Shown here: positions 1 to 64,000 of the stretch, piece after piece | How positions within the stretch are numbered: the first letter of the stretch is position 1 | Layout: each line of letters starts with the position of its first letter | Assembly (NCBI GenBank): GCA_013112585.1 | Contig: JABFGH010000011.1 | Coordinates: forward strand, 1-64,000 | Source: Ignavibacteriota bacterium | GTDB lineage: Bacteria > Bacteroidota > Ignavibacteria > Ignavibacteriales > Melioribacteraceae | DNA length: 64,000 bases | Direction of reading: 5' to 3' | The notes under the pieces: generated by a model | Told to the model about the DNA's origin: nothing | The model's database searches: none | The model's input: only the letters and a program-made list of their open reading frames with translations | Program-made: the position numbers and the translations under genes

Positions 1-50
1 ATTTTATCATTGGCAAATAGGCTATTGTTAAAAATATTATTGAATAACAC

Positions 51-124
51 GAGCCGTATGACGGGAGACTGTCACGTACGGTTCTGTGAGAGGTTGAAGG
101 GTGAAACTCCCTTCGACCTACTCG
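51..124 (+). mobile_element. 3' end of a group II intron (domains V and VI)
   Basis: Bases 51-84 form a canonical 34-nt group II intron domain V. An 8-bp lower stem pairs 51-58 with 77-84 and carries the catalytic AGC triad at 52-54. There is a two-base bulge at 75-76, and an upper stem (59-64 with 69-74) is closed by a GAGA (GNRA) tetraloop at 65-68. Domain VI follows: 88-93 plus 94-101 pair with 109-119 plus 121-123, leaving A120 unpaired as the expected branch-point adenosine. The reverse-transcriptase ORF and domains I-IV would lie before the window. I cannot fix the 3' splice site; it should lie about 7-8 nt after A120. Confidence 0.85.
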
Positions 125-472
125 GCGGTTAAGGTTTTTAACCTCTAAGTTCGCAAAGTAAAAAATACGCAAAGTAAACAAAGATTAACCCCGCCCAAAA
201 ATCAGTAGGATTACTGATTTATTTTTAAAAGAATTATTTTATCTTTAAACAACGATGTTATGCTATTATTAAAAGCGGGCAGTTTGTGAGGCATGATATC
301 TTGCCTTGGAAAGAGTTACAAAAAAAACTTAGAATTGTTTTAATAGAATAACTTATGGCGAAAATAATCGAATATGATTGTATTATTAGTTGGAAAGCTG
401 TGTCGGGATGACTTTCCAAACAACAATTATTCTCGTTGGCTTAACTAATAGTTAGCTTTCTTGGATAGATAA
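125..472. other. Non-coding spacer after the intron
   Basis: No supported gene. It holds short repeats of the CGCAAAG type (152-183; the 19 bases at 165-183 recur with two changes at 41014-41032), a GGCGG...CCGCC inverted pair around them (124-195), and a hairpin close to the HNH gene (TTGGAAAG at about 390 with CTTTCCAA at about 412). Neither a promoter nor a ribosome binding site for the gene at 473 is obvious. Confidence 0.5.
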
Positions 473-1153
473 ATGGCTATATCAGAAAAAGACATTAAAA
501 AATTGTGGGGTCGTGCTGCTGGGCGTTGTTCTAAACCTGGTTGTGAAGAGGAGTGTGTTAAATTTTTAGATGCCAGTGATCCAACGATAGTCGGTGAGAT
601 GGCACATATTATCGCTAAGAAACCAGATGGGCCAAGAGGGATTGCAAGTGGTGGCGAAGATACTTATGATAATTTAATACTACTATGTCCCACACACCAT
701 ACTGAAATTGATAAAGCCCTAGAAGGTGTATTCACCATTCAGGAATTAAATAGGTGGAAGTCTCAACACGAACAAAATGTAACAAACTCATTTAAAAGTC
801 CTAAGTATTCTTCTAAGGAAGAAATGGCAAAAGCCATTAATATTTTACTCTCACATAATTTCGCTATATGGATGAACTTTGGTCCTGAATCCCCTGAAGC
901 ATCTAAAAATCCGTTAAGTAATTTGGTTGAATTTTGGAATTTCAGAAAACTTGATACTCTTATTCCAAATAATAGAAAAATAATCAATATCATAAAGCGG
1001 AATAGTGAATTGTTTGAACTCAAAGATTTACAATATGGTTTTGAATTTATTGAGCACGCCGAAGGGTTTGAGAGAAATTGCTATGAAAAAACTGAAGGCA
1101 CATTACGATTTCCAATTAAATTTCAAGAGGTTATAAACAATTATGGCATATAA
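473..1153 (+). CDS. HNH endonuclease with an unassigned C-terminal domain
   Basis: 226 aa. The N-terminal 100 residues are an HNH nuclease: C19 and C24, then EMAHII with His45, Asn67 in YDNLILLC, and Cys72/His75/His76 in CPTHH. These supply the general base, Asn and metal-binding His of the family. This type (AHI, then GPRG, then DNLILLCPTHH) is frequent as an effector domain in anti-phage and mobile-element proteins. Residues 110-226 form a separate domain with NFGPES and IPNNRKI that I do not recognise. The stop overlaps the start of the next gene by 11 nt, so the two are probably translated together. No Shine-Dalgarno sequence precedes the ATG. Cleavage of nucleic acid is well supported; a defence role is inference from type and context. 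Confidence 0.85.
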   Translation: MAISEKDIKKLWGRAAGRCSKPGCEEECVKFLDASDPTIVGEMAHIIAKKPDGPRGIASGGEDTYDNLILLCPTHHTEIDKALEGVFTIQELNRWKSQHEQNVTNSFKSPKYSSKEEMAKAINILLSHNFAIWMNFGPESPEASKNPLSNLVEFWNFRKLDTLIPNNRKIINIIKRNSELFELKDLQYGFEFIEHAEGFERNCYEKTEGTLRFPIKFQEVINNYGI

Positions 1154-1544
1154 CAAATGGGGTGTTTCATACAACTCAATTAAATTTTTTGAAAAAGCAT
1201 TAAGCGGGCATTCCATGGTGCAAAGCTTTGAAAGAAAAGGAGACATTAATTTCTCAATCATCTTTAACAATTCAAATGAAATTGATGTGCTACTTGTCGA
1301 TGAGTATTGTTTAGGTCTAGCAGCAATTTATAGAGCATTGGATGAATTTGATGGCATTGAATACATAGTTACTTGTGCAAATTGGAATGGTTACACCAGA
1401 GAGGCAAAAGAGTTCGGAAAAGATAATGATTTGGGAATTTTTAACTTGGGTGAATTTATGGGCGCATTATACAGCAAAAATCCCAAGGAATATGTTAAAA
1501 AAGATTCAGATGGAAACCCTGTATATGCCTATAAAGTTGCCTAA
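1143..1544 (+). CDS. Hypothetical protein of the HNH/nucleotidyltransferase unit
   Basis: 133 aa, no signal peptide or membrane segment. I do not recognise a family with certainty. The central part (EIDVLLVDE, then IEYIVTCANWNGYTREAKEF, then a helix with GEFMGALY) faintly resembles the end of Mrr-like restriction-endonuclease folds, where a beta strand is followed by a 'T/S-G-x-T-x-x-A' helix; a complete catalytic PD-(D/E)XK motif is not visible. The start ATG lies inside the HNH gene's last codons and the end overlaps the nucleotidyltransferase gene, so the three genes form one tightly packed unit. Function unknown. Confidence 0.7.
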   Translation: MAYNKWGVSYNSIKFFEKALSGHSMVQSFERKGDINFSIIFNNSNEIDVLLVDEYCLGLAAIYRALDEFDGIEYIVTCANWNGYTREAKEFGKDNDLGIFNLGEFMGALYSKNPKEYVKKDSDGNPVYAYKVA

Positions 1545-1821
1545 AAATACTAGAATATATGTTTTTGGATCATATTTGACTGTGGATAATCCGAATGATT
1601 TAGACATACTAATTGTGTATGATCCCAAATTTGTAAATCCGGCAATAGCATATAGGAAATATAAAAAGCTAATGAATCCACTTAGAACTCAGACAAGATT
1701 AGATCTCGATCTGACACTATTTACATTTATGGAACTTGAAGAAACAGAATTTCTTATTAAATCGAAGGCTGTTGATATTAAACAAATTCCAGAATTATCT
1801 GATTTCTGCGAAGCTATTTAG
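1510..1821 (+). CDS. MNT-type nucleotidyltransferase-fold protein
   Basis: About 103 aa from the ATG at 1510; the ATG at 1525 is equally possible. The core is a minimal nucleotidyltransferase: VFGS (Gly20-Ser21) followed after nine residues by D30-L-D32, and a third acidic strand at D65-L-D67. That is the G-S-x9-D-x-D pattern of MNT/Pol-beta-type enzymes. Such stand-alone domains often act as AMP-transferring antitoxins paired with HEPN toxins, or as small defence components; no HEPN partner is visible here. The frame is open further upstream, but those codons overlap the previous gene in another frame and look like a shadow. It overlaps the preceding gene by 20-35 nt, which suggests translational coupling. 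Partner and substrate are unknown. Confidence 0.7.
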   Translation: METLYMPIKLPKNTRIYVFGSYLTVDNPNDLDILIVYDPKFVNPAIAYRKYKKLMNPLRTQTRLDLDLTLFTFMELEETEFLIKSKAVDIKQIPELSDFCEAI

Positions 1822-1992
1822 TAACGAAAGCTAACCAGAGCTTCTAGCGGAATGAATCAGCCGGTCATAACATTTGTAGCTTGGTTTGGTCTTGTTTTTA
1901 TTAGGTGTGAAATAAATAAACATTAAATCGTGGCATTTGTTGACTGAAACCTTGTGATAGCGGTTTAGTTGCATCGCCGTAATACATTAATT

Positions 1993-2907
1993 ATGAGAAT
2001 ACAAAGCAGTTTTAAAAAATGCTCTATTTGTCTAGAAGAAAATGAACTTTCTTTTGAGCATATTATCCCAGAGTCTATAGGTGGATTACTTGAGGCAGAT
2101 ATACAATGTGTGGATTGCAATAGCAGTCTTGGTAGTAAATTAGTCTCGAAGGTTAAGCAGACTTATACAATTCGGCTAGCAATAAATTATCTACAGAAAA
2201 TTCTGCCGAAACTATTTATTAAAATAGAAGAAGGTCAAAAATATATTGCCCGAAAAAATGATGATACAACAACTAGCGCTGTTCTAAAAAAGGGGAAAAT
2301 TAAAAGTAAAGCTGAAAAGGCAGATGATGGATCATTAGGTTTTGACAAGGTAGATACTTCAAAGAAACTAAGTGAAATATTGACAAAGGAAGGATTATCC
2401 AAAGATGAAATTAAAGATAAATTAACGGAGTTCGAGAAAGTCAAAGTTGAAAAACCACATAAATTGACAGACAAAATAACAGTTATAAAAAGAAGATTTG
2501 TTTCTTGGTTCCAGAAACCTGGAGATACTTATTTGGATACAAAAATTGTTATGTTAATTGCTTATAACTATTTATGTATGGTAGTTGGAGATATCATCTT
2601 TGACTCACGTATGGATTTCATTAGAGAATTTATCCTAAATGGAACTGAAACTGAGAATTTAATCTTTGATCAAATTCCATATTCTAAGAAGTATGAACCA
2701 TATCATAAAATATTTTCTGAACCTGAGGACACTGAAATCAAAGTTACAATTGCATTATTCGGTTCGATTCTTTGTTCAGTTATTGTTAAGAATTTAAGTA
2801 TACCAAAGGATTTTAATTGGATATTGGTTCAAGATTTAGAGGAAAGAAGTATAATGATTTCAGAAAGTTTTGAAGCAGTAAAAAAACGAGAGATATATAA
2901 AGTTTAA
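1993..2907 (+). CDS. HNH endonuclease-like protein (CxxC-H-CxxCN type)
   Basis: 304 aa. The N-terminus has Cys10-x2-Cys13, His23 in EHIIPESIGG, then Cys39-x2-Cys42-Asn43, the zinc-ribbon HNH arrangement (HNH_5-like) with the expected H and N. The remaining 250 residues contain a charged, Lys/Glu-rich linker (about 95-165) and a C-terminal domain of unknown type. I chose ATG 1993 because the upstream TTG at 1969 lies in what looks like spacer sequence. It is separated by 171 nt from the unit before it, so it is probably its own transcription unit. The nuclease assignment is by motif only. Confidence 0.75.
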   Translation: MRIQSSFKKCSICLEENELSFEHIIPESIGGLLEADIQCVDCNSSLGSKLVSKVKQTYTIRLAINYLQKILPKLFIKIEEGQKYIARKNDDTTTSAVLKKGKIKSKAEKADDGSLGFDKVDTSKKLSEILTKEGLSKDEIKDKLTEFEKVKVEKPHKLTDKITVIKRRFVSWFQKPGDTYLDTKIVMLIAYNYLCMVVGDIIFDSRMDFIREFILNGTETENLIFDQIPYSKKYEPYHKIFSEPEDTEIKVTIALFGSILCSVIVKNLSIPKDFNWILVQDLEERSIMISESFEAVKKREIYKV

Positions 2908-2917
2908 TTTTACGTAA

Positions 2918-2975
2918 AACCAACTGCTCAACGGTAGCTTCTTTTCATTGCGGCATAGTTTGTAAAATGTTGGTT
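2918..2975. repeat. Inverted repeat in the spacer after the second HNH gene
   Basis: AACCAAC at 2918-2924 is the exact complement of GTTGGTT at 2969-2975, with 44 nt between. It sits directly behind the gene's stop, where an integron attC site would lie, but the standard attC core sequences are not clearly present. Confidence 0.4.
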
Positions 2976-3032
2976 GGTCGTACAAAGCAAACCTTGTTAT
3001 TTGAGTATTGTAAAATAAATTATAATTAACCT

Positions 3033-3062
3033 GCCATGTTTGTCTGACAAAATAAACATGGC
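3033..3062. repeat. Perfect 9-bp hairpin
   Basis: GCCATGTTT (3033-3041) and AAACATGGC (3054-3062) are exact complements around a 12-nt loop. No T-tract follows, so a classical terminator is unlikely. Confidence 0.5.
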
Positions 3063-3166
3063 TCGAAAATTTGGCAATTACTTTTAGCTTGCATTGTCAT
3101 TGGCGCGGCGCGTGTGGGCCACTCCGTTACTTTTTAAAAAATAAATAAAATTTTAACAAAATTTAA

Positions 3167-3421
3167 ATGAGAGAAAACGTACATATCCTTTTTATATTAA
3201 TATTAATAACTCTCTCCTCAATCTCATTTGCACAAAAATCGAGTAGTGCCAAATCAACCATCTACCAAACCGAAACAAACATTTTATATTACAGTATTGA
3301 GCAAGCAAAAGAAGATGACTACTTAAATGAACGCTGCAGACTTGATCTTTACTATCCTAAAAATAGATCCGGCTACCCTACTGTGGTTTGGTTTCACGGG
3401 GATGGCTTAAAAGCGGGTTAA
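3167..3421 (+). pseudogene. N-terminal fragment of a secreted alpha/beta hydrolase (esterase/lipase)
   Basis: 84 aa: a signal peptide (residues 1-22, ending SISFAQ), then RLDLYYPKN and TVVWFHGDGLKAG. This is the start of an esterase/lipase of the alpha/beta-hydrolase fold up to the oxyanion-hole HG motif, where the family usually has HGGGL. The frame stops at 3419-3421, before the nucleophile, acid and histidine of the catalytic triad, so no enzyme can be made. Directly after the stop the same frame continues into the next membrane protein, which indicates a recombination junction rather than a simple point mutation. Confidence 0.75.
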
Positions 3422-3505
3422 TTAAATAAGAAAGAAATACGATTAACAGATTCGAAAAAACATTATCTGAAAAAAGAAATCTTCATAGTCTTTTTTGTAG
3501 GCTCC

Positions 3506-3952
3506 ATGTTTATTTTATTTACGATGCTTCTTGGTTTTATAATTTGGAATGATAAGCCTGTTAGCTTGGACTATCTTGTGTTAATAATTTCATTTATTGT
3601 ATTAATTGTTCTTAGTTTTTCGTATAGATTTTCAAATTCATATTTAAAGGATTTGAGGTATGACTATAAGGTAATTACAGAGGAGCAGGTAACAGCGAAG
3701 ATTGAGGACAAAGATCACCCCTCTGTAACAAAAAATGTTCAAAGTACAAGAAAAGAACTTCCAGAAAGCAATAGAAACGCACACAGATATTGGCTTATAT
3801 TGGGTAATGCAAAATATAGAGTCTCAAGGGGTTTTTATAAGTTGTGCAGCGAAAATGAGATAATTGAAATCCATAAAGCAAAATTCAGTGAAAGCATTTT
3901 TGTAATTAAAAAGGCAGACACAGACAAATATCAAGTTTTATTTCCTGAGTAA
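3506..3952 (+). CDS. Small membrane protein, unknown function
   Basis: 148 aa from the first ATG; two transmembrane segments in the first 45 residues, then a soluble domain of about 100 residues (YWLILGNAKYRVSRGFY...). The frame is open upstream to the stop at 3421 and codes NKKEIRLTDSKK... leading into the first membrane helix (FIVFFVGSMFILF), so the native N-terminus is probably about 28 residues longer and its start codon has been lost at the junction with the hydrolase fragment. I do not recognise a family. Whether it is still expressed from ATG 3506 is uncertain. Confidence 0.55.
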   Translation: MFILFTMLLGFIIWNDKPVSLDYLVLIISFIVLIVLSFSYRFSNSYLKDLRYDYKVITEEQVTAKIEDKDHPSVTKNVQSTRKELPESNRNAHRYWLILGNAKYRVSRGFYKLCSENEIIEIHKAKFSESIFVIKKADTDKYQVLFPE

Positions 3953-3978
3953 GAATGCTTTAGCTTTGTGTTCATGCT

Positions 3979-4019
3979 GCGACCATGACACCCATTGAAG
4001 CGAAGGACATCACGGTCGC
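3979..4019. repeat. Imperfect hairpin in the spacer before the lipoprotein gene
   Basis: GCGACC-A-TGA at 3979-3988 pairs with TCA-C-GGTCGC at 4010-4019 (nine pairs, one mismatch, 21-nt loop). It lies in a locally GC-rich stretch (3970-4050) unlike the AT-rich surroundings and could be an imported spacer. Confidence 0.4.
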
Positions 4020-4069
4020 ACCGCAACGCCAGGTTAAAGCGAGCAACTAAAAATAAGAGGGGTAGCAAT

Positions 4070-4891
4070 ATGAGGAATCAAATACTTTCAACTTTATTTC
4101 TAATTTTTTTGTTGATCAGCTGCACTCAAAAGAATGAATCAATACCAATATCAAATCAACAAATGTTAGAGATCGCTTTTTATTATGGTCAACATCACTT
4201 TCAATCAGAGACTGAAATTAACTTATTAAAAAAACACAAAATAAAATCCGCTTCAGTTTTAATTGAAAGAATATCAAAAAATGAAACCGATAGTGTAACT
4301 TATTTGAGTTACAATAATAAGGGGCAAATAACAAGCAGGGTTACAACGGAATGCACAACGGTTGGGTGCCTGCCATATATCATTCGGCAAGAGTTCGTTT
4401 ATGATAAAGATAGAATTAAGCAGCTAAATGATTATACTTTTAAGTATAAATATGATTCTGTAATTGATTATTGGTCTGTAACCGATACCAATAAATTATT
4501 GTTATTTGATTGGGAAGATTATACTTATGACGCAGATACGGCTTGGGTGGAGTCGGGCGCATTTACTTGGAAGCACCTCATTAACGAACAAGGAAACGTA
4601 CTTAGAAAGTTACATGGAGCCAAAGCTACAAACCAAAATGCAATTTCCAATTATATATATTCTGATTCAAGCATAGTTACAAAAATAAAAAACACCTCGC
4701 ATGATTCAGTATTTGTTCACCTGCTTACAGTTACGGATGATAACAAAATATTAGAAACTATTGACTTTGGCGAAGATAGATTCTTTGAGCGTGAATATAT
4801 TTTTGATTCAAGAGGATTGTTGAGTGAGTTGTTAAATTACCTAAATGGTGAGCTAACTAGTAAAACAAAAATTAAGTATTTAAGATTGTAA
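4070..4891 (+). CDS. Lipoprotein, unknown function
   Basis: 273 aa from ATG 4070, chosen because GAGGGG lies at a fitting distance upstream and the lipoprotein signal begins here (MRNQILS..., lipobox LISC, Cys at about residue 19). An upstream ATG in the same frame (3995) only adds a basic stretch read from the spacer hairpin. The mature part has repeated short beta-strand motifs (YDKDRIKQLNDY, FDSRGLLSELLNYLNG) resembling the YD/RHS-like repeats of outer-membrane lipoproteins. Likely attached to the outer membrane; no function assigned. Confidence 0.7.
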   Translation: MRNQILSTLFLIFLLISCTQKNESIPISNQQMLEIAFYYGQHHFQSETEINLLKKHKIKSASVLIERISKNETDSVTYLSYNNKGQITSRVTTECTTVGCLPYIIRQEFVYDKDRIKQLNDYTFKYKYDSVIDYWSVTDTNKLLLFDWEDYTYDADTAWVESGAFTWKHLINEQGNVLRKLHGAKATNQNAISNYIYSDSSIVTKIKNTSHDSVFVHLLTVTDDNKILETIDFGEDRFFEREYIFDSRGLLSELLNYLNGELTSKTKIKYLRL

Positions 4892-5029
4892 ACGGTGCAA
4901 TTTTATCAATGTCGCATAGTAAAAAGAAAAATATTGGTGAGCCTGAAATTAAAAAAAATTCCTCAACTTGATTTATTTAGTTTAATTCCACTATTATAGT
5001 TCAGTAATAAATTAATAGCATGCATATTT

Positions 5030-7909
5030 ATGAAATCAAAACCCGGTTACCTGGTTTTAGTTTTAATACTAATTATTTCATATATAATTAATGCACAGAC
5101 CGTTATTCAGAAGCATCTTACTGTAAATGACGGTTTGGTGCAATCGCAAGTTACATGCATGTTGGAAGACCGGGGCGGAAACCTGTGGATAGGAACGTTT
5201 GGCGGTCTCAGTCGTTGGGATGGTATCCATTTTGAAAACTTTCACACCCAGGACGGTTTACCTTCACAGGATGTACGGTGCAGCTTTGAAATACAGGACG
5301 GTACTCTGTTGTTTGGTACCAATGGCGGAGGTCTTGGTATATTTGATCGTGGGTCATTTACTATATTGGATACATCTGACGGGCTTCCCGACAATACTGT
5401 AAGAACTATTTGTCAAAATATTCACGGACAAATAATTATCGGTACCGACCGGGGATTATGTATCTGGCAAAAAGAAATAGTGGATACCATGTCCATACCT
5501 AAAAAACTCCGCGGACCTTTAATAACCTCATTATCTTTATCTCCGGCGGGTGATCTTTACTGTGGCACTTATAGGGACGGCATAATTATTTGGAGAAGTG
5601 ATGGGAAACTTGAATATATAAATAAAGCAACCCATGATCTTCCATCAAACAGGATCCGGGCAGTTATGGCTGCTGGTGACGGTAAGATTTTTGTCGCAAT
5701 GATTGGCAGCGGAATTGCTGTTCTTAACAATAAAAAGAAAACTTTGTGGAATATTGAAAACGGATTACCTGTAAATAGTATCCGCACATTTTATCAAGAT
5801 CGTGAAGGAGATATCTATTTTGCTACTTTAGGAGGTGGAGTGGCACTCTATAATAATGGTCAACTAAAATTCATTAACAAGACTCATGGGTTGGCTAACA
5901 ATACTGTATGGTCTGTTTATGAAAATAAAGCCGGGCAAATTTATTTTGGGAGCTATGAGGGTATTAGTATTTATGAAAAAAACCGGCTGACGATTTATGA
6001 TAATGCTGTTGGGTTAACACAAAATATTGTTACCGCAATTGAACAAGGACAAGGGGAAGAAATTTATATGGGTACTTATGGCGGGGGGGTAAACATCTTA
6101 AAAGCTGAGAGTATAAGCGCACTAAGCGGGTTGGGAGAAAGGAATGTCTGGTGTATTTCGTCAATAAAAAAAGATGAGCTTTATATTGGTTGTGATTCCG
6201 GGTTGTTTTTGTCCACTAAGGATGCTTTACGAAAATTACATGATAAAAATGGTTTGCCGCAAAGTGATGTTTATGCTATTCATCAAACTCGCTCATCTGA
6301 AATTATTATAGCGAGTTATGATGGTCTTTTCAGATTGCGAAGCAATGTGCCGGAATTAATCTATCAGGATACAAATCCGCGGCGTTCTCAAATTTTTTCC
6401 ATCAGTGAAACCTCAAATGGAGATATTTTGTTAGGAACGCGATCAGGTATTTTGAAATGGAATAATGATAAACCGGACACCGTTTCCGTAATGCAGTTAT
6501 TGAAAGAGCATCATATCTGGTCCATCTTACAAATAGCAGATGGAACTACTTTCTTTGGTAGTAATAGCAACGGTTTATTTATTCTAGAAAATGGGCAGTT
6601 GGATACTCTTACCACTAAAAACGGACTTTCTAACAATACTATTTACGGAATTATCGAGGATGATAAGAACTATATTTACCTTTCTACACATAAGGGTATC
6701 AATATTCTCGAACGAAAGAATGAGATCTGGCACATCCGACATCTGGGTTTTAACGAAGGATTACCAAGTGAGGAATGTTGTCAGGGCGCTGCTTTTCGGG
6801 ATAAGGATAATAGCCTCTGGTGGGGTACAATTAAAGGTGCAGTACGCTACAATCCCCGGCGGGAATTAAGCAATAGCATTGTACCGCAAGTGCATATAAA
6901 TCATATATGGATGTTCGAACAGGAGATATCACTTCCTGAAAATGGGGATAAAATAGAATTCAACCATAATGAAAATTACCTGAAGTTTAACTTTATAGGA
7001 ATTGACCTTACTGCTCCGCACAAGGTAAACTACCGCTATCGTCTTTCCGGGATTGATAAAAACTGGGTTGAAAGCTCTCGGCGTTTTGTTCAATACACTA
7101 ATTTGCCTGATGGTCAATATCTTTTTGAAGTGAAGGCTGCTAATCAATGGGGGAATTGGAGCAAAGCAGACGGGTTGAAATTTATCATTCAACCACCCTT
7201 TTGGAAGACCTGGTGGTTTATACTTCTTGCTATCGCGGCAATCAGCATAAGTATTTCCCTGTTGATCACCTATCGCGTAAAACAATTAATGGCTATAGAA
7301 CGGTTACGCACCAAAATTGCCGCCGATTTACATGATGATATTGGTGCGGGGCTTACTGAAATTTCCATCCTTGGGGAAATTGTTACGCAAGTACTGCCTG
7401 ACAAAACAGATACGGATGTTTCCGGAATGATTGAAAAAATAAGCCTCAGGGCGCGGGAGCTTATCGACAGTATGAGCGATATTGTATGGCTTGTAAATCC
7501 TCATAAAGAATCTCTGTTCGATTTAATTGCCAGACTCAATGATGTTTTTGAGACCCTGTTGGAAGCAAACAATATTATGTTCAACCCAGTAAATGTGGAA
7601 GCATTGAAAAAAGTAAAACTGAAAATGGAACATCGGCATCATCTGTATTTGATTTTAAAGGAAGCAATGTTGAATAGTATAAAATACAGCAAGTGCCGAA
7701 AAATTCTCTTGCAAGTTGCCGTAAATATTAAGAGTATGCAAATTACACTGCAAGATGATGGACACGGATTTGATACAAACGAATCACATACCGGAAACGG
7801 ATTGAGAAATATGAGAGAACGGGCTTCAATCCTTAATGGTAAATTCAGCATCCAATCCGGCAAGATGCAGGGTACGGTTATCAGGATTAATACAAAACTA
7901 ACAAGTTAG
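5030..7909 (+). CDS. Two-component sensor histidine kinase with a periplasmic beta-propeller
   Basis: 959 aa. A signal anchor (1-23) is followed by about 600 residues of two-component regulator propeller repeats (NLWIGTFGGLSRWDG, ILFGTNGGGLGIFD and others, each with the G-L-P-N/S turn) and a Y_Y_Y domain (about 640-715). A transmembrane helix lies near 727-748. The cytoplasmic part is a HisKA_3 dimerisation domain (AADLHDDIGAGLTEIS, phospho-accepting His near residue 768) and an HATPase_c domain (NSIKYS..., DDGHGF, GNGLRNM). It is the same architecture as hybrid HTCS sensors but without a fused receiver. The response regulator at 8136 is the obvious partner. The ligand is unknown; related sensors often detect oligosaccharides or other extracellular cues. 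Confidence 0.93.
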   Translation: MKSKPGYLVLVLILIISYIINAQTVIQKHLTVNDGLVQSQVTCMLEDRGGNLWIGTFGGLSRWDGIHFENFHTQDGLPSQDVRCSFEIQDGTLLFGTNGGGLGIFDRGSFTILDTSDGLPDNTVRTICQNIHGQIIIGTDRGLCIWQKEIVDTMSIPKKLRGPLITSLSLSPAGDLYCGTYRDGIIIWRSDGKLEYINKATHDLPSNRIRAVMAAGDGKIFVAMIGSGIAVLNNKKKTLWNIENGLPVNSIRTFYQDREGDIYFATLGGGVALYNNGQLKFINKTHGLANNTVWSVYENKAGQIYFGSYEGISIYEKNRLTIYDNAVGLTQNIVTAIEQGQGEEIYMGTYGGGVNILKAESISALSGLGERNVWCISSIKKDELYIGCDSGLFLSTKDALRKLHDKNGLPQSDVYAIHQTRSSEIIIASYDGLFRLRSNVPELIYQDTNPRRSQIFSISETSNGDILLGTRSGILKWNNDKPDTVSVMQLLKEHHIWSILQIADGTTFFGSNSNGLFILENGQLDTLTTKNGLSNNTIYGIIEDDKNYIYLSTHKGINILERKNEIWHIRHLGFNEGLPSEECCQGAAFRDKDNSLWWGTIKGAVRYNPRRELSNSIVPQVHINHIWMFEQEISLPENGDKIEFNHNENYLKFNFIGIDLTAPHKVNYRYRLSGIDKNWVESSRRFVQYTNLPDGQYLFEVKAANQWGNWSKADGLKFIIQPPFWKTWWFILLAIAAISISISLLITYRVKQLMAIERLRTKIAADLHDDIGAGLTEISILGEIVTQVLPDKTDTDVSGMIEKISLRARELIDSMSDIVWLVNPHKESLFDLIARLNDVFETLLEANNIMFNPVNVEALKKVKLKMEHRHHLYLILKEAMLNSIKYSKCRKILLQVAVNIKSMQITLQDDGHGFDTNESHTGNGLRNMRERASILNGKFSIQSGKMQGTVIRINTKLTS

Positions 7910-8135
7910 GAGAGATAAGACCGGATATTGGTTTTATAGAAATGTTCTCTTGTTCTAATTAAAAGATTTAAAAGCAAAACCACCATACTTGGTAGTATTT
8001 TTTGGAGGGCTGTTTGATGTTATTAAAAAACTGACTGTTTCGGGGGTTGTCCGGTTTATGAAAAAAGTTTAGTTTTATGAAGTTATGAGTTAATCTGATT
8101 AGATAATTTTAACATATTTACGGAAACACGACCAG

Positions 8136-8768
8136 ATGATCAATATTGTAATTGTTGAAGACAATAAGACAATTCGTGAAGGGCTGTCGATTTTAATAAA
8201 CGCGACAGATGGAATGAAATGCGTAGCGCATTATAAATCCTGCGAAAAAATGCTGGAGTATTTTGAGGATGATGCACCGGATTTGATGCTGATGGATATT
8301 GGTTTGCCTGGTATGTCCGGTATAGAAGGTATTAAGGAAGTTAAAAAACGTAATCCGGATATTGTTATTCTTATCTTAAGTATCTATGAAAGAAACGATT
8401 ATATTATAGAAGCCCTGTGCGCCGGGGCAAGCGGATATATGGTTAAAAAAACTCCGCCCGCACAACTTATCAGCGCTCTTGTTGATGCGCATAAAGGCGG
8501 CTCTCCTATGAACTCTCATATTGCCAGAAAAGTGGTTAACCTTTTTCAAAACTTTGTTAGACCAGCTAGCGGAGATGTAAAGTTAAGCCAGCGGGAAAAG
8601 GACATCCTCAAAGGTCTCTCTTCCGGGAAAAACTACAAAATGCTGTCTGATGAACTTTGCATCAGCGTTGATACAGTTAGATATCATATTCGTAATATTT
8701 ATCAAAAACTCCAGGCAAGCTCCCAATCAGAAGCGGTTGCCAAAGCTTTACGCAAGAGATTGATATAA
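8136..8768 (+). CDS. NarL/LuxR-family response regulator
   Basis: 210 aa. Receiver domain residues 1-120 with Asp9, phospho-acceptor Asp54 (LMLMDIGLPG) and the conserved Lys in MVKKTPP. The C-terminal LuxR-type HTH (LSQREKDILKGLSSGKNYKM... VRYHIRNIYQKL) spans about 148-205. It lies 226 nt after the propeller kinase in the same direction and belongs to the NarL class that pairs with HisKA_3 kinases, so the two very likely form a phosphorelay. The T9SS-exported protein at 8959 is a plausible target. The interval between kinase and regulator contains a short palindrome, ACCATACTTGGT (about 7982-7993), that could be a binding site. Confidence 0.93.
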   Translation: MINIVIVEDNKTIREGLSILINATDGMKCVAHYKSCEKMLEYFEDDAPDLMLMDIGLPGMSGIEGIKEVKKRNPDIVILILSIYERNDYIIEALCAGASGYMVKKTPPAQLISALVDAHKGGSPMNSHIARKVVNLFQNFVRPASGDVKLSQREKDILKGLSSGKNYKMLSDELCISVDTVRYHIRNIYQKLQASSQSEAVAKALRKRLI

Positions 8769-8958
8769 AGAAGTCGTTACTTACTTCTTTGTATATTAAC
8801 TCATTCGGTAGTAAAACCTCTCATTTCTTAAAACCCCTTTATAAAACAGTATCTTTCGGCAGTTGACCTGCAATATCCCTGCTATTAATTTATTGCCCAA
8901 CAATAGTAGAATTGAAATTCATAAAACAAGTAATATTTAGAGACAGGAGGCAGTCACA

Positions 8959-10989
8959 ATGAAAAGAAAGACATTGTTCGCACTCATTTGGATTCTTATT
9001 CCTTTCCTCTTCAACAGTGTGTCGGCACAATCCGCATATTTATGGAACGGTAGTGCAGGCGACCATGATTGGTTTAACCCGGCTAACTGGACCCCCGGAG
9101 GTGTGCCAGGCAGCAGTGATGCTGTTACCTTTGGGTCAGGAACGGTTGATTTGAGCAATTCGGTTACTATTGATGAATTAAACTTTCAGGGAGGGGTCAT
9201 CAAAGGCGTTGGGATAACAGTTACGTCTCTATTTGTTTGGAGCAGTGGAGAGTTAGCCGAAAACGGATTTGCTGTTCTTGACAGCAATGCGGTTCTCTCA
9301 ATTGTTGGCAACGTTAAATTGCATGGTGACTTTTACTGCTATGGGACTGTTAATTGGGGAAGCGGAAATATCAACCTTTGGGGCGGAGCAATTTTTTACA
9401 ATGAAGGTACATTTAATGAGCAGTTAACAGGAGATCAGGTAATAACCGCTGTAACCGGAAGTAACCAACATTTTTACAACAATGGCACCTTTAATAAGCA
9501 AACCTTAGTAACTGTTGAATTTACTGCCGGCACGACTAAACAAGTCAAGTTCTACAATAACGGAACTGCTACTGTTAAGCAGGGTATACTAAAACTAAGC
9601 AGTGCCGGGGAAGATACGGGCAGCTATGTAGTTGATGCCGACGGCATATTGGAATTTTTTCCGAATCAGCGAGACCGCATCATCAACGGACCGGTTAGCG
9701 GCAGCGGTACTGTAAGATTTGGGGGAACCTACTTCCAGGGAAGAGGCATCACAATTAATAATGAGTATAATTTAAGTGGAAAAACAGAATTTTTGGGAAA
9801 TGATATAATATTTGACACTGCTTCAAATGTGTTGAACATTGGTACGCTGGAAACCATAATGAATGCTGTAAAGGTAGAGTTTAACAGCGGACAATCTATT
9901 TTCATCGACTCATTATATTTTTCTGCCGGGCTTACAGGTAACCATGCCGGTATAGCAGGTAGCGATACCATTAAAATAACCAAAGTATTGGAATGGAATG
10001 GAGGCATTATGAGCAATGGCGGTGTAACTGTTATTGCAGATAGTGCTTTGGTTACTGTAACTGATCGCGTTAAAATATCACGTCCTTTTCTTAATTATGG
10101 TCTATTTAATTGGGAAGAAGGTATGCTCCAATATGGAAGCAATATTATAAATTATGGTCATATATTGGATAGAATAACCACGGATCGTACCATATCCCAA
10201 GGTTCTGGTCCATTTACTAATTATGGTATCTACTCGAAACTTGGTACCGGTATTACTACAATTACTAGCTCCTTTATAAATAAACCGCTAAGCATTTTGG
10301 AAGGAAATCAACCCCTGATCATCGAAGGTACATTTACAAATTCAGGTTTTATTTCCCCGGGAAGTTCCATAAGTAATGGAAAGTTAACAATTCAATCGAG
10401 CCATCCAGTAGACCTGCAAAGCAATGGCGCTATTAGAATGCAGATTAGTGGGAATATTGCTGGAACAGATTTTCCCCAATTGGAACTTAAGAGTTCTGTA
10501 GAGATAGGCGGCTCTATGTATATAGCTTTGCTAAATAATTTTGAACCGGCTATCGGCGATACATTTCGAGTAATGACCTATTACAGTTACACCGGTCAAT
10601 TCGATGCAATTAGTTCAACAGGTGGATATACATTTGATATTGATTATCATCCCGATCACCTTCTTCTAAGAGTTGAATCTATTACCGGAATAGTCCCGGA
10701 AGTTACTGAGTCGCTGCCAGAAGAATTTGAAATATATCAAAACTACCCAAATCCGTTTAATCCATCCACGGTAATTCAATATAGTTTGCCCGAAACAGAA
10801 TTCGTAACACTTAAAGTATATGATATTCGGGGAAGCGAGGTTACCACATTGATTAATATGCAGCAACAAGCCGGACGCTATTCTGTTCAATTTGATGCCG
10901 GAAGACTGAATCTTGCAAGCGGGATTTATCTGTACAGTATAAGTGCAGGAAAATATAAAAAAGTGCTGAAAATGATGTTAGTGCAATAG
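8959..10989 (+). CDS. T9SS-exported cell-surface protein
   Basis: 676 aa. Signal peptide (about 1-23, ending VSAQS), then a repetitive beta-rich region beginning LWNGSAGDHDWFNPANW, a motif common in surface beta-helix proteins, with recurring FYNEGTF/FYNNGTF/NYG units that suggest a right-handed beta-helix. The last 85 residues are a Por/type IX secretion sorting domain (YQNYPNPFNPSTVIQYSLPE, then GIYLYSISAG, ending KVLKMMLVQ). It is therefore expected to be exported through the outer membrane by T9SS and released or anchored. A good Shine-Dalgarno (AGGAGG) precedes the ATG. No catalytic domain is visible; an adhesin or matrix role is likely. Control by the adjacent two-component system is inference. 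Confidence 0.88.
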   Translation: MKRKTLFALIWILIPFLFNSVSAQSAYLWNGSAGDHDWFNPANWTPGGVPGSSDAVTFGSGTVDLSNSVTIDELNFQGGVIKGVGITVTSLFVWSSGELAENGFAVLDSNAVLSIVGNVKLHGDFYCYGTVNWGSGNINLWGGAIFYNEGTFNEQLTGDQVITAVTGSNQHFYNNGTFNKQTLVTVEFTAGTTKQVKFYNNGTATVKQGILKLSSAGEDTGSYVVDADGILEFFPNQRDRIINGPVSGSGTVRFGGTYFQGRGITINNEYNLSGKTEFLGNDIIFDTASNVLNIGTLETIMNAVKVEFNSGQSIFIDSLYFSAGLTGNHAGIAGSDTIKITKVLEWNGGIMSNGGVTVIADSALVTVTDRVKISRPFLNYGLFNWEEGMLQYGSNIINYGHILDRITTDRTISQGSGPFTNYGIYSKLGTGITTITSSFINKPLSILEGNQPLIIEGTFTNSGFISPGSSISNGKLTIQSSHPVDLQSNGAIRMQISGNIAGTDFPQLELKSSVEIGGSMYIALLNNFEPAIGDTFRVMTYYSYTGQFDAISSTGGYTFDIDYHPDHLLLRVESITGIVPEVTESLPEEFEIYQNYPNPFNPSTVIQYSLPETEFVTLKVYDIRGSEVTTLINMQQQAGRYSVQFDAGRLNLASGIYLYSISAGKYKKVLKMMLVQ

Positions 10990-11293
10990 AATTATATAAC
11001 CGGGTGTTCTAAATTTAGCGGATAAATATTTCTCTGCCGCTTTATTTGTAAAAAAAAGATTGAATATTTTATCTCATCAAAAAAATTAGCTGCAAAAACT
11101 GCGTGGGAGAGCAAAGTTTTCAGTTGATAATTATAAAGAAGCACTTTTACATGCCTGCCGGTCGGGCAGGAATGACGGTGCAATTAAAAAGACAATTTTT
11201 ATTTAGACTCTATTAATTATTTCTAATGCATAATTCGGGATTAACAAAAATCGCATTACTGGAAATGCGGTAATTGACATCTGAAATGTCTTT
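10990..11293. other. Intergenic region with a small hairpin
   Basis: No gene seen between the convergent T9SS protein and sigma-54 regulator. A GC-rich hairpin, CCTGCC-GGTCG-GGCAGG, lies at 11154-11170 and resembles dispersed repeats of this phylum. AGCGG...CCGCT followed by TTTATTT at about 11018-11047 may be a weak terminator of the upstream gene. Confidence 0.4.
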
Positions 11294-12835
11294 TTATTTT
11301 TTCTTATAATCAATCCCAAGCTTATTCATTTTATTTCGCAGTGTGTTGGCATTTACCTTCAGCAGATCTGCCGCTCCCCCTTTTCCATGAATTTTACCAT
11401 TTGCTGCTCGAAGAACTTTTTGAATATGTTTATAATTCATTTCCTCTAAACTCAAAATTTCATCTGAATCTGATATTGGCTCATGAATTTTTTTCTCTTC
11501 ACCTGTATCCAAATATTTAAAAGAGATTGGACCTTGAGGATTTAAAATGAGTGCGCGTTCAACTACATTTTGTAACTCTCTCACATTTCCGGGCCAGTGA
11601 TATTGCATTAAATAGTCTATTGCACCAGGCTCAAGTTGCGGAGTAATACCTAACTTTAATTCTTTTGCCTTTTGATTGATAAAATGCTGAAGCATAGCCG
11701 GCAAATCGGATATTCGATCTCTTAATGGCGGTATCCAGATGGGAAAGACATTTAATCTAAACCACAGATCTTCCCTAAAACTTCCCTTCTTTACCATTTC
11801 CTCCAAATTCCTATTCGTTGCGGCAATTACTCTAATATCTAGATTAATAGTTTTAACTCCACCAACCCTCTCAATTTCTTTCGATTGCAGAACTTTTAAC
11901 AATCTTACTTGAGCCTGCATGGGTAATTCACCAATTTCGTCTAAAAATATTGTTCCGCCGTTTGCTCTTTCGAACCTGCCCCTTTTTTGGGCTAGTGCTC
12001 CGGTAAAAGCACCCTTTTCATGACCAAATAATTCGCTGTCTATAAGTGTATCAGGAATAGCTCCGCAATTTACACTTACAAAAGGTGCGTCATTTCTCGA
12101 GGATGAATAATGAATTGAATTGGCTATGACATCTTTTCCCACTCCTGTTTCACCTAGCAGTAAAACCGGACTGTTCAATATTGCTACCTGCTGAACTTTA
12201 TGCATTACATCTCTCAATCCAAAATGTGCCCCGATTATTTCATCACCTGAAACTCTTCGTAATTCACTATGCAAAAATTTATTATCATCAGCGAGCATAT
12301 CCCTTAATTTAAGTACTTCCCTGTGCTCAAGTGTATTGGACATTGCAATAAAAAATGGTTCTTTAAGCATCTCATATAATTCAGCATGTAAATCAGTATA
12401 TCTATTTTCTCCTTTTGCTAAAACAGCTAATGCACCTATTAGTTGATCTTCAACAATCAGCGGCATGCTCATTGCAGATGAGAGAGGTAACTCTAAAGCA
12501 TTCAGCATCCCTTTTGTTACGGGCTCGGTAGAGGGGTTGTTTATCACAAGAACCGCGGGCAGTTGACCAGCCCTGTAAATTTCCGCAAGATCTTTCATCT
12601 TCTCTTTCGATTGTTCCGGCAGAGGAACTAGAGTATCCATCTCTTCACAATGGTCATGTGTTGCGCATGATACCAATCTCATTGCTCCTAAAACATGTTC
12701 ATATTTCTGAAGATAAATTCTATCGGCAGGTATATAGTCTGATATATACTTTAAACATGACTGTAACCCAAGCTTTAGGTCAAGGTTACTCATTATCTTG
12801 AGCGAAGCTTGTCTAAAAAATTCGTTTTTATCCAT
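11294..12835 (-). CDS. Sigma-54-dependent transcriptional activator (GAF-AAA+-Fis)
   Basis: 513 aa. An N-terminal GAF-type sensory domain (about 15-170) is followed by the AAA+ sigma-54 activation domain: Walker A GETGVGKD at 228-235, the sigma-54 contact loop GAFTGA at 275-280 and Walker B FLDEIGE at 297-303. A Fis-type HTH closes the protein (about 465-513, GGAADLLKVNANTLRNKMNKLGI). There is no receiver domain, so activity is set by a small ligand or protein acting on the GAF domain, as in NorR/FhlA-type activators. It is divergent from the operon starting at 13014 and separated from it by a palindrome-rich interval, so it probably activates that operon. Cys residues at about 57 and 63 in the GAF domain are possible redox or metal ligands. 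Confidence 0.93.
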   Translation of the reverse strand: MDKNEFFRQASLKIMSNLDLKLGLQSCLKYISDYIPADRIYLQKYEHVLGAMRLVSCATHDHCEEMDTLVPLPEQSKEKMKDLAEIYRAGQLPAVLVINNPSTEPVTKGMLNALELPLSSAMSMPLIVEDQLIGALAVLAKGENRYTDLHAELYEMLKEPFFIAMSNTLEHREVLKLRDMLADDNKFLHSELRRVSGDEIIGAHFGLRDVMHKVQQVAILNSPVLLLGETGVGKDVIANSIHYSSSRNDAPFVSVNCGAIPDTLIDSELFGHEKGAFTGALAQKRGRFERANGGTIFLDEIGELPMQAQVRLLKVLQSKEIERVGGVKTINLDIRVIAATNRNLEEMVKKGSFREDLWFRLNVFPIWIPPLRDRISDLPAMLQHFINQKAKELKLGITPQLEPGAIDYLMQYHWPGNVRELQNVVERALILNPQGPISFKYLDTGEEKKIHEPISDSDEILSLEEMNYKHIQKVLRAANGKIHGKGGAADLLKVNANTLRNKMNKLGIDYKKK

Positions 12836-12855
12836 ATCTCAACCAATTCATTGAT

Positions 12856-12919
12856 TACTAAATACGGTAATAACTATTTAATTACCAAATAAGATAATTA
12901 AAAGTCACCATATTTGGTA
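12856..12919. promoter_or_regulatory. Palindromic activator sites between regulator and operon
   Basis: TACCAAATA (12883-12891) and TATTTGGTA (12911-12919) are exact 9-bp complements with 19 nt between them. A near copy, TACTAAATA, lies at 12856-12864. The position, between the sigma-54 activator and the divergent operon and upstream of a weak -24/-12 site, suits enhancer-type binding sites for the regulator's Fis domain. The regulator assignment is inference. Confidence 0.5.
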
Positions 12920-12969
12920 TTTCTAATTACTTATTTTTTATAAGCAATTGTTTTTTAATGACTTACATT

Positions 12970-12987
12970 TTGGCAAGATAATGGAAT
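12970..12987 (+). promoter_or_regulatory. Possible -24/-12 (sigma-54) promoter, weak
   Basis: TTGGCA at -24 is followed at the right distance by TGGAA instead of TTGCA, so the -12 GC dinucleotide is missing. It is supported mainly by position, downstream of the palindromes and about 27 nt before the first start codon. Confidence 0.25.
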
Positions 12988-13013
12988 AGATGCTCTTAAA
13001 AGATGGAGTTGCA

Positions 13014-13316
13014 ATGATTAAAATATTGGAAATAATCGAATTAAGAGCAGTTAAAAAAAACAAACAAGATATTTTAGGTATTATAGAAAAGCTTCACGGT
13101 GATCAAATTACTGATAGAAAAATTGCAATAAAAATTTACTCACATTCCTCAATCGAAACAGACTACAGCATACATCTATATTACGAAAAGGAAACTGATG
13201 AAAATTTGGGTACAGAGCTAGGATACAAATTGACTACTGATTTAAAGGAATTTGGTCTTGTAAACCATAATATCTGGATTGATAAAATTACCGGAGGAAA
13301 AAATAATGAAAAATAA
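13014..13316 (+). CDS. Small hypothetical protein, first gene of the sigma-54-linked operon
   Basis: 100 aa from ATG 13014, preferred over ATG 12990 because GATGGAG lies 7 nt upstream. The protein is a compact alpha/beta sequence (DILGIIEKLHGDQITDRKIAIKIY... DYSIHLYYEKE... GYKLTTDLKEFG) without signal or membrane segment. The pattern of two strands around helices is reminiscent of dimeric ferredoxin-like (ABM-type) folds, but no family is recognised. Its last 11 nt overlap the start of the SDR gene, so the two are translationally coupled. Confidence 0.65.
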   Translation: MIKILEIIELRAVKKNKQDILGIIEKLHGDQITDRKIAIKIYSHSSIETDYSIHLYYEKETDENLGTELGYKLTTDLKEFGLVNHNIWIDKITGGKNNEK

Positions 13317-14151
13317 AAGTGTTTTAATCTCAGGGTCTTCAACGGGAATTGGAAAAGCATGTGCATTATATCTTGATCGGTTGGGATATAAAGTTTATGC
13401 CGGTGTTAGAAAAGAATCAGATGCGGAAAAGTTAATGTCGGAATCATCGAAGAATTTGAAGCCGGTCATATTAGATGTAACGGATAGCAAAAGTATTGAT
13501 AATACATTAAGAGAAATAGAAGCTGACACTGAATCCGAATTTTTCGGCTTGGTCAATAACGCTGGAATTGGAATAAGCGGAGTTTTAGAAGCAGTTGAAA
13601 TTGAGGATGTTAGAAAGTTAATGGATGTAAATGTAATTGGATTGTTAGCACTTACTCAAAAATTTATCCCGCTACTAAAAAAGTCGAAAGGCAAAATAAT
13701 AAACATAGGATCGACTTCGAGTTATTTGTCATTTCCCGGCGGAAGTGCTTATGCGGGATCAAAATTTGCGGTTCGTGCAATTACTGATGCCCTGAGACTT
13801 GAGCTCAATCCTTTTGGTATTTCAGTTACTCTTATTTCTCCGGGAGCGGTAGAAAGTGAAATTTGGAATAAGAGCCGGTCATATAAAGAAAAAATTCGTG
13901 AATCAATAGATCCGCAAATTCTTGAAGATTATAAAGAGTTGATAAAGTTTGGGAAAAATATACTTGAAAAAATAAAACCAATTCCTGCCATAGAAGTTGC
14001 AAAATCTGTTGAAACAGCTCTTAGTTCTTTGCAGCCGAAAAGATATTATTATGTTGGCTCGGACTGCAAGGCGGCAGCAAAATTTTCAAAATTACCCGGT
14101 TCACTAAAGGATAAAATGATTTTAAAGAAAATTAAAAAATTAGGAAAGTGA
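13306..14151 (+). CDS. Short-chain dehydrogenase/reductase (SDR)
   Basis: 281 aa from ATG 13306, which has GGAGG 8 nt upstream. Classical SDR features: the nucleotide-binding GSSTGIG at 8-14, NNAG in LVNNAGIG, the catalytic Ser in GSTSSY and the YAGSK (Y-x3-K) pair. The length fits classical NAD(P)-dependent oxidoreductases acting on alcohols or ketones. The Arg after the second strand (AGVRKES) suggests NADP preference. Substrate unknown; the operon context (methyltransferases, hydrolase) points to modification of a small or lipid-like molecule. Confidence 0.9.
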   Translation: MKNKSVLISGSSTGIGKACALYLDRLGYKVYAGVRKESDAEKLMSESSKNLKPVILDVTDSKSIDNTLREIEADTESEFFGLVNNAGIGISGVLEAVEIEDVRKLMDVNVIGLLALTQKFIPLLKKSKGKIINIGSTSSYLSFPGGSAYAGSKFAVRAITDALRLELNPFGISVTLISPGAVESEIWNKSRSYKEKIRESIDPQILEDYKELIKFGKNILEKIKPIPAIEVAKSVETALSSLQPKRYYYVGSDCKAAAKFSKLPGSLKDKMILKKIKKLGK

Positions 14152-14160
14152 GGTCTTGAG

Positions 14161-15162
14161 ATGAAAACATTGATTATCGGTGCAGGTCCGCTTGGAAGTC
14201 TCTATACATATTTATTTCATAAAGCGGGACATGACGTTTCGCTATTGGCTAGGAATGAGCATTACACATATCTTGAAGAAAATGGACTAACATTGATCAA
14301 TGAATTTACTAATGAAAAAATTAATGCTGGGGTAAAAATTACAAACAAACTTGATAAAGAAGATGAGTATGATCTTGTCATTGTACTGGTGAGAAAAAAT
14401 AGCTTAGAAAAGATTATCCCGCTTCTTGCTAATGCCGCTAATGTTAAGCACATACTCTTTATGGGGAACAATGCTCTCGGCTATAAGGAGTATCTTGAAG
14501 TTATTCCATCTCACAAAATTCTTTTTGGATTTCCTGGAGGTGGTGGATCAAGAATTGACCATGTTGTTCATTACATAGATTCTGAAAAGCCGGGAGGTAA
14601 AAGAATTCCGGTTGTTATTGGAGAAATAGATGGAAAGGTTAGGGAAAGGACTACCCAGATTGTTGAATTATTTGAGAGCGCTGAAATACCTGTAAAGATA
14701 ATAGATGATATGGATGGGTGGCTAAAATATCATGCTATTTTTGTTCAACCACTGGCTTGTGCACTTATTGAAGCAGGTGATAATTATAAGCTTTCGAAAA
14801 ACCCTGCAGTAATTAGAAAATACATACGCTCGGTAAAGGAAGGTATAAAAATTCTAAAAGCGTTAGGCTACAAGAAGAGTTATAATCCTAAGTTGGATTT
14901 AATAAGAATAATGCCCGAAGGATTAACGATAAAAATCTTACAGAAAGTTTTTGACTCAAAATTCTCAGAGGTTGCCATGATGATGCATGTAAATGCCGCA
15001 AAAGATGAGATGATTGAATTAGGAGATGAAATTTTACACTTTAGAGAAAGAGCAGGTGTTGATACACCTTATTTGAACAGCTTAATAAATAGCATAAAAG
15101 TGAACTTGGTAAATAAAATGAAAAAAGTATTAGCAGCCGGAGCGGCAGAATATCTTGGATAA
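14161..15162 (+). CDS. Ketopantoate reductase-like (ApbA/PanE family) dehydrogenase with an acquired C-terminus
   Basis: 333 aa. N-terminal Rossmann domain with GAGPLGS (about 7-13) and a C-terminal helical ApbA_C domain (KYHAIFVQPLACALIEAG...). Many homologues of this type are not true PanE but unassigned dehydrogenases, and the operon contains nothing for pantothenate synthesis. The last 14 residues (MKKVLAAGAAEYLG) are not family-like. They match the first 14 residues of the gene at 17182 (MKKVLVAGATGYLG), and the DNA at 15111-15162 agrees with 17175-17226 at about 44 of 52 positions. This shows that a piece of a related gene's start has become the end of this one. The protein may still be active because the fold ends before the appended piece. 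Confidence 0.85.
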   Translation: MKTLIIGAGPLGSLYTYLFHKAGHDVSLLARNEHYTYLEENGLTLINEFTNEKINAGVKITNKLDKEDEYDLVIVLVRKNSLEKIIPLLANAANVKHILFMGNNALGYKEYLEVIPSHKILFGFPGGGGSRIDHVVHYIDSEKPGGKRIPVVIGEIDGKVRERTTQIVELFESAEIPVKIIDDMDGWLKYHAIFVQPLACALIEAGDNYKLSKNPAVIRKYIRSVKEGIKILKALGYKKSYNPKLDLIRIMPEGLTIKILQKVFDSKFSEVAMMMHVNAAKDEMIELGDEILHFRERAGVDTPYLNSLINSIKVNLVNKMKKVLAAGAAEYLG

Positions 15163-15198
15163 TAAATTTATCAAATTAATTAATAAATGGAGAAAGAG

Positions 15199-15522
15199 AT
15201 GACACCTTTTGGATTTATGAAGCTAAGCATCGTTGATGGCAAAATTAAATCAGAATGGATTTATAACAACAATGGAGTGATTTTTACTGGACCAGGAGAA
15301 GTAACAGGAAATATTAATGAATCATTTGAGGGAAAAGGTGAAATTGTATCATATAGACCAGATGGTAATAAAATTTATCAGATGGATTTTGAGATACTTA
15401 AAGCTGAGGATCATTATATCATGAATTGGTTGAGTAAAGGAAACATAATTTATACCGGCGTTGGCAATTTATATGATGGAGCTCTTTATTCTGCTTTTAC
15501 AACAGTTACGAACAAAAATTAA
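15199..15522 (+). CDS. Small hypothetical protein
   Basis: About 107 aa from ATG 15199, preferred because GGAG lies 6 nt upstream; an in-frame ATG at 15187 adds four residues. No signal peptide or membrane helix. The sequence alternates short strands with glycines (GVIFTGPGEVTGNINESFEGKG, then NIIYTGVGNLYDG), which suggests a small beta-barrel or lipocalin-like ligand-binding fold. I recognise no family. It lies within the operon, 15 nt before the membrane protein. Confidence 0.65.
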   Translation: MTPFGFMKLSIVDGKIKSEWIYNNNGVIFTGPGEVTGNINESFEGKGEIVSYRPDGNKIYQMDFEILKAEDHYIMNWLSKGNIIYTGVGNLYDGALYSAFTTVTNKN

Positions 15523-15536
15523 TAAGAGAGAATCAA

Positions 15537-16223
15537 ATGATATTTAAAGATGAACATACTCCTTCACTTATTCCCAAAAGTTTTTTTATGCTCTCACTAA
15601 TCAGTGCAAGTTTATTGGCTGCATATTTAATGTTTACAAATGTCGATGATATAATATCAATTTTACAACCTCATGCTGTTGATGGCAATTTTGTTCGTCA
15701 AATAATCTTAATAACGTGTCTTCTCATATATATTATCCGACTATTTTTTACCACTCTAGTTTTTCTTAAACGAAAAATGAGATGGACAGAAACAATTATA
15801 ATCTCAACATTAATGTCGATTGCTCTATTCTCTTTTGCAAAAGTTGGAGGTGGAAGTAAATTGGTAATAAATATATATGATTATTTAGGGATACTGCTTT
15901 TTATAATCGGATCATTTATAAACACACGTTCCGAATATACAAGATATAAATGGAAACAGAATGAAGAGAATATAGGAAAACTTTACACCGGCGGATTATT
16001 CAAATACTCGAAGCACATTAATTATTTTGGAGACATATTACTCTTCTGCGGTCTTGCTTTAATAACTCAAAGCTACTCTATGATGATAGTTCCTCTTGCT
16101 ATGAGCTTAATTTTCATTTTCTTTATAATCCCTAGGCACGATAAATATTTAGGAAGTAAGTATGGCGAAGACTTCTTAGAATATTCATCGCATACAAAAA
16201 AATTGATCCCTTGGATTTACTGA
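15537..16223 (+). CDS. Membrane protein of the DUF1295/isoprenylcysteine methyltransferase type
   Basis: 228 aa with about six transmembrane helices. The C-terminal half carries the fold signature of integral-membrane methyltransferases and steroid 5-alpha-reductase-like proteins: GLFKYSKHINYFGDILLF, the equivalent of the G-x-Y-x-x-x-R-H-P-x-Y motif, then IPRHDKYLGSKYGEDFLEY. The usual RHP reads KHI here, a small departure at the cofactor-binding site. Such proteins reduce or methylate hydrophobic substrates in the membrane. Within an operon with SDR, methyltransferase and hydrolase genes, action on a lipid-like molecule is plausible. Confidence 0.8.
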   Translation: MIFKDEHTPSLIPKSFFMLSLISASLLAAYLMFTNVDDIISILQPHAVDGNFVRQIILITCLLIYIIRLFFTTLVFLKRKMRWTETIIISTLMSIALFSFAKVGGGSKLVINIYDYLGILLFIIGSFINTRSEYTRYKWKQNEENIGKLYTGGLFKYSKHINYFGDILLFCGLALITQSYSMMIVPLAMSLIFIFFIIPRHDKYLGSKYGEDFLEYSSHTKKLIPWIY

Positions 16224-16284
16224 GCGTTAAATTGTAAAGAAAAGTATTTGTGCAATAAAACTATAAATAAATGGAGATGAGAAA

Positions 16285-17160
16285 TTGCAAAATTTAAGAT
16301 TGATGGTGTTCATAGTTTTCGCTTTTATGTTTTGTGATTTAAATGCCCAACCTCAATTTGCTTACTCAAAAGATAGTACGTTAATCTCATATGAAGTATT
16401 TGGATCCGGCGAGCAGACATTAGTTTTTATCCACGGCTGGAGCTGCGACTCACGATATTGGCGAAATCAAATAGATGCTTTTTCTGGAAAATATGAAATT
16501 ATACTTATTGACTTAGCCGGACATGGTCATTCCGGAATAAGTCGAGATAATTATACTATGAAGGCTTTTGGAGAAGATGTTAAAGCTGTCATTGACTCAA
16601 CAAAAAGTCAAAATGTAATTTTAGTAGGTCATTCAATGGGCGGTGGAGTAATAGCAGAAGCGGCTCTAATAACAGAAAATGTAATTGGTCTAATTGGTGT
16701 TGATACATATAACAACATTGAATATCCGCTTACTGAAGAGAATCTTGATAAGATGATTGCCCCATTGAAAAATGACTTTCAAACAGGAAGCAGTCAATTT
16801 GTTGGATCCATGTTTCGACCGGAAGCCGATGTAAATATTCGTGCGTGGGTTATTGCTGATATGTCGTCTGCACCATCAGAAGCTGCAGTAAATGCATTAG
16901 AAAATTATATGCAAACGTATGTTACGGGATATTCAGCCGCAATATTTGAAAACATTAGTTTACCGGTCGTAGCCGTAAGTTCTGATTTGTGGCAAATTGA
17001 TTCCGAGGCGAATCGACGTCATATGCAGTCATTCGAGGCTATTGTAATTGAAAACTCTGATCATTTCTTAATGCTGAATAACCCTAATGATTTTAACAAG
17101 GCATTAGCAAAAGCAATTGAAATTGTAATTGCAAAAAAGAACGAAATAATTCATAAATAA
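16285..17160 (+). CDS. Secreted alpha/beta hydrolase
   Basis: 291 aa from a TTG start with GGAG 9 nt upstream; ATG 16303 is the alternative. An N-terminal signal peptide ends near LNAQP. Typical alpha/beta hydrolase elements follow: oxyanion HGWS in FIHGWSCDSRYW, nucleophile Ser in GHSMGG, and the catalytic His in NSDHFLML. The family includes esterases, haloperoxidase-like and carbon-carbon hydrolases, so the substrate cannot be named. Export to the periplasm separates it from the cytoplasmic SDR and methyltransferases of the same operon. Confidence 0.88.
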   Translation: MQNLRLMVFIVFAFMFCDLNAQPQFAYSKDSTLISYEVFGSGEQTLVFIHGWSCDSRYWRNQIDAFSGKYEIILIDLAGHGHSGISRDNYTMKAFGEDVKAVIDSTKSQNVILVGHSMGGGVIAEAALITENVIGLIGVDTYNNIEYPLTEENLDKMIAPLKNDFQTGSSQFVGSMFRPEADVNIRAWVIADMSSAPSEAAVNALENYMQTYVTGYSAAIFENISLPVVAVSSDLWQIDSEANRRHMQSFEAIVIENSDHFLMLNNPNDFNKALAKAIEIVIAKKNEIIHK

Positions 17161-17181
17161 AAATTGAATAAGAGAAATAAA

Positions 17182-18033
17182 ATGAAAAAGGTATTAGTAG
17201 CCGGAGCAACAGGTTATTTAGGAAAATTTTTAGTTAAAGAATTGGCAGAAAAAAATTATGAAGTATCTGCAATAACAAGAAATCCTAAGAAAACCGAAGA
17301 GTTAAAAAAATTAGGAGCCAGCAATGTTTTAGTCGCTGAAGTAACCGATAAGTCTGCACTGACTGGTATTTGTGATAATATTGATGTGGTTATCACAGCT
17401 GTTGGTAAAACCAAGCAGAAAGACAATTTCAAGTATATGGATGTTGACTATCAAGCTAATAAAGATTTACTCGATGAAGCAAAACGTGCAGGTGTTCAAA
17501 AGTTTATTTATGTCTCAGGACTAGGTTCCGAAAAATTTTCTCATGTTAAATTGTATGCTGCAAAGCTTAAATTCGAAAAAGAATTAAAGAAGTCCGGAAT
17601 CAATTATGCAATTGCCTATCCGGGAGGATTCTTTATTGATATGCTTGAAATGCTGGATCTAGCCAAAAAGGGAAATGCATATCTCTACGGCGATGGATAC
17701 AATTCAATCAATCCTATTCATGGTGCAGATGTAGCTGAAGAAGTTGTTAAAATGATAGATGGCGATCTAAAGGAAAAAACATTTGCCGGACCTGAAGTTT
17801 TTTCACAAAGAGAAGTTATGGAATTGGCATATAAAGTTATTGGCAAGCCTGCACCAAAATTTAGGACTACTCCAGCTTGGTTAGTTAGAGGAATCTTTAA
17901 GACTCTAAAATTATTTACACCCGAAAAAGTTTACGGTAATATGGAGTTTGTTACTACAGTTGCAACAAATGATCTTGTTGCAACACCGGCGGGAAGCAGA
18001 AAGTTAGAGGACTTTTTCAAAGAAAACAAATAG
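17182..18033 (+). CDS. NAD(P)-binding atypical SDR (NmrA/COG0702-like)
   Basis: 283 aa from ATG 17182; an upstream TTG at 17164 adds six residues only. The N-terminal GATGYLG motif and a Rossmann domain lead to DVVITAVGKTKQKD and an atypical YVSGLG segment, as in NmrA-like and complex-I-assembly-type atypical SDRs, which often lack the Tyr-x3-Lys pair. It could be a reductase or an NAD(P)-sensing protein. The first 52 nt around its start are duplicated at the end of the gene at 14161, which shows that another copy of this gene once lay there. It continues the operon, 21 nt after the hydrolase. Confidence 0.87.
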   Translation: MKKVLVAGATGYLGKFLVKELAEKNYEVSAITRNPKKTEELKKLGASNVLVAEVTDKSALTGICDNIDVVITAVGKTKQKDNFKYMDVDYQANKDLLDEAKRAGVQKFIYVSGLGSEKFSHVKLYAAKLKFEKELKKSGINYAIAYPGGFFIDMLEMLDLAKKGNAYLYGDGYNSINPIHGADVAEEVVKMIDGDLKEKTFAGPEVFSQREVMELAYKVIGKPAPKFRTTPAWLVRGIFKTLKLFTPEKVYGNMEFVTTVATNDLVATPAGSRKLEDFFKENK

Positions 18034-18070
18034 TTGTTGAATATAGAAAATTTAATAAGTGGAAAACAAA

Positions 18071-18748
18071 ATGGAAAATTACACAACATGCACATGGGAT
18101 GAAAAATCAGACTGTGCTAACTGCAGCATAGCTGGTAAGCTTGCCTGCAAGTGGGATAAAAAGATATTAACAAATTTTCATTTAATTAATTGGACAGCAA
18201 TAGTTCCGGCGATTTTCGGTATGATCATAATCGGATACATTACAAGTAACTGGTGGATATTAGCTGGCTATATTGGTTATTTCTTATTCATGTTTGGATT
18301 TCTGGAAATCCGATTTCTTTGCAGTCACTGCCCATATTATGCTAAGGAAGGTAAAACATTGCACTGTCTCGGAAATCATGGTGCATATAAGTTTTGGAAG
18401 TATCGACCCGGACCATTAAACAAATTAGAAAAATTCATGATGAACTTCCTGATTGCCACAATGTTCTTTGTTATACCAATTTCAGTATTCGGGTATGGTA
18501 TTACGTATGTATTAATTAATTATGATGGGTTTGGACTCATAACACTCCTAGGATTAATAGGACTTGCTGCAACAAATTTTATTGCAGCAAATTCCGGACT
18601 CAACACATTAAAAAGATTCTATTGCCCTAACTGTGTCAATTTCAGCTGTCCGTTGAATGAAGTGCCAAAAGAAAATGTAGATATCTATTTGTTAAACAAT
18701 CCTGTTATGCGGAAAGCATGGGAAGATACAGGATGGAAATTAAATTGA
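18071..18748 (+). CDS. Cysteine-rich membrane protein, unknown function
   Basis: 225 aa from ATG 18071 (GTG 18059 adds four residues). An N-terminal soluble Cys cluster (CTWDEKSDCANCSIAGKLAC) is followed by two helices (about 38-80), a second cluster (FLCSHCPYY...LHCLGNHG), two more helices (about 125-180) and a third cluster (FYCPNCVNFSCPL). At least nine conserved-looking cysteines suggest metal or Fe-S binding on the cytoplasmic face, or redox chemistry. I recognise no named family. It lies directly before the first methyltransferase gene, whose ATG follows 8 nt after this stop, so they may act together. Confidence 0.75.
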   Translation: MENYTTCTWDEKSDCANCSIAGKLACKWDKKILTNFHLINWTAIVPAIFGMIIIGYITSNWWILAGYIGYFLFMFGFLEIRFLCSHCPYYAKEGKTLHCLGNHGAYKFWKYRPGPLNKLEKFMMNFLIATMFFVIPISVFGYGITYVLINYDGFGLITLLGLIGLAATNFIAANSGLNTLKRFYCPNCVNFSCPLNEVPKENVDIYLLNNPVMRKAWEDTGWKLN

Positions 18749-18756
18749 GATCAAAA

Positions 18757-19626
18757 ATGAAGAAGAAAGAAAAGCCAAGTCACACAGCTTTAAAAGTTGG
18801 CTTAAATATTATTGCACTTAGCCATATTGAAGAAATGAAAAATGTTCTCCCTGATGGAATTGTATCCGCTACATCGGATCTGCTGAAAAGCTCGAAGGCA
18901 GTAAATACTAAAAGAATTGAAAAGCATCATTCACCTAATATTGTAAAACTTTATAAAATATTTGATTGGATGCTGCCGGGTCAGTTTGAAGTATTCGGTT
19001 ACCGTAAAGCCTTTTTCGAAGAAAGGGTTCTTGATGCAATAGAGCATGGTGCATCGCAAGTTCTTGTTTTAGGATGCGGATATGACACTTTATGCTATCG
19101 TTTAGCGTCAAAATATCCGCAGGTTAAATTCTTTGAGATCGACCATCCCAATACGGCTATTTCAAAGCTGGAAGGTTTAGTTAAGCTGGGAAAATCAAAT
19201 AATCATTTTGTAATACCTGAAGACTTGAGCAAGAAAACTTTAAGTGAGGTTTTGGGGGCAAATGATTCGTGGAATAAAACGGAGAAGACAATTATTACGG
19301 CTGAAGGTTTGCTTCAGTATCTTCCTCCAAGCTCAGTTCAAAATTTATTTGAGCAGTGTTCAAAAATTACTGGTGATAAAAGTAGAATTGCGTTCACCTA
19401 TGTTGGTAAGGGTTCGGACGGAAGACCATATGCGGGACCGAGAACAGGACTTATGCTATGGCTGCTGAAAATTTCGGGTGAACCCTGGCTGTGGGCAGCA
19501 AACTTAAATGAGCTAAAAGAACTATTGTTTTCAAGCGGTTGGCAATATTCTGAAAAGTTGACCGGAGAAAATATTAAAAGAGGCATAGAATATTTTGCAT
19601 GTGCAATAAAAAATAAAGAGGATTAG
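18757..19626 (+). CDS. SAM-dependent methyltransferase, leucine carboxyl methyltransferase (PPM1) family
   Basis: 289 aa from ATG 18757; upstream ATGs at 18718 and 18733 overlap the previous gene. Family features are FGYRKAFFEERVLDAI, the SAM-binding LVLGCGYDTLCYRL, FEIDHP after the second strand and ITAEGLLQYLPP, all typical of the COG3315 O-methyltransferases linked to polyketide and lipid modification. It probably methylates a carboxylate or hydroxyl of a small molecule. The gene is 3 nt upstream of the second methyltransferase, so the two form a pair. Confidence 0.88.
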   Translation: MKKKEKPSHTALKVGLNIIALSHIEEMKNVLPDGIVSATSDLLKSSKAVNTKRIEKHHSPNIVKLYKIFDWMLPGQFEVFGYRKAFFEERVLDAIEHGASQVLVLGCGYDTLCYRLASKYPQVKFFEIDHPNTAISKLEGLVKLGKSNNHFVIPEDLSKKTLSEVLGANDSWNKTEKTIITAEGLLQYLPPSSVQNLFEQCSKITGDKSRIAFTYVGKGSDGRPYAGPRTGLMLWLLKISGEPWLWAANLNELKELLFSSGWQYSEKLTGENIKRGIEYFACAIKNKED

Positions 19627-19629
19627 TAA

Positions 19630-20469
19630 ATGTTCAATGAACTAAAAGAAATTAATAAAAAACCAAAACCGTTTGAGTTTTACACTGCTGCGGAACTATG
19701 GACAAATGAATATACAGCTGAGCAAATGCTTCAATTCCATTTGAATGAAGATGTTGATGCAGCATCACGAAATAAGGAATTCATTGATAGATCAGTAGAG
19801 TGGATCATTGATAATTTTAAAGTAAATGGAAATACCAAGCTTGCTGATTTTGGATGTGGTCCCGGTTTATATACTACTCCGCTTGCTGAAACCGGCGCTA
19901 AGGTCACAGGTATCGATTTTAATAAAGTAGCTATTGATCATGCAAAGAAAGTTGCTCAAGAAAAGAATCTTGATATAGATTATATCGTTGCAGATTATTT
20001 GAAATTTGAAACTGAAGAAAAGTTTGATTTAATTTTATTAGTATTCACCGATTATTGTGTGTTAAGTCCTAAACAAAGAAAAGTATTGCTAAATAAATTT
20101 AGAACAATGCTTAAACCAAATGGACTTCTATTTATGGATGTTCAATCAATAGAAGCTTTCAATAAAGTAGAAGAGAAAGCTATCTATGAAAAGAATCAGT
20201 TATTTGGGTTCTGGTCACCAGATGATTATTACGGTTTTGTTAACACTTATAAATATGAAGAAGAAAAAGTTAGTCTGGATAAATACACAATTTTTGAGGA
20301 GAACAGGAAGAGAGTTGTTTACAATTGGTTTCAGTATTTCGATATAGAATCTCTGAAAAATGAGTTTGAAGAAAATGGTCTAAAGATAGTAGAAAAATTT
20401 TCTGATGTTGCCGGAAAGCCATTTAATTCTAATTCTGATGAAATAGCCGTTGCAGTGAAAAAACAATAA
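19630..20469 (+). CDS. Class I SAM-dependent methyltransferase
   Basis: 279 aa. SAM-binding motif I is ADFGCGPGLYTTPLAETG, motif II is VTGIDFN and an acidic VADYLKF follows, with a standard Rossmann-like core (about 65-180) and a beta-rich C-terminal extension (FGFWSPDDYYGFVNTY... KYTIFEENRKRVVYNW) often seen in small-molecule N- or O-methyltransferases. It starts 3 nt after the preceding methyltransferase and is surely co-transcribed. The substrate is unknown. Confidence 0.88.
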   Translation: MFNELKEINKKPKPFEFYTAAELWTNEYTAEQMLQFHLNEDVDAASRNKEFIDRSVEWIIDNFKVNGNTKLADFGCGPGLYTTPLAETGAKVTGIDFNKVAIDHAKKVAQEKNLDIDYIVADYLKFETEEKFDLILLVFTDYCVLSPKQRKVLLNKFRTMLKPNGLLFMDVQSIEAFNKVEEKAIYEKNQLFGFWSPDDYYGFVNTYKYEEEKVSLDKYTIFEENRKRVVYNWFQYFDIESLKNEFEENGLKIVEKFSDVAGKPFNSNSDEIAVAVKKQ

Positions 20470-20490
20470 TTCTGATTTCTACCATAAAAC

Positions 20491-21069
20491 ATGCTAAAAT
20501 TAAATAAGGTTGGATTTAAATACGAGAGTTCTCCGGACTTAATATTTAAAGATATTTCAATTCAGTTTTCTAAGTGTTGGACCGGGATAATTGGAGCAAA
20601 TGGTTCAGGAAAAACAACGCTTTTGATGCTTGCTTCAAATTCATTAAAGCCATCCGAGGGAAATGTAAAATCAATTGGGTCGTCGTATTATTGCGAACAA
20701 AGAACAGATAATAAACCGCATCTTTATGAAGGGTTTATAAATTCTTATGAAAACTATTCTTTTCAAATTCAGGAACTATTAAAAATTAATACTGATCTAT
20801 TTTCCAGATGGGAAACGTTAAGTCATGGCGAAAGAAAAAAATGTCAACTTGCAACCGCACTATTTCATAACCCGGATATCCTGATCATTGATGAGCCTAC
20901 AAACCATATGGACCTGCCTTCAATAAATTGTGTTGAAGACACATTGGTTGACTTTCGAGGAGCGCTGCTATTGGTGAGCCATGATCAAACTTTTTTGAAT
21001 AGGATTATTAATAAAACTTGGAATATCACAGAACTAGATTATACGCAATTACAGTTAAAAATTATTTAA
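20491..21069 (+). CDS. Small stand-alone ABC ATPase (ABC-F-like), possibly shortened by a frameshift
   Basis: 192 aa. It contains all ATPase motifs: Walker A GANGSGKT, Q-loop region YYCEQR, signature LSHGERKK, Walker B ILIIDEPTNHMD and H-loop VSHD. The signature and the NHMD after Walker B resemble ABC-F proteins, which normally have two such domains (about 540 aa); here there is only one. After the stop another frame continues as NYLKAVEKSQLVFKNN, which reads like an ABC-F linker. One missing or extra base near 21053 could thus have ended the gene early. No permease gene is adjacent, so transport is doubtful; a resistance or assembly role is possible. Confidence 0.8.
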   Translation: MLKLNKVGFKYESSPDLIFKDISIQFSKCWTGIIGANGSGKTTLLMLASNSLKPSEGNVKSIGSSYYCEQRTDNKPHLYEGFINSYENYSFQIQELLKINTDLFSRWETLSHGERKKCQLATALFHNPDILIIDEPTNHMDLPSINCVEDTLVDFRGALLLVSHDQTFLNRIINKTWNITELDYTQLQLKII

Positions 21070-21220
21070 AAGCAGTAGAAAAATCGCAGCTTGTTTTTAA
21101 GAATAATTAGGCGGTCATAATGGATAAGCGATTATCTCAACAGGAAAGTAAATCTAATGTTGATTAGTTTAGGGAGATTATTTTAGGGCGTTATAATATG
21201 TGATAAAAAAGGAAATAGTT

Positions 21221-22081
21221 ATGATAGAGATTAAACAGCTTACAGATGTAAGTATGAATGTTATTCACAAAACTGTTAATGATGCATTTTCTGATTATGT
21301 AGAACCATTTGATTTAACAATCGATCAATTGAGGTATATGATCGAGCGGAGAGGGTGCGACTTAAATTTATCATTCGGTGCATTCAGCGGAACAGAGCTT
21401 GTGGGATTTACACTGAACGGAGTAGACAACTGGAACGGCAAGCGCACCGCTTACGATACGGGTACCGGAATAATAAAAGAATACCGAAAGCAGGGCATTG
21501 CTACAAAAATGTTTGAGGAGTCGCTTCCGGTTTTAAGGAGCAATGGAATTGAATTTTATTTGCTGGAGGTTATACGAACAAACACAAAGGCTTTTGAGCT
21601 TTATAAAAAAGCAGGCTTCAAGGTTATTCGTGAATTTGATTATTACGATATTGAAAAAAATAAACTTCGCATGAATGCAAGGGAGTTGGATGAGGAGTTT
21701 GAGTTTAGAGAAATTCAAAAACCGGATTGGCAATCTATGAAAACGTTTTGGGAGTTTGAACCTTCATGGCAGAATTGCATTGATTCGATCAATCGGAAAA
21801 TTGACTACTTCAAAATTTTCGGAATATTCAAAGATGAAACACTCGCCGGTTACGGAATTATTGAGCCGTCAACAGGAGATATTCCTCAATTAGCTGTAGC
21901 AAATTATTATAGAAGGGAGGGACTTGGAACCAATTTGCTTAAACTGCTTGTCAGCTTTGCTGAATGTGATGAAATTCGAATAATCAATACAGAAGCAGAA
22001 TACGAGCCGTTTAAGAAGTTTGCAAAAAGTGTAAATCTTGAGCCGGGATTTGGTCAATATGAAATGGGTTTGGATTTGTAA
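21221..22081 (+). CDS. GNAT acetyltransferase with two GNAT domains
   Basis: 286 aa from ATG 21221, which has AAGGAA upstream; the GTG at 21200 would add seven residues. The first GNAT domain (about 1-150) has the acetyl-CoA-binding segment IIKEYRKQGIATKMFEESL and LLEVIRTNTKAFELYKKAGF. The second, shorter half (about 155-286) has YYRREGLGTNLLKLLV, again a Q/R-x-x-G-x-G/A loop. Two-domain GNATs act on small amines, antibiotics or proteins. It is a separate unit, about 150 nt after the ABC gene. Confidence 0.88.
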   Translation: MIEIKQLTDVSMNVIHKTVNDAFSDYVEPFDLTIDQLRYMIERRGCDLNLSFGAFSGTELVGFTLNGVDNWNGKRTAYDTGTGIIKEYRKQGIATKMFEESLPVLRSNGIEFYLLEVIRTNTKAFELYKKAGFKVIREFDYYDIEKNKLRMNARELDEEFEFREIQKPDWQSMKTFWEFEPSWQNCIDSINRKIDYFKIFGIFKDETLAGYGIIEPSTGDIPQLAVANYYRREGLGTNLLKLLVSFAECDEIRIINTEAEYEPFKKFAKSVNLEPGFGQYEMGLDL

Positions 22082-22269
22082 AAAGTAAAAATAATATTCT
22101 GTAAAATAGATTTTCATTACGAAAAATTTCAATACGAATTAACCCGTTTTTAAAAAACCGAAGCGGGTAAATTTGTTCCATTTATCCGCGCACACTGATT
22201 CAGTAAACTAACCGCGTTGTTTAAGAAAGATTTTATAAATCGGGATTAAAAACACACTTAAAAAAATAT

Positions 22270-22326
22270 TTGACATAGGTGTAACTTTTCAATTGTATTT
22301 ACGTCAAATAAATGACCGTTAGTCAT
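22270..22326 (+). promoter_or_regulatory. Promoter with TetR operator
   Basis: TTGACA at 22270-22275 and a weak -10 near 22293-22299 form a sigma-70-type promoter. The palindrome ATGACCGTTAGTCAT (22312-22326) just downstream, 20 nt before the tetR start, fits autorepression. The same TGAC-N5-GTCA element occurs before the efflux genes at 23002. Confidence 0.6.
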
Positions 22327-22345
22327 AAAAAAGGAAATTTGTTGT

Positions 22346-22984
22346 ATGGGAACAGCTGAAAGAAGAGAAAGAGAAAAATTAAGAAGAAGGACCGATATAG
22401 TTGATGCTGCTGAAAATGTTTTTTTTTCAAAAGGATTTGAAAATTCAACTATGGATGACGTTGCTAGTGAAGCAGAGTTAAGCAAGGGTACATTGTACTT
22501 ATACTTTAAAAGTAAGGAAGAACTTTATCTTGAGATTGTGCACCGGGCAACTAAAATATTATCTGGATTGTTTTTGGAAGCTGTAAAAAATAAAACGACC
22601 GGATTAGAAAAAACAAAAGCGATCGGTGAGGGATTCATCAAGTTTAATAAGGAATATCCAAACTATCATAATGCATTCTTATATCATCAAACAAAGCAAT
22701 ATGATGAAAAACTCTCTGCTGACCTCGAAAGCTCAGTCTTTGGAGTAAAAAGGCAAAGTATGGAAATTTTTGTAGATGCGATCAAATCGGGAATTAAAGA
22801 CGGCTCAATTAGAGAAACTCTAGACCCTGTAAAAACCGCAGTTCTTCTCTGGGGCGAAACAACTGGAATTCTTATGCTTATTAAATTTAAAGGAAAACTG
22901 CTTAGACAGAACTTAAACTTGAGCGAAGAAGAACTTATCAGTTATTTCTTTGAATTTACTTATCAAGCACTTAAAACGAATTAA
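22346..22984 (+). CDS. TetR/AcrR-family repressor of the first RND efflux operon
   Basis: 212 aa. N-terminal TetR HTH (about 12-60): IVDAAENVFFSKGFENSTMDDVASEAELSKGTLYLYFKSKEELY, split here only by the recognition helix SKGTLYLYF. The ligand-binding C-terminal domain has no specific signature. It directly precedes TolC, adaptor and permease genes in the same direction, and the TGAC-N5-GTCA palindrome lies upstream of this gene (22313-22325) and again upstream of tolC (23002-23014). Repression of itself and of the pump, relieved by a pump substrate, is the likely mode. Confidence 0.9.
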   Translation: MGTAERREREKLRRRTDIVDAAENVFFSKGFENSTMDDVASEAELSKGTLYLYFKSKEELYLEIVHRATKILSGLFLEAVKNKTTGLEKTKAIGEGFIKFNKEYPNYHNAFLYHQTKQYDEKLSADLESSVFGVKRQSMEIFVDAIKSGIKDGSIRETLDPVKTAVLLWGETTGILMLIKFKGKLLRQNLNLSEEELISYFFEFTYQALKTN

Positions 22985-23001
22985 TAAATTTTAAACTATG
23001 C

Positions 23002-23014
23002 TGACTATCAGTCA
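23002..23014. promoter_or_regulatory. Second TetR operator
   Basis: TGACTATCAGTCA matches 10 of 13 positions of the palindrome at 22313-22325 (TGACCGTTAGTCA), and the three differences are all transitions, giving TGACYRTYAGTCA. It lies 30 nt before the tolC start. Confidence 0.65.
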
Positions 23015-23043
23015 TAAAATACATGAAGTTAAAGGAGAATAAA

Positions 23044-24411
23044 ATGTATAAACTATCTTTGTTTTGTGTGTTTCTATTCTGTTCAATAAATGCTTTTGCA
23101 CAAAACGATGTTTTAGAAGAATACATCGGCGTTGGTCTTCAAAACAATTTGGCTTTGAAGCAAAAAGAGTTTTCCCTAAAAAGAAGTATCGCCGAACTAA
23201 GGGAAGCAAAAGGAATGTTTTTGCCGAGCGTAGGAATAAATGCAAGGTATTCTCGAGCCGATGGCGGAAGAGAATTTGAGATTCCTGTGGGTGATTTAGT
23301 TAACCCAATTTACAGCGCAATTAACCAGTTGAGCGGAAGCAATAATTTCCCGACCAATATTCCAAATGAACGGATAAACTTTTTCCGTAAAAAAGAACAC
23401 GATACTAAGATATCTCTCGTTCAGCCGATCTTCCAGCCGAAGATTTTATTCAATTATAAAATTATATCGAGACTCTCAGATGTTGAAAAGGCAAAACGAA
23501 ATATTTATGCTCGCAGCTTGGTTGCCGATATTAAAAAATCATACTACAATTATTTAAGTGCTATTGAAACCGTTAAGCTTTTTGAAGAAACGGAAAAATT
23601 GCTTTTGGAAAATTTAAGAGTGAGTGAAAGCTTATTTAATAATCAAAAAGTTACTGAAGATGTTGTGTTCCGTGCAAATGCTGAATTGAGTGAACTGCAG
23701 CAGCAGAAGGCAGGTGCGGAGAAGAATGAATATATGGCGGCGTCCTATTTTAATTTTTTATTGAACCGACCTCTTGATGAAAAAATAAAGATTGTAATTG
23801 AGAGTAAAGAAAACGATGAGAATTTACCGCATATAGAAACTTATACTGAATTTGCTAAAATAAATCGCGAAGAGTTTTATCAATTAGATCGAGCAATTGA
23901 AGCGGCAGAGTACAGCATTGATCTTTCCAAATCTGATTTTCTTCCCGGCGTCGCGTTGGCATTTGATTACGGCTTTCAGGGAGAGGAATATAAATTTAAT
24001 TCCGACAATGATTATTGGATGGCATCGGTTGTACTCAATTGGAATTTGTTCAACGGTTTCCGGGATGCGGCTAAAGTAAGTCAGGCTAAATATCAAAAGA
24101 GTGAATTGGAAGCGAAAAAAAATGAGGCAGCGAAACAGATTTCCCTTGAAGTAAGAGAGGCATACCAGAACGTGGTTGTGTCACTCAAATCATATGCAGC
24201 CGCTGAAGATAGATTAGAAAGCGTAAGCAAAGCATTTAAAATTATTGAGCGAAAATACCGTGAGGGATTAGTAAATCAAATTGAATTTTTAGATGCCCGT
24301 ACAACATTAACCCAGGCAGGCATAAACAAAATTATTACAGGAAATAAATTGTTCGTAAATAAAGCAGAGCTTGAAAGGGTTGCTGCGCTTTATCAAATAG
24401 AGTTTGATTAA
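23044..24411 (+). CDS. TolC-family outer-membrane efflux protein
   Basis: 455 aa from ATG 23044, which has AAAGGAGA upstream (ATG 23023 lies over the spacer). Signal peptide (1-20, ending AFAQ). The mature protein has the two internally repeated halves of outer-membrane efflux proteins, with long coiled-coil helices (DVLEEYIGVGLQNNLALKQ..., and RLESVSKAFKIIERKYREGL before LDARTTLTQA). It should form the trimeric outer-membrane channel for the adaptor and RND permease encoded next. Confidence 0.92.
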   Translation: MYKLSLFCVFLFCSINAFAQNDVLEEYIGVGLQNNLALKQKEFSLKRSIAELREAKGMFLPSVGINARYSRADGGREFEIPVGDLVNPIYSAINQLSGSNNFPTNIPNERINFFRKKEHDTKISLVQPIFQPKILFNYKIISRLSDVEKAKRNIYARSLVADIKKSYYNYLSAIETVKLFEETEKLLLENLRVSESLFNNQKVTEDVVFRANAELSELQQQKAGAEKNEYMAASYFNFLLNRPLDEKIKIVIESKENDENLPHIETYTEFAKINREEFYQLDRAIEAAEYSIDLSKSDFLPGVALAFDYGFQGEEYKFNSDNDYWMASVVLNWNLFNGFRDAAKVSQAKYQKSELEAKKNEAAKQISLEVREAYQNVVVSLKSYAAAEDRLESVSKAFKIIERKYREGLVNQIEFLDARTTLTQAGINKIITGNKLFVNKAELERVAALYQIEFD

Positions 24412-24449
24412 AATTAAAATAATAAATAGAAATTTATAAAGGAGTTCTG

Positions 24450-25490
24450 ATGAAACGGAATAGAATAAAAATACTTTTGGTGATGACAGTTATTTCGCTG
24501 ACGGTAATTGCCTGCAATTCCGAAGTAAAAGAATCTAAAGAAGAATTTGTTTCTGTAAAAACCGCCCAAGTGAAATATGAAAATATTTCAATACCTATAA
24601 ACACGAGCGGCAAAATTATGGCATCATCAGAAACAAGGCTCTCATTTTTGACCGGCGGAATCATTAAAAATATTACTGTTAGAGAAGGTCAAAAGGTTAA
24701 AAAGGGTGTTTTACTGGCATCTCTGGACTTGTCAGAAATAGAAGCCCAGGTTAGCAACGCAAAAAACGGTTACATAAAAGCCAAGCGGGATTTTGAACGA
24801 GTGAAAAATCTTTATTCCGATAATGTTGCCACTTTGGAACAGTACCAAAATTCAGAGACCGGTTATGAGGTTGCTGAAGCAAACTTAAAGATCGCTGAGT
24901 TTAACTATCAACATTCAAAAATAACTGCACCTGCCGATGGAAAGATTTTTAAAAAAATTGCTGAAGAGGGAGAACTTGTAAGTCCCGGACTGCCTGTGTT
25001 TTTATTTGGCACAACAAGCAGCAGCTGGCGGATATTAGTTGGACTGATCGACAAAGATATTTTGAAAATTAAAATTGGCGATTCAGCCGTGGTTGAACTT
25101 GATGCTTATCCAAATCAGAAGCTGAATGCTTTCGTCTCGGAAATCGGTCAATCCGCAAACCCGATGAATGGAACGTATGAAGTGGAGCTTAACCTCAAAT
25201 CCGGCGTAAATAATTTTGTATCGGGATTTGTAGCAAGGGTTCAAATTTATCCATCAAGAAAACAGGGTATTTATTTAATTCCATCATCGGCTTTGGTAGA
25301 GGCTGACGGTGATAAAGGATTTGTTTATCGTGCAAATAAAAGCAAGGATACGGTTGAAAAAATTCCAATTACTATAATTAAAATTTTGGATGATAAATTA
25401 GCAGTTCAAAGTGATTTCCGATTAACGGAAGTTATAAATGACGGAGCTGTTTACTTAAAAGCCGATTCAAAAATTAATATTGTAGAGTGA
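24450..25490 (+). CDS. RND efflux periplasmic adaptor (membrane fusion protein)
   Basis: 346 aa lipoprotein (signal to about residue 22, lipobox VIAC). Usual order of MFP domains: barrel-sandwich/lipoyl halves (INTSGKIMASSETRLSF, GQKVKKGVLLASLDLSE and later ITAPADGKIFKKIAEEGELVSPG), the alpha-hairpin between them, a beta-barrel and a membrane-proximal domain. It follows tolC by 38 nt and has AAAGGAG upstream. It joins the outer-membrane channel to the RND pump. Confidence 0.92.
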   Translation: MKRNRIKILLVMTVISLTVIACNSEVKESKEEFVSVKTAQVKYENISIPINTSGKIMASSETRLSFLTGGIIKNITVREGQKVKKGVLLASLDLSEIEAQVSNAKNGYIKAKRDFERVKNLYSDNVATLEQYQNSETGYEVAEANLKIAEFNYQHSKITAPADGKIFKKIAEEGELVSPGLPVFLFGTTSSSWRILVGLIDKDILKIKIGDSAVVELDAYPNQKLNAFVSEIGQSANPMNGTYEVELNLKSGVNNFVSGFVARVQIYPSRKQGIYLIPSSALVEADGDKGFVYRANKSKDTVEKIPITIIKILDDKLAVQSDFRLTEVINDGAVYLKADSKINIVE

Positions 25491-25559
25491 AATTATTTCG
25501 ATTGAATCTGTCGGCAGTATTCTGATTATCTAAAAACGAAAAAATTAAGGAGAGCAATC

Positions 25560-28500
25560 ATGAGAATGCCTAAAATAGCAATAGAAAATCATCAATTTAC
25601 AATAGTATTTATTATACTTTTAGTAATTGCGGGCATCGCATCATTTATTACCATGCCCCGTTCTGAAGATCCGGCTGTCTCCCCTGCCGGAAGCTCAATT
25701 GTAGTCGTCTTTCCCGGAGCTAACCCGCTTGACCTGGAGGAGCTTGTTGTTGATCCGATTGAAGAAGTAATAAACGAACTGGAAGACATTCAATACTTGA
25801 AATCAAAAGCGGAAGATGGACTTGCAATTATTGCCGTGGAGTTTACAAGCGGCAGCAATCCGGATGATAAATATTCTGATGTTGTTCAAAAAGTTAACAG
25901 TATAAGAAATAATTTGCCCGATGGAATTCTGCGATTTGAAATAATTAAACATTCGGTTTCCGATGTTAATATTCTGCAGGTAGCGCTTCTTTCCGAAACG
26001 GCATCATACAGACTATTAGAAAAAGAAGCGGATAGATTAGAAACAAAATTAAAAAGGGTAAGCGGGGTTCGCGAAATAAAAACATGGGCTTTTCCGGAAC
26101 AGGAAGTTAGGATATCCGTTGATTTAGAAAAAACTGCCCAGCTTAATCTTTCCTTGAACAGGATAATTCAATCGATACAAAGCAATAACGCCAACATACC
26201 CGGCGGCAGTGTGGATATTGGAACAGTGCGCTACAACATTCAAACAAGCGGTTCATACAGTTCGCTTGATGATATCAAAAATACAATTATTGATGCGCGG
26301 GGCGGAAATATAATCTACGTAAAGGATATTGCCGACGTGGAATATTCGTATGAAGATGAAAAATATTTTGCACGTGTTAATGGCAAACGTGCAGTATTTG
26401 TAACTGCAAATCAAAAGGAAGGAACAAACATTTATGATGTGATGGATGGACTGAAAAGAGAACTTGCAGATTTTCAAAATGATTTACCCGCTTCAATTTC
26501 AACAGAAAATGTTTTTGATGTTTCTGAATCGGTTTCATTTAGATTGAATGGGTTTTTTACAAATCTGCTGCAGGGATTATTTCTTGTTGGAATAATCGTT
26601 CTGCTTGCTGTGGGCTTTCGTGCATCGATGATTGTTATACTTGCAATTCCAATTTCAATTTTAATCGGTATAGGAGTACTCGATCTATCCGGTTTTGGAA
26701 TTGAACAAATGTCAATTGCCGGACTCGTAATTGCTCTCGGTCTTCTTGTTGATAACGCGATTGTTGTGACGGAAAATATTTCGCGATTTATGCGGGAAGG
26801 TTACAGTAGAGTTGAAGCGGCAATTAAAGGAACGCAGCAAATTGCATGGGCGGTCGTTAGCTCAACCGCAACAACAGTACTCGCTTTTGTCCCGATAATA
26901 ATGATGAGAAATATCACAGGCGATTTTATACGAAGTATGCCCGCTACAGTCGTCTATACACTTACCGCATCGCTCTTGGTTTCGTTAATGCTAACGCCAT
27001 ATTTATCAAGTAAAATTATTAAAGTAGAGCAGGTTAAAAGAGAAAGTAAATTCGGAAGATTATTAAACAAGTTTATAGAAGGACATTACAGGAAAAAATT
27101 AAGCTGGGCTTTAGATAATCCAAAGCTGGTTGTTATTGTTGCAGTTTTAGTTTTTGGTGGAAGTCTGTTTTTGTTTCCCTTAGTTGGTGTAAGCTTTTTT
27201 CCAAAAGCGGAGAAGCCTCAATTCTTAATTAATATCAACGCGCCAATCGGAACTTCAATCGACAAGACAAACGAGTTTGCAAAAAAAGTTGAGAACTTTC
27301 TTAAAACGAAAGAGGAGATTAAAACATATTCTACTAATGTTGGAAGAGGCAACCCGCGAATTTATTACAACATATTCCCTAAGAATGAATCTGCAAATCA
27401 TGCGCAGATATTCGTGGAATTAAAAGAACGAGACGCGGAGACGTTTTCGAATTTGATTGATGAGATAAGAGAAGAAGCAAAAACCTTCGCCGGAGCCAAA
27501 ATAGAAGTGAAGGAATTTGAGCAGGGTCCGCCTGTAAATGCCCCGATAGAAATTAGGGTAATTGGAGAAACTCTTGCTGAACTACAAAAAATATCTCAAG
27601 ATGTGGAAGGGATAATTACTTCAACCAAAGGTACTCTGAATGTTGATAATCCTCTAACAACAACTCGTACAGATTTAAAGGTAAATATTAATAGGGCAAA
27701 AGCCGGTATGTTCGGCGTACCGATCGTTGAAATTGACAAGACGGTGCGTGCCGCTATGGCAGGACTTGCAATTTCCGACTACCGCGATGAGAACGGAAAA
27801 GAATATAATGTTGTAATCAGACTTCCTGTAAATAAAAAAACAGTCGTATCAGATTTTGATAAAATTTTTGTTGGATCAGTTATTGGGGCTAATGTGCCAT
27901 TAAAACAATTAGCCGACATTGAGTTTAAAGCAAGCCCAATGGAGATAAGTCACTATTACATGGAGCGAAATGTTAATATAACAGCGGACGTTAAAACAGG
28001 CTATTCTGTTGATGCCGTTACAAATGAAATTTTAGAAAAGCTAAATAACTATGAATTGCCAAAGGGCTATAGATTTTATGCTGCAGGCGAACTTGAAAAA
28101 AGAGATGAATCATTCGGGGGAATGATGACTGCCATGCTGATTGCAATTATTGGAATATTCGGAGTGCTTGTTCTTCAATTCCGCTCATTTTCTCAGCCGC
28201 TTATCGTTTTTTCCGCAATCCCTCTTGCAATCATCGGATCAATAGTTGCGCTGCTTATAACCGGATACAGTTTTTCATTTACAGCTTTCGTGGGACTAAC
28301 AAGCTTAGTGGGTATTGTTGTAAATAATTCAATTATTCTCGTTGACTATACAAATCAGAAAAGGCGGCGAGGGAAAGAATTAATTGAGGCATTAAAAGAG
28401 GCATGTGAAACCAGGTTCGTGCCAATTATATTAACAACAGCAACAACCGTTGGCGGACTGCTGCCTTTAACGCTTGCAGGTGGAACTCTTTGGGCGCCAA

Positions 28501-28601
28501 TGGGATGGACAATAATTGGCGGATTAATCGCTTCAACATTTTTAACATTACTGGTAGTGCCGGTGTTATATAAACTATACACCCCTGGTAAAAAAGTTTG
28601 A
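25560..28601 (+). CDS. RND efflux permease (AcrB/HAE1-like)
   Basis: 1013 aa, the usual length. Twelve predicted helices in two halves with large periplasmic loops. N-terminal helix (FTIVFIILLVIAGIASFI) is followed by PGANPLDLEELV and pore-domain motifs. Helix 4 holds GLLVDNAIVVTEN, with Asp and Asn where AcrB has the Asp-Asp proton-relay pair, as in many homologues of this phylum. The second half repeats the pattern (GIVVNNSIILVDY). It pumps unknown small molecules with TolC and the adaptor as one operon controlled by the TetR protein at 22346. Confidence 0.93.
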   Translation: MRMPKIAIENHQFTIVFIILLVIAGIASFITMPRSEDPAVSPAGSSIVVVFPGANPLDLEELVVDPIEEVINELEDIQYLKSKAEDGLAIIAVEFTSGSNPDDKYSDVVQKVNSIRNNLPDGILRFEIIKHSVSDVNILQVALLSETASYRLLEKEADRLETKLKRVSGVREIKTWAFPEQEVRISVDLEKTAQLNLSLNRIIQSIQSNNANIPGGSVDIGTVRYNIQTSGSYSSLDDIKNTIIDARGGNIIYVKDIADVEYSYEDEKYFARVNGKRAVFVTANQKEGTNIYDVMDGLKRELADFQNDLPASISTENVFDVSESVSFRLNGFFTNLLQGLFLVGIIVLLAVGFRASMIVILAIPISILIGIGVLDLSGFGIEQMSIAGLVIALGLLVDNAIVVTENISRFMREGYSRVEAAIKGTQQIAWAVVSSTATTVLAFVPIIMMRNITGDFIRSMPATVVYTLTASLLVSLMLTPYLSSKIIKVEQVKRESKFGRLLNKFIEGHYRKKLSWALDNPKLVVIVAVLVFGGSLFLFPLVGVSFFPKAEKPQFLININAPIGTSIDKTNEFAKKVENFLKTKEEIKTYSTNVGRGNPRIYYNIFPKNESANHAQIFVELKERDAETFSNLIDEIREEAKTFAGAKIEVKEFEQGPPVNAPIEIRVIGETLAELQKISQDVEGIITSTKGTLNVDNPLTTTRTDLKVNINRAKAGMFGVPIVEIDKTVRAAMAGLAISDYRDENGKEYNVVIRLPVNKKTVVSDFDKIFVGSVIGANVPLKQLADIEFKASPMEISHYYMERNVNITADVKTGYSVDAVTNEILEKLNNYELPKGYRFYAAGELEKRDESFGGMMTAMLIAIIGIFGVLVLQFRSFSQPLIVFSAIPLAIIGSIVALLITGYSFSFTAFVGLTSLVGIVVNNSIILVDYTNQKRRRGKELIEALKEACETRFVPIILTTATTVGGLLPLTLAGGTLWAPMGWTIIGGLIASTFLTLLVVPVLYKLYTPGKKV

Positions 28602-28667
28602 GCAGCATACCAAACAATACATAAAAAAGATAATGACATAAATTAGATGATTTTAACCTCTCGCTTT

Positions 28668-28806
28668 AGAGCCTGTGTGAAAATTAGAAAAATACAGTAA
28701 CCCACGATTTCAATCGTGGGAAATAGAACTAAAAAGTGAATATTCTACGTAACCGTTTCAATTTATGCGCCGGGCGTACGGTTTTAGTAGTTTTCACACA
28801 GCCTCT
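28668..28806. mobile_element. MITE-like element with 16-bp terminal inverted repeats
   Basis: The ends AGAGCCTGTGTGAAAA (28668-28683) and TTTTCACACAGCCTCT (28791-28806) are complementary at 15 of 16 positions and enclose only 139 bp. The interior carries a perfect hairpin, CCCACGATT-TC-AATCGTGGG (28701-28720), and a weaker ACCGT/ACGGT pair. No coding capacity. The TIR (GGCTGTGTGAAAA type) resembles ends of DDE insertion sequences, so movement by a full-length IS elsewhere in the genome is likely. A target-site duplication is not clear. Confidence 0.7.
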
Positions 28807-28861
28807 TTATTAAATGATCAAATTATCTTGTTTGATTTTTACTTCCCGCCTGACAAATTGG

Positions 28862-28936
28862 AAGTCAAGTGATTTGCCGAGCGGAATTTATTTTTACAAG
28901 TTAACAAGCGGGGCTTACACCGAAGTAAAAAAATGA
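28862..28936 (+). pseudogene. Remnant of a T9SS C-terminal sorting domain
   Basis: The 24 codons before TGA at 28934-28936 read KSSDLPSGIYFYKLTSGAYT followed by EVKK. This is the end of a Por secretion-system sorting domain as in the intact gene at 8959 (LASGIYLYSISAGKYKKVLKM there). Nothing upstream is recognisable in frame; the MITE-like element lies 56 nt before. So this is the tail of a lost exported protein, possibly disrupted by the insertion. The interval 28937-29329 holds no further gene. Confidence 0.7.
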
Positions 28937-29329
28937 CGCTTTGAAATAACATTTCAGTCACAGATAAAATAATGCTAAACAATTAATTCTCGCCTTCGAA
29001 TATAATAATACAGTAAAGCAGGTTGCGCCGGTTTTGGTAATTCCGAGCTGCGTAAAGATCTTTCATCTATTTTGATGATCTTGAATTTTGTTCGCTTGTA
29101 TTATAAATCCTACTGTAATAAATTAAGTTAGTAATTACAGTTGTTTTTTATAAAATAGAGCAACAAATACTGCATATCACTTGAATTTTCAATCAATGTT
29201 ATTAAAATTGAAACCCATGGCACGGAAGTTATATATTGCTAACTATTATAATTTGTAAGTAGAAAGTAAAAATTTTTGTAAATTTGAAGTTCAGTAAAAT
29301 GAACTTTATAACAATGGAAGTTGCAGGCA

Positions 29330-31225
29330 ATGTTCGAAAATGAAATTAAGCGGATTTACACCAACAATTTAAGTAAAGTTAAAAGTCTTGGTAATTATAT
29401 AAATTTTGAGCAATTAATTACCGCAAATCTTCATCCAGCTGTTCTGCAGTATATTTCAGCGGAAATTGATTATTTGATTTTTGAAGACCGCCAAAAATTG
29501 CTTAAAGATTCTGCGTTCGATTACTCCGGTGAAAAAATACGAAACAGTTTTGTGCAGATTAATAAGGAATTAAAAAAGAATAAGAGATTTTCTCAACAGT
29601 ATATCGGCAAGTTAGTTCTACACGCAGTTTCATTTAATGTAAATTATTTGGCACGACCCAAATGGGCATTACTAAAATTTATTTATAACAACGCTCAAGA
29701 AAAACCTGCCGACGAAATAAAGCAGATTCTTAACTACATTTATTACTATGCTTATCTGCGTAAAATTTTAACCCTTTACATCGAAAAGAAAAACATTCAG
29801 GTTTTAACCAGTACAGAGTTTAAGGATTTGTTAACTAAGGTTGATGAATCGGGATTGGAATCGAACCAGACAGCAATACTTGATAAGGCATTCGAATCAA
29901 TGTCGGAATTTTTTAACATCGGTACTTCCGATAAAACCGCTATTCCACTCTCTGCGGTCAAACTTTTCTTTCAAGAAAAAAATCTGCTGCCGCAGTTAAA
30001 TAAAATTAACAAAAAGTTTGGCTCAGATAATAAAGAGGCAGTTGAATTAAGTGAAATTAAAGAAGCATTAGTTGAAAAAGAACCGAGCCTTGATGAAGAA
30101 AGTGAAAAAATTATTAAGGAATTGGTTGAACAGGAAACCGGCTTTGCATCATCGGATGACTCAAATTACAAAGAAGAAGATGATGATAATTTTAAGGATG
30201 AAGAAAGCACTGAAGAGAAAGTGGAAGAGATGATTGACAGCACGGAAAATATGGATGATGAAGGAACAGAAAAGCCTGTAATGGAAGAAATCCATACTGC
30301 TGATACCGAAGATGAAAATATTGCCGACCCAGCTGAAGAGGAAACAGAAGAAGAAATTAAACTAGAAGAAGACCTGGGAGATGGAATTTCCCAAAGCATA
30401 CCCGGTGAAAGTTTTGCAGAAGAGTTTAGTGAAAAGGAAACAATTAATATTGATGATAATAGTGATGAAGATGGAATAATTGATGCCGATGAAATATCAT
30501 CTTCCGAGGAAAAATTAGATGAACCGGAAACTGAAGAAGTACCTGAAAAAACTCTTGAACCGGAAGAAATATCTTCCGAAGAAAGTGAAAGCGATGAAAA
30601 CGATTTGATTATCGAGAACGAACTGCAAGGTGATGCAAATACATCCGAAAACGGAGAAAGTTCGGAAATGAAAAGTGAGCTCCGTCTGGTAAACGGAGGA
30701 GCAGGACAAAGTGAAGAATTAATTGATGATTTAGATGAGGATGAATTAGAAATTGCTGAGGATGAAACTGCGGATGAAGCTGAAGAGAAGGAAGAAATAG
30801 AAGTAAGTGATGAAGCAGAGGACGATGAAGTAATAGAAATTAATGATGAAGCTTTTGTAGAAGAAGTTAAAGACGAAGTTGTTGAAGAGCCTAAACCGGA
30901 GCCTGTTGAGGAAGAAGATAAAGAGGAAGTAAAAGAATCCGATGACGATACTTTGTCGGGAATAATTGAAGATGAGTTTGAATCGGATTTACAGAAAATT
31001 GATATGTCGGATTTGGTACAGAATAAAAAGATGACTAAAATTATTGAAGTTGTTTTTGATTACGATATGGAAGATTATTCAAATACAATTGAACAAATAT
31101 CAAATTGTTCTAACTCCGATGAAGCAAATAAAGTTTTAGATAAATTATACTCTACAAACCGGGTTAACTCAAAATCAAAAGAAGCTCATTTATTTAAAGA
31201 GCTCATTTCAGAATACTTTAATTAA
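29330..31225 (+). CDS. Large acidic protein of unknown function, next to obgE
   Basis: 631 aa from ATG 29330; a TTG at 29321 adds three residues. The first 210 residues are a helical domain (FEQLITANLHPAVLQYISAEIDYLIF in parts, ARPKWALLKFIYN). The next 330 residues are extremely rich in Glu and Asp with few hydrophobics and are probably disordered. A short C-terminal helical domain (TKIIEVVFDYDMEDYSNTIE) closes the protein. No signal peptide or membrane segment. It lies 12 nt before obgE, so a joint transcript and a role near the ribosome or chromosome are possible. I do not recognise a family; the ends look conserved and the acidic middle looks free to vary. Confidence 0.8.
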   Translation: MFENEIKRIYTNNLSKVKSLGNYINFEQLITANLHPAVLQYISAEIDYLIFEDRQKLLKDSAFDYSGEKIRNSFVQINKELKKNKRFSQQYIGKLVLHAVSFNVNYLARPKWALLKFIYNNAQEKPADEIKQILNYIYYYAYLRKILTLYIEKKNIQVLTSTEFKDLLTKVDESGLESNQTAILDKAFESMSEFFNIGTSDKTAIPLSAVKLFFQEKNLLPQLNKINKKFGSDNKEAVELSEIKEALVEKEPSLDEESEKIIKELVEQETGFASSDDSNYKEEDDDNFKDEESTEEKVEEMIDSTENMDDEGTEKPVMEEIHTADTEDENIADPAEEETEEEIKLEEDLGDGISQSIPGESFAEEFSEKETINIDDNSDEDGIIDADEISSSEEKLDEPETEEVPEKTLEPEEISSEESESDENDLIIENELQGDANTSENGESSEMKSELRLVNGGAGQSEELIDDLDEDELEIAEDETADEAEEKEEIEVSDEAEDDEVIEINDEAFVEEVKDEVVEEPKPEPVEEEDKEEVKESDDDTLSGIIEDEFESDLQKIDMSDLVQNKKMTKIIEVVFDYDMEDYSNTIEQISNCSNSDEANKVLDKLYSTNRVNSKSKEAHLFKELISEYFN

Positions 31226-31237
31226 TAGTAAAACTTA

Positions 31238-32221
31238 ATGTTTGTTGATTACGCAAAAATTTTTGTAAAAGCCGGAAAAGGCGGAGACGGCAGTGTGGCT
31301 TTTAGACGGGAAAAGTTTGTTCCTAAAGGCGGACCTGCAGGGGGTAACGGCGGCAACGGAGGAAGCGTAATTTTTAAGGCGAACGAAAACCTGCACACAC
31401 TTCTCGACTTTAGATACAACAGAAAATATGCTGCCGATGACGGCAGCCCCGGCGGCACCTCATTAAAGGATGGCAAAACAGGCGATGATATCATAATTAA
31501 TGTTCCTGTTGGAACAATAATCAAAAATGCCGAAACCGAAGAAATTATTTTTGATATGAAGGATAACGGCGATTCTTTTTGCTGTGTAAAAGGTGGAAGA
31601 GGAGGAAGAGGAAATTCAAACTTTGCCACTTCAACAAACCAGGCGCCAAGGTATGCCGAGCCCGGAAAACCGGGTGAAGAATTAAGTGTTATTCTAGAGC
31701 TGAAACTGATTGCCGATGTTGGATTGGTAGGTTTTCCCAATGCAGGTAAATCAACATTTATCTCTTCAGTTTCGGCAGCAAAACCTAAAATTGCCGATTA
31801 CCCATTTACAACCCTTCAACCTAATTTAGGAATTGTAAATTATAAGGATTATCAAAGTTTTATTATTGCAGATATACCCGGAATTATTGAAGGGGCGCAT
31901 GAAGGAAAAGGATTGGGGCTCAAATTTTTACGTCATATTGAAAGAACAAAATTTCTTTTAATAATCATTGATATTACTTCCGAAGATATTGAAGAGCAGT
32001 TTAAAACCCTGCTTAATGAACTCTCAAACTACAGCAGCATATTAGCACAAAAAGAATATGCAGTTGCTTTATCAAAAGCCGATTTGCTGCCGGAAGAGGA
32101 AGTAAAAAAACTAAAGAAGAAAAAGCTGAAAGGTTATAGCGGTCAATTGTTTGTTATGTCTGCGGTTTCCCGCACCGGCATTAATGAAGTACTAGATTAC
32201 CTTTGGAAAAAAATCAGTTAA
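31238..32221 (+). CDS. obgE: GTPase Obg/CgtA
   Basis: 327 aa, near the family length. N-terminal glycine-rich Obg fold (about 1-155: GGDGSVAFRREKFVPKGGPAGG, GGRGGRGNSNFATSTNQAP), then the GTPase domain with G1 GFPNAGKST, the switch region YPFTTLQPN, G3 DIPGIIEGAHEGKGLG, G4 SKAD and G5 SAVS. It binds the large ribosomal subunit and links its maturation to nucleotide status. No C-terminal OCT domain, as in many of these bacteria. It is cotranscribed with the acidic protein upstream. Confidence 0.96.
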   Translation: MFVDYAKIFVKAGKGGDGSVAFRREKFVPKGGPAGGNGGNGGSVIFKANENLHTLLDFRYNRKYAADDGSPGGTSLKDGKTGDDIIINVPVGTIIKNAETEEIIFDMKDNGDSFCCVKGGRGGRGNSNFATSTNQAPRYAEPGKPGEELSVILELKLIADVGLVGFPNAGKSTFISSVSAAKPKIADYPFTTLQPNLGIVNYKDYQSFIIADIPGIIEGAHEGKGLGLKFLRHIERTKFLLIIIDITSEDIEEQFKTLLNELSNYSSILAQKEYAVALSKADLLPEEEVKKLKKKKLKGYSGQLFVMSAVSRTGINEVLDYLWKKIS

Positions 32222-32326
32222 TAAAATTTATCAGCTCACTTTACCGGAGCAGCTATTACTCCCCAAAACCACATAATTAAACTATCATTTCTATTTTTAC
32301 TCACTATAGCAGCCGCAATCATAGGA

Positions 32327-33247
32327 ATGATGTTCGGTTCGGTTGAACTTTCCTTTTCCGAGATTCTAAATACTTTTTTTGATCAAGAGGCAAATAAAAC
32401 TGCATCACAGATAATTTTTAACATTCGGCTGCCGAGAGTGCTTCTCGCAATTGCTGTCGGGGGCGGACTCTCAATAGCGGGAGCGGTATTTCAGGCTATA
32501 TTGCGCAATCCGCTTGCAGAGCCATATATACTTGGGGTTTCCAGCGGCGGTACATTTGGTGCTGTACTTTCCTTTTTACTTGGTTTATCATTTCTCGGCA
32601 CACAAATTTTTTCATTCGCCGGCGCACTTGCGGTAATATTTCTAGTTTTTCTTTTAGGCAAAAGATTCGGCGAGCTTGAACCGAATGTACTTTTGTTAAC
32701 CGGAGTAATGGTAGGAGCCTTTTTTGCCGCAGCAATTTTACTTATGATGTCGCTGCTTGAAGATAATTTACGTACTGCAGTTTTTTGGTTAATCGGCAAC
32801 TTGTCGTTAGCCAAAAGCGGAAGTGTTTATTACGTGCTTCCAATTACATTAGTCGTCTCTTTTCTACTGGCAATTAATTCTCAAAAATATAATGTACTTG
32901 CACTTGGGGCTGATAGCGCTAAGCAATTAGGCATCAATACAAATTTTGTCCGAAACGGAACATACATTTTAACAAGTTTAATGATCGGCTCAATTGTATC
33001 TGTAAGCGGAATAATCGGTTTTGTCGGGCTTCTTGTTCCGCATGTTTGCAGAATGATTTTTGGCGTGGATAATAGATTAGTTGTTCCTGCCTCATTTTTT
33101 GTTGGTGCGGCATACTTGACAATAGCCGATACATTGGCGAGAACGATAATTTCACCCGCGGAACTGCCTGTTGGTGCGGTTACAGCTATAATCGGTGCGC
33201 CTTTATTTATTTATCTTCTAAGAAAAAGATTTAACCTCTTTGTATAG
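32327..33247 (+). CDS. FecCD-family iron/cobalamin ABC transporter permease
   Basis: 306 aa from the first ATG. Family motifs: RLPRVLLAIAVGGGLSIAGAVFQAILRNPLAEPYILGVSSG in the first half (quoted in parts), GALAVIFLVFLLGKRF, and GFVGLLVPHVCRM near the end. It is a permease of the BtuC/FhuB type with about nine to ten helices, probably for siderophore or cobalamin import; no ATPase or binding protein gene lies beside it. The start is odd: the frame is open to 32225 and codes most of the first helix (KLSFLFLLTIAAAIIG) before the ATG, but has no ATG, GTG or TTG. An ATT at 32255 stands 5 nt after GGAG (32246-32249) and would give 330 aa, the family length. Confidence 0.9.
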   Translation: MMFGSVELSFSEILNTFFDQEANKTASQIIFNIRLPRVLLAIAVGGGLSIAGAVFQAILRNPLAEPYILGVSSGGTFGAVLSFLLGLSFLGTQIFSFAGALAVIFLVFLLGKRFGELEPNVLLLTGVMVGAFFAAAILLMMSLLEDNLRTAVFWLIGNLSLAKSGSVYYVLPITLVVSFLLAINSQKYNVLALGADSAKQLGINTNFVRNGTYILTSLMIGSIVSVSGIIGFVGLLVPHVCRMIFGVDNRLVVPASFFVGAAYLTIADTLARTIISPAELPVGAVTAIIGAPLFIYLLRKRFNLFV

Positions 33248-33355
33248 TTAATTATTCTTCCAAATTGATTCAAAACAAAGTTTTTTAATCAAAAGAATTA
33301 ATCTTGATATATCCAAAAGGACTATTTATATTTGTAGTCTGTATTTTTTGCAAAT

Positions 33356-33429
33356 GGCGAGGTAGCTCAGTAGGTTAGAGCAGTGGAATCATAATCCACG
33401 TGTCGGGGGTTCGAATCCCTCCCTCGCTA
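33356..33429 (+). tRNA. tRNA-Met (anticodon CAT)
   Basis: 74 nt cloverleaf: acceptor GGCGAGG with CCTCGCT (the first pair is G-T), D arm GCTC...GAGC, anticodon stem GTGGA/TCCAC around ATCATAA, variable GTGTC, T arm GGGGG-TTCGAAT-CCCTC, discriminator A. The G-U first pair and sequence resemble the elongator tRNA-Met of this phylum rather than initiator (no C1-A72 mismatch, no three G-C pairs in the anticodon stem). CCA is not encoded. Confidence 0.95.
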
Positions 33430-33452
33430 CTTAAGAATTAGGAGATAAAACG

Positions 33453-33827
33453 ATGTACGGACTTTTAATAACGATTTCAATAATAATTTCAGCTTTGTTA
33501 GTTGTGGTAGTATTACTGCAATCATCAAAAGGCGGCGGGCTTTCGGGCTCAATTGGCGGCGGTGCAGGCAATATGGGCACAATGTTCGGAACAAGAAGAA
33601 CCGCTGACTTTTTAAGTCAGGCAACATGGTGGTTAGGCGGGTCACTTTTAGTTTTGGCAATTGTAATTAACCTGTTCTTTTTGCCAGCCGATTATAATAC
33701 CGAAGAGAGACAAAGTATAATTCAAAGTTCTCGCGAAGCTCAATCAGTTCCTTCATCAACCACTTTACCGCCTGCGGCAGAAACCGGCGGAGAATCGAAA
33801 CTGCCGATTGATGATGGGCAAAACTAA
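33453..33827 (+). CDS. secG: Preprotein translocase subunit SecG
   Basis: 124 aa. Two transmembrane helices (about 3-22 and 52-70) with the conserved loop between them: LLQSSKGGGLSGSIGG and GTRRTADFLSQATW, diagnostic of SecG. A poorly conserved C-terminal tail (about 80-124) is rich in Ser, Pro and Glu. SecG joins SecYE in the Sec channel of the inner membrane. The gene lies 23 nt after tRNA-Met and ends in a strong terminator. Confidence 0.94.
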   Translation: MYGLLITISIIISALLVVVVLLQSSKGGGLSGSIGGGAGNMGTMFGTRRTADFLSQATWWLGGSLLVLAIVINLFFLPADYNTEERQSIIQSSREAQSVPSSTTLPPAAETGGESKLPIDDGQN

Positions 33828-33848
33828 ATAATTAAAAATTTACGTTTA

Positions 33849-33880
33849 AGCCTGTCCTGCTTTGGGACGGGCTTTTTTGT
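33849..33880 (+). terminator. Rho-independent terminator after secG
   Basis: AGCCTGTCC (33849-33857) pairs with GGGACGGGCT (33864-33873, with a G-T pair) around TGCTTT, and TTTTTTGTTTT follows. Confidence 0.9.
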
Positions 33881-33938
33881 TTTATATAAACATTGCAGTT
33901 GTTCAGTTAATAAACTGCATATTTTTTTGAGGATTATT

Positions 33939-34772
33939 ATGAAGAAAAACCAAGTACCGGAAAAAGCTTATAGAAATATGGATTTTTTAAGTTCTACCAG
34001 CGCAAGAACGGTAAGAATGTTAGCTGAGTTTTATGAACCCGAGGCTCGTTTCAAAAAAAACAATATTGTTGATACGATTGTTTTTTTCGGTTCCGCTAGA
34101 ACTTTATCGGCTAAAGATGCAAAAAAGAATTACAACAAAACTAAGCGCGCAGGTAAAAGTTCGCGTGCGTATAAGAAGAATTTGAAGGCTGCTGAAACAC
34201 ATCTTTATATGTCAAAATATTATGAAGACGCTGTTGAGCTTTCAAAAAAACTTACCGAATGGTCGATGGCTTTACCTACCAACGAAAAACGATTTATTAT
34301 TTGCAGCGGCGGCGGACCGGGAATTATGGAAGCTGCGAACAAAGGTGCAAGTCTTGCCGGCGGAGATTCTGTCGGGCTCAATATCAGCATTCCTTATGAG
34401 CAATTTGTAAACAAATTTGTAAAGCCCGAACTTGCTTTTGAATTTCACTATTTTTTCATGCGTAAGTTTTGGTTCATGTATCTCGCAAAAGCGCTTATTA
34501 TTTTCCCGGGCGGTTTCGGTACTCTTGATGAAATGATGGAGATGCTTACATTAGCTCAGACAGGCAAAATTAAAAAGCCGATGAAGGTTGTTGTGTACGA
34601 TGAAGATTACTGGAAGAAGATAATAAATTTTGAAGCCTTAATTGAGTTTGGTGCAATCAGTGCTTCCGACTTAAAGTTGTTTGATTTCTGTAATACGATT
34701 GACGAGGCTTTTACTTCAATCACAGAGCACTTCAAAAAACATTACTTAAATAATGGAATTAAAAAAGGTTAG
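33939..34772 (+). CDS. LOG-family protein (TIGR00730-like nucleotide phosphoribohydrolase)
   Basis: 277 aa from ATG 33939 with GAGGA upstream (TTG 33927 adds four residues). Contains the signature SGGGPGIMEAANKGA and the catalytic PGGFGTLDEMMEML, i.e. PGGxGTxxE of the LOG/'lysine decarboxylase-like' family. These enzymes cleave nucleoside 5'-monophosphates (cytokinin-type or ordinary) to base and ribose 5-phosphate; they are not amino-acid decarboxylases despite the older name. The basic insert at about 50-80 (KNYNKTKRAGKSSRAYKKN) is typical of the longer bacterial forms. Confidence 0.9.
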   Translation: MKKNQVPEKAYRNMDFLSSTSARTVRMLAEFYEPEARFKKNNIVDTIVFFGSARTLSAKDAKKNYNKTKRAGKSSRAYKKNLKAAETHLYMSKYYEDAVELSKKLTEWSMALPTNEKRFIICSGGGPGIMEAANKGASLAGGDSVGLNISIPYEQFVNKFVKPELAFEFHYFFMRKFWFMYLAKALIIFPGGFGTLDEMMEMLTLAQTGKIKKPMKVVVYDEDYWKKIINFEALIEFGAISASDLKLFDFCNTIDEAFTSITEHFKKHYLNNGIKKG

Positions 34773-34778
34773 ATATAA

Positions 34779-34807
34779 AAAAACCCCTTAAAAATTAAGG
34801 GGTTTTA
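34779..34807. terminator. Bidirectional terminator between LOG gene and rpsU
   Basis: AAAACCCCTTAA and TTAAGGGGTTTT form a 12-bp hairpin with an AAA loop, flanked by A and T runs on both sides; it can end both convergent transcripts. Confidence 0.88.
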
Positions 34808-34812
34808 AAAGC

Positions 34813-35004
34813 TTATCTGTTGTACTGCGGGCGAGATGCTCGCCTTTTCGCTTTGATACGTTCCATTCTGTTTTCTACCGAAGGTTTTACATAATATGTT
34901 CTCTTTTTGTATTCCTTCAAAACACCTGAACGTTCATACTTCTTCTTGAATCGCTTTAATGCTTTATCAATGTTTTCATTATCCTGAAGTACGATACCTA
35001 CCAA
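34813..35004 (-). CDS. rpsU: 30S ribosomal protein S21
   Basis: 63 aa. Small basic protein with the conserved start ([21 protein letters not shown]) and the basic tail ([15 protein letters not shown]). Binds the 3' domain of 16S rRNA near the anti-Shine-Dalgarno sequence and helps start translation. In many members of the phylum Bacteroidota this protein is linked with blocking Shine-Dalgarno recognition, which is of interest given the mixture of starts with and without such sequences here. It stands alone, convergent to the LOG gene. Confidence 0.95.
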
Positions 35005-35087
35005 CTTAATTCACCTGCCTTTATCGTTGTTATTAAATTAAAGACTTTAAAAGTAGAGAATTTTAAAAAACAATGCAATATTAATCT

Positions 35088-36551
35088 TTACTTCATAATT
35101 AATGCGTTTTTAATTTTGTTCGTCCTTGTTCGTGAATCAAAAATAAATCCGTTTACCACCGTAAATCTGATTTCACTATTTTCGGTAATTATAAAATTTG
35201 CGCCGCTGCCCAGTCTAAACTCAGATTCAAACTCATTATTATTAACAATCACATTTATCGGGAGGTTAAATTCAAGTTCAGTCGTTTCATCAGTATTCAA
35301 TTTTAAAAAAGTAAAACCTTCTGTAAGCAGATTGTCAAAATCCAATTTATGAATTTCATCGATTGAATTGAACTCAGTTGGATAAACCTTACCCGGTTTT
35401 ATTTCCATGCCGGAACAATCCAGTTCATCATAACCGTAAAAAATTGAAAGGTCACCAACCTCTTCAATCCGTCCTTCAAAATAATATCCTGAGGAGTCCT
35501 TCTTTTCTCTTTCATTTAAGTTTACGCCAACATCAATTATGTACTTATTATTTTCATAAGAGATAATTAGATTTTTAAATAAGGTGTTAAATAGCAGCCG
35601 CTCGTTTTCGGGTATCGTTTCATATTTATTTATATCTGCAAGCTCGTAATATTTTTCTGAAATGGATTGAAGCGCAGTAAGAATAGCAATAAAATTTAGT
35701 TTTCTTATGAACTGTTTTTCAACATCATTTTTCCAGCCGCCTGATTCGATAAGCACAGAGCCGGTTCCCCATTTAACCATATTGTCGCCAAAAGCCCGCG
35801 GTTCAAAATCATCGCTGTACCTGCCGATATGTCCGGGAATAAATTTTGAAAGTTCATCGTAAAGATTAACAATAACCTTCATTGTATTTGCACGAACTTC
35901 ATTTATTGTTTTTTCATAATTATAAGCGGGAGCTAAAAAGGAGAGCGTGGCTGATTTGGGAGCCCTGCCGGCGGTATAACGAGTACTTTGATCATGTAAG
36001 TTAAATCCAAATTTTGGGTTTATGCTGTCCCGCACAGATTTAAGAATTTTTGATTCCGGAAACTGTAATCTTTCGGCATCCCTGTTTAAGTCAATGTAGA
36101 GTGCATTTCTCCGTTTAAAAACTTCCGCGCCATCAGGATTTAACATTGGAATAAAATGAATTGTTAAATTACTAAGCAGCTTTTCTCTAAACGAATCAAA
36201 ATTATCGCTTGCTGCAAAAAAATTAAAAATATCAAAAAGCGCCATTGTTGCTGTTGATTCATCACCGTGCATTTGGGACCATAGCAAAACATCTGTTTCA
36301 CCGTTTCCCAAGGAGATCATGTTGATTGATCTTCCCTGGAGGGAATAGCCCAAAGTTTTAACTTTGAATTTCTCATTTCCTTCAAGTTTGTAAATCAATG
36401 GTAAAACTTCTTTATGCTTTACTCTTTTGGTTAAAATACTTTCTTCTTTGTAGTTGTGGTAGTTTTCATAAAATGATTGTGATAAAAAGTTCTGTGCAAA
36501 TAGGGGATAAGCAAAACATAAAATTAATAGTACTTGAATTCTCTTTTTCAT
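35088..36551 (-). CDS. Secreted M14-family zinc carboxypeptidase
   Basis: 487 aa. Signal peptide (1-19, ending LFAQ). The peptidase M14 domain (about 40-300) shows SQMHGDESTATMAL (zinc ligands His and Glu of H-x-x-E), FIPMLNPDGAEVFKRRNALYIDLNRD (substrate-binding Asn-Arg), GFNLHDQ (third zinc ligand His) and the catalytic Glu in VLIESGGW. A C-terminal beta-rich region (about 340-487) is probably an accessory domain. It removes C-terminal residues from peptides in the periplasm or outside. Own promoter; no operon partners on this strand. Confidence 0.92.
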   Translation of the reverse strand: MKKRIQVLLILCFAYPLFAQNFLSQSFYENYHNYKEESILTKRVKHKEVLPLIYKLEGNEKFKVKTLGYSLQGRSINMISLGNGETDVLLWSQMHGDESTATMALFDIFNFFAASDNFDSFREKLLSNLTIHFIPMLNPDGAEVFKRRNALYIDLNRDAERLQFPESKILKSVRDSINPKFGFNLHDQSTRYTAGRAPKSATLSFLAPAYNYEKTINEVRANTMKVIVNLYDELSKFIPGHIGRYSDDFEPRAFGDNMVKWGTGSVLIESGGWKNDVEKQFIRKLNFIAILTALQSISEKYYELADINKYETIPENERLLFNTLFKNLIISYENNKYIIDVGVNLNEREKKDSSGYYFEGRIEEVGDLSIFYGYDELDCSGMEIKPGKVYPTEFNSIDEIHKLDFDNLLTEGFTFLKLNTDETTELEFNLPINVIVNNNEFESEFRLGSGANFIITENSEIRFTVVNGFIFDSRTRTNKIKNALIMK

Positions 36552-36619
36552 TTCATTATGATTTAATAATTTAGAATTAGTTAATATTCAATAATACAAA
36601 TTTATTTGGAGATTTTTTT

Positions 36620-37156
36620 ATGGCAACCGATACATTAAAAATAGGTTCACCGGCACCGGAATTCAATTTGAAAAATGTTGATGATAAAATTTATTCACTC
36701 AGCTCATTTCAAGATAAGGAAGCTATAATTGTTGTGTTCGGCTGCAATCATTGTCCATACGTAATTGCAAATGAAGAACGGCTGATTGAAATTCAAAAAG
36801 ACTATGAGGGAAAAGTTCAAATAGTTGAGATCAATTCAAATGACGCGATTAATTATCCCGAGGACTCATTCGAGAATATGAAAATTAGAGCAGCGGAAAG
36901 ACATTTTAATTTTCCCTATTTGCGCGATGAAGATCAATCTGTTGCAAAAGCTTACGGCGCAACACATACTCCAGAAATTTTTCTATTTGATCAAAAAAGA
37001 AAATTAGCATTTCACGGTAAGATTGATGATAATTGGCAAGACCCCTCTGCTGTAAAAACAAGATACCTCCGCAATGCGCTTGATGAGGTTTTGGCTGGCA
37101 ATAAAGTTTCTGTACCCGAGACGTTTACCATCGGCTGTACAATTAAGTTGAAATAA
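36620..37156 (+). CDS. Thioredoxin-like / AhpC-TSA family redoxin
   Basis: 178 aa, no signal peptide. Redoxin fold with the start typical of peroxiredoxin-like proteins (IGSPAPEFNLKNVDDKIYSLSSF), then VFGCNHCPYVIANEERL, a CxxC motif (CNHC) at the thioredoxin position, and the cis-Pro region ATHTPEIFLFD. The closest known group is 'thioredoxin family protein' of the alkyl hydroperoxide reductase/TSA superfamily with unknown partner. Probably a cytoplasmic disulfide reductase or peroxidase. AGATTTTTTT precedes the ATG at a distance suiting the A/T-rich leaders of the phylum. Confidence 0.9.
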   Translation: MATDTLKIGSPAPEFNLKNVDDKIYSLSSFQDKEAIIVVFGCNHCPYVIANEERLIEIQKDYEGKVQIVEINSNDAINYPEDSFENMKIRAAERHFNFPYLRDEDQSVAKAYGATHTPEIFLFDQKRKLAFHGKIDDNWQDPSAVKTRYLRNALDEVLAGNKVSVPETFTIGCTIKLK

Positions 37157-37306
37157 TTTTTTTAACCATAGTATTTGCGTTATTGAAGTATGGACTTACT
37201 AAACTTAGCAGTGCTAAATAATTTTATAAATAGTTATAGATTATAATGAAATTATGAATTAATAATAAAAGTTATTATTTTAATTATTGATATTCTCAAT
37301 ATTTAA

Positions 37307-38041
37307 ATGAAACCTTTACCACAAAAAATAGAAGCATGCCCAATCATTGAATCTGTCTTGGAAATTAGATTCTCATCAAAATTTCCATCTGATGCCATAT
37401 TTGGAATAATATATAAAAGCATTGAAGAAGACTTTTCGGGTGATGCGCCTAAAACTCTTCCTATATTGCAATTACCCGAGCAATTGAGAAATAATGATCC
37501 TAATCTAAAATACCAACCGTTCTATAAACTTTCGAGAGGTAATGTAAGCTTAAGCATAGGGCCAAAGACAGTAATGTTTTCAAATTTAGCACCATATGTT
37601 GGATGGAATGATTGGTCAAACTTTTTTAATAACATTCTTGAAAAAATTGATGAAACAAAGGTGTTTTCCCAAGTTGAAAGATTTGGGTTACGTTATATAA
37701 ACTCATTTAACTCAAATTTACTGCAAAAAATTAATATTGAATTTAAAATAAATAATAAAAGCTATTATGAAAACCCCCTAAATATACGCACTGAAATTCA
37801 CGACGATGAATTAGTTAAGATATTACAGCTTGTAAATGTGCTTGACCCCACAAACAAAATGCCGGATAGGAGAACAATTATCGATATTGATTGTATACAT
37901 AATCTTAATCAACCTTCAGATCAGTTTTTCAAAAATTACATGCAACTCATTGAGCATGCACATAATAAAGAAAAAGAACTATTTTTTAGTTTATTATCTG
38001 ATGAGTTATTGTTGTCATTGAAACCAAGTTACGGAGGATAA
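37307..38041 (+). CDS. TIGR04255-family protein
   Basis: 244 aa. The opening (PLPQKIEACPIIESVLEIRF) with YQPFYKLSRGNVSLSIGPKTV and the helix-turn RFGLRYIN are the signature of the TIGR04255 family. Members are scattered in bacteria, usually in variable regions beside unknown genes, without a proved function. There are no catalytic residues I can name. No Shine-Dalgarno at its start, in contrast to its neighbours. It is followed by two further unknown genes in a tight unit (2 nt and 2 nt gaps), so the three probably work together. Confidence 0.8.
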   Translation: MKPLPQKIEACPIIESVLEIRFSSKFPSDAIFGIIYKSIEEDFSGDAPKTLPILQLPEQLRNNDPNLKYQPFYKLSRGNVSLSIGPKTVMFSNLAPYVGWNDWSNFFNNILEKIDETKVFSQVERFGLRYINSFNSNLLQKINIEFKINNKSYYENPLNIRTEIHDDELVKILQLVNVLDPTNKMPDRRTIIDIDCIHNLNQPSDQFFKNYMQLIEHAHNKEKELFFSLLSDELLLSLKPSYGG

Positions 38042-38043
38042 AC

Positions 38044-38388
38044 ATGAAGAAGAAAAATAGCTTATTATCATTGAAAGGTACACATAGTTCGATTAATTAT
38101 CTCCCATTGTTATTTGCAATGAGTTCAGCTTCTATTTTGATGCCCAATGATTATTTATCTGATGAAACCAAATTGCCAGATACAATTTGCGATTTTGAAA
38201 ATAGTTATGGCTATTCGTCTATTGCCAAGTATTTTGAATTTCAATATACTTACCCACAAAATTTTGATGGTAAACAGTTGAATGATGTATTGATTGAAAT
38301 TCCAATTGTGAAGAAAATTAAGATAAAAGTCCAGGCTTCAAAACCCCTAGAACCGATTTCTATAGAAAATAACAAAGGTTTTATTTAA
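38044..38388 (+). CDS. Hypothetical protein, second gene of the TIGR04255 unit
   Basis: 114 aa, with ACGGAGG 7 nt upstream. It may carry one weak membrane segment (LPLLFAMSSASILM, about 20-33); the rest is soluble (EFQYTYPQNFDGKQL, KIKIKVQASKPLEP). I recognise no family. Placement directly between the TIGR04255 gene and the 38391 gene suggests a partner role. Confidence 0.7.
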   Translation: MKKKNSLLSLKGTHSSINYLPLLFAMSSASILMPNDYLSDETKLPDTICDFENSYGYSSIAKYFEFQYTYPQNFDGKQLNDVLIEIPIVKKIKIKVQASKPLEPISIENNKGFI

Positions 38389-38390
38389 GA

Positions 38391-38945
38391 ATGATATATA
38401 AATGGTATGATGAAATTTCAAATTCTGATGAAATAACTCAAGGAGATTTAATTTTTGATTGTAACATACCAATCCTAAATAGTGGAGTTTATGAAACAAT
38501 TATTAGTGAAGAACATACAGTAGAAGAGCCCATCGATGTTAAAAGGGTGAATGTTATTGTACTTTCACAAGCATGCGATATTAAAAATGAAAAAATAGAT
38601 TCAATTGTGCTATGTCCTGTTTTTCCACTAAAGCAACTGAGCAGTATCAATTCTTATTATAAATCAAAAGATGGCAGAGAAAGCCTTCGCCAAGGCAAAG
38701 AGCCAGCCTTTCACCTTTTAAATAACTACGAAAATAGTAATTTAAATTTTCCTTATTCAGTCGTTGAGTTTCATAGAATATATGCTTTACCAAAAGAGTA
38801 TTTAAAAAGCAGTTTAGTTAGAATAGACCAGCGCCTAAGATTATTGCCACCTTATCGAGAACATTTAGCTCAAGCTTTTGCTAGATATTTTATGAGAGTT
38901 GGATTGCCTTTAGATATTGATAGAGATGCAATTAAATCGCTTTGA
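38391..38945 (+). CDS. Hypothetical protein, third gene of the TIGR04255 unit
   Basis: 184 aa. Central motif VNVIVLSQACDIKNEKIDSIVLCPV, that is L-S-Q-x-C-D, a pattern I know from unassigned proteins in mobile and defence-like regions; the C-terminal part has DQRLRLLPPYREHLAQAFARYFMRVGLP. The motif puts a Cys and Asp in a conserved loop, which suggests a catalytic or metal site. No membrane segment. Function unknown. Confidence 0.75.
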   Translation: MIYKWYDEISNSDEITQGDLIFDCNIPILNSGVYETIISEEHTVEEPIDVKRVNVIVLSQACDIKNEKIDSIVLCPVFPLKQLSSINSYYKSKDGRESLRQGKEPAFHLLNNYENSNLNFPYSVVEFHRIYALPKEYLKSSLVRIDQRLRLLPPYREHLAQAFARYFMRVGLPLDIDRDAIKSL

Positions 38946-39474
38946 CCCTCTGTAAATTACTATGATTTTTATTTTAGATTTCACTTTACCCTCAGAAATT
39001 TTTAATTTACTTTTTTATAAAATCAAATTAATCCCCCAATGATAGTACTAAATGAAAGTAGCTGAAACGATCCTGTAAAATCCTTTTACAAAATCTTAAG
39101 TAAAAATTACTTATTTACCTGTTTTAAATTGCTGCTTTACCAAAAGGATGTTCAGAGGCAATATCACTAAAAAAAATAATTATGAAATTAAAAATTTATA
39201 AAACACAATTTTTAGTACAAATTCCCACATTTTTTAAAAACATTTAAATTTAATTAGTTTATCTGCTAATATATTCAACATTTATAAATAACCTCAATTT
39301 TGGCTTAATAATTGTAATTAAGTAAAAAAAAGAGTGTAATTACCTCGAATTCTAATTTTACTGCTGTGCTTTATATCACCGAAATTGAACCACTTAATTT
39401 TGCTCTTTAAATCAAACTTTAATAAGTTTAAATGCTATTTACAACAAACTAAAAAATATTTCGGAGGAAACACT
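38946..39474. other. Long AT-rich intergenic region
   Basis: About 530 bp without a supported gene between the TIGR04255 unit and the vWA lipoprotein. It is very AT-rich with long A and T runs. The open frame from 39385 upstream of the lipoprotein is only spacer read-through. The last 15 bases contain the CGGAGG ribosome binding site for 39475. No hairpin terminator is evident. Confidence 0.5.
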
Positions 39475-40569
39475 ATGAAGAAATTTCTTATGCTAATTTC
39501 ACTTTTACTATTTCTGTTTTTAATTGGGTGCGACAGCGATGAAAACCCAGTAGATGATGAACCTACAGATATTCCGCCTGATCCAAGCGGAGTAACAGTT
39601 CCAACTCCTGTTATCAATAATATTCAACCTACATCAAACTTTGCAAAAAGCGGAAACAACCCTAACAGAGTTTTAATGAATGTAACAGGAATGATAAACC
39701 CGGTTACAAATCAGCCAATACAACTAAGCTACAATCCAAACAATCCTTCCGGGTCAAACATTTTTGTTACAGAGGATAATGTTGTTAAAGGTTTAAAAGT
39801 ATCCAAAGTAAGCAGCGGTAATATTTTACAAGCAGATGTTGTATTTACCGTGGATAACTCTGGTAGTATGAGCCAGGAGGCTGACTCTGTTGCCGCGGGA
39901 ATTATTAAGTTTGCAAACTTTTTAACCGATAGCGGACTTGATGTAAAATTCGGTATTGTTGGATATTCATCAAATGTTAATGGTGGAATTAATTTTACTA
40001 GCGCAACTACTATTGAGACTTATTTAAATAGAAGTAGCGGAACCAGCAGAACGAGAGGGTTTTCCGGAGCCGATAGCGCTGCATTAGAGACTGCATCATT
40101 TACATTTGGCGGCGGCAGCGGTGAAAATGGCGTTGAAGGCGTTCTGTTTGCTGATTCAAACTTTACCTGGAGATCATCCGCACAAAGAGTATTTATTAAT
40201 TTTACTGATGAACCAACTCAATCCAGTTCAGGCGATACTCCGGTTTGGAATACCGCACACATGTGTGCCGAAATTAATGGCAGAGCTACTGTTCATACTG
40301 TTTTCAGTAATGATTCAACTGCTTATTCATGGACAGCTAATAGAGAAAGACCATGGGATATGTCAACATGTACAGGCGGTACAGTTAAATTTATTGACAC
40401 GCAGGCTTCAGGGTTAGACTTACGTGATTTACCTGTTGCAGGTGCACTTGCTAATAGTTACTTGGTTGAATTTTTATCAAGCAATGGAAATGCAGCGCAT
40501 AACGTTGTCATTACAGTTAAAGAATCAAGTGCTGACGGACAGAGAGTTTATACGAATCTAATGTACTAA
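39475..40569 (+). CDS. Lipoprotein with von Willebrand factor A domain
   Basis: 364 aa from ATG 39475, chosen because CGGAGG lies just upstream and a lipoprotein signal begins here (MKKFLMLISLLLF... lipobox LIGC). A Pro/Asp-rich linker (about 20-40) precedes a short beta domain, then the vWA domain (from about 120): VVFTVDNSGSMSQEADSV has the MIDAS D-x-S-x-S, followed by VKFGIVGYSS and the distal VFINFTDEPTQ. It binds a divalent metal and a protein ligand, and is probably anchored in the outer membrane. Partner unknown. A strong terminator follows. Confidence 0.87.
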   Translation: MKKFLMLISLLLFLFLIGCDSDENPVDDEPTDIPPDPSGVTVPTPVINNIQPTSNFAKSGNNPNRVLMNVTGMINPVTNQPIQLSYNPNNPSGSNIFVTEDNVVKGLKVSKVSSGNILQADVVFTVDNSGSMSQEADSVAAGIIKFANFLTDSGLDVKFGIVGYSSNVNGGINFTSATTIETYLNRSSGTSRTRGFSGADSAALETASFTFGGGSGENGVEGVLFADSNFTWRSSAQRVFINFTDEPTQSSSGDTPVWNTAHMCAEINGRATVHTVFSNDSTAYSWTANRERPWDMSTCTGGTVKFIDTQASGLDLRDLPVAGALANSYLVEFLSSNGNAAHNVVITVKESSADGQRVYTNLMY

Positions 40570-40595
40570 ACTCAGTCATTCTATTTGAAAATTAA

Positions 40596-40623
40596 AACCG
40601 GCTCATCTGAGTCGGTTTTTTTG
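40596..40623 (+). terminator. Rho-independent terminator
   Basis: AACCGGCTC (40596-40604) pairs with GAGTCGGTT (40609-40617, one G-T pair) around ATCT, followed by TTTTTTGTTT. Confidence 0.9.
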
Positions 40624-40624
40624 T

Positions 40625-41168
40625 TTCTAACAAGCCTTTTCAAAATCCATCTAAAAAAAATCACGCCTAAATTTTTATAATTCATTTAGTGGATTAGCGC
40701 TGATTGCAAAAATGTAAATTGGGTATAAGGTGGTAAAAATATTTATTACTTCAACAATAAATTCAGGTTTATAAAATTTTAGTTTATAAGGCGACCCTTG
40801 TTTTCATCACACTATGAAACCGACTCACTAAGCTATTGGAAAACAAAAAGTAAACTTTTAAGCTGGGTGCCTCGAAAAGGAAAACGGTTGAATGAGAAAC
40901 CGGTGTGCCGGTTATCTTTAGGTTACTACAATCTTCTCTCTCCGTTCTTTGCGTATTTAATCTCTTCGAACCCGGCGTGAAAAAGCCTTTAACGCAAAGA
41001 CCGCTAAGCAGTAATACGTAAAGTACACAAAGAAAGAACTACTTTCCTCTTCCAGTTTTTTCTTTAATATGCTAAAGCTGATTTGGTTTTAGGAAAATAA
41101 AATTTACCGTCATTGTGAGGAATTGTTTGTTATTTGAATATTGGTGCTTGCAGCTTTTCTTCTATTGC
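40625..41168. other. Non-coding region with dispersed repeats
   Basis: No gene supported. A small hairpin-like stretch (GAAACCGG...CCGG, about 40900-40916) and a repeat of the CGCAAAG type at 40992-41032 occur here; its last 19 bases match 165-183 with two changes. The open frame at 40798-40980 lacks any protein-like composition. Confidence 0.5.
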
Positions 41169-41813
41169 TCAATACATAATTCCGAGATTCAATGTTACAT
41201 AAAAATGACCGAGGTCTTTTCTGAAACGTCCTTCAAGATTTTCAACACCTTCATCAAACATGTGAATAATATAGTAACGAACATTTATGCCGAGCAGATT
41301 GCTTTTGCTTAATCCGAAATTTGCACCGAACCCTACATAACCTCCGGCAGCAAATTTAGCTTTTGCATCCCCGAACGCTTTAAAAAATTCTTTAGCATAA
41401 GGTGTGGTCACAACCAGAGTTGGTCCAACTCCGGCATTTATATATGGTCTTAAATTATCTGTAATCTGAGATGCGAACAATCTGTATTGCAAGCCAAAGT
41501 TTACCGGCACAATAAATACACGGTTCACTTTTCCCCGTGTAAAAGTTTGACCGAAAAAGTCGACATACTCAATTTCTCTATCATCTTTCGATTCAGAAAT
41601 TGACAAATCAACAAAACCCGTTAATGATCGGTTAAATTGCTGTCTTAGAAAAGTTCCTAATCCAAATCCGCCTTCACCAAACATAATATCCATACCCCAT
41701 GAGTGATCTGGAAAAACCTCCGGCTTTTTCTCAGGTGCAAGCTCACCAATTCTTTGTGCGTTTACAAAAGTAAGCGGCATCGCAAGCATTATCAGAAAAA
41801 CAAAAATTTTCAT
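41169..41813 (-). CDS. Outer-membrane beta-barrel protein
   Basis: 214 aa. Signal peptide (1-19, ending VNAQ). Alternating hydrophobic/polar strands with aromatic girdle residues (WGMDIMFGEGGFGLGTFL, VNFGLQYRLFA, YINAGVGPTLVV) and a C-terminal strand ending in FYVTLNLGIMY, close to the aromatic end wanted by the Bam machinery. Similar in size and strand pattern to the 8-stranded OmpW/OmpA-like 'outer membrane beta-barrel' proteins of this phylum. No enzymatic motif. Own promoter. Confidence 0.8.
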   Translation of the reverse strand: MKIFVFLIMLAMPLTFVNAQRIGELAPEKKPEVFPDHSWGMDIMFGEGGFGLGTFLRQQFNRSLTGFVDLSISESKDDREIEYVDFFGQTFTRGKVNRVFIVPVNFGLQYRLFASQITDNLRPYINAGVGPTLVVTTPYAKEFFKAFGDAKAKFAAGGYVGFGANFGLSKSNLLGINVRYYIIHMFDEGVENLEGRFRKDLGHFYVTLNLGIMY

Positions 41814-41988
41814 TTTTTAATCCTTTTATTGCTAAGTTTTAATTTCAAGTTATAAGTTATTGAATAAAAATCAATGGTTTATTATAGTTGTTTAAATCAT
41901 TCATGTTATACAATAAAAATGGAAAAAGAGTTCAATTGTTTTAAAGTAATAATTTGTAACCTAAGAAAATAATACTACGGAAAAAACA

Positions 41989-42492
41989 TTGGCAAAAAAT
42001 TTAGAACTAAAAATCAAAATTAATTCCTTCAACAAAGTAACGCAATTATTAAATAACTGTAATGCAAAATATAATGGATTACTAAATCAAAGAGATGTTT
42101 ACTTTGAATGGGAAAAGGGATTGCTTAAACTCAGAATTCAAAATGGAAAAAACCAGTTGATTAAATATATTCGGGAGGAAAATTCTTCAGATAGATTCAG
42201 CAATTATGAACTATTAGATTTAGAGGGAAATAACGTGGAAGAATATTTATCAGATATTTTGCCCGTTGAAACCGTTGTTGAAAAAAAACGTGAATTATAC
42301 ATTTATAAAAATACGAGAATTCATTTGGATACTGTGGATCGGCTGGGTAATTTTTTAGAGCTTGAAACGGTTGTTGTATCAGATGAGCAGGACGTTCAAG
42401 CTGAATTTAACGAAACGGCTGAACTACTTCAGCTCGATTTATCGAATCAGATTAGATGTTCCTACCGGGACATTATTTTAGAAAAATTATGA
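41989..42492 (+). CDS. CYTH-domain protein (class IV adenylate cyclase-like)
   Basis: 167 aa from a TTG start with ACGGA upstream; it yields MAKNLELKIKI, as CYTH proteins normally begin. Charged strands facing the tunnel (NLELKIKIN, LKLRIQNGKNQLIKYIREE, VVEKKRELYIYKNTRIHLDTV, LELETVV) hold the acidic and basic residues that bind triphosphate and metal. Members are class IV adenylate cyclases, thiamine triphosphatases or triphosphate hydrolases; the exact activity cannot be named. Its TGA overlaps the ATG of the AddB-like gene (ATGA), so the two are translationally coupled. Confidence 0.87.
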   Translation: MAKNLELKIKINSFNKVTQLLNNCNAKYNGLLNQRDVYFEWEKGLLKLRIQNGKNQLIKYIREENSSDRFSNYELLDLEGNNVEEYLSDILPVETVVEKKRELYIYKNTRIHLDTVDRLGNFLELETVVVSDEQDVQAEFNETAELLQLDLSNQIRCSYRDIILEKL

Positions 42493-45400
42493 TACTTACG
42501 AAAGAAAATATTAAACAGTTGGATATCGAAAGACTTGCTGCCGAAAAAATTAGCGGTGGTAAAACAAGTGAGCTGCTTGTAGTTGTGCCGACAAACAGGA
42601 AGTTGAGAAATCTTAAAAAAGAAATTATAACGCAATCGCCAAATCAAAATGTTTCTCAAATTAATGTTGAAACAATTACAACACTTTCTACAAAGCTTCT
42701 TGAATCACATAAAACATTTATTCAATTGAGTGAAGCAGCTGCATCGGTTTTAATTAAACAGTGTGCCGAAGAAATTGATTTTAAGTATTTGATAAACTTC
42801 AAAGATCGAATTCCATTTGGAACATTGGATAGAATTAAAAATGTAATTGCAGAATACAAAGAGCATGGCTTTACCCCGGAAATGCTTCTGCATGAATCTC
42901 AAAATTTGAGTAAATCTGAAAGGCTGAAAGCAGAAGACATTGCAGAAATTTATAAACGTTTTTTAAAGCTTTGTATTGAACTGAACACTTTTGATATCGG
43001 CGATATTTATCGAGAACTGAATCTGCTGAATGAGGATGAATTTAAGAAGTGCTGGTGCAATAATTACAGCAGCGTAACAACAATAATCATTAATGGATTT
43101 GATGAATTCACTAAACATGAAGTTGATATAATTGATAAGCTTTCAGGAATAGATAATGTTCAGCTTTATATCAATTTCGATTATTTCAATTTTAATCCGG
43201 CAATATTTTCTCACTTAAAAAATTGTTATAAAACATTTGAAGAAAAAAAGTTTAAAAGGGCTGCTGACATTTCTGAAACAGAGATAGGGAGATTTCAAAA
43301 TATTGTTCGTGAAAACTTATTTCTTGATAAACTAAATAAGCCGAATTCAGATTTCAAGAACAGCATTTGCAGAATAACAGCGGCTAACCGCGAAACTGAA
43401 GTTGAGTTAATTGCCAAAGAAATTAAAAAACTGATACTGGAAAAAAAAGTTGAGCCGCATAAAATTTGTGTTGCGTTCAATGTCATTAATAAATATTCGT
43501 CAATTATACGCGATCTATTTGAGGTTTACGGTATTCCAGTAAATTTAACTGACAGACTTTCACTGGCAAAATCATACCCGGTAATTACAATTATAAATTT
43601 ATTAGAAATTGTTGAAAATGATTTTTACTATAAAAATATCTTTAGGGCATTAAGCAGCGGATTTATAAAAATCTCAGAGATCAATATTTCGAACTTATTT
43701 AATACCGCCGTTAAACTTAAAATTGTAATAGGCAAAAATAATTGGCTTAACAGAATAAAAGAAAAAATTGATACGCTTAAAAATTATAGTGAAGAAGATG
43801 AGTCGGCTGATATTGAAATTAGACAATTACAAAAAGCCTTTACCGATATAGAAAAAATTGAAAAGCTGTTAAAGCCTCTTAATAAAAAATTAACCATCGA
43901 TGAATTTTTATCGAGTTTAAAACAGATAATCAATGATGTTCGGCTTCCGATATTATTATTAAAAGATGCTAAAGGTAAAGAAGAAGAAAACATAAAAGCG
44001 GTTGCTGCTTTTATTAAAAATCTTACCGAAATTTTTGAACTGTTAAAAACGGAATTAGGCAGCAAAGAAAAGTTTAGACTCAATTTCTTTATTGATCAGA
44101 TTAGAACATTCTCCGGCTGGGCTAGATTTAATATTAAGGAGAAATCAAATTACGGAGTACAGGTCACTACTGTTAACGAAATACGCGGACTAAGCTTTGA
44201 CTATTTATTTATAAGCGGTTTATGCGACGGCGATTTCCCTACACGGTATAATCCTGAAATATTTTTCTCCGGTTCATTTGCCAGAAAAGAACAAATTCAC
44301 CAAACGGAAGAACGCTATCATTTTTATCAATCACTTTGTTCTTGGAATAAAAAATTATACTTAACTAATCCTCGTTATAACGGTGATAAGGAATTAGTTG
44401 AATCAAATTTTCTGCGCGATTTTCAGAAAACATTCGAGGTAACAAATCTTAACGTAGATGATTTTGCCGATACAATTTATTCAAAGAGTGATTTTTTAGA
44501 AGAGTTCGGTAAAAACTTTAAAGACTCTAAATCAGAATTAAAAATTCCTGTAAACGGGCTTAATGATATTGATAAAGACAAAGCCATTAATGCAATTGAG
44601 ATAGATAGAAAACGGATTGAACAAATGACGGTACCTACGGCATACTCCGGTTTATTGTTTGATGATGCAGCCGATCTTGATCTAAGTTCGGCTTTAGAAA
44701 ATTTTATCGATAAGCAATATTCAGTATCGGAGCTTGAGCTTTATGCTAAATGCCCGTACAAATATTTTGCAGAACGAATATTAAGCTTAGAAGTAATTGA
44801 AGAACCTGAAGAGGAAATTGAGGCAATAGAAATCGGAAGTTTACTCCATTCCGTATTGTATGAGTTTTATGTGGAGCTTCGCGAAAAGGATATTGTGCTG
44901 AAAAATTGTGATGATAAAACTTTTAAATCCGCTGAAAAAATACTTTTTAAAATAGCGGAAGAAAAAGTAGAAAATATTTTTTATGATTCTGTTTTTACCT
45001 TTTATGAGAAAGAGAAAATTTTCGGAATCGGAGGTAATAAAAAAGAATCTATTTTGTACAAATTTTTAGAGGAAGAACGGACTGATGAGGAAAGTTTTAA
45101 GCCTTCCTATTTTGAAACCGGATTTGGAAAAATTAGAAAGACGGAAATAGATGCAGAACTAAGCACCGTTGAGCCGGTAAGTGTTGATGATATAAAATTA
45201 CGCGGTAAAATAGACAGAATAGATTTTAACAAAACTTCGCAAAGTATAAATATTATTGATTACAAACTTGGAGGCAAAAAGCCTACAATTGATGAGTTGT
45301 GGAACGGTATTTCTTTGCAGCTTCCATTTTATTTGTATGCGGCTGCAAAATTGGTAAGTAAAAAAAGCGGCAGTTCTATTATGCCCGAACTGATGTATAT

Positions 45401-45650
45401 CTATTCCTTAAAATACCGCATGAATGATTTCGGCAAACAGAAAGTTTCGATAACGAGAAAAAGAAAAGACGTTGACATTGAGGCATTGAACCAAGACTTA
45501 CTTAAAAGTACTTTGAATCATATAAGAAAATATGTTAAATCAATTGCAGAAGGAAAATTTGTTTTATCGCCACATGAGGATAGGGAAAAACTTGTTTGCG
45601 GATATTGTCAATTTAAATCAATTTGCCGGATACAGGAAGTGCCGCTGTAG
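42489..45650 (+). CDS. addB: AddB-like helicase/nuclease subunit with Fe-S cluster
   Basis: 1053 aa from ATG 42489 (the ATG at 42456 overlaps the CYTH gene). N-terminal degenerate UvrD-like region (KISGGKTSELLVVVPTNRKLR), central helicase-like domains (VTTVNEIRGLSFDYLFISGL, LTNPRYNGD), and a C-terminal PD-(D/E)XK RecB nuclease domain (GKIDRIDFN, then IIDYKLGG). The four Fe-S cysteines of AddB are present: one in YAKCPYKYF and three in KLVCGYCQFKSIC (C-x2-C-x5-C). With AddA it would resect DNA ends for recombination. No addA follows in this window, so the partner must be elsewhere. The gene symbol is by family. Confidence 0.87.
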   Translation: MILTKENIKQLDIERLAAEKISGGKTSELLVVVPTNRKLRNLKKEIITQSPNQNVSQINVETITTLSTKLLESHKTFIQLSEAAASVLIKQCAEEIDFKYLINFKDRIPFGTLDRIKNVIAEYKEHGFTPEMLLHESQNLSKSERLKAEDIAEIYKRFLKLCIELNTFDIGDIYRELNLLNEDEFKKCWCNNYSSVTTIIINGFDEFTKHEVDIIDKLSGIDNVQLYINFDYFNFNPAIFSHLKNCYKTFEEKKFKRAADISETEIGRFQNIVRENLFLDKLNKPNSDFKNSICRITAANRETEVELIAKEIKKLILEKKVEPHKICVAFNVINKYSSIIRDLFEVYGIPVNLTDRLSLAKSYPVITIINLLEIVENDFYYKNIFRALSSGFIKISEINISNLFNTAVKLKIVIGKNNWLNRIKEKIDTLKNYSEEDESADIEIRQLQKAFTDIEKIEKLLKPLNKKLTIDEFLSSLKQIINDVRLPILLLKDAKGKEEENIKAVAAFIKNLTEIFELLKTELGSKEKFRLNFFIDQIRTFSGWARFNIKEKSNYGVQVTTVNEIRGLSFDYLFISGLCDGDFPTRYNPEIFFSGSFARKEQIHQTEERYHFYQSLCSWNKKLYLTNPRYNGDKELVESNFLRDFQKTFEVTNLNVDDFADTIYSKSDFLEEFGKNFKDSKSELKIPVNGLNDIDKDKAINAIEIDRKRIEQMTVPTAYSGLLFDDAADLDLSSALENFIDKQYSVSELELYAKCPYKYFAERILSLEVIEEPEEEIEAIEIGSLLHSVLYEFYVELREKDIVLKNCDDKTFKSAEKILFKIAEEKVENIFYDSVFTFYEKEKIFGIGGNKKESILYKFLEEERTDEESFKPSYFETGFGKIRKTEIDAELSTVEPVSVDDIKLRGKIDRIDFNKTSQSINIIDYKLGGKKPTIDELWNGISLQLPFYLYAAAKLVSKKSGSSIMPELMYIYSLKYRMNDFGKQKVSITRKRKDVDIEALNQDLLKSTLNHIRKYVKSIAEGKFVLSPHEDREKLVCGYCQFKSICRIQEVPL

Positions 45651-45656
45651 TTGTAA

Positions 45657-45816
45657 ATCGAAATTCATTTCGATAAAACCCGGACATACATTTCTTCTAA
45701 ATATTGTTGAGTAGTTTATTTTGTGAGTCGATAAAATATATTTTTGTTTTTTGCTTAGTACTCATTACTCCCGAAATAAATTTCGGGTTACAATGTAAAT
45801 CGAAATTCATTTCGAT
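45657..45816. repeat. Three short hairpins with two identical copies
   Basis: ATCGAAAT-TC-ATTTCGAT occurs at 45657-45674 and 45799-45816 with identical 23-nt surroundings, and CCCGAAAT-AA-ATTTCGGG lies at 45770-45787. All are 8-bp stems with two-base loops in the gap between addB and the convergent channel gene. They look like a member of the dispersed hairpins also seen at 28701 and 58690-59100. Confidence 0.65.
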
Positions 45817-45847
45817 GCCTTTAAGTATTTTCGTCCGCTAAACAAAT

Positions 45848-46675
45848 TCACAACTTCGCCCCGCAAAACTTACAATGTACTGCATCATGTTCATGTCCTT
45901 CTGCGCTGCATTCCAGGCATGATCGGGTAGATACAGACTTATCAGTTTTTACCCTGCCCATCTCAACCGTAACAATTCCCGTTGGCACCGCAATTATTCC
46001 ATAACCCATTATCATAAGCATAGCGGCGAGTAACTGTCCAATTTCGGTTTGGGGTGAAATATCTCCATAGCCAACAGTGGTAAGGGTAACAATAGACCAG
46101 TAAATTCCTTTGGGAATACTAGTAAATCCATTTTCCTCACCCTCTATTAAATAAATTAACGAACCTACAACAACAGCTATTGTTAGAACAACAAAAAGGA
46201 AGACGGTAATTTTTCTTCGGCTTGCTATTAACGCTAGTTTTAATTGTTTAATTTCACCAATGTATTGAACAATTTTAAATACTCGAAATACTCTTAGCAC
46301 CCGTAAAATTCTTATAATAATTAATAATTGAGTACCGGGCAGAATCAAACTTATATATGTTGGCAGTATTGCAAGTAGATCAACAATGCCGTAGAAACTT
46401 CCCGCATACTTCATTGGTCTGCCTACACAATAAAGCCTAAACAGGTATTCAATTGAAAATAGAATTGTGAATGCCCACTCAATAATATAAAGTGCTTCAC
46501 CATATTCAAGTCGTATAGCTTTTACGCTGTCAAGCATTACCGCAATCACGCTTAGTATAATCAGCACAATAAGTGTCTCGTCAAATATTCTGCCCCACTT
46601 TGTATCGGCTTCAAATATTATTTCATGCACTTTAAATTTGAAATTAGATTTCTGCTCGGTGTTGTTGTTTTTCAT
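45848..46675 (-). CDS. Voltage-gated-type potassium channel with C-terminal zinc-ribbon
   Basis: 275 aa. Six transmembrane helices as in Kv channels: an S4 with regularly spaced Arg (IIRILRVLRVFRVFKIV, about 122-138) and the K+ selectivity filter TTVGYGD (about 194-200) before S6 (LLAAMLMIMGYGIIAVPTG). The C-terminal tail (about 250-275) has CLECSAEGHEHDAVHCKFCG, a CxxC-H-CxxC ribbon likely to bind zinc. It probably conducts K+ across the inner membrane in response to voltage. Own unit on the minus strand. Confidence 0.92.
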   Translation of the reverse strand: MKNNNTEQKSNFKFKVHEIIFEADTKWGRIFDETLIVLIILSVIAVMLDSVKAIRLEYGEALYIIEWAFTILFSIEYLFRLYCVGRPMKYAGSFYGIVDLLAILPTYISLILPGTQLLIIIRILRVLRVFRVFKIVQYIGEIKQLKLALIASRRKITVFLFVVLTIAVVVGSLIYLIEGEENGFTSIPKGIYWSIVTLTTVGYGDISPQTEIGQLLAAMLMIMGYGIIAVPTGIVTVEMGRVKTDKSVSTRSCLECSAEGHEHDAVHCKFCGAKL

Positions 46676-46840
46676 AGAAGTGGTTCAATTTTAGTTTTAA
46701 ATTATTATTTCTTCCGTGCAATTTTAGATTTCAAAAAGTACAAATTTAAATACTAATTTGCTTCACTGCTTCAAAGTGATTTTTATAAGACTTGCTTTCG
46801 GGGATGCTTGGTTTTATAAAACAAGCTGCTAATTTTACAA

Positions 46841-48472
46841 TTAACTAAATGTAATAACAATCAGGGTAAGGTCATCGCGTAATGCGCTGCTGCTCCATAA
46901 TTTTGTTTCAGCCAGAATGTTTTTTATTGTTTGCTCGGGGCTTGCTGAAATTGATTTTTGAAATATGTTTTTTGCTCTATCGATGCCAAGCATCTCATCA
47001 CCAGTATTGAATAATTCCATCAATCCATCGCTGGAAAACAAAATCGAATCTCCGCTTTCAGCAATAAACTCATCTTGTTTATAAGGAAAATTTGCAGGAC
47101 CCCCAATGGGCATGCTTCTCTGTTTAATTTCAATTACTAAATTATCCGCTTTTTTATAAAATAGAATTGGTGGCATACCGGAATTTGCAAATACAATTTT
47201 CTTTTGCGTTATTTTGCCGATTAAAAGTGCCATAAATAAATTTGGCAGGTTCATTTTTTTTATAGCAGAGTTAAACTTTGTAATTAAGCTGAGCGGTTCC
47301 TGCCCGTCAACTAATGCATTAAATAATGATTTTATTGCGGCAACTAAAGTCCCGGCTTTAGTTCCGTGCCCGGTCGCATCTCCTATTGCAAAAGTTAAAC
47401 TGTCGCCCGATTTATAAAAATCATAATAATCGCCTCCGACCTCAGTAGCCGTAAGCATTTGCGCGGCAATCTTAATATTAGGCAGGTCTGGCAATTCTTT
47501 AGGCAGCATCGAAAGCTGAAGTGAGCGGGCTTCTTCAAGCTCTTTTGTTTTGCGTAAATTATCTGCCTCTAAAAGTTTTTGCTCAAGCTCTCTTTCCTTT
47601 TTAATTCTTTCACTTTCAATATTTTGTTTTGATAATTCTTTAACAGTCTCAACTTCTTTTTCAAGCTCATCATTTATACGAGCAAAATTTTGAGATAAGT
47701 GAATTGACATTGAAAGTATTAGCACCAGTAAACCCCCATAAAATATAGGGAACTCAAACATCTGGGGAATTAAACCGAAGGTAATTAATATTTGATAAAG
47801 CCATGTAATTATAAATATGGAAAACCCTATTACTAAAAATCCCGGTTTAATTTTATTGAAATAGAATGAAATAAAAATCACTCTGCATATTTCCAGTATT
47901 GCAAGCACTGCATACACCTGAATTATTTTTCCAAGCGTAAATGTTAAATCGAAAAAAAGAATAATATTTAGAAGAGCACCGACTATAATGAAAAACACAA
48001 AATGTTTTGGTATTTGGAATTGAAAACTGTCATAAGCAAAGAGCAAAAGGAACACAATTCCAATCACGGCAAAAATTCCGCTTAATATAAAAATCGGTTC
48101 AAATGAAGCGGGGTTTTTTATAAAGTTTTTATATGAATCAATAAAATTTATTATTCCGATACTGAATGTTAGAATACCGTAATAAAGATTTGCAATTTCT
48201 CTTCGGTTAAAAAAATATAAAAAGAGATGAAGTATTGAGAAGACAAACGGTATTCCGCCGAAGATAAGCATATACTTAAAAATCATTCCTTCATTATTAA
48301 CTCTTGATTCAATAAACTTTTCCAGCGCGCCTATTTGAATATAGAAACCGTCTTGCCAGCCTAACAGCTTAACATTCGGCAGTGTAAAGTTTGAATAACG
48401 AACAGCAATCACCTGCTTTTCAAAATCTGAAAGCATTACCGGCTTGGGGTAATTAACATCAATCATTACCAC
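46841..48472 (-). CDS. SpoIIE-type PP2C phosphatase with 7TM sensor; true N-terminus lies further upstream
   Basis: 543 aa from a GTG at 48472. Contains seven transmembrane helices (about 60-265), a coiled coil with many Glu/Lys (about 265-320) and the PP2C/SpoIIE phosphatase domain with EVGGDYYDFYKSGD, AIGDATGHGTKAG and SSDGLMEL. These enzymes dephosphorylate anti-sigma-factor antagonists. The GTG is almost certainly not the start. The same frame runs on without a stop to 48874 and codes a signal-peptide-like helix (RLSFVTALLLILYVNQ) and a jelly-roll sensor domain (WKYKSGDNFEWAAINFDDS, IGWFRKSFKIDSTLFG, QIYLNGKLIHSIGKV) that belongs to 7TMR-DISM sensors. That stretch has no ATG, GTG or TTG; ATT codons at 48865 or 48859 could start it. 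Confidence 0.87.
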   Translation of the reverse strand: MVMIDVNYPKPVMLSDFEKQVIAVRYSNFTLPNVKLLGWQDGFYIQIGALEKFIESRVNNEGMIFKYMLIFGGIPFVFSILHLFLYFFNRREIANLYYGILTFSIGIINFIDSYKNFIKNPASFEPIFILSGIFAVIGIVFLLLFAYDSFQFQIPKHFVFFIIVGALLNIILFFDLTFTLGKIIQVYAVLAILEICRVIFISFYFNKIKPGFLVIGFSIFIITWLYQILITFGLIPQMFEFPIFYGGLLVLILSMSIHLSQNFARINDELEKEVETVKELSKQNIESERIKKERELEQKLLEADNLRKTKELEEARSLQLSMLPKELPDLPNIKIAAQMLTATEVGGDYYDFYKSGDSLTFAIGDATGHGTKAGTLVAAIKSLFNALVDGQEPLSLITKFNSAIKKMNLPNLFMALLIGKITQKKIVFANSGMPPILFYKKADNLVIEIKQRSMPIGGPANFPYKQDEFIAESGDSILFSSDGLMELFNTGDEMLGIDRAKNIFQKSISASPEQTIKNILAETKLWSSSALRDDLTLIVITFS

Positions 48473-48945
48473 TTCATTATTTTTTGAATTTCCAACTTTG
48501 CCTATTGAGTGAATTAGTTTACCGTTTAGATAAATTTGAGAAGCGCCGCATTGGAGAACTCTAATTCCAATTGTTTTACCGAATAGAGTTGAATCAATTT
48601 TAAATGATTTTCTAAACCACCCAATCCCGCTCCAACTAGAGGAGTTGTTGGGGTGCTTAAGTGAATTTACATATTCCCAGTTTGAATCATCAAAATTAAT
48701 TGCTGCCCATTCAAAGTTATCGCCCGATTTATACTTCCAATCATCAATAAGCTCAACCGGGTATTCCTCGAATGAAGAAACAGAAAACGGCTGTGTAACC
48801 CCGCTGTATTGGTTAACGTATAAAATTAAAAGAAGTGCGGTTACAAATGATAGTCTAATTCTAATTTGTTTTCTCTATACAATTATTAAAAATAATCATC
48901 ACTCCATTTGACGGCTTCAATGAATAACGGTTTTATAACATGAGC

Positions 48946-49752
48946 TTACTTTTTATAATATTTCATTGCTTCCGGTATAGCTTTCTTCAAATCATCAATT
49001 CTTGTTTGGTCTGATGGGTGCGTACTTAGCCATTCGGGCGGCGCTTCCCCGCCTTTTGCATCAGCCATTCTCTGCCAAAAATTAACTGCCTCCTGAGGAT
49101 TGTAACCAGCCATCGCCATAAAAATTAATCCAAGATGATCAGCCTCACTTTCATGAAGGCGGCTAAAGGGGAGCATAACACCTACCTGGCTTCCTACGCC
49201 ATACGCAGTCAGCAAAATACCCTGCAGTGCATCGGATTCTTCTTCTAATAATTTTGATAAAGCCATTCCTCCGAACTGCTGCACAACTTGATGACTCATT
49301 CTTTCACCGCCGTGTTCGGCAACTGCATGTGCTACTTCATGTCCCATAACAACTGCAACACCTGCTTCGGTTTTTGTAATAGGAAGTATTCCGGTATAAA
49401 AAACTACTTTACCGCCCGGCATAGCCCATGCGTTTACTTGATCGTTCTCAACTAAATTAAATTCCCATTGATAACCCTTTAACTCATCCGACATATTATT
49501 CTGCGCAAAGTATTGCTCAACTGCTTTAGATATTTTATCACCAACTCTTTTTATCATTGCAGATTGCTTTCTGTTTGTGCTTAGTTTATTCTCTTTTAAA
49601 AATTGATCGTATTGCTGAAAGCTCATTGACATAAGCTCTGAACTTGGTATAACATTTAATTGTGAACGCCCTGTTACCGGTACAGTACTGCATGATTGAA
49701 AATTAATAATTGAAAAAAATATTAGAACAGCTATTAAGTTTTGCAGCCGCAT
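48946..49752 (-). CDS. M48-family metalloprotease lipoprotein
   Basis: 268 aa from ATG 49752, which has GGGAG 9 nt upstream (the ATG at 49767 adds five residues). Lipoprotein signal with lipobox FQSC (Cys about 21). Zinc-binding HEVAH (MGHEVAHAVAEH) and the third ligand Glu in SEADHLGLIFM, both of the M48 family (HtpX/Oma1/LoiP type). It degrades or processes proteins in the periplasm, and could be an outer-membrane quality-control protease. The gene is alone on its strand between the phosphatase and TPR genes. Confidence 0.92.
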   Translation of the reverse strand: MRLQNLIAVLIFFSIINFQSCSTVPVTGRSQLNVIPSSELMSMSFQQYDQFLKENKLSTNRKQSAMIKRVGDKISKAVEQYFAQNNMSDELKGYQWEFNLVENDQVNAWAMPGGKVVFYTGILPITKTEAGVAVVMGHEVAHAVAEHGGERMSHQVVQQFGGMALSKLLEEESDALQGILLTAYGVGSQVGVMLPFSRLHESEADHLGLIFMAMAGYNPQEAVNFWQRMADAKGGEAPPEWLSTHPSDQTRIDDLKKAIPEAMKYYKK

Positions 49753-49920
49753 TTTGATTACTCCCATTTTAACATGTTTAATTTTTATTGCAATATAAGA
49801 TTTTAAAAATAATTCTACTTCATAAAATAATAAGAGAAGATATTTAAGGCGGGAAGATATAATCTCCGGAATTTTCCTTTCACATATTGATCAAAAACTC
49901 CGGAGATTTTAAAACAAAAA

Positions 49921-51375
49921 TTATAATTCGCTAAGCATTTGATTAGCTTTATTTCGTACGAAAGCATATTGCAGGTTCGGCAGGGAATAAAAATTTGCCG
50001 CCTTGCTCAAAAACTTTTTCGCTAAATCTGTGCTGTCCATTTCTTTATAAACTTTTGCAAGAATAAATAGGTTGTATGGATTTTGCATATTAGCCCGTTT
50101 CAGTTCTCTTGCAGCTTCTTCATAATTGCCTTCTTTCATTAAAATTAATCCGCTTAACTGTCTTGCTAATCTCATTTGATTTGGATTGTTAATCTCTTTT
50201 ACTCCGGCAATGAATTCATCACATTTGTTTTTTGCTTCATCAATACTCCCTTTTTTCATTGCTATTGAGCCGGTGTTATAAAAATGGAGCAGCCTGATAT
50301 TCTCCTTTCTTTCATTCGACATCTCAGCGGCATCTGCCATTTCAACCGACATTTTGTAATGATCAAAAGCTTTCTCTAATTCACCCATTTCATAATATAC
50401 GTTACCCAGCAAGGCTAAATCGTTGGACATTGCAGCTTTATCATTAAATTTTTCTGCCAGTTCATACTGCTGCTTTATATAATCAATAGCCTTATCCAGC
50501 TTACCCTCATCAACATAAGAAATGGCAATATTATTTAATGCAGTCCTTCTTTCACCATCATTTCTTGCGGATGTAAGTAATTCATTCAGCTTATTTCTTG
50601 CACCGTCATATTCGCCCTTATAATTCAAGTTAGCGGCAATTCCTAAATAAGATGCAACAAAATTGTTGTCCTTCTCCAATGCTTTTTCATAATGCATTAT
50701 TGATTTATCAAACTCGCCCATTTTAAGCATTAGCTCTGCATAGGAATCATAAGGATTTGGATCATCTGGAATCAGGTCGATATAATTTTTAAAAGCTTCC
50801 TCTGCTTTATCAAACTTTCCTAATGGTCTGTAAGCATATCCAAGTGAGTTATATGGAGCTGCGTAGTCGGGATTAATTTTTATTGCTTTTTGAAATTGAG
50901 CAATTGCTTCGGGAAAAAGCTGCTGAGCAAAATAATTATTTCCTAAAAAATTATGTGCTCTTTCATCACCGGGGTACATATTAACCAACTGCTCAAAGTA
51001 AGTCTGCTGAAGATGTAGGTGACCATTAACGCCGGCGTCAACACCAAGTATGTATGTACGCTCACCTTCGGAAACTTTATCAATTAATGAAACAGCTTTG
51101 TTCAAGTTTTCAAAAAAACCTTTTGCAGTTGGATTATTAAATGCAAAACCAACATAAGCCATTGCAAAGTTTTCATCTAATTCAATGGCATTTTTAAAAT
51201 AGGCAAGAGCCTCTAAGCCCCTTAAGTTTTCTGCTAAATTTCTGCCTTCAATATATTCTTTTAATGCTTCTTCCGAATTTGTAGTTAAAGGCATTTTTTC
51301 ATTTTGGGTTGAACAACTGTAATTTAGAAGTAAAATAAAAATGACCGGTAAAAATATTTTCATGCTGCTCTTCAT
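49921..51375 (-). CDS. TPR-repeat lipoprotein
   Basis: 484 aa from ATG 51375 with GAGGTGA upstream. Lipoprotein signal (lipobox NYSC). The whole mature part is made of about ten tetratricopeptide repeats with the W/L-G-Y-A-F-P pattern (AYVGFAFNNP, AHNFLGNNYFAQQLFPEAIAQF in parts, AYNSLGYAYRPLGKF-type helices). It is a protein-protein scaffold at the outer membrane. I see no catalytic motif. Similar proteins often serve secretion, gliding or regulatory complexes. Confidence 0.88.
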   Translation of the reverse strand: MKSSMKIFLPVIFILLLNYSCSTQNEKMPLTTNSEEALKEYIEGRNLAENLRGLEALAYFKNAIELDENFAMAYVGFAFNNPTAKGFFENLNKAVSLIDKVSEGERTYILGVDAGVNGHLHLQQTYFEQLVNMYPGDERAHNFLGNNYFAQQLFPEAIAQFQKAIKINPDYAAPYNSLGYAYRPLGKFDKAEEAFKNYIDLIPDDPNPYDSYAELMLKMGEFDKSIMHYEKALEKDNNFVASYLGIAANLNYKGEYDGARNKLNELLTSARNDGERRTALNNIAISYVDEGKLDKAIDYIKQQYELAEKFNDKAAMSNDLALLGNVYYEMGELEKAFDHYKMSVEMADAAEMSNERKENIRLLHFYNTGSIAMKKGSIDEAKNKCDEFIAGVKEINNPNQMRLARQLSGLILMKEGNYEEAARELKRANMQNPYNLFILAKVYKEMDSTDLAKKFLSKAANFYSLPNLQYAFVRNKANQMLSEL

Positions 51376-51646
51376 TTGTTCACCTCTATTTATTTTTATG
51401 ATTAAGTAATCTCAAAAAATAATACCGGTCGAAGTATAGTGAGGTTAAAATACGCAGTGTAGATGTGACAAATATAAAGTAAAAATGAAATAACTTCGAC
51501 TTGAACTTAAAATAGTTTGATAATGTGAATAAGTCAATAATCAATTTTCAAACTCCGTGATGTTATTCTTTAAGTTAAATTTATTATTAGTTATCTTTAT
51601 ATTTAACAATCATACAAATCAAACCCTACAACTAATGGAGTGATTA

Positions 51647-52048
51647 ATGGAAGACTTCAACGAATTAAACAACGAACCATCATCAGGGATACAACCGCCC
51701 AGCCCATTTCGCAGCATGTTCGGCAAAATGACTTCAGACATGCGCTTTGTCGGACTCTTTACAATTATTTACGGTGCGATAAATTGTTTATCTATTATTG
51801 GTGCCGTAATTGGTATTCCGATGATATTTATTGGTATTAGAATGAGAGAAGCCGCAGACCATTTTGATATGTTTAAAGATTCCAACGATGCCAAGGCTCT
51901 TCGTAGAGGTTTCGAATCTCAAAGCAGATTTCTAAATATTCAAAAAATATTAATAATTATTGGAATAGTTTTATTTATTGTTTCAATATTATTCATGATC
52001 ATTGGATTCGGCGCAATGTTCAGCGCAATGAGCAGCTATCAAGGATAA
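51647..52048 (+). CDS. DUF5362-family small membrane protein
   Basis: 133 aa. A Pro/Asn-rich cytoplasmic N-terminus (about 1-30) precedes two hydrophobic helices (about 38-62, GLFTIIYGAINCLSIIGAVI, and 101-128). The pair of helices with IRMREAADHF between them is a feature of the DUF5362 family of this phylum. No known function. It stands alone; a 5' leader of about 200 nt from the divergent TPR gene separates them. Confidence 0.72.
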   Translation: MEDFNELNNEPSSGIQPPSPFRSMFGKMTSDMRFVGLFTIIYGAINCLSIIGAVIGIPMIFIGIRMREAADHFDMFKDSNDAKALRRGFESQSRFLNIQKILIIIGIVLFIVSILFMIIGFGAMFSAMSSYQG

Positions 52049-52130
52049 CAAAAAATATTTTTCTGAATACTATTTTAATTTACAACTAAGTAAAATTTAT
52101 TTTTTCTTTAACTAAAAGAAAGAGCACAAG

Positions 52131-53036
52131 ATGCATTTGCTGAAAACTATTTTGTTAATGCTTGGATTGTTGTTTTTATTTGCATGCAGCAGTGAAACCT
52201 ATAAAGAAAAAGGCAGCAAAGAATATATTGCAGAAATAAAAGAATGGCATAACAAGAGAATTGAAAGATTGAAAAGACCAAACGGCTGGCTCAATTTGGT
52301 TGGACTCCATTGGTTGAAAGAAGGTAAAAACACTTTTGGTTCAAGCGCCGGTAATGATTTTATTTTTGAAGGTAAAAATATTCCTAAGTCAATAGGATTT
52401 TTTGAGCTGAAGGACAGCATTGTTACTATTAATGTAAATGAAAATGTAGATGTTTTGGTTGACAGCGCGAAAGTAAAAACTGCAATTTTAAAGAATGATT
52501 TTGAAGAAAACACAACACAAATGCAATTAGGCTCACTTAGGTGGTTCATAATAAAGAGGGGAGAAAAACTTGGTGTCCGTGTTAGAGATCTTGAAGCAAA
52601 ATTATTAACAGAGTTTGAAGGAATTGATACCTTTCCCATTAACGAAGATTGGAAAGTTGAAGCGGAGTTTGTTAAGTATGATCCGCCCAAAAAAATAGTA
52701 ATACCCGATGTACTCGGTAATTTTAACGAGAGCGAATCGCCCGGCGCTTTAAAATTTATTGTTGATGGAACAGAATACTCACTTGACCCGACCGAAGCAA
52801 GCAGCGGTTACTTTGTTGTTTTTGCAGATTTAACAAGCGGCGAAGAAACCTACGGTGCAGGCAGATTTTTATACGTGGAAGCGCCTGGCTCAACCGGAAA
52901 GATTTATTTAGATTTTAATAAAGCGTACAATCCGCCATGTGCATTTACAAAATATGCTACTTGCCCATTGCCGCCAAAACAGAATCATATTAAATTAAGA
53001 GTCACAGCAGGCGAAAAAAATTTCGGCGAGCATTAA
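52131..53036 (+). CDS. DUF1684 lipoprotein
   Basis: 301 aa. Lipoprotein signal with lipobox LFAC (Cys about 19). The DUF1684 domain spans most of the mature protein: EIKEWHNKRIERLKRPNGWL, GLHWLKEGKNTFGSS, YVEAPGSTGKIYLDFNKAYNPPCAF and YATCPLPPKQN, with the near-invariant C-x-Y... cysteines. The function is not known; the family is widespread in Bacteroidota and Actinobacteria as exported proteins. No operon partner, but two REP-like hairpins follow directly. Confidence 0.9.
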   Translation: MHLLKTILLMLGLLFLFACSSETYKEKGSKEYIAEIKEWHNKRIERLKRPNGWLNLVGLHWLKEGKNTFGSSAGNDFIFEGKNIPKSIGFFELKDSIVTINVNENVDVLVDSAKVKTAILKNDFEENTTQMQLGSLRWFIIKRGEKLGVRVRDLEAKLLTEFEGIDTFPINEDWKVEAEFVKYDPPKKIVIPDVLGNFNESESPGALKFIVDGTEYSLDPTEASSGYFVVFADLTSGEETYGAGRFLYVEAPGSTGKIYLDFNKAYNPPCAFTKYATCPLPPKQNHIKLRVTAGEKNFGEH

Positions 53037-53049
53037 TATTAAAAACGTA

Positions 53050-53153
53050 GAGACGTTCGTAAGAACGTCTCAAATCCATTCATTCTACATCGATTTCCTT
53101 TTCAAATTTCACGATTTATTTTTACTTGGAGACGTTTTGCCAAACGTCTCTAC
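53050..53153. repeat. Two REP-like hairpins beside the transposase gene
   Basis: GAGACGTTC-GTAA-GAACGTCTC lies at 53050-53071 and GAGACGTTT-TGCC-AAACGTCTC at 53129-53150. Both arms begin GAGACG and both are preceded or followed by GTA/TAC, as in the palindrome inside the transposase gene at 53380-53407. The transposase's stop codon (53150-53152) lies at the edge of the second hairpin. A degenerate copy (GAGACGTTAT...GTCGCTAC) lies at about 53696-53721 on the 5' side. Confidence 0.8.
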
Positions 53154-53677
53154 AGTAAATCCTCACAAATATTTTCATTCTTGTCTTTATCTATTTCCCA
53201 ACTCAACGGGTTTTGCTCAATGTACTTTCTAATTCTGAAGAGTTCTTTTTCATCACGAATTATTCTATCATAAAACCTAGACTGCCATGCAAAATTTTTG
53301 TGTCCATTTTCGCGAATACTTTTTGTTACTGCAGATTTAAAGGAGCCGACAATGTTTGATAGTGAATTTGTACTTTTGGGTAGAGACGGGGCATGCCCCG
53401 TCTCTACGGGATTTAATATAATTATCCCATGAACATGATTCGGCATTATTACATGATAATCCAATTCAGCGAGCTTATAATGCTTTGGAATGTTTTTCCA
53501 AATGTCTTCACAAACTAATCCCAAGCTATTCAATTTCATTTTTCCATCAACTATTTCCCCAAAATATTCCTTGTGATCTTTTGTGTTGATTGTTATATAA
53601 TACCACCAAGCGGATGAGTAATCCCAGCCTTTTAATCTTGCTGATGTTGTGCGGTATTTGTTTTTGTATTTGGGCAT
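53150..53677 (-). CDS. REP-associated tyrosine transposase (RAYT; IS200-like Y1 family)
   Basis: 175 aa. Y1 transposase fold: YYITINTKDHKEYFG (first strand), the HUH motif in YHVIMPNHVHGIIIL (HVH) and the catalytic Tyr in RIRKYIEQNPLSW. RAYTs are single-copy domesticated relatives of IS200 transposases that move short palindromes. Exactly such palindromes flank this gene at both ends and one lies inside it, read in frame as PVETGHAPSLPK just after the HUH motif. Whether the insert disturbs the enzyme is unknown; it lies in a loop where other RAYTs vary in length. The stop codon falls inside a flanking hairpin. Confidence 0.92.
   Translation of the reverse strand: MPKYKNKYRTTSARLKGWDYSSAWWYYITINTKDHKEYFGEIVDGKMKLNSLGLVCEDIWKNIPKHYKLAELDYHVIMPNHVHGIIILNPVETGHAPSLPKSTNSLSNIVGSFKSAVTKSIRENGHKNFAWQSRFYDRIIRDEKELFRIRKYIEQNPLSWEIDKDKNENICEDLL
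53380..53407. repeat. Perfect 28-bp palindrome inside the transposase gene
   Basis: GTAGAGACGGGGCA at 53380-53393 is continued by its exact reverse complement to 53407. It belongs to the same family as the flanking REP-like hairpins (GTAGAGACG start) but has different inner bases, so it has diverged while both arms stayed complementary. It keeps the reading frame of the transposase open. Confidence 0.85.
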
Positions 53678-53757
53678 TTTGCAATCGTTGTTTTTGAGAC
53701 GTTATTCCGAAAGTCGCTACTTGTTTTTATAGTCTATCAAATTATAAGTGCCGTTTT

Positions 53758-54900
53758 TTATTCATTCAAAAATTTTACACAAGCGGGAGAAGGAACCGCG
53801 ATTGTTTGATTTGCAAACACCAACTTACCTGTTTCCGGATTAATTTTAAATATCTTAACATCATTTGATTTCTGATTTGCGGCAAGAAGAAAATTACCGG
53901 AAGGATCAATAACAAAATTTCTCGGCCAATCACCTTTCGTTGATTCATGCCCAACCAAATTTAACTTTCCGCTCTCTTCATCAATCTTAAAAATTACAAT
54001 TGAATTATCACCCCGGTTTGAGCCGTACAAAAACTTTCCGTTTGGATGAACATGAATATCGGCACAGTAGCTTGTGCCTTCATAGTCTTTCGGTAAAGCA
54101 GAGTATTCCTCCAGTTTGGTTAGACCTCCGCTTACCCCGTCAATGCTAAGCGCAATTATTTTATTATTTAGCTCACTAATTAAATATGCAAATTTTGCAT
54201 TTGGATGAAATGCCATGTGTCTTGGACCTGAACCCGGTTCAGCCTCAAAGAAAGGGGGATCATTTTGAAGCAGCTTACCATTTTCAGGATCAAACTTGTA
54301 AATGTTCACTTTGTCAATCCCCAGATCAACCGCATAAACAAATTTTTGCTGCGGTCCAAAATAAGCTGAGTGAGCGTGCGGCGCGGATTGCCTTTTCTCA
54401 TTAATGCTTGAACCGGTATGCTGTGCAACATCAGAAGCTTTCTGTAATCCACCTTCATTTTTAACCGGCAAAATAGAAACACTCCCACCGGTATAATTAG
54501 CCGCAAGGATAAAATTCCCATCATCACTAACAGAAACATAACATGGATGCGCACCGCCGGATGAAACTTTGTTAATAAGTTTTAACTTGTTTGTTCCGGA
54601 CCTAATCTTGAATGCACTTACACTTCCGTTTTTTGTCTCGCCAAAATTTGACACTTCATTTACCGCGTACAAATATTTGTTTTGTTTATCGATTGCAAGG
54701 TAGGATGGGTTATCAATATTTTCTGTAACGCTGACAAGATCGACCTCACCGGATTCAGTATTCATTTTGTACAAATAAATTCCTTTTCCGTCACCATCGG
54801 TGTAAGTTCCAACGTAAAAATATTTGTAATTGTTTTGTGCGGTTGTAGTAATTGTAAGCAATGCGGTAATTCCAAAAATTAATAGTTTGATGTTCTGCAT
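53758..54900 (-). CDS. Exported lactonase-family seven-bladed beta-propeller
   Basis: 380 aa. Signal peptide (1-21, ending TTTAQ). Repeated propeller blades with the family motifs YFYVGTYTDGDGKGIYLY, LAIDKQNKYLYAVNE, HPNAKFAYLISELNN, DIHVHPNGKFLYGSNRGDNS and NFVIDPSGNFLLAANQKSNDV, typical of the lactonase/6-phosphogluconolactonase (COG2706) family. The cytoplasmic members hydrolyse 6-phosphogluconolactone; exported ones like this act on other lactones, and the substrate is unknown. No zwf gene is near. Confidence 0.9.
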   Translation of the reverse strand: MQNIKLLIFGITALLTITTTAQNNYKYFYVGTYTDGDGKGIYLYKMNTESGEVDLVSVTENIDNPSYLAIDKQNKYLYAVNEVSNFGETKNGSVSAFKIRSGTNKLKLINKVSSGGAHPCYVSVSDDGNFILAANYTGGSVSILPVKNEGGLQKASDVAQHTGSSINEKRQSAPHAHSAYFGPQQKFVYAVDLGIDKVNIYKFDPENGKLLQNDPPFFEAEPGSGPRHMAFHPNAKFAYLISELNNKIIALSIDGVSGGLTKLEEYSALPKDYEGTSYCADIHVHPNGKFLYGSNRGDNSIVIFKIDEESGKLNLVGHESTKGDWPRNFVIDPSGNFLLAANQKSNDVKIFKINPETGKLVFANQTIAVPSPACVKFLNE

Positions 54901-54992
54901 AGTTTTATCAAGATTAATTATTGAACAGGTTTAAAAGTTTTGTATTTCCTGCGCTTATTGCGGGTGTCGCCATTAACTAAGCAGCAATAGTT

Positions 54993-55259
54993 TTATTCGT
55001 AATGAGTCCACATTCTAATTACTTTTACAGTCTTTGTCTCTCTTAAGATTTGATAAACAATTCTGTGTTGAATATTAACCCTTCTCGAAAAAGTTCCCGA
55101 TAGATCACCAACAGTCTTTTAATCTGGGGGATAATTTTCAAACGGATCTTTTTCTAAGATTTCTAAAATTGAAAGAGCTTTATCTTTTAAGCCGGCTGTT
55201 TTTAATTTCTTCGCATCTATTTGTACCTGCTTTGTGTAAACAAGTCTCCATTTTTTCAT
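54993..55259 (-). pseudogene. Txe/YoeB-family toxin broken by a stop codon
   Basis: Reading from ATG 55259 gives MKKWRLVYTKQVQIDAKKLK, 46 residues in all ending NYPPD, then TAA at 55119-55121. The frame then continues to a natural stop at 54993-54995 as KTVGDLSGTFSRRVNIQHRI and later VIRMWTHYE. That is the complete Txe/YoeB RelE-fold mRNA interferase, including the normally catalytic C-terminal RIVYQI and MWTHY residues, cut in half by one nonsense codon. The rest is undamaged, so the loss is recent or the sequence is in error. The antitoxin gene lies 11 nt upstream. Confidence 0.85.
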
Positions 55260-55270
55260 AGAGTGAACTT

Positions 55271-55513
55271 TTACCAATTTAGTTTTTCAGAACATTTATC
55301 AACTGGGGTTTTCATTCCTTTGATTATTGATTCCCTCATATTGGGAATAGGCAATAGAAAGAGCGTTTCTTGAATTGCGCTCCAATCTTCCTCTGAAATT
55401 AAAACAGCATTCTTTCTCTTGCCGGATATATGAATAGGTTCATTTATTTTTGCTGCTTCATCTATAAGTTTATACAAATTTGCTCTTGCTTCTGAGGCTG
55501 TTATAATTTTCAT
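55271..55513 (-). CDS. Phd/YefM-family antitoxin
   Basis: 80 aa. Phd/YefM fold start: MKIITASEARANLYKLIDEA, then ISGKRKNAVLISEEDW, the standard DNA-binding N-terminus. The C-terminal 30 residues are the toxin-binding tail. It precedes the broken YoeB-like toxin by 11 nt, the normal order of this class. Being intact, it could still bind its own operator. Without toxin it may persist as an antidote to related toxins. Confidence 0.9.
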   Translation of the reverse strand: MKIITASEARANLYKLIDEAAKINEPIHISGKRKNAVLISEEDWSAIQETLFLLPIPNMRESIIKGMKTPVDKCSEKLNW

Positions 55514-55719
55514 TTTTCAACCAAGTGTTAACTCTAACTACTTAACTAAGCGTACATAATTGTGTATGAAACTTCAAGTGTAATTTTATAACATAGTAAT
55601 AAGTTGCAGATTTAATAAGTATGTAATATTTGTATACTGCAAATATTTCAGGATAAAATATTTACTAGGTTCCCTTAATAACATCCCGGTAATTCTTGCT
55701 CGACAGTAAATCTGCCTCT

Positions 55720-56040
55720 CTATTCTGCCTCCTCCAGTGTTTCAACAACCCACCTATTTAAACTTTTACCCGCCTGGTTGGCTTTTAAGTATAATTTGTG
55801 ATGTAATTTTGGCGACATTCTTAAAATGAATTTACCTGAAAAAGGTTTATCGGGTTGTTCGCCGCGTTTACTACAAAATTCAAGATAATCCTCAACAGAT
55901 TCACGAAATGCTTTTTCAATTTCATCCACACTTTTTCCTTGAAATGTAATTACATCGCGCGTATCTAAAACTTCACCGTGAAGTATTTTCATTTCATCAT
56001 CATAAATTATTTGACCCGTATAACCTTTATAGCTTAACAT
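55720..56040 (-). CDS. HicB-family antitoxin
   Basis: 106 aa. The N-terminal HicB domain (YKGYTGQIIYDDEMKILHGEVLDTRDVITFQGKS, in parts) is followed by an RHH-type DNA-binding segment (SGKFILRMSPKLHHKLYLKANQAGKSLNRWVVETL). HicB of this fusion type neutralises HicA and represses the operon. The ATG overlaps the end of the hicA reading frame by 14 nt, the normal hicA-hicB arrangement. The gene is intact although its toxin partner is broken. Confidence 0.9.
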   Translation of the reverse strand: MLSYKGYTGQIIYDDEMKILHGEVLDTRDVITFQGKSVDEIEKAFRESVEDYLEFCSKRGEQPDKPFSGKFILRMSPKLHHKLYLKANQAGKSLNRWVVETLEEAE

Positions 56041-56298
56041 TTTTTACTCCTGCTTCAATTAAAAATCTTCTCATTGATTTTAGTGCACCTTTGTCAGTTT
56101 CCTTTTGAGGATGAGGTCTATGAAAAACAGCCCTAACACCATTTAGATAGAGCCGAACTCTTGAGCCGCGTCCTTCACTTATTTCAGCACCAAGAGCTTT
56201 TAATAATTTTTCTATATCATTCCATATAACATTAGAACTAATTGGTTCGGCAAAAATTAAATCAATAATTTTCTATGCTTTAAATTTAATTAATTCAT
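56027..56298 (-). pseudogene. HicA toxin, broken by frameshift and early stop
   Basis: From 56272 down to the TAA at 56027-56029 one frame reads IIDLIFAEPISSNVIWNDIE..., then GRGSRVRLYLNGVRAVFHRP and KSMRRFLIEAGVKN, a complete HicA toxin body with the catalytic His in VFHRP. It has no start codon: it begins directly after a TAG at 56273-56275. In the +1 frame the bases just upstream read KHRK, as in intact HicA proteins, so one base has been lost in the A run there. Further up, ATG AAT is followed by TAA (56290-56298 region), a second defect. The hicB antitoxin follows intact. Confidence 0.8.
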
Positions 56299-56859
56299 GA
56301 TATCATATTGCAGTATCATAATTTAAAAGTCAATTAAAATATTAAAGGATTGAGTATATTCAACATCTTAATAACCAATAAACCTTATGAGAAAAAACCA
56401 CTTGCAAACGACTTTTGCTTCATAGCACCAGGTATTTCTTGATCGACAGTACTCTGTGCTCCTAACTTGAACTTCCTAAACATATACCCAACACCTCTGA
56501 TCATTTAAAATGTATATTTACATTTTGGCATCTTCGGTTAAATTATAACGTTTTTAATTTTTCCAGTCACTTTGATAGTCCGTCTGTTTTATCGTTTTCA
56601 ATCGTTTCCAATTCGTGGTTAATTATTTTTCTAATAATTGTTTCTGTTTTTGTTTTCTTCATTTATTATTTTAAACTCAGCAATATTAAATTTGCGGCAT
56701 TTGTTTCTTCAAATTTTACTCTTATTATTTAATGCAGATAACCCTTACATAACCTTTTTACACAGCCATATATTTTGATGATAACATTTTAATTGTTGCG
56801 GTCTTAAAATTTATGTCGGGAATAAAAAGCAGTACAGTACTTAAAACGAGGGAAATAAA
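56299..56859. other. Intergenic region with a repeated segment near the TA loci
   Basis: A 21-bp segment at 56431-56451 (GGTATTTCTT then GATCGACAGTA) recurs at 55688-55708 downstream of hicB with two changes, so an unknown repeat flanks the HicAB locus on both sides. A 31-codon minus-strand frame at 56567-56662 (MKKTKTETIIRKIINHELE) looks protein-like but is too short to name; it may be a relic. No terminator or promoter is clear, apart from the GAGGGA ribosome binding site before 56860. Confidence 0.45.
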
Positions 56860-58647
56860 ATGAAAGTATTAAAAAAGAAAAAGCTTCATTCATTGTTAGA
56901 AAAAGTTGACCAGCTAATCTCAAAGGCAAATGAATATGAAGATAGATATTTTAAAGAAATAGAAGCTGTTCACCCGGAGTATAAAAAAAGTGCACTTAAC
57001 CTTGTTCATTATATGGCAATAATGGGCGAAGACCTTAAGGACTTGGAAGATGACCTAACGGAAATGTCCATCATGCTGTCAATAAAAGCCCCTACTCATA
57101 TTATTTTTTCCCTTTATGCTATAAGAAAAATTATAAACAAGTTGTTGAATAATGATACTCTTTCCGGTGTACAGCCGGCGGTGACTAGAAAAAAAAGTAG
57201 AAAGATTTTAAAGAGGCATAAGAAAGCATTATTGGGAGGAAAAATAAAAGGGAGCAAAACAAGGATTATGGTTACACTTCCAACAGATGCTGCCAATTTT
57301 AAGGAGTTTATACCGGAGTTAGTTGATGCAGGAATGAGTGCTGCAAGAATTAATTGCGCACATGACGATACCATAGTTTGGAAAAAAATGATTGACCGCA
57401 TTAATACGGTTAAGAAACGAACCGGCAGAAATGTAAAAATCAGTATGGATTTAGGCGGACCGAAATTAAGAACAGGTACAATGCAGCCGGGTCCCAAAAT
57501 CATTCACCTCCAACCGGAAAGGAATTCTTTCGGTAATGTTATTAATCCCGCCAGAGTATTATTAGTTAAGGATATTCATGAAAATCTGTACGAAGATATT
57601 CTCCAATTACCTCTCTCGGAAAGTTTACTTAAACATCTAAAACCAAATGATGAATTACACTTCATTGACACAAGAGGCAAAAAAAGAAAATTAATAATTG
57701 AAAGCGTTAACAATGAAAAAATTGAAGCAAAGTGTTTTGATTCAGCATATATAATTACGGGCACACAATTAACCCTTGATACCGGTGGACAGGGTATTAC
57801 TGACAAAGTTGGTGAAATACTCCCAAAAGAAGAAAGTATTATTCTTAAAAAATTTGATACTCTATTAATTCATAAGGAAAATGTGCCGGGTGAACCTGCG
57901 TTGTATAATGAAAATGGTGTTCTTGAAAAAACAGCACATATATCATGCACACTGCCGGATATTTTTAAGGATGTTAAAAAAGATGAAATAATTGTTTTTG
58001 ATGATGGGAAAATTGAAGGAGTTATTAAAGAAATAAATAATGATGAGTTAACAATTGAAATAACACATGCAAAAGATGGAGGAGCAAAACTTAAAGCCGA
58101 CAAGGGAATTAATTTACCTGAGAGCAATTTATCTATTCGGGGTTTAACAGATAAAGATAAAACTGATTTGGAATTTATTCTTCTTCATTCCGACATTGTT
58201 AATATGTCATTTGTAAATGATGTAGAGGATGTAAAAGATTTGCAGCAAGTTTTAAAAGACTTTCAGAAAGAAAATTTTGGAGTAATATATAAAATAGAAA
58301 CGAAGAAGGGCGTTAATAATTTACCGAAGATCCTTCTAACTGCAATGCAATACTTCCCATTTGGTGTTATGATAGCCCGCGGAGATTTAGCAATTGAGAT
58401 CGGATGGAAAAATTTAGGGAAAGCTCAAGAGCAAATTCTTAGAATATGCAATGCTGCACATATACCAATTGTTTGGGCAACCCAGGTTTTGGAAACAATG
58501 GCAAAAAAAGGCAGACCATCACGAGCAGAGATTACCGATGCAAGTATGGCAGAAAGAACGGATTGCGTTATGTTAAATAAAGGACCGTATATTAACGAAA
58601 CAATTAAAACTTTAGAAGAGATATTAACGATTGCTGAAGAGCGTTAG
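56860..58647 (+). CDS. Pyruvate kinase, long atypical form
   Basis: 595 aa, longer than the usual 470. An N-terminal helical extension (about 1-125, LLEKVDQLISKANEYEDRYFKEIEAVHPEY, in parts) precedes the catalytic barrel: TRIMVTLPTDAANF, the Arg in ARINCAHDD, KISMDLGGPKLRTG, VIYKIETKKGV, VMIARGDLAIEIG, PIVWATQVLETM and RAEITDASMAERTDCVML. The B domain is enlarged, and the allosteric C-terminal domain of classical enzymes is missing after YINETIKTLEEIL. The final glycolytic step (PEP plus ADP to pyruvate and ATP) fits the motifs. Loss of the effector domain suggests different control. GAGGGA lies before the start. Confidence 0.9.
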   Translation: MKVLKKKKLHSLLEKVDQLISKANEYEDRYFKEIEAVHPEYKKSALNLVHYMAIMGEDLKDLEDDLTEMSIMLSIKAPTHIIFSLYAIRKIINKLLNNDTLSGVQPAVTRKKSRKILKRHKKALLGGKIKGSKTRIMVTLPTDAANFKEFIPELVDAGMSAARINCAHDDTIVWKKMIDRINTVKKRTGRNVKISMDLGGPKLRTGTMQPGPKIIHLQPERNSFGNVINPARVLLVKDIHENLYEDILQLPLSESLLKHLKPNDELHFIDTRGKKRKLIIESVNNEKIEAKCFDSAYIITGTQLTLDTGGQGITDKVGEILPKEESIILKKFDTLLIHKENVPGEPALYNENGVLEKTAHISCTLPDIFKDVKKDEIIVFDDGKIEGVIKEINNDELTIEITHAKDGGAKLKADKGINLPESNLSIRGLTDKDKTDLEFILLHSDIVNMSFVNDVEDVKDLQQVLKDFQKENFGVIYKIETKKGVNNLPKILLTAMQYFPFGVMIARGDLAIEIGWKNLGKAQEQILRICNAAHIPIVWATQVLETMAKKGRPSRAEITDASMAERTDCVMLNKGPYINETIKTLEEILTIAEER

Positions 58648-58689
58648 CAGGATTAGTGGGCGGGTTGGTTTCATTTATGGGTATTCACC

Positions 58690-59099
58690 TTGAAGTACTT
58701 CTTACTTCTGTGCGATGATGGTCCTCTTAATTATTTAATTTCGTTAGACTGCAGCGCAGTCAAAGATAAATAGCCCCGAATGCAATTCGGGATAATGGAT
58801 GAAATGAAGGCACACAACTACGAATGTAGTTGAAGGTATTTTTCTTCGGGGCGGTTGTTCATTCGGTTTTTCGATGCTATTTACCTTGAACTACTCCGTA
58901 GTTCTATTTGGTTTATGTTATTTTTTTCTATGGATTTCATCCATAGCTATTAAGTTTGAAGTACTTCGTACTTCTGTGCGATGATGGTCCTCTTAATTAT
59001 TTAATTTCGTTAGACTGCAACGCAGTCAAAGGTTAATAGCCCCGAATTGCATTCGGGGTAATTAGGTGCAAACAGATTTACCAACTACGAAAGTAGTTG
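58690..59099. repeat. Array of ten small hairpins in two partly repeated sets
   Basis: Hairpins lie at 58692-58708, 58747-58761, 58775-58791, 58815-58832, 58888-58904, 58928-58946, 58958-58974, 59013-59027, 59040-59058 and 59082-59099. Each has a 6-8-bp perfect stem with a 3-5-nt loop (for example GACTGC-AGC-GCAGTC, CCCGAAT-GCA-ATTCGGG, CTATGGAT-TTC-ATCCATAG). Bases 58690-58795 and 58956-59060 are a direct repeat with about a 266-nt offset and scattered changes that mostly spare the stems. No protein gene is supported from 58648 to 59253, and no single hairpin has a T-tract. Confidence 0.85.
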
Positions 59100-59196
59100 A
59101 AGACATAAACACACATTGTCTTTCATTTAGAACCGCGCTGCAACTCCCTCATCATTACTTAAAATCGTGACCCATTTCACAAAAATAATTTTAAAC

Positions 59197-59226
59197 TTGA
59201 CAAACATACATGCACGTATGTATATT
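59197..59226 (+). promoter_or_regulatory. Consensus promoter with operator in the spacer
   Basis: TTGACA (59197-59202) and TATATT (59221-59226) stand 18 nt apart. The inverted repeat ACATAC-N6-GTATGT (59204-59209 and 59216-59221) fills the spacer, so a bound repressor would block RNA polymerase. The arms match the E. coli AcrR operator type (TACATAC...GTATGTA). Confidence 0.7.
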
Positions 59227-59253
59227 GAAATTAAAATTTAGAAAGATATAAAA

Positions 59254-59862
59254 ATGAGACGAACAAAAGCAGACGCAGAACAGACCCGAATGCAGTTAAT
59301 GAAAATGGCTGTTAAAGTTTTTAAGGATAAAGGGTATGTTCGTACAAGGTTAGATGACATTGCAAAAGCAGCGGGAGTTACACGCGGGGCAATTTACCAT
59401 CACTTCGGAAACAAGGCAAAATTGTTTAAGGCTATACATGATGAAAATCATGATATGGTTGATAGAATGATTAGCGATGTGATGAATGAAGCCCTAGCTC
59501 CTATTGAAGGAATTAAAAAAGTTTTGGCAACTTTACTGATAAGGGTTGAAAAGGATGAGTTTTTTAGAGAATTCCAGGAGATAATGGAAAAAACAAAATT
59601 GATTGATGAACTGCAGCCATTGCAGAGAGAAAGCCGAACTAAAAATTCCGAAAGCTTTAAAATGCTTGCACAGGCAATTGAGGAAGCAAAGGAGGAAGGT
59701 TTGGTGCGCAGCGATGTTGATTCGCAGTTATTTACTTTCACACTGATGGGCTCTTTTATTGGTATTCTGCGTTTTTGGCGGGAAACAGAAGAAACAATTT
59801 CCTTAGAGAAAAATGCTAACACCATAGCCGAGTATCTTTTTTCAGGAATAATGGATAAGTAA
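59254..59862 (+). CDS. AcrR/TtgR-type TetR repressor, first of two paralogues
   Basis: 202 aa. TetR HTH (about 10-55): MKMAVKVFKDKGYVRTRLDD, then RGAIYHHFGNKAKLF, the recognition helix of the AcrR/TtgR class (GAIYWHF-like). The C-terminal domain with MGSFIGILRFWRETEE matches the MAATS-type ligand-binding fold that controls drug efflux. An operator lies inside its own promoter (59204-59221), indicating autorepression. It leads a unit with a second paralogue, an adaptor and an RND permease. Confidence 0.92.
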   Translation: MRRTKADAEQTRMQLMKMAVKVFKDKGYVRTRLDDIAKAAGVTRGAIYHHFGNKAKLFKAIHDENHDMVDRMISDVMNEALAPIEGIKKVLATLLIRVEKDEFFREFQEIMEKTKLIDELQPLQRESRTKNSESFKMLAQAIEEAKEEGLVRSDVDSQLFTFTLMGSFIGILRFWRETEETISLEKNANTIAEYLFSGIMDK

Positions 59863-59880
59863 TTTTTTTATACAAAAATA

Positions 59881-59896
59881 TACATACGTGTATGTA
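59881..59896. promoter_or_regulatory. Operator before the second TetR gene
   Basis: ACATAC (59882-59887) and GTATGT (59890-59895) form an inverted repeat, extended to ATACATAC/GTATGTAT. The arms are the same as in the operator at 59204-59221, but the centre is 2 nt instead of 6. Confidence 0.6.
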
Positions 59897-59920
59897 TATC
59901 AATAAATCATAGATGATAAA

Positions 59921-60544
59921 ATGAAGAAAACAAAAGAAAGCGCTCTGCAAACAAAGGAGATTCTATTAGAAACCGGATTGACGGTTTTTAATCGGAAAGG
60001 CTACAGCAGAACAAGATTAGAGGATATTGCTAATGCTGCCGGACTGTCAAGAGGTGCAATCTACCATCATTTCGAAAATAAAGCTCAGCTTTTTAAGGCA
60101 ATTATTATATCACGAATAAAAAGTATTATTGATGTCTTTGAAGGCATTTCCGCAGAAAGCAGCAATCCCATTCAATCAATTAAAAACACACTTGCCGAAA
60201 TACTAATAAAAATTGAACAAGATAACGATTTAAGAATGTTCGCAAATCTTTTCAGTAAAACACATTTTAAGGATGAATTGGCAGAATTAGAAGAACACCG
60301 GGATTACAGCAGTTGGAAAGAATTTAAAATCTTAATCAAGGCTTTAACTGAATGTAAAAGACGCGGACAAATAAAGCATGATATAAATCTTAACACATTT
60401 GCGTTCACGCTGATCGCCGTAATTGACGGAACATTTAGACTCTATATCCGCAGCCCCGAAATGATTTCGCTAAACGAAAACGCACATCAAATAATTGATT
60501 ATTTATTTAAGGGAGTTGAACCTGCTTCCGTTACAATTAACTGA
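59921..60544 (+). CDS. AcrR/TtgR-type TetR repressor, second paralogue
   Basis: 207 aa, clearly a paralogue of the preceding protein: ILLETGLTVFNRKGYSRTRL, EDIANAAGLSRGAIYHHFEN and KAQLFKAI match it closely in the HTH, whereas the ligand domain has diverged. The gene lies 58 nt after the first, with an operator of the same arm sequence in between. Two regulators on one efflux unit may respond to different ligands or form heterodimers. It is 37 nt before the adaptor gene. Confidence 0.92.
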   Translation: MKKTKESALQTKEILLETGLTVFNRKGYSRTRLEDIANAAGLSRGAIYHHFENKAQLFKAIIISRIKSIIDVFEGISAESSNPIQSIKNTLAEILIKIEQDNDLRMFANLFSKTHFKDELAELEEHRDYSSWKEFKILIKALTECKRRGQIKHDINLNTFAFTLIAVIDGTFRLYIRSPEMISLNENAHQIIDYLFKGVEPASVTIN

Positions 60545-60581
60545 AAATTAAAATGAAAAATAGAACTAAAAGGAAACAACA

Positions 60582-61625
60582 ATGAAAAACAAAATTATCA
60601 AAGCCCTAATTATACTAATGACTTCATCTTTAATTATTAGCTGCGGCAATGGTGAGCATGAATCCAAAAGTATGGAGCAAATTTATAAAGAGGAGGGAGT
60701 TCCTGTAAAAGTAAGTAAGATAGAAAAGGAAAGTTTCAGCAGTAATCTTACCTACAACACCGTTCTAAGCGGAATTAAGGAATCATCTGCAAGCGCAATG
60801 ATTGGCGGCAGAATTGAAAATGTTTTAGTAAAGGTGGGAGATTATGTTGAGAAGGATCAATTACTTGTAACTTTTCCAACAGATAATCCTGCAACACAAT
60901 ATTATCAGGCAAAGGTTGCCTATGAAAATGCATTAAGTATGTACGAAAGATATAAATCACTTTTTGAAACCGGCGGTATTTCTGCCCAGGAACTTGATAA
61001 TATTAAAACACAGTTTGAGGTAAATAAAGCAAACTGGAACTCAGTTAAAAAAACGGTTAAAGTTTTAGCTCCAATTTCGGGCTATGTAACAAAAGTAGCT
61101 GTTAACGAATCGGATAATGTTAGGAAAGAAACTCAGCTTGTTACGGTTGCCGATTTAAGCAGACTGAAGGCATCAATTAATGTTTCGGAAAATGAAATTG
61201 ACGAAATAACAAAAGGCACGCAAGCCGAAGCACATTGGCTGGGCAAAACAATACAAGGTAAGGTTACACAAGTTGATATGGCAATGGACCCATATACGCA
61301 AGCCTTTAATGCTGATGTTGTTTTTGACAACAGCGATAGAAAACTAATGGCTGGATTAACTGTTGAGGTTAATATTAAAGGATCAACACAGGAAAATACA
61401 ATTAGTGTTGAGAGAAAAAATTTAGTTAAAAAGGGAAATGAGTTTTACGCATTTGTAGTAAATAATTCTGCCGCTAAACAAAGAAAATTAATTCTTGGTA
61501 AAAACAGGGGGCTTTTTGTTGAAGTTGTTCAAGGCTTAAATGAGAATGATTTGCTTATCACAGAAGGGCAAATGTTTTTAGAAGATAATTCAAAGATTAA
61601 GATTATTAATGGGGAGAGTATATAA
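60582..61625 (+). CDS. RND efflux periplasmic adaptor, second system
   Basis: 347 aa lipoprotein (lipobox IISC, Cys about 21). MFP features: GGRIENVLVKVGDYVEKDQL and KVLAPISGYVTKVAVNESDNV as the two lipoyl halves, an alpha-hairpin between (YYQAKVAYENALSMYERYKS), and a beta-barrel domain (LSRLKASINVSENEI). AAAGGAAACAACA precedes the ATG. The stop overlaps the start of the permease by one base (TAATG), so both are translated together. No TolC-type gene is seen in the window for this system. Confidence 0.92.
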   Translation: MKNKIIKALIILMTSSLIISCGNGEHESKSMEQIYKEEGVPVKVSKIEKESFSSNLTYNTVLSGIKESSASAMIGGRIENVLVKVGDYVEKDQLLVTFPTDNPATQYYQAKVAYENALSMYERYKSLFETGGISAQELDNIKTQFEVNKANWNSVKKTVKVLAPISGYVTKVAVNESDNVRKETQLVTVADLSRLKASINVSENEIDEITKGTQAEAHWLGKTIQGKVTQVDMAMDPYTQAFNADVVFDNSDRKLMAGLTVEVNIKGSTQENTISVERKNLVKKGNEFYAFVVNNSAAKQRKLILGKNRGLFVEVVQGLNENDLLITEGQMFLEDNSKIKIINGESI

Positions 61626-64000
61626 TGTTTCTTTCAGATCTATCAATAAAAAGACCAATAATGATGACAATGTTTCTGCTGGTCTTTGTTCTCTTCGGAG
61701 GCATTGCTTACTTTTCATTGAATTTGAACCTAATGCCGGACATTGAAGTACCCTACGTTACAGTACAAACTGTTTATCCGGGCGCAGGTCCGCAAGAGTT
61801 AGAATCAGAAGTAACAAAAAAAATAGAAGATGCTGTTTCAACAATCAGCCAAATAAAATCACTCGTTTCTCACTCTCTCGAAGGAGTGTCAATTGTACTA
61901 ATTGAATTTGAGCTGGATAAAGATGTTGATATTGCTAATCAGGAAACCAAGGATAAGATTGACGCAATTCTAAACGATTTACCCACTGATGCCGAAACAC
62001 CGGTTGTTCAGAAAATTGAAATTGGCGCTGCACCGGTGGTTGATTTAATTTTATCAGGCGATATGACACCGGTTGAATTATATGAGTTAGCCGATAAAAG
62101 TCTTAAAGATAGATTCTCTCAAATAAATGGTGTTGCCCGGGTTGATATTATTGGCGGGCAGGAAAGAGAAATTAAAGTTGAACTTGATAACAGAATAGTT
62201 TTTCAAAACTCAATTTCACTATTACAGCTTTCCCAAATTTTAGCTGCCGAAAATGTTGATATACCCGGTGGAAATTTTAAACGCTCCTCTCAAGAATATA
62301 CAGCAAGACTAAAGGGTAAATATTCATCTATTGAAGAATTAAAAAATTTAGAGATCAATACTCCTGTAGGTAAAAAGAAATTAGGTAAAATTGCAAACAT
62401 AACCGATTCAGGTGAAGAGGTAAGAGTAAGGAGTACATTCTTCCGGAATGAAACTAAGGAGAAAGAAAACAACGTTGTAATTCTATCGGTAATTAAAGCT
62501 AAAGACGGCAACACAGTTGAGCTTGCCGATGAAATAAGAAACCTTGTACCGGAACTGCAAAAGGAATTACCCGGAAGCGCTGTGTTAGAAATAGTAACCG
62601 ATAAATCAGAATTTATTGAAGCTTCGGTAGAAGACACTCTGACAAATATTGGACTCGGAATTATTCTAACCGCTTTGGTTCTGCTCTTCTTTCTGCATGA
62701 TCTTCGTTCAACAATTATTGCTGCATTATCAATGCCCTTCTCAATCATCTCAACATTTATGCTGCTCGATATTTCGGGTTATTCATTGAATATTATGACT
62801 CTCATGGGGCTTTCAACTTCGGTGGGAATTTTAGTAGCAAACTCCATTGTCGTGCTCGAAAATATTTTCCGGCACAAAGAAATGGGCAGCGGTAAAAAAG
62901 AAGCTGCGGGAAAAGGAACTTCGGAAGTAGTTATAGCAGTTATAGCTTCGGCAATGACAAACATTGTAGTATTCCTTCCATTAGCAAATATGAGCAGTTT
63001 AATTGGCGGCGTGTTTAAGGAATTTGCACTTACCGTTACTTACGCAACAGTTTTCTCAATAATTGTTTCGTTCACTTTAACCCCAATGCTTGCATCTATA
63101 ATTTTGCCCGAAGGAGATACAAAAAAACATAAAATCGGCGAGTGGCTTGAGAAGCTATTTAAAAGCTGGGAAAGGGGTTATAAAAAAGCATTAAAGGTAG
63201 TTGTTAAAAATAGATTAACCGGCGGTATTACAGTTGCCGCTGCAGTAGTAATGTTCTTTGCCAGCTTGTTTGTTGCAGCTCAATTAAGTTTTGAATTTTT
63301 ACCGCTTATGGATGAAGGTATAATATCAGTTGAGGTTGAACTTCCGCAAGGTTATAATCTTGAACAAACCGCGGAACTGCTTGAAAAAACCGAAAGAAGA
63401 ATTGTTAGTCATGAAGAAGTTAAAAACACACTAACACAGATCGGCAAAATAAACGATCTTAATCAGGGAACAAACTTGGCTTTAATAAAAATACAGTTAG
63501 TTGATACCGAAGAACGAGAATTATCGACGAACGAAATGGTAACCATTTTTATTAGAGAGCTTTCAAATATACCTAACGCAATGTTTAGGGTATCGGCAGC
63601 CAGCAGCGGTGCGGGCGGCGGCATGTCTCCTGTAGAGTTTTACTTACAGGGAACCGATTTAGTAAAACTGGAAATTTATAAATCTGAATTAGAAACAAAG
63701 CTGAAGACTATTGAAGGCTTAACAAACCTAAACACGAGTTCCCGTGCAGGCAAGCCCGAAATTACCTTACTGCCCGATAGAGTTAAACTGGCAAATGCAG
63801 GCTTAACTGCTTACGATTTAGCAATGACACTTAGAGCGGGAATGGAAGGCTTAACACCGACAAAATTTTCCGATGGCGGTGAAGAATATGAAATTAGAGT
63901 TTCATTAAATGATGAATCTATTGACTCTCCCGAAGAAATTGCTAACATGACAGTAATATCACCTGTTGGCAAGTACACGTTAAACCAGCTTGCCGAAATT
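61625..64000 (+). CDS. RND efflux permease, second system (cut by the window edge)
   Basis: The frame is open from ATG 61625 to the last base, 792 codons, so the C-terminus lies outside. The start (MFLSDLSIKRPIMMTMFLLV), PGAGPQELESEVTKKIEDAV and the four-helix bundle of the first half are typical of AcrB/HAE1-family pumps. Helix 4 reads VGILVANSIVVLEN, with Ala-Asn where AcrB has the Asp-Asp proton-relay pair. That replacement occurs in some pumps of this phylum but differs from the first pump in this window (VDNAIV), so coupling may differ. It works with the adaptor directly upstream. Confidence 0.92.
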   Translation, partial: MFLSDLSIKRPIMMTMFLLVFVLFGGIAYFSLNLNLMPDIEVPYVTVQTVYPGAGPQELESEVTKKIEDAVSTISQIKSLVSHSLEGVSIVLIEFELDKDVDIANQETKDKIDAILNDLPTDAETPVVQKIEIGAAPVVDLILSGDMTPVELYELADKSLKDRFSQINGVARVDIIGGQEREIKVELDNRIVFQNSISLLQLSQILAAENVDIPGGNFKRSSQEYTARLKGKYSSIEELKNLEINTPVGKKKLGKIANITDSGEEVRVRSTFFRNETKEKENNVVILSVIKAKDGNTVELADEIRNLVPELQKELPGSAVLEIVTDKSEFIEASVEDTLTNIGLGIILTALVLLFFLHDLRSTIIAALSMPFSIISTFMLLDISGYSLNIMTLMGLSTSVGILVANSIVVLENIFRHKEMGSGKKEAAGKGTSEVVIAVIASAMTNIVVFLPLANMSSLIGGVFKEFALTVTYATVFSIIVSFTLTPMLASIILPEGDTKKHKIGEWLEKLFKSWERGYKKALKVVVKNRLTGGITVAAAVVMFFASLFVAAQLSFEFLPLMDEGIISVEVELPQGYNLEQTAELLEKTERRIVSHEEVKNTLTQIGKINDLNQGTNLALIKIQLVDTEERELSTNEMVTIFIRELSNIPNAMFRVSAASSGAGGGMSPVEFYLQGTDLVKLEIYKSELETKLKTIEGLTNLNTSSRAGKPEITLLPDRVKLANAGLTAYDLAMTLRAGMEGLTPTKFSDGGEEYEIRVSLNDESIDSPEEIANMTVISPVGKYTLNQLAEI

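Follow-up and report, generated by a model that had tools for sequence, protein, structure and literature searches.

REPs inserted within tnpAREP genes with the reading frame left intact were described by Quentin et al. (2018) as unique to TnpAREP subclass 2.4 (PMC6006769). These insertions generally lie between the HuH and Y motifs, in a peripheral variable region, and comprise canonical long as well as double-foot REPs (PMC6006769). In the part of Di Nocera et al. (2013) considered here, GTAG REPs are reported often to supply TAG stop codons and also to lie inside ORFs, where they are translated (PMC3733652); the genes concerned are mainly DNA repair and other genes, and neither the RAYT loop nor T9SS sorting domains are singled out in that part. 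It also covers the Rickettsia palindromic elements (RPE), which are palindromic repeats kept in frame in proteins like the hairpin described below (PMC3733652), but which belong to another phylum and to other target genes, and not to their own transposase. The best PDB match of the protein studied here, by profile and by fold, is the TnpAREP of E. coli (PDB 4er8), a member of subclass 2.2 with the motifs DHLH, WE and YIHYNP and with no such loop insertion reported.

The window, i.e. the whole 64-kb stretch of DNA that was analysed, contains a RAYT (Y1/HUH REP-associated transposase) gene whose features are listed in Table 1. The 175-aa ORF gave a match to Y1_Tnp of 24.4 bits (cut-off 23) and matched NCBIfam REP_Tyr_transpos with 58.8 bits, which is under the cut-off of 80 for this family. 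A profile built from 34 homologues matched 4er8 with E=5.7e-8, and 4er8_A, a RAYT bound to a REP hairpin, was the top structural match of the AlphaFold2 model of the window protein (mean pLDDT 88). H81, H83, W131, Y152 and N156 are invariant among the 34 homologues, and Q132 is nearly so. Fold and HUH/Y chemistry are like those of the E. coli enzyme, whereas the motifs differ, being NHVH, WQ and YIEQNP in the window protein. The features of IS200/IS605 TnpA proteins (subclass 1.1), namely the motif Y[IV]ENQ and near-identical genomic copies, were not observed: no near-identical copy of the window protein was found in the genome, the other matches being weak or partial (E of at least 2.4e-7) and those of full-length type 34–37% identical. 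On both sides of the gene lie GTAG REPs of a type found again elsewhere in the genome, as is expected of a RAYT.

Table 1. Features of the RAYT locus, in positions of the window.
Feature	Position	Strand	Remarks
RAYT / TnpAREP gene	53150-53677	-	175 aa + stop; Y1_Tnp, REP_Tyr_transpos, PDB 4er8 by profile and fold
HUH motif NHVH, residues 80-83	53429-53440	-	H81 and H83 invariant in 34 homologues
Y motif YIEQNP, predicted catalytic Y152	53207-53224	-	Y152 and N156 invariant
Hypervariable loop, HUH strand (81-88) to helix 106-123	53372-53410	-	6-108 aa long among homologues
Intragenic double-foot REP, perfect 28-bp palindrome	53380-53407	.	encodes VETGHAPSL and first base of P
Downstream single-foot REP; GTAG foot supplies TAG stop	53129-53153	-	
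Second downstream REP, inverted relative to 53129-53153 (REP dimer)	53047-53071	+	
Decayed upstream REP	53696-53720	-	differs from the REP pattern of the genome by 3 mismatches; does not fold stably

An original prediction, made from the DNA letters, had placed a perfect 28-bp palindrome in frame inside this gene, and this was confirmed. The sequence GTAGAGACGGGGCATGCCCCGTCTCTAC consists of two perfectly matching arms (14+14) and is the sole even palindrome of at least 22 nt that a scan of the whole 64-kb window returned. It is read as GTA GAG ACG GGG CAT GCC CCG TCT CTA C, encoding VETGHAPSL(P), it has the GTAG...CTAC double-foot form, and its single-stranded DNA fold has an energy of -12.8 kcal/mol (z -7.3). 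The palindrome lies in the segment that links the HUH strand to the helix following it, where the AlphaFold2 model is less confident (pLDDT about 65 at residues 91–100 compared with 84–98 around them).

Likeness to subclass 2.4 includes the in-frame double-foot REP between HuH and Y, the flanking REPs, the WQ pair (W131, Q132), the motif NH[IFV]H (here NHVH) and the long variable beta3-alphaC loop (PMC6006769). In the Y motif, YIEQNP agrees with the YIxNNP of the subclass in Y, I, N and P, while the fourth residue is Q (PMC6006769). A further difference is that the intragenic and the flanking REPs of the window are of different types. Subclass 2.4 as published accounts for the finding, the gene being putatively assigned to it by motifs and loop features compared with the published description. 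Both halves of the finding, the in-frame REP in a RAYT gene and the TAG stop supplied by a REP, are of kinds already published, and with the precedents of Quentin et al. (2018) and Di Nocera et al. (2013) the window gene is a further case rather than a new kind. What goes beyond these descriptions and raises the finding above routine is a hairpin unlike the present flanking REPs, its conservation at the level of codons and a second coding home for REPs.

The flanking REPs carry the GAGACG arm, as had been predicted, although the upstream one is decayed. Pattern searches of the window's own genome (4.94 Mb, here G000) found REPs of the GAGACG type GAGACGTTYGGNARAACGTCTC, with up to 3 mismatches, at 15 places besides the intragenic one, of which 3 flank the RAYT gene and 12 lie elsewhere. 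The original prediction had also put the stop codon inside a REP hairpin. It does lie on a hairpin, since the TAG at 53150-53152 is the TAG of a GTAG foot, but it is positioned at the foot and not inside the stem. A stop of this sort was rejected as a peculiarity of this RAYT family, being found in 3 of the 54 homologues in which a hairpin was detected and already described by Di Nocera et al. (2013) (PMC3733652).

The intragenic palindrome and the flanking REPs have GTAGAGACG in common and differ in their centres (GGGCATGCCC versus TTYGNNARAA). The 22-nt intragenic core GAGACGGGGCATGCCCCGTCTC has no second copy in the 4.94-Mb genome at up to 3 mismatches. As this core occurs only in the gene and the GAGACGTTYGGNARAACGTCTC type at 15 places, the two kinds agree in the foot and at the beginning of the stem and not in the centre. 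With an identity of 0.55 between them, different types and no other genomic copy of the core, the intragenic REP is not supported as a recent copy of a present flanking REP. Nor is there support for a recent event in which this enzyme would have copied the substrate it has now into the gene, the intragenic type being also common to homologues in at least seven other genomes. The window's hairpin is probably older than the flanking REPs now present; its unlikeness to them and its presence in these homologues imply either that it is older than this genome or that it arrived by another route.

Homologues at E<=1e-10 are encoded in 31 of the 58 genomes searched, the window's own genome counted. 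When 56 homologous genes were scanned for strong palindromes, taken as those scoring at least 10, the density was 6.84/kb in the loop, defined as the region from the HUH strand to the next helix, as compared with 0.64/kb in the upstream and 0.66/kb in the downstream flanks; the rest of the genes holds 2 strong palindromes in 26 kb (0.08/kb). A 28-nt loop REP is recognisable in 28 homologues and perfect in 17 of them. By simple arithmetic, a palindrome such as that of the window is expected about 528 x 4^-14 = 2e-6 times in a gene of this kind; with the loop enrichment and 28 homologues carrying a 28-nt REP at the same loop, we reject a palindrome that arose by chance, the probability of which we consider negligible. 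The reading phases of the 28 loop REPs are distributed 23/5/0, and the absent phase is that in which GTAG would place its TAG in frame as a stop codon, a pattern consistent with selection for insertions that can be read through. REP-free homologues also exist, with loops mostly of 6–13 aa, so the view that the REP is tolerated as protein sequence in the loop proved right. The REP-bearing loops contain many different palindromes, and homologues with different loop residues have both palindrome arms changed: over all pairs of loop REPs, which are not independent, 1,623 arm differences were complementary on both arms and 330 one-sided. Within the gene, REPs accumulate at this loop alone, in open phases and with co-varying arms. 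Just one of the 56 homologous genes (L090, G027:C29) has its REP-like palindrome towards the N-terminus of the RAYT and not in the loop. Another candidate obtained by pattern match (L118, G137) was rejected as an intragenic REP because the palindrome lies just upstream of the gene. The loop of one further RAYT (L055, G049:C1 about 559000) holds a tandem array VETGHVVETGHAVETGHA... of half-REP repeats with an identical REP next downstream, and it looks as if a hairpin had expanded as a coding repeat.

RAYTs handle single-stranded GTAG-footed hairpins. Our preferred reading, which we hold with considerable confidence, is that the gene is a RAYT of the TnpAREP subclass 2.4 kind with a translated double-foot REP in a surface loop, the REP having been placed there by RAYT activity and its hairpin being retained or renewed as DNA. 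Single-strand activity of the RAYT would have delivered REPs to this gene lineage, with survival limited to those copies that fell into the loop in an open reading phase, the loop presumably accommodating extra residues as the low model confidence at residues 91–100 suggests. The hairpin would then be kept, or renewed, because it is a present or former cognate site of the enzyme, and the encoded peptide would merely be tolerated. The length of 28 nt is not divisible by 3, so the insertion, an event that we infer, must have been accompanied by a gain or loss of further bases. For the window itself, the different types of the intragenic and flanking REPs and the missing second genomic copy leave cognacy conjectural.

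How a loop REP could stay perfect without selection would be explained by repeated replacement from the genomic REP pool, by transposition or gene conversion. Intragenic REPs are in fact closer to the flanking REPs of their own gene than to those of other genes (0.74 versus 0.54, n=16; no value this high in 10,000 permutations), the window's REP being an exception; for 5 of the 16, a REP beside the same gene is identical at 90% or more of positions, and one loop REP (L063) has many genomic copies in its genome, G009. On the other side, searches allowing one mismatch gave a single copy of the window's type in each of G000, G009, G012, G106, G135 and G139, and hence no present donor in these six genomes, and some REP types follow the gene tree. 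REP presence clusters on this tree (9 changes versus 14.7 after shuffling), and TCGCCGCGGCGA in L072/L036 and GACGAAAATTTTCGTC in L052/L060 are clade-linked types; around the window gene the tree is poorly resolved. Such replacement without selection is a tentative alternative, which we rate at somewhat more than one chance in three, behind the preferred reading.

Retention of the hairpin as DNA is addressed by the codons. The window's REP type is present in 17 of the 164 genomes of the order and, among the places examined, has its home in the RAYT loop in G000, G009, G012, G042, G106, G135, G139 and G113. Seven of these genes, whose proteins are about 50–70% identical when the REP is left aside, were compared; where residues agree, their codons agree too in 90% of cases in the REP and in 54% outside it, in pairs that are not independent and of which many are not significant alone; the same residues written with different codons were thus not the rule among the homologues. 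We read this codon conservation as a likely constraint on a DNA (or RNA) hairpin, or as a trace of past renewal. Neutral template-switch correction, in which one arm is copied from the other during replication, would keep the palindrome without any selection on the hairpin; it is a known process at quasi-palindromes, and the predominance of two-sided complementary differences is what it would produce. It preserves pairing and not sequence, however, whereas one and the same 22-nt core is found in several homologues in which synonymous sites elsewhere agree hardly more than codon usage predicts, and we regard this explanation as unlikely. Selection of the peptide itself, with the palindrome as a by-product, would agree with VETGHAPSL being identical in the seven homologues; it is hard to reconcile with the identical codons, several of which (GAG, ACG and CTA) are rare in these genes, and with other homologues having VETRRGESL, VETHRDASL, VGTTHELSL or no insert at this position. 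We consider it very improbable.

REPs of the same genome were also observed in a different protein context. One loop of T9SS type-A sorting domains contains, in frame, several other REPs of G000, in the arrangement ...NPFNPTTKIKFTIPGS[VETFGKTSQV]QLKVYDILGNEI..., at C2:99296 (L124), C7:40475 (L128), C9:105875 (L133), C12:63227 (L138) and C6 about 198797 (L101), and TIGR04183 was confirmed for two of these domains. Sorting-domain REPs of relatives were seen at L153, L161-L164, part of L168-L176, L205-L210 and L216-L218. The loop follows the pattern IP[xVET....SL]..LKVYD, each genome having its own REP type, and REP-free sorting domains have about 4 residues at the loop position. Among 46 examined places of the GGGGCATGCCCC type, a non-random subset of 69 with a few of a close variant included, 13 are in the sorting-domain loop and 8 in the RAYT loop, while 1 (L202) is in another, second loop of the sorting domain; all six GGGGCATGCCCC REPs of G029 are in the sorting-domain loop. 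When one place was taken from each of 17 genomes, the GGGATATATCCC type was found in 3 RAYT loops and 2 sorting domains, and G030 has 8 copies of this type in sorting domains. As G000 encodes at least 150 sorting domains, the loop makes up a very small part of the genome, by our own estimate below 0.1%.

REPs may have reached the sorting domains by repeated insertion or by copying of the domains. The flanks of REP-bearing domains resemble each other more than those of REP-free ones, clearly in G030 (0.80 versus 0.54) and slightly in G029 (0.60 versus 0.52), the REP-free controls being the best Pfam scorers and not a random sample. No report connecting T9SS with REPs or palindromic repeats was found in the collection of open-access papers searched, and within it this home of REPs appears unreported. 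We rate it an even chance that REP hairpins have two recurrent, always in-frame coding homes, the RAYT loop after the HUH strand and the T9SS type-A loop IP[xVETGHAPSL]QxxLKVYD, the second unreported, where they would be conserved as DNA, so that transposase substrates would be long-term sequence-constrained elements inside proteins. From the copies in sorting domains it would seem that protein loops can originate from mobile hairpins. Enzyme–substrate pairs with the substrate inside the enzyme's own gene and differing between homologues form a tractable set, through which REP specificity, target choice and co-evolution could be approached with the hairpin separable from the peptide.

The second sorting-domain loop, FN[VETRHASSL]PSGVYFY, also holds a REP-encoded peptide, in L178 and L179 of G001 and in L202 of G113, and L178 and L179 each have two REPs in one sorting domain. 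At G000:C7:38869 (L132), an intact sorting domain is followed by what looks like a second, decayed one, and a REP lies in the latter.
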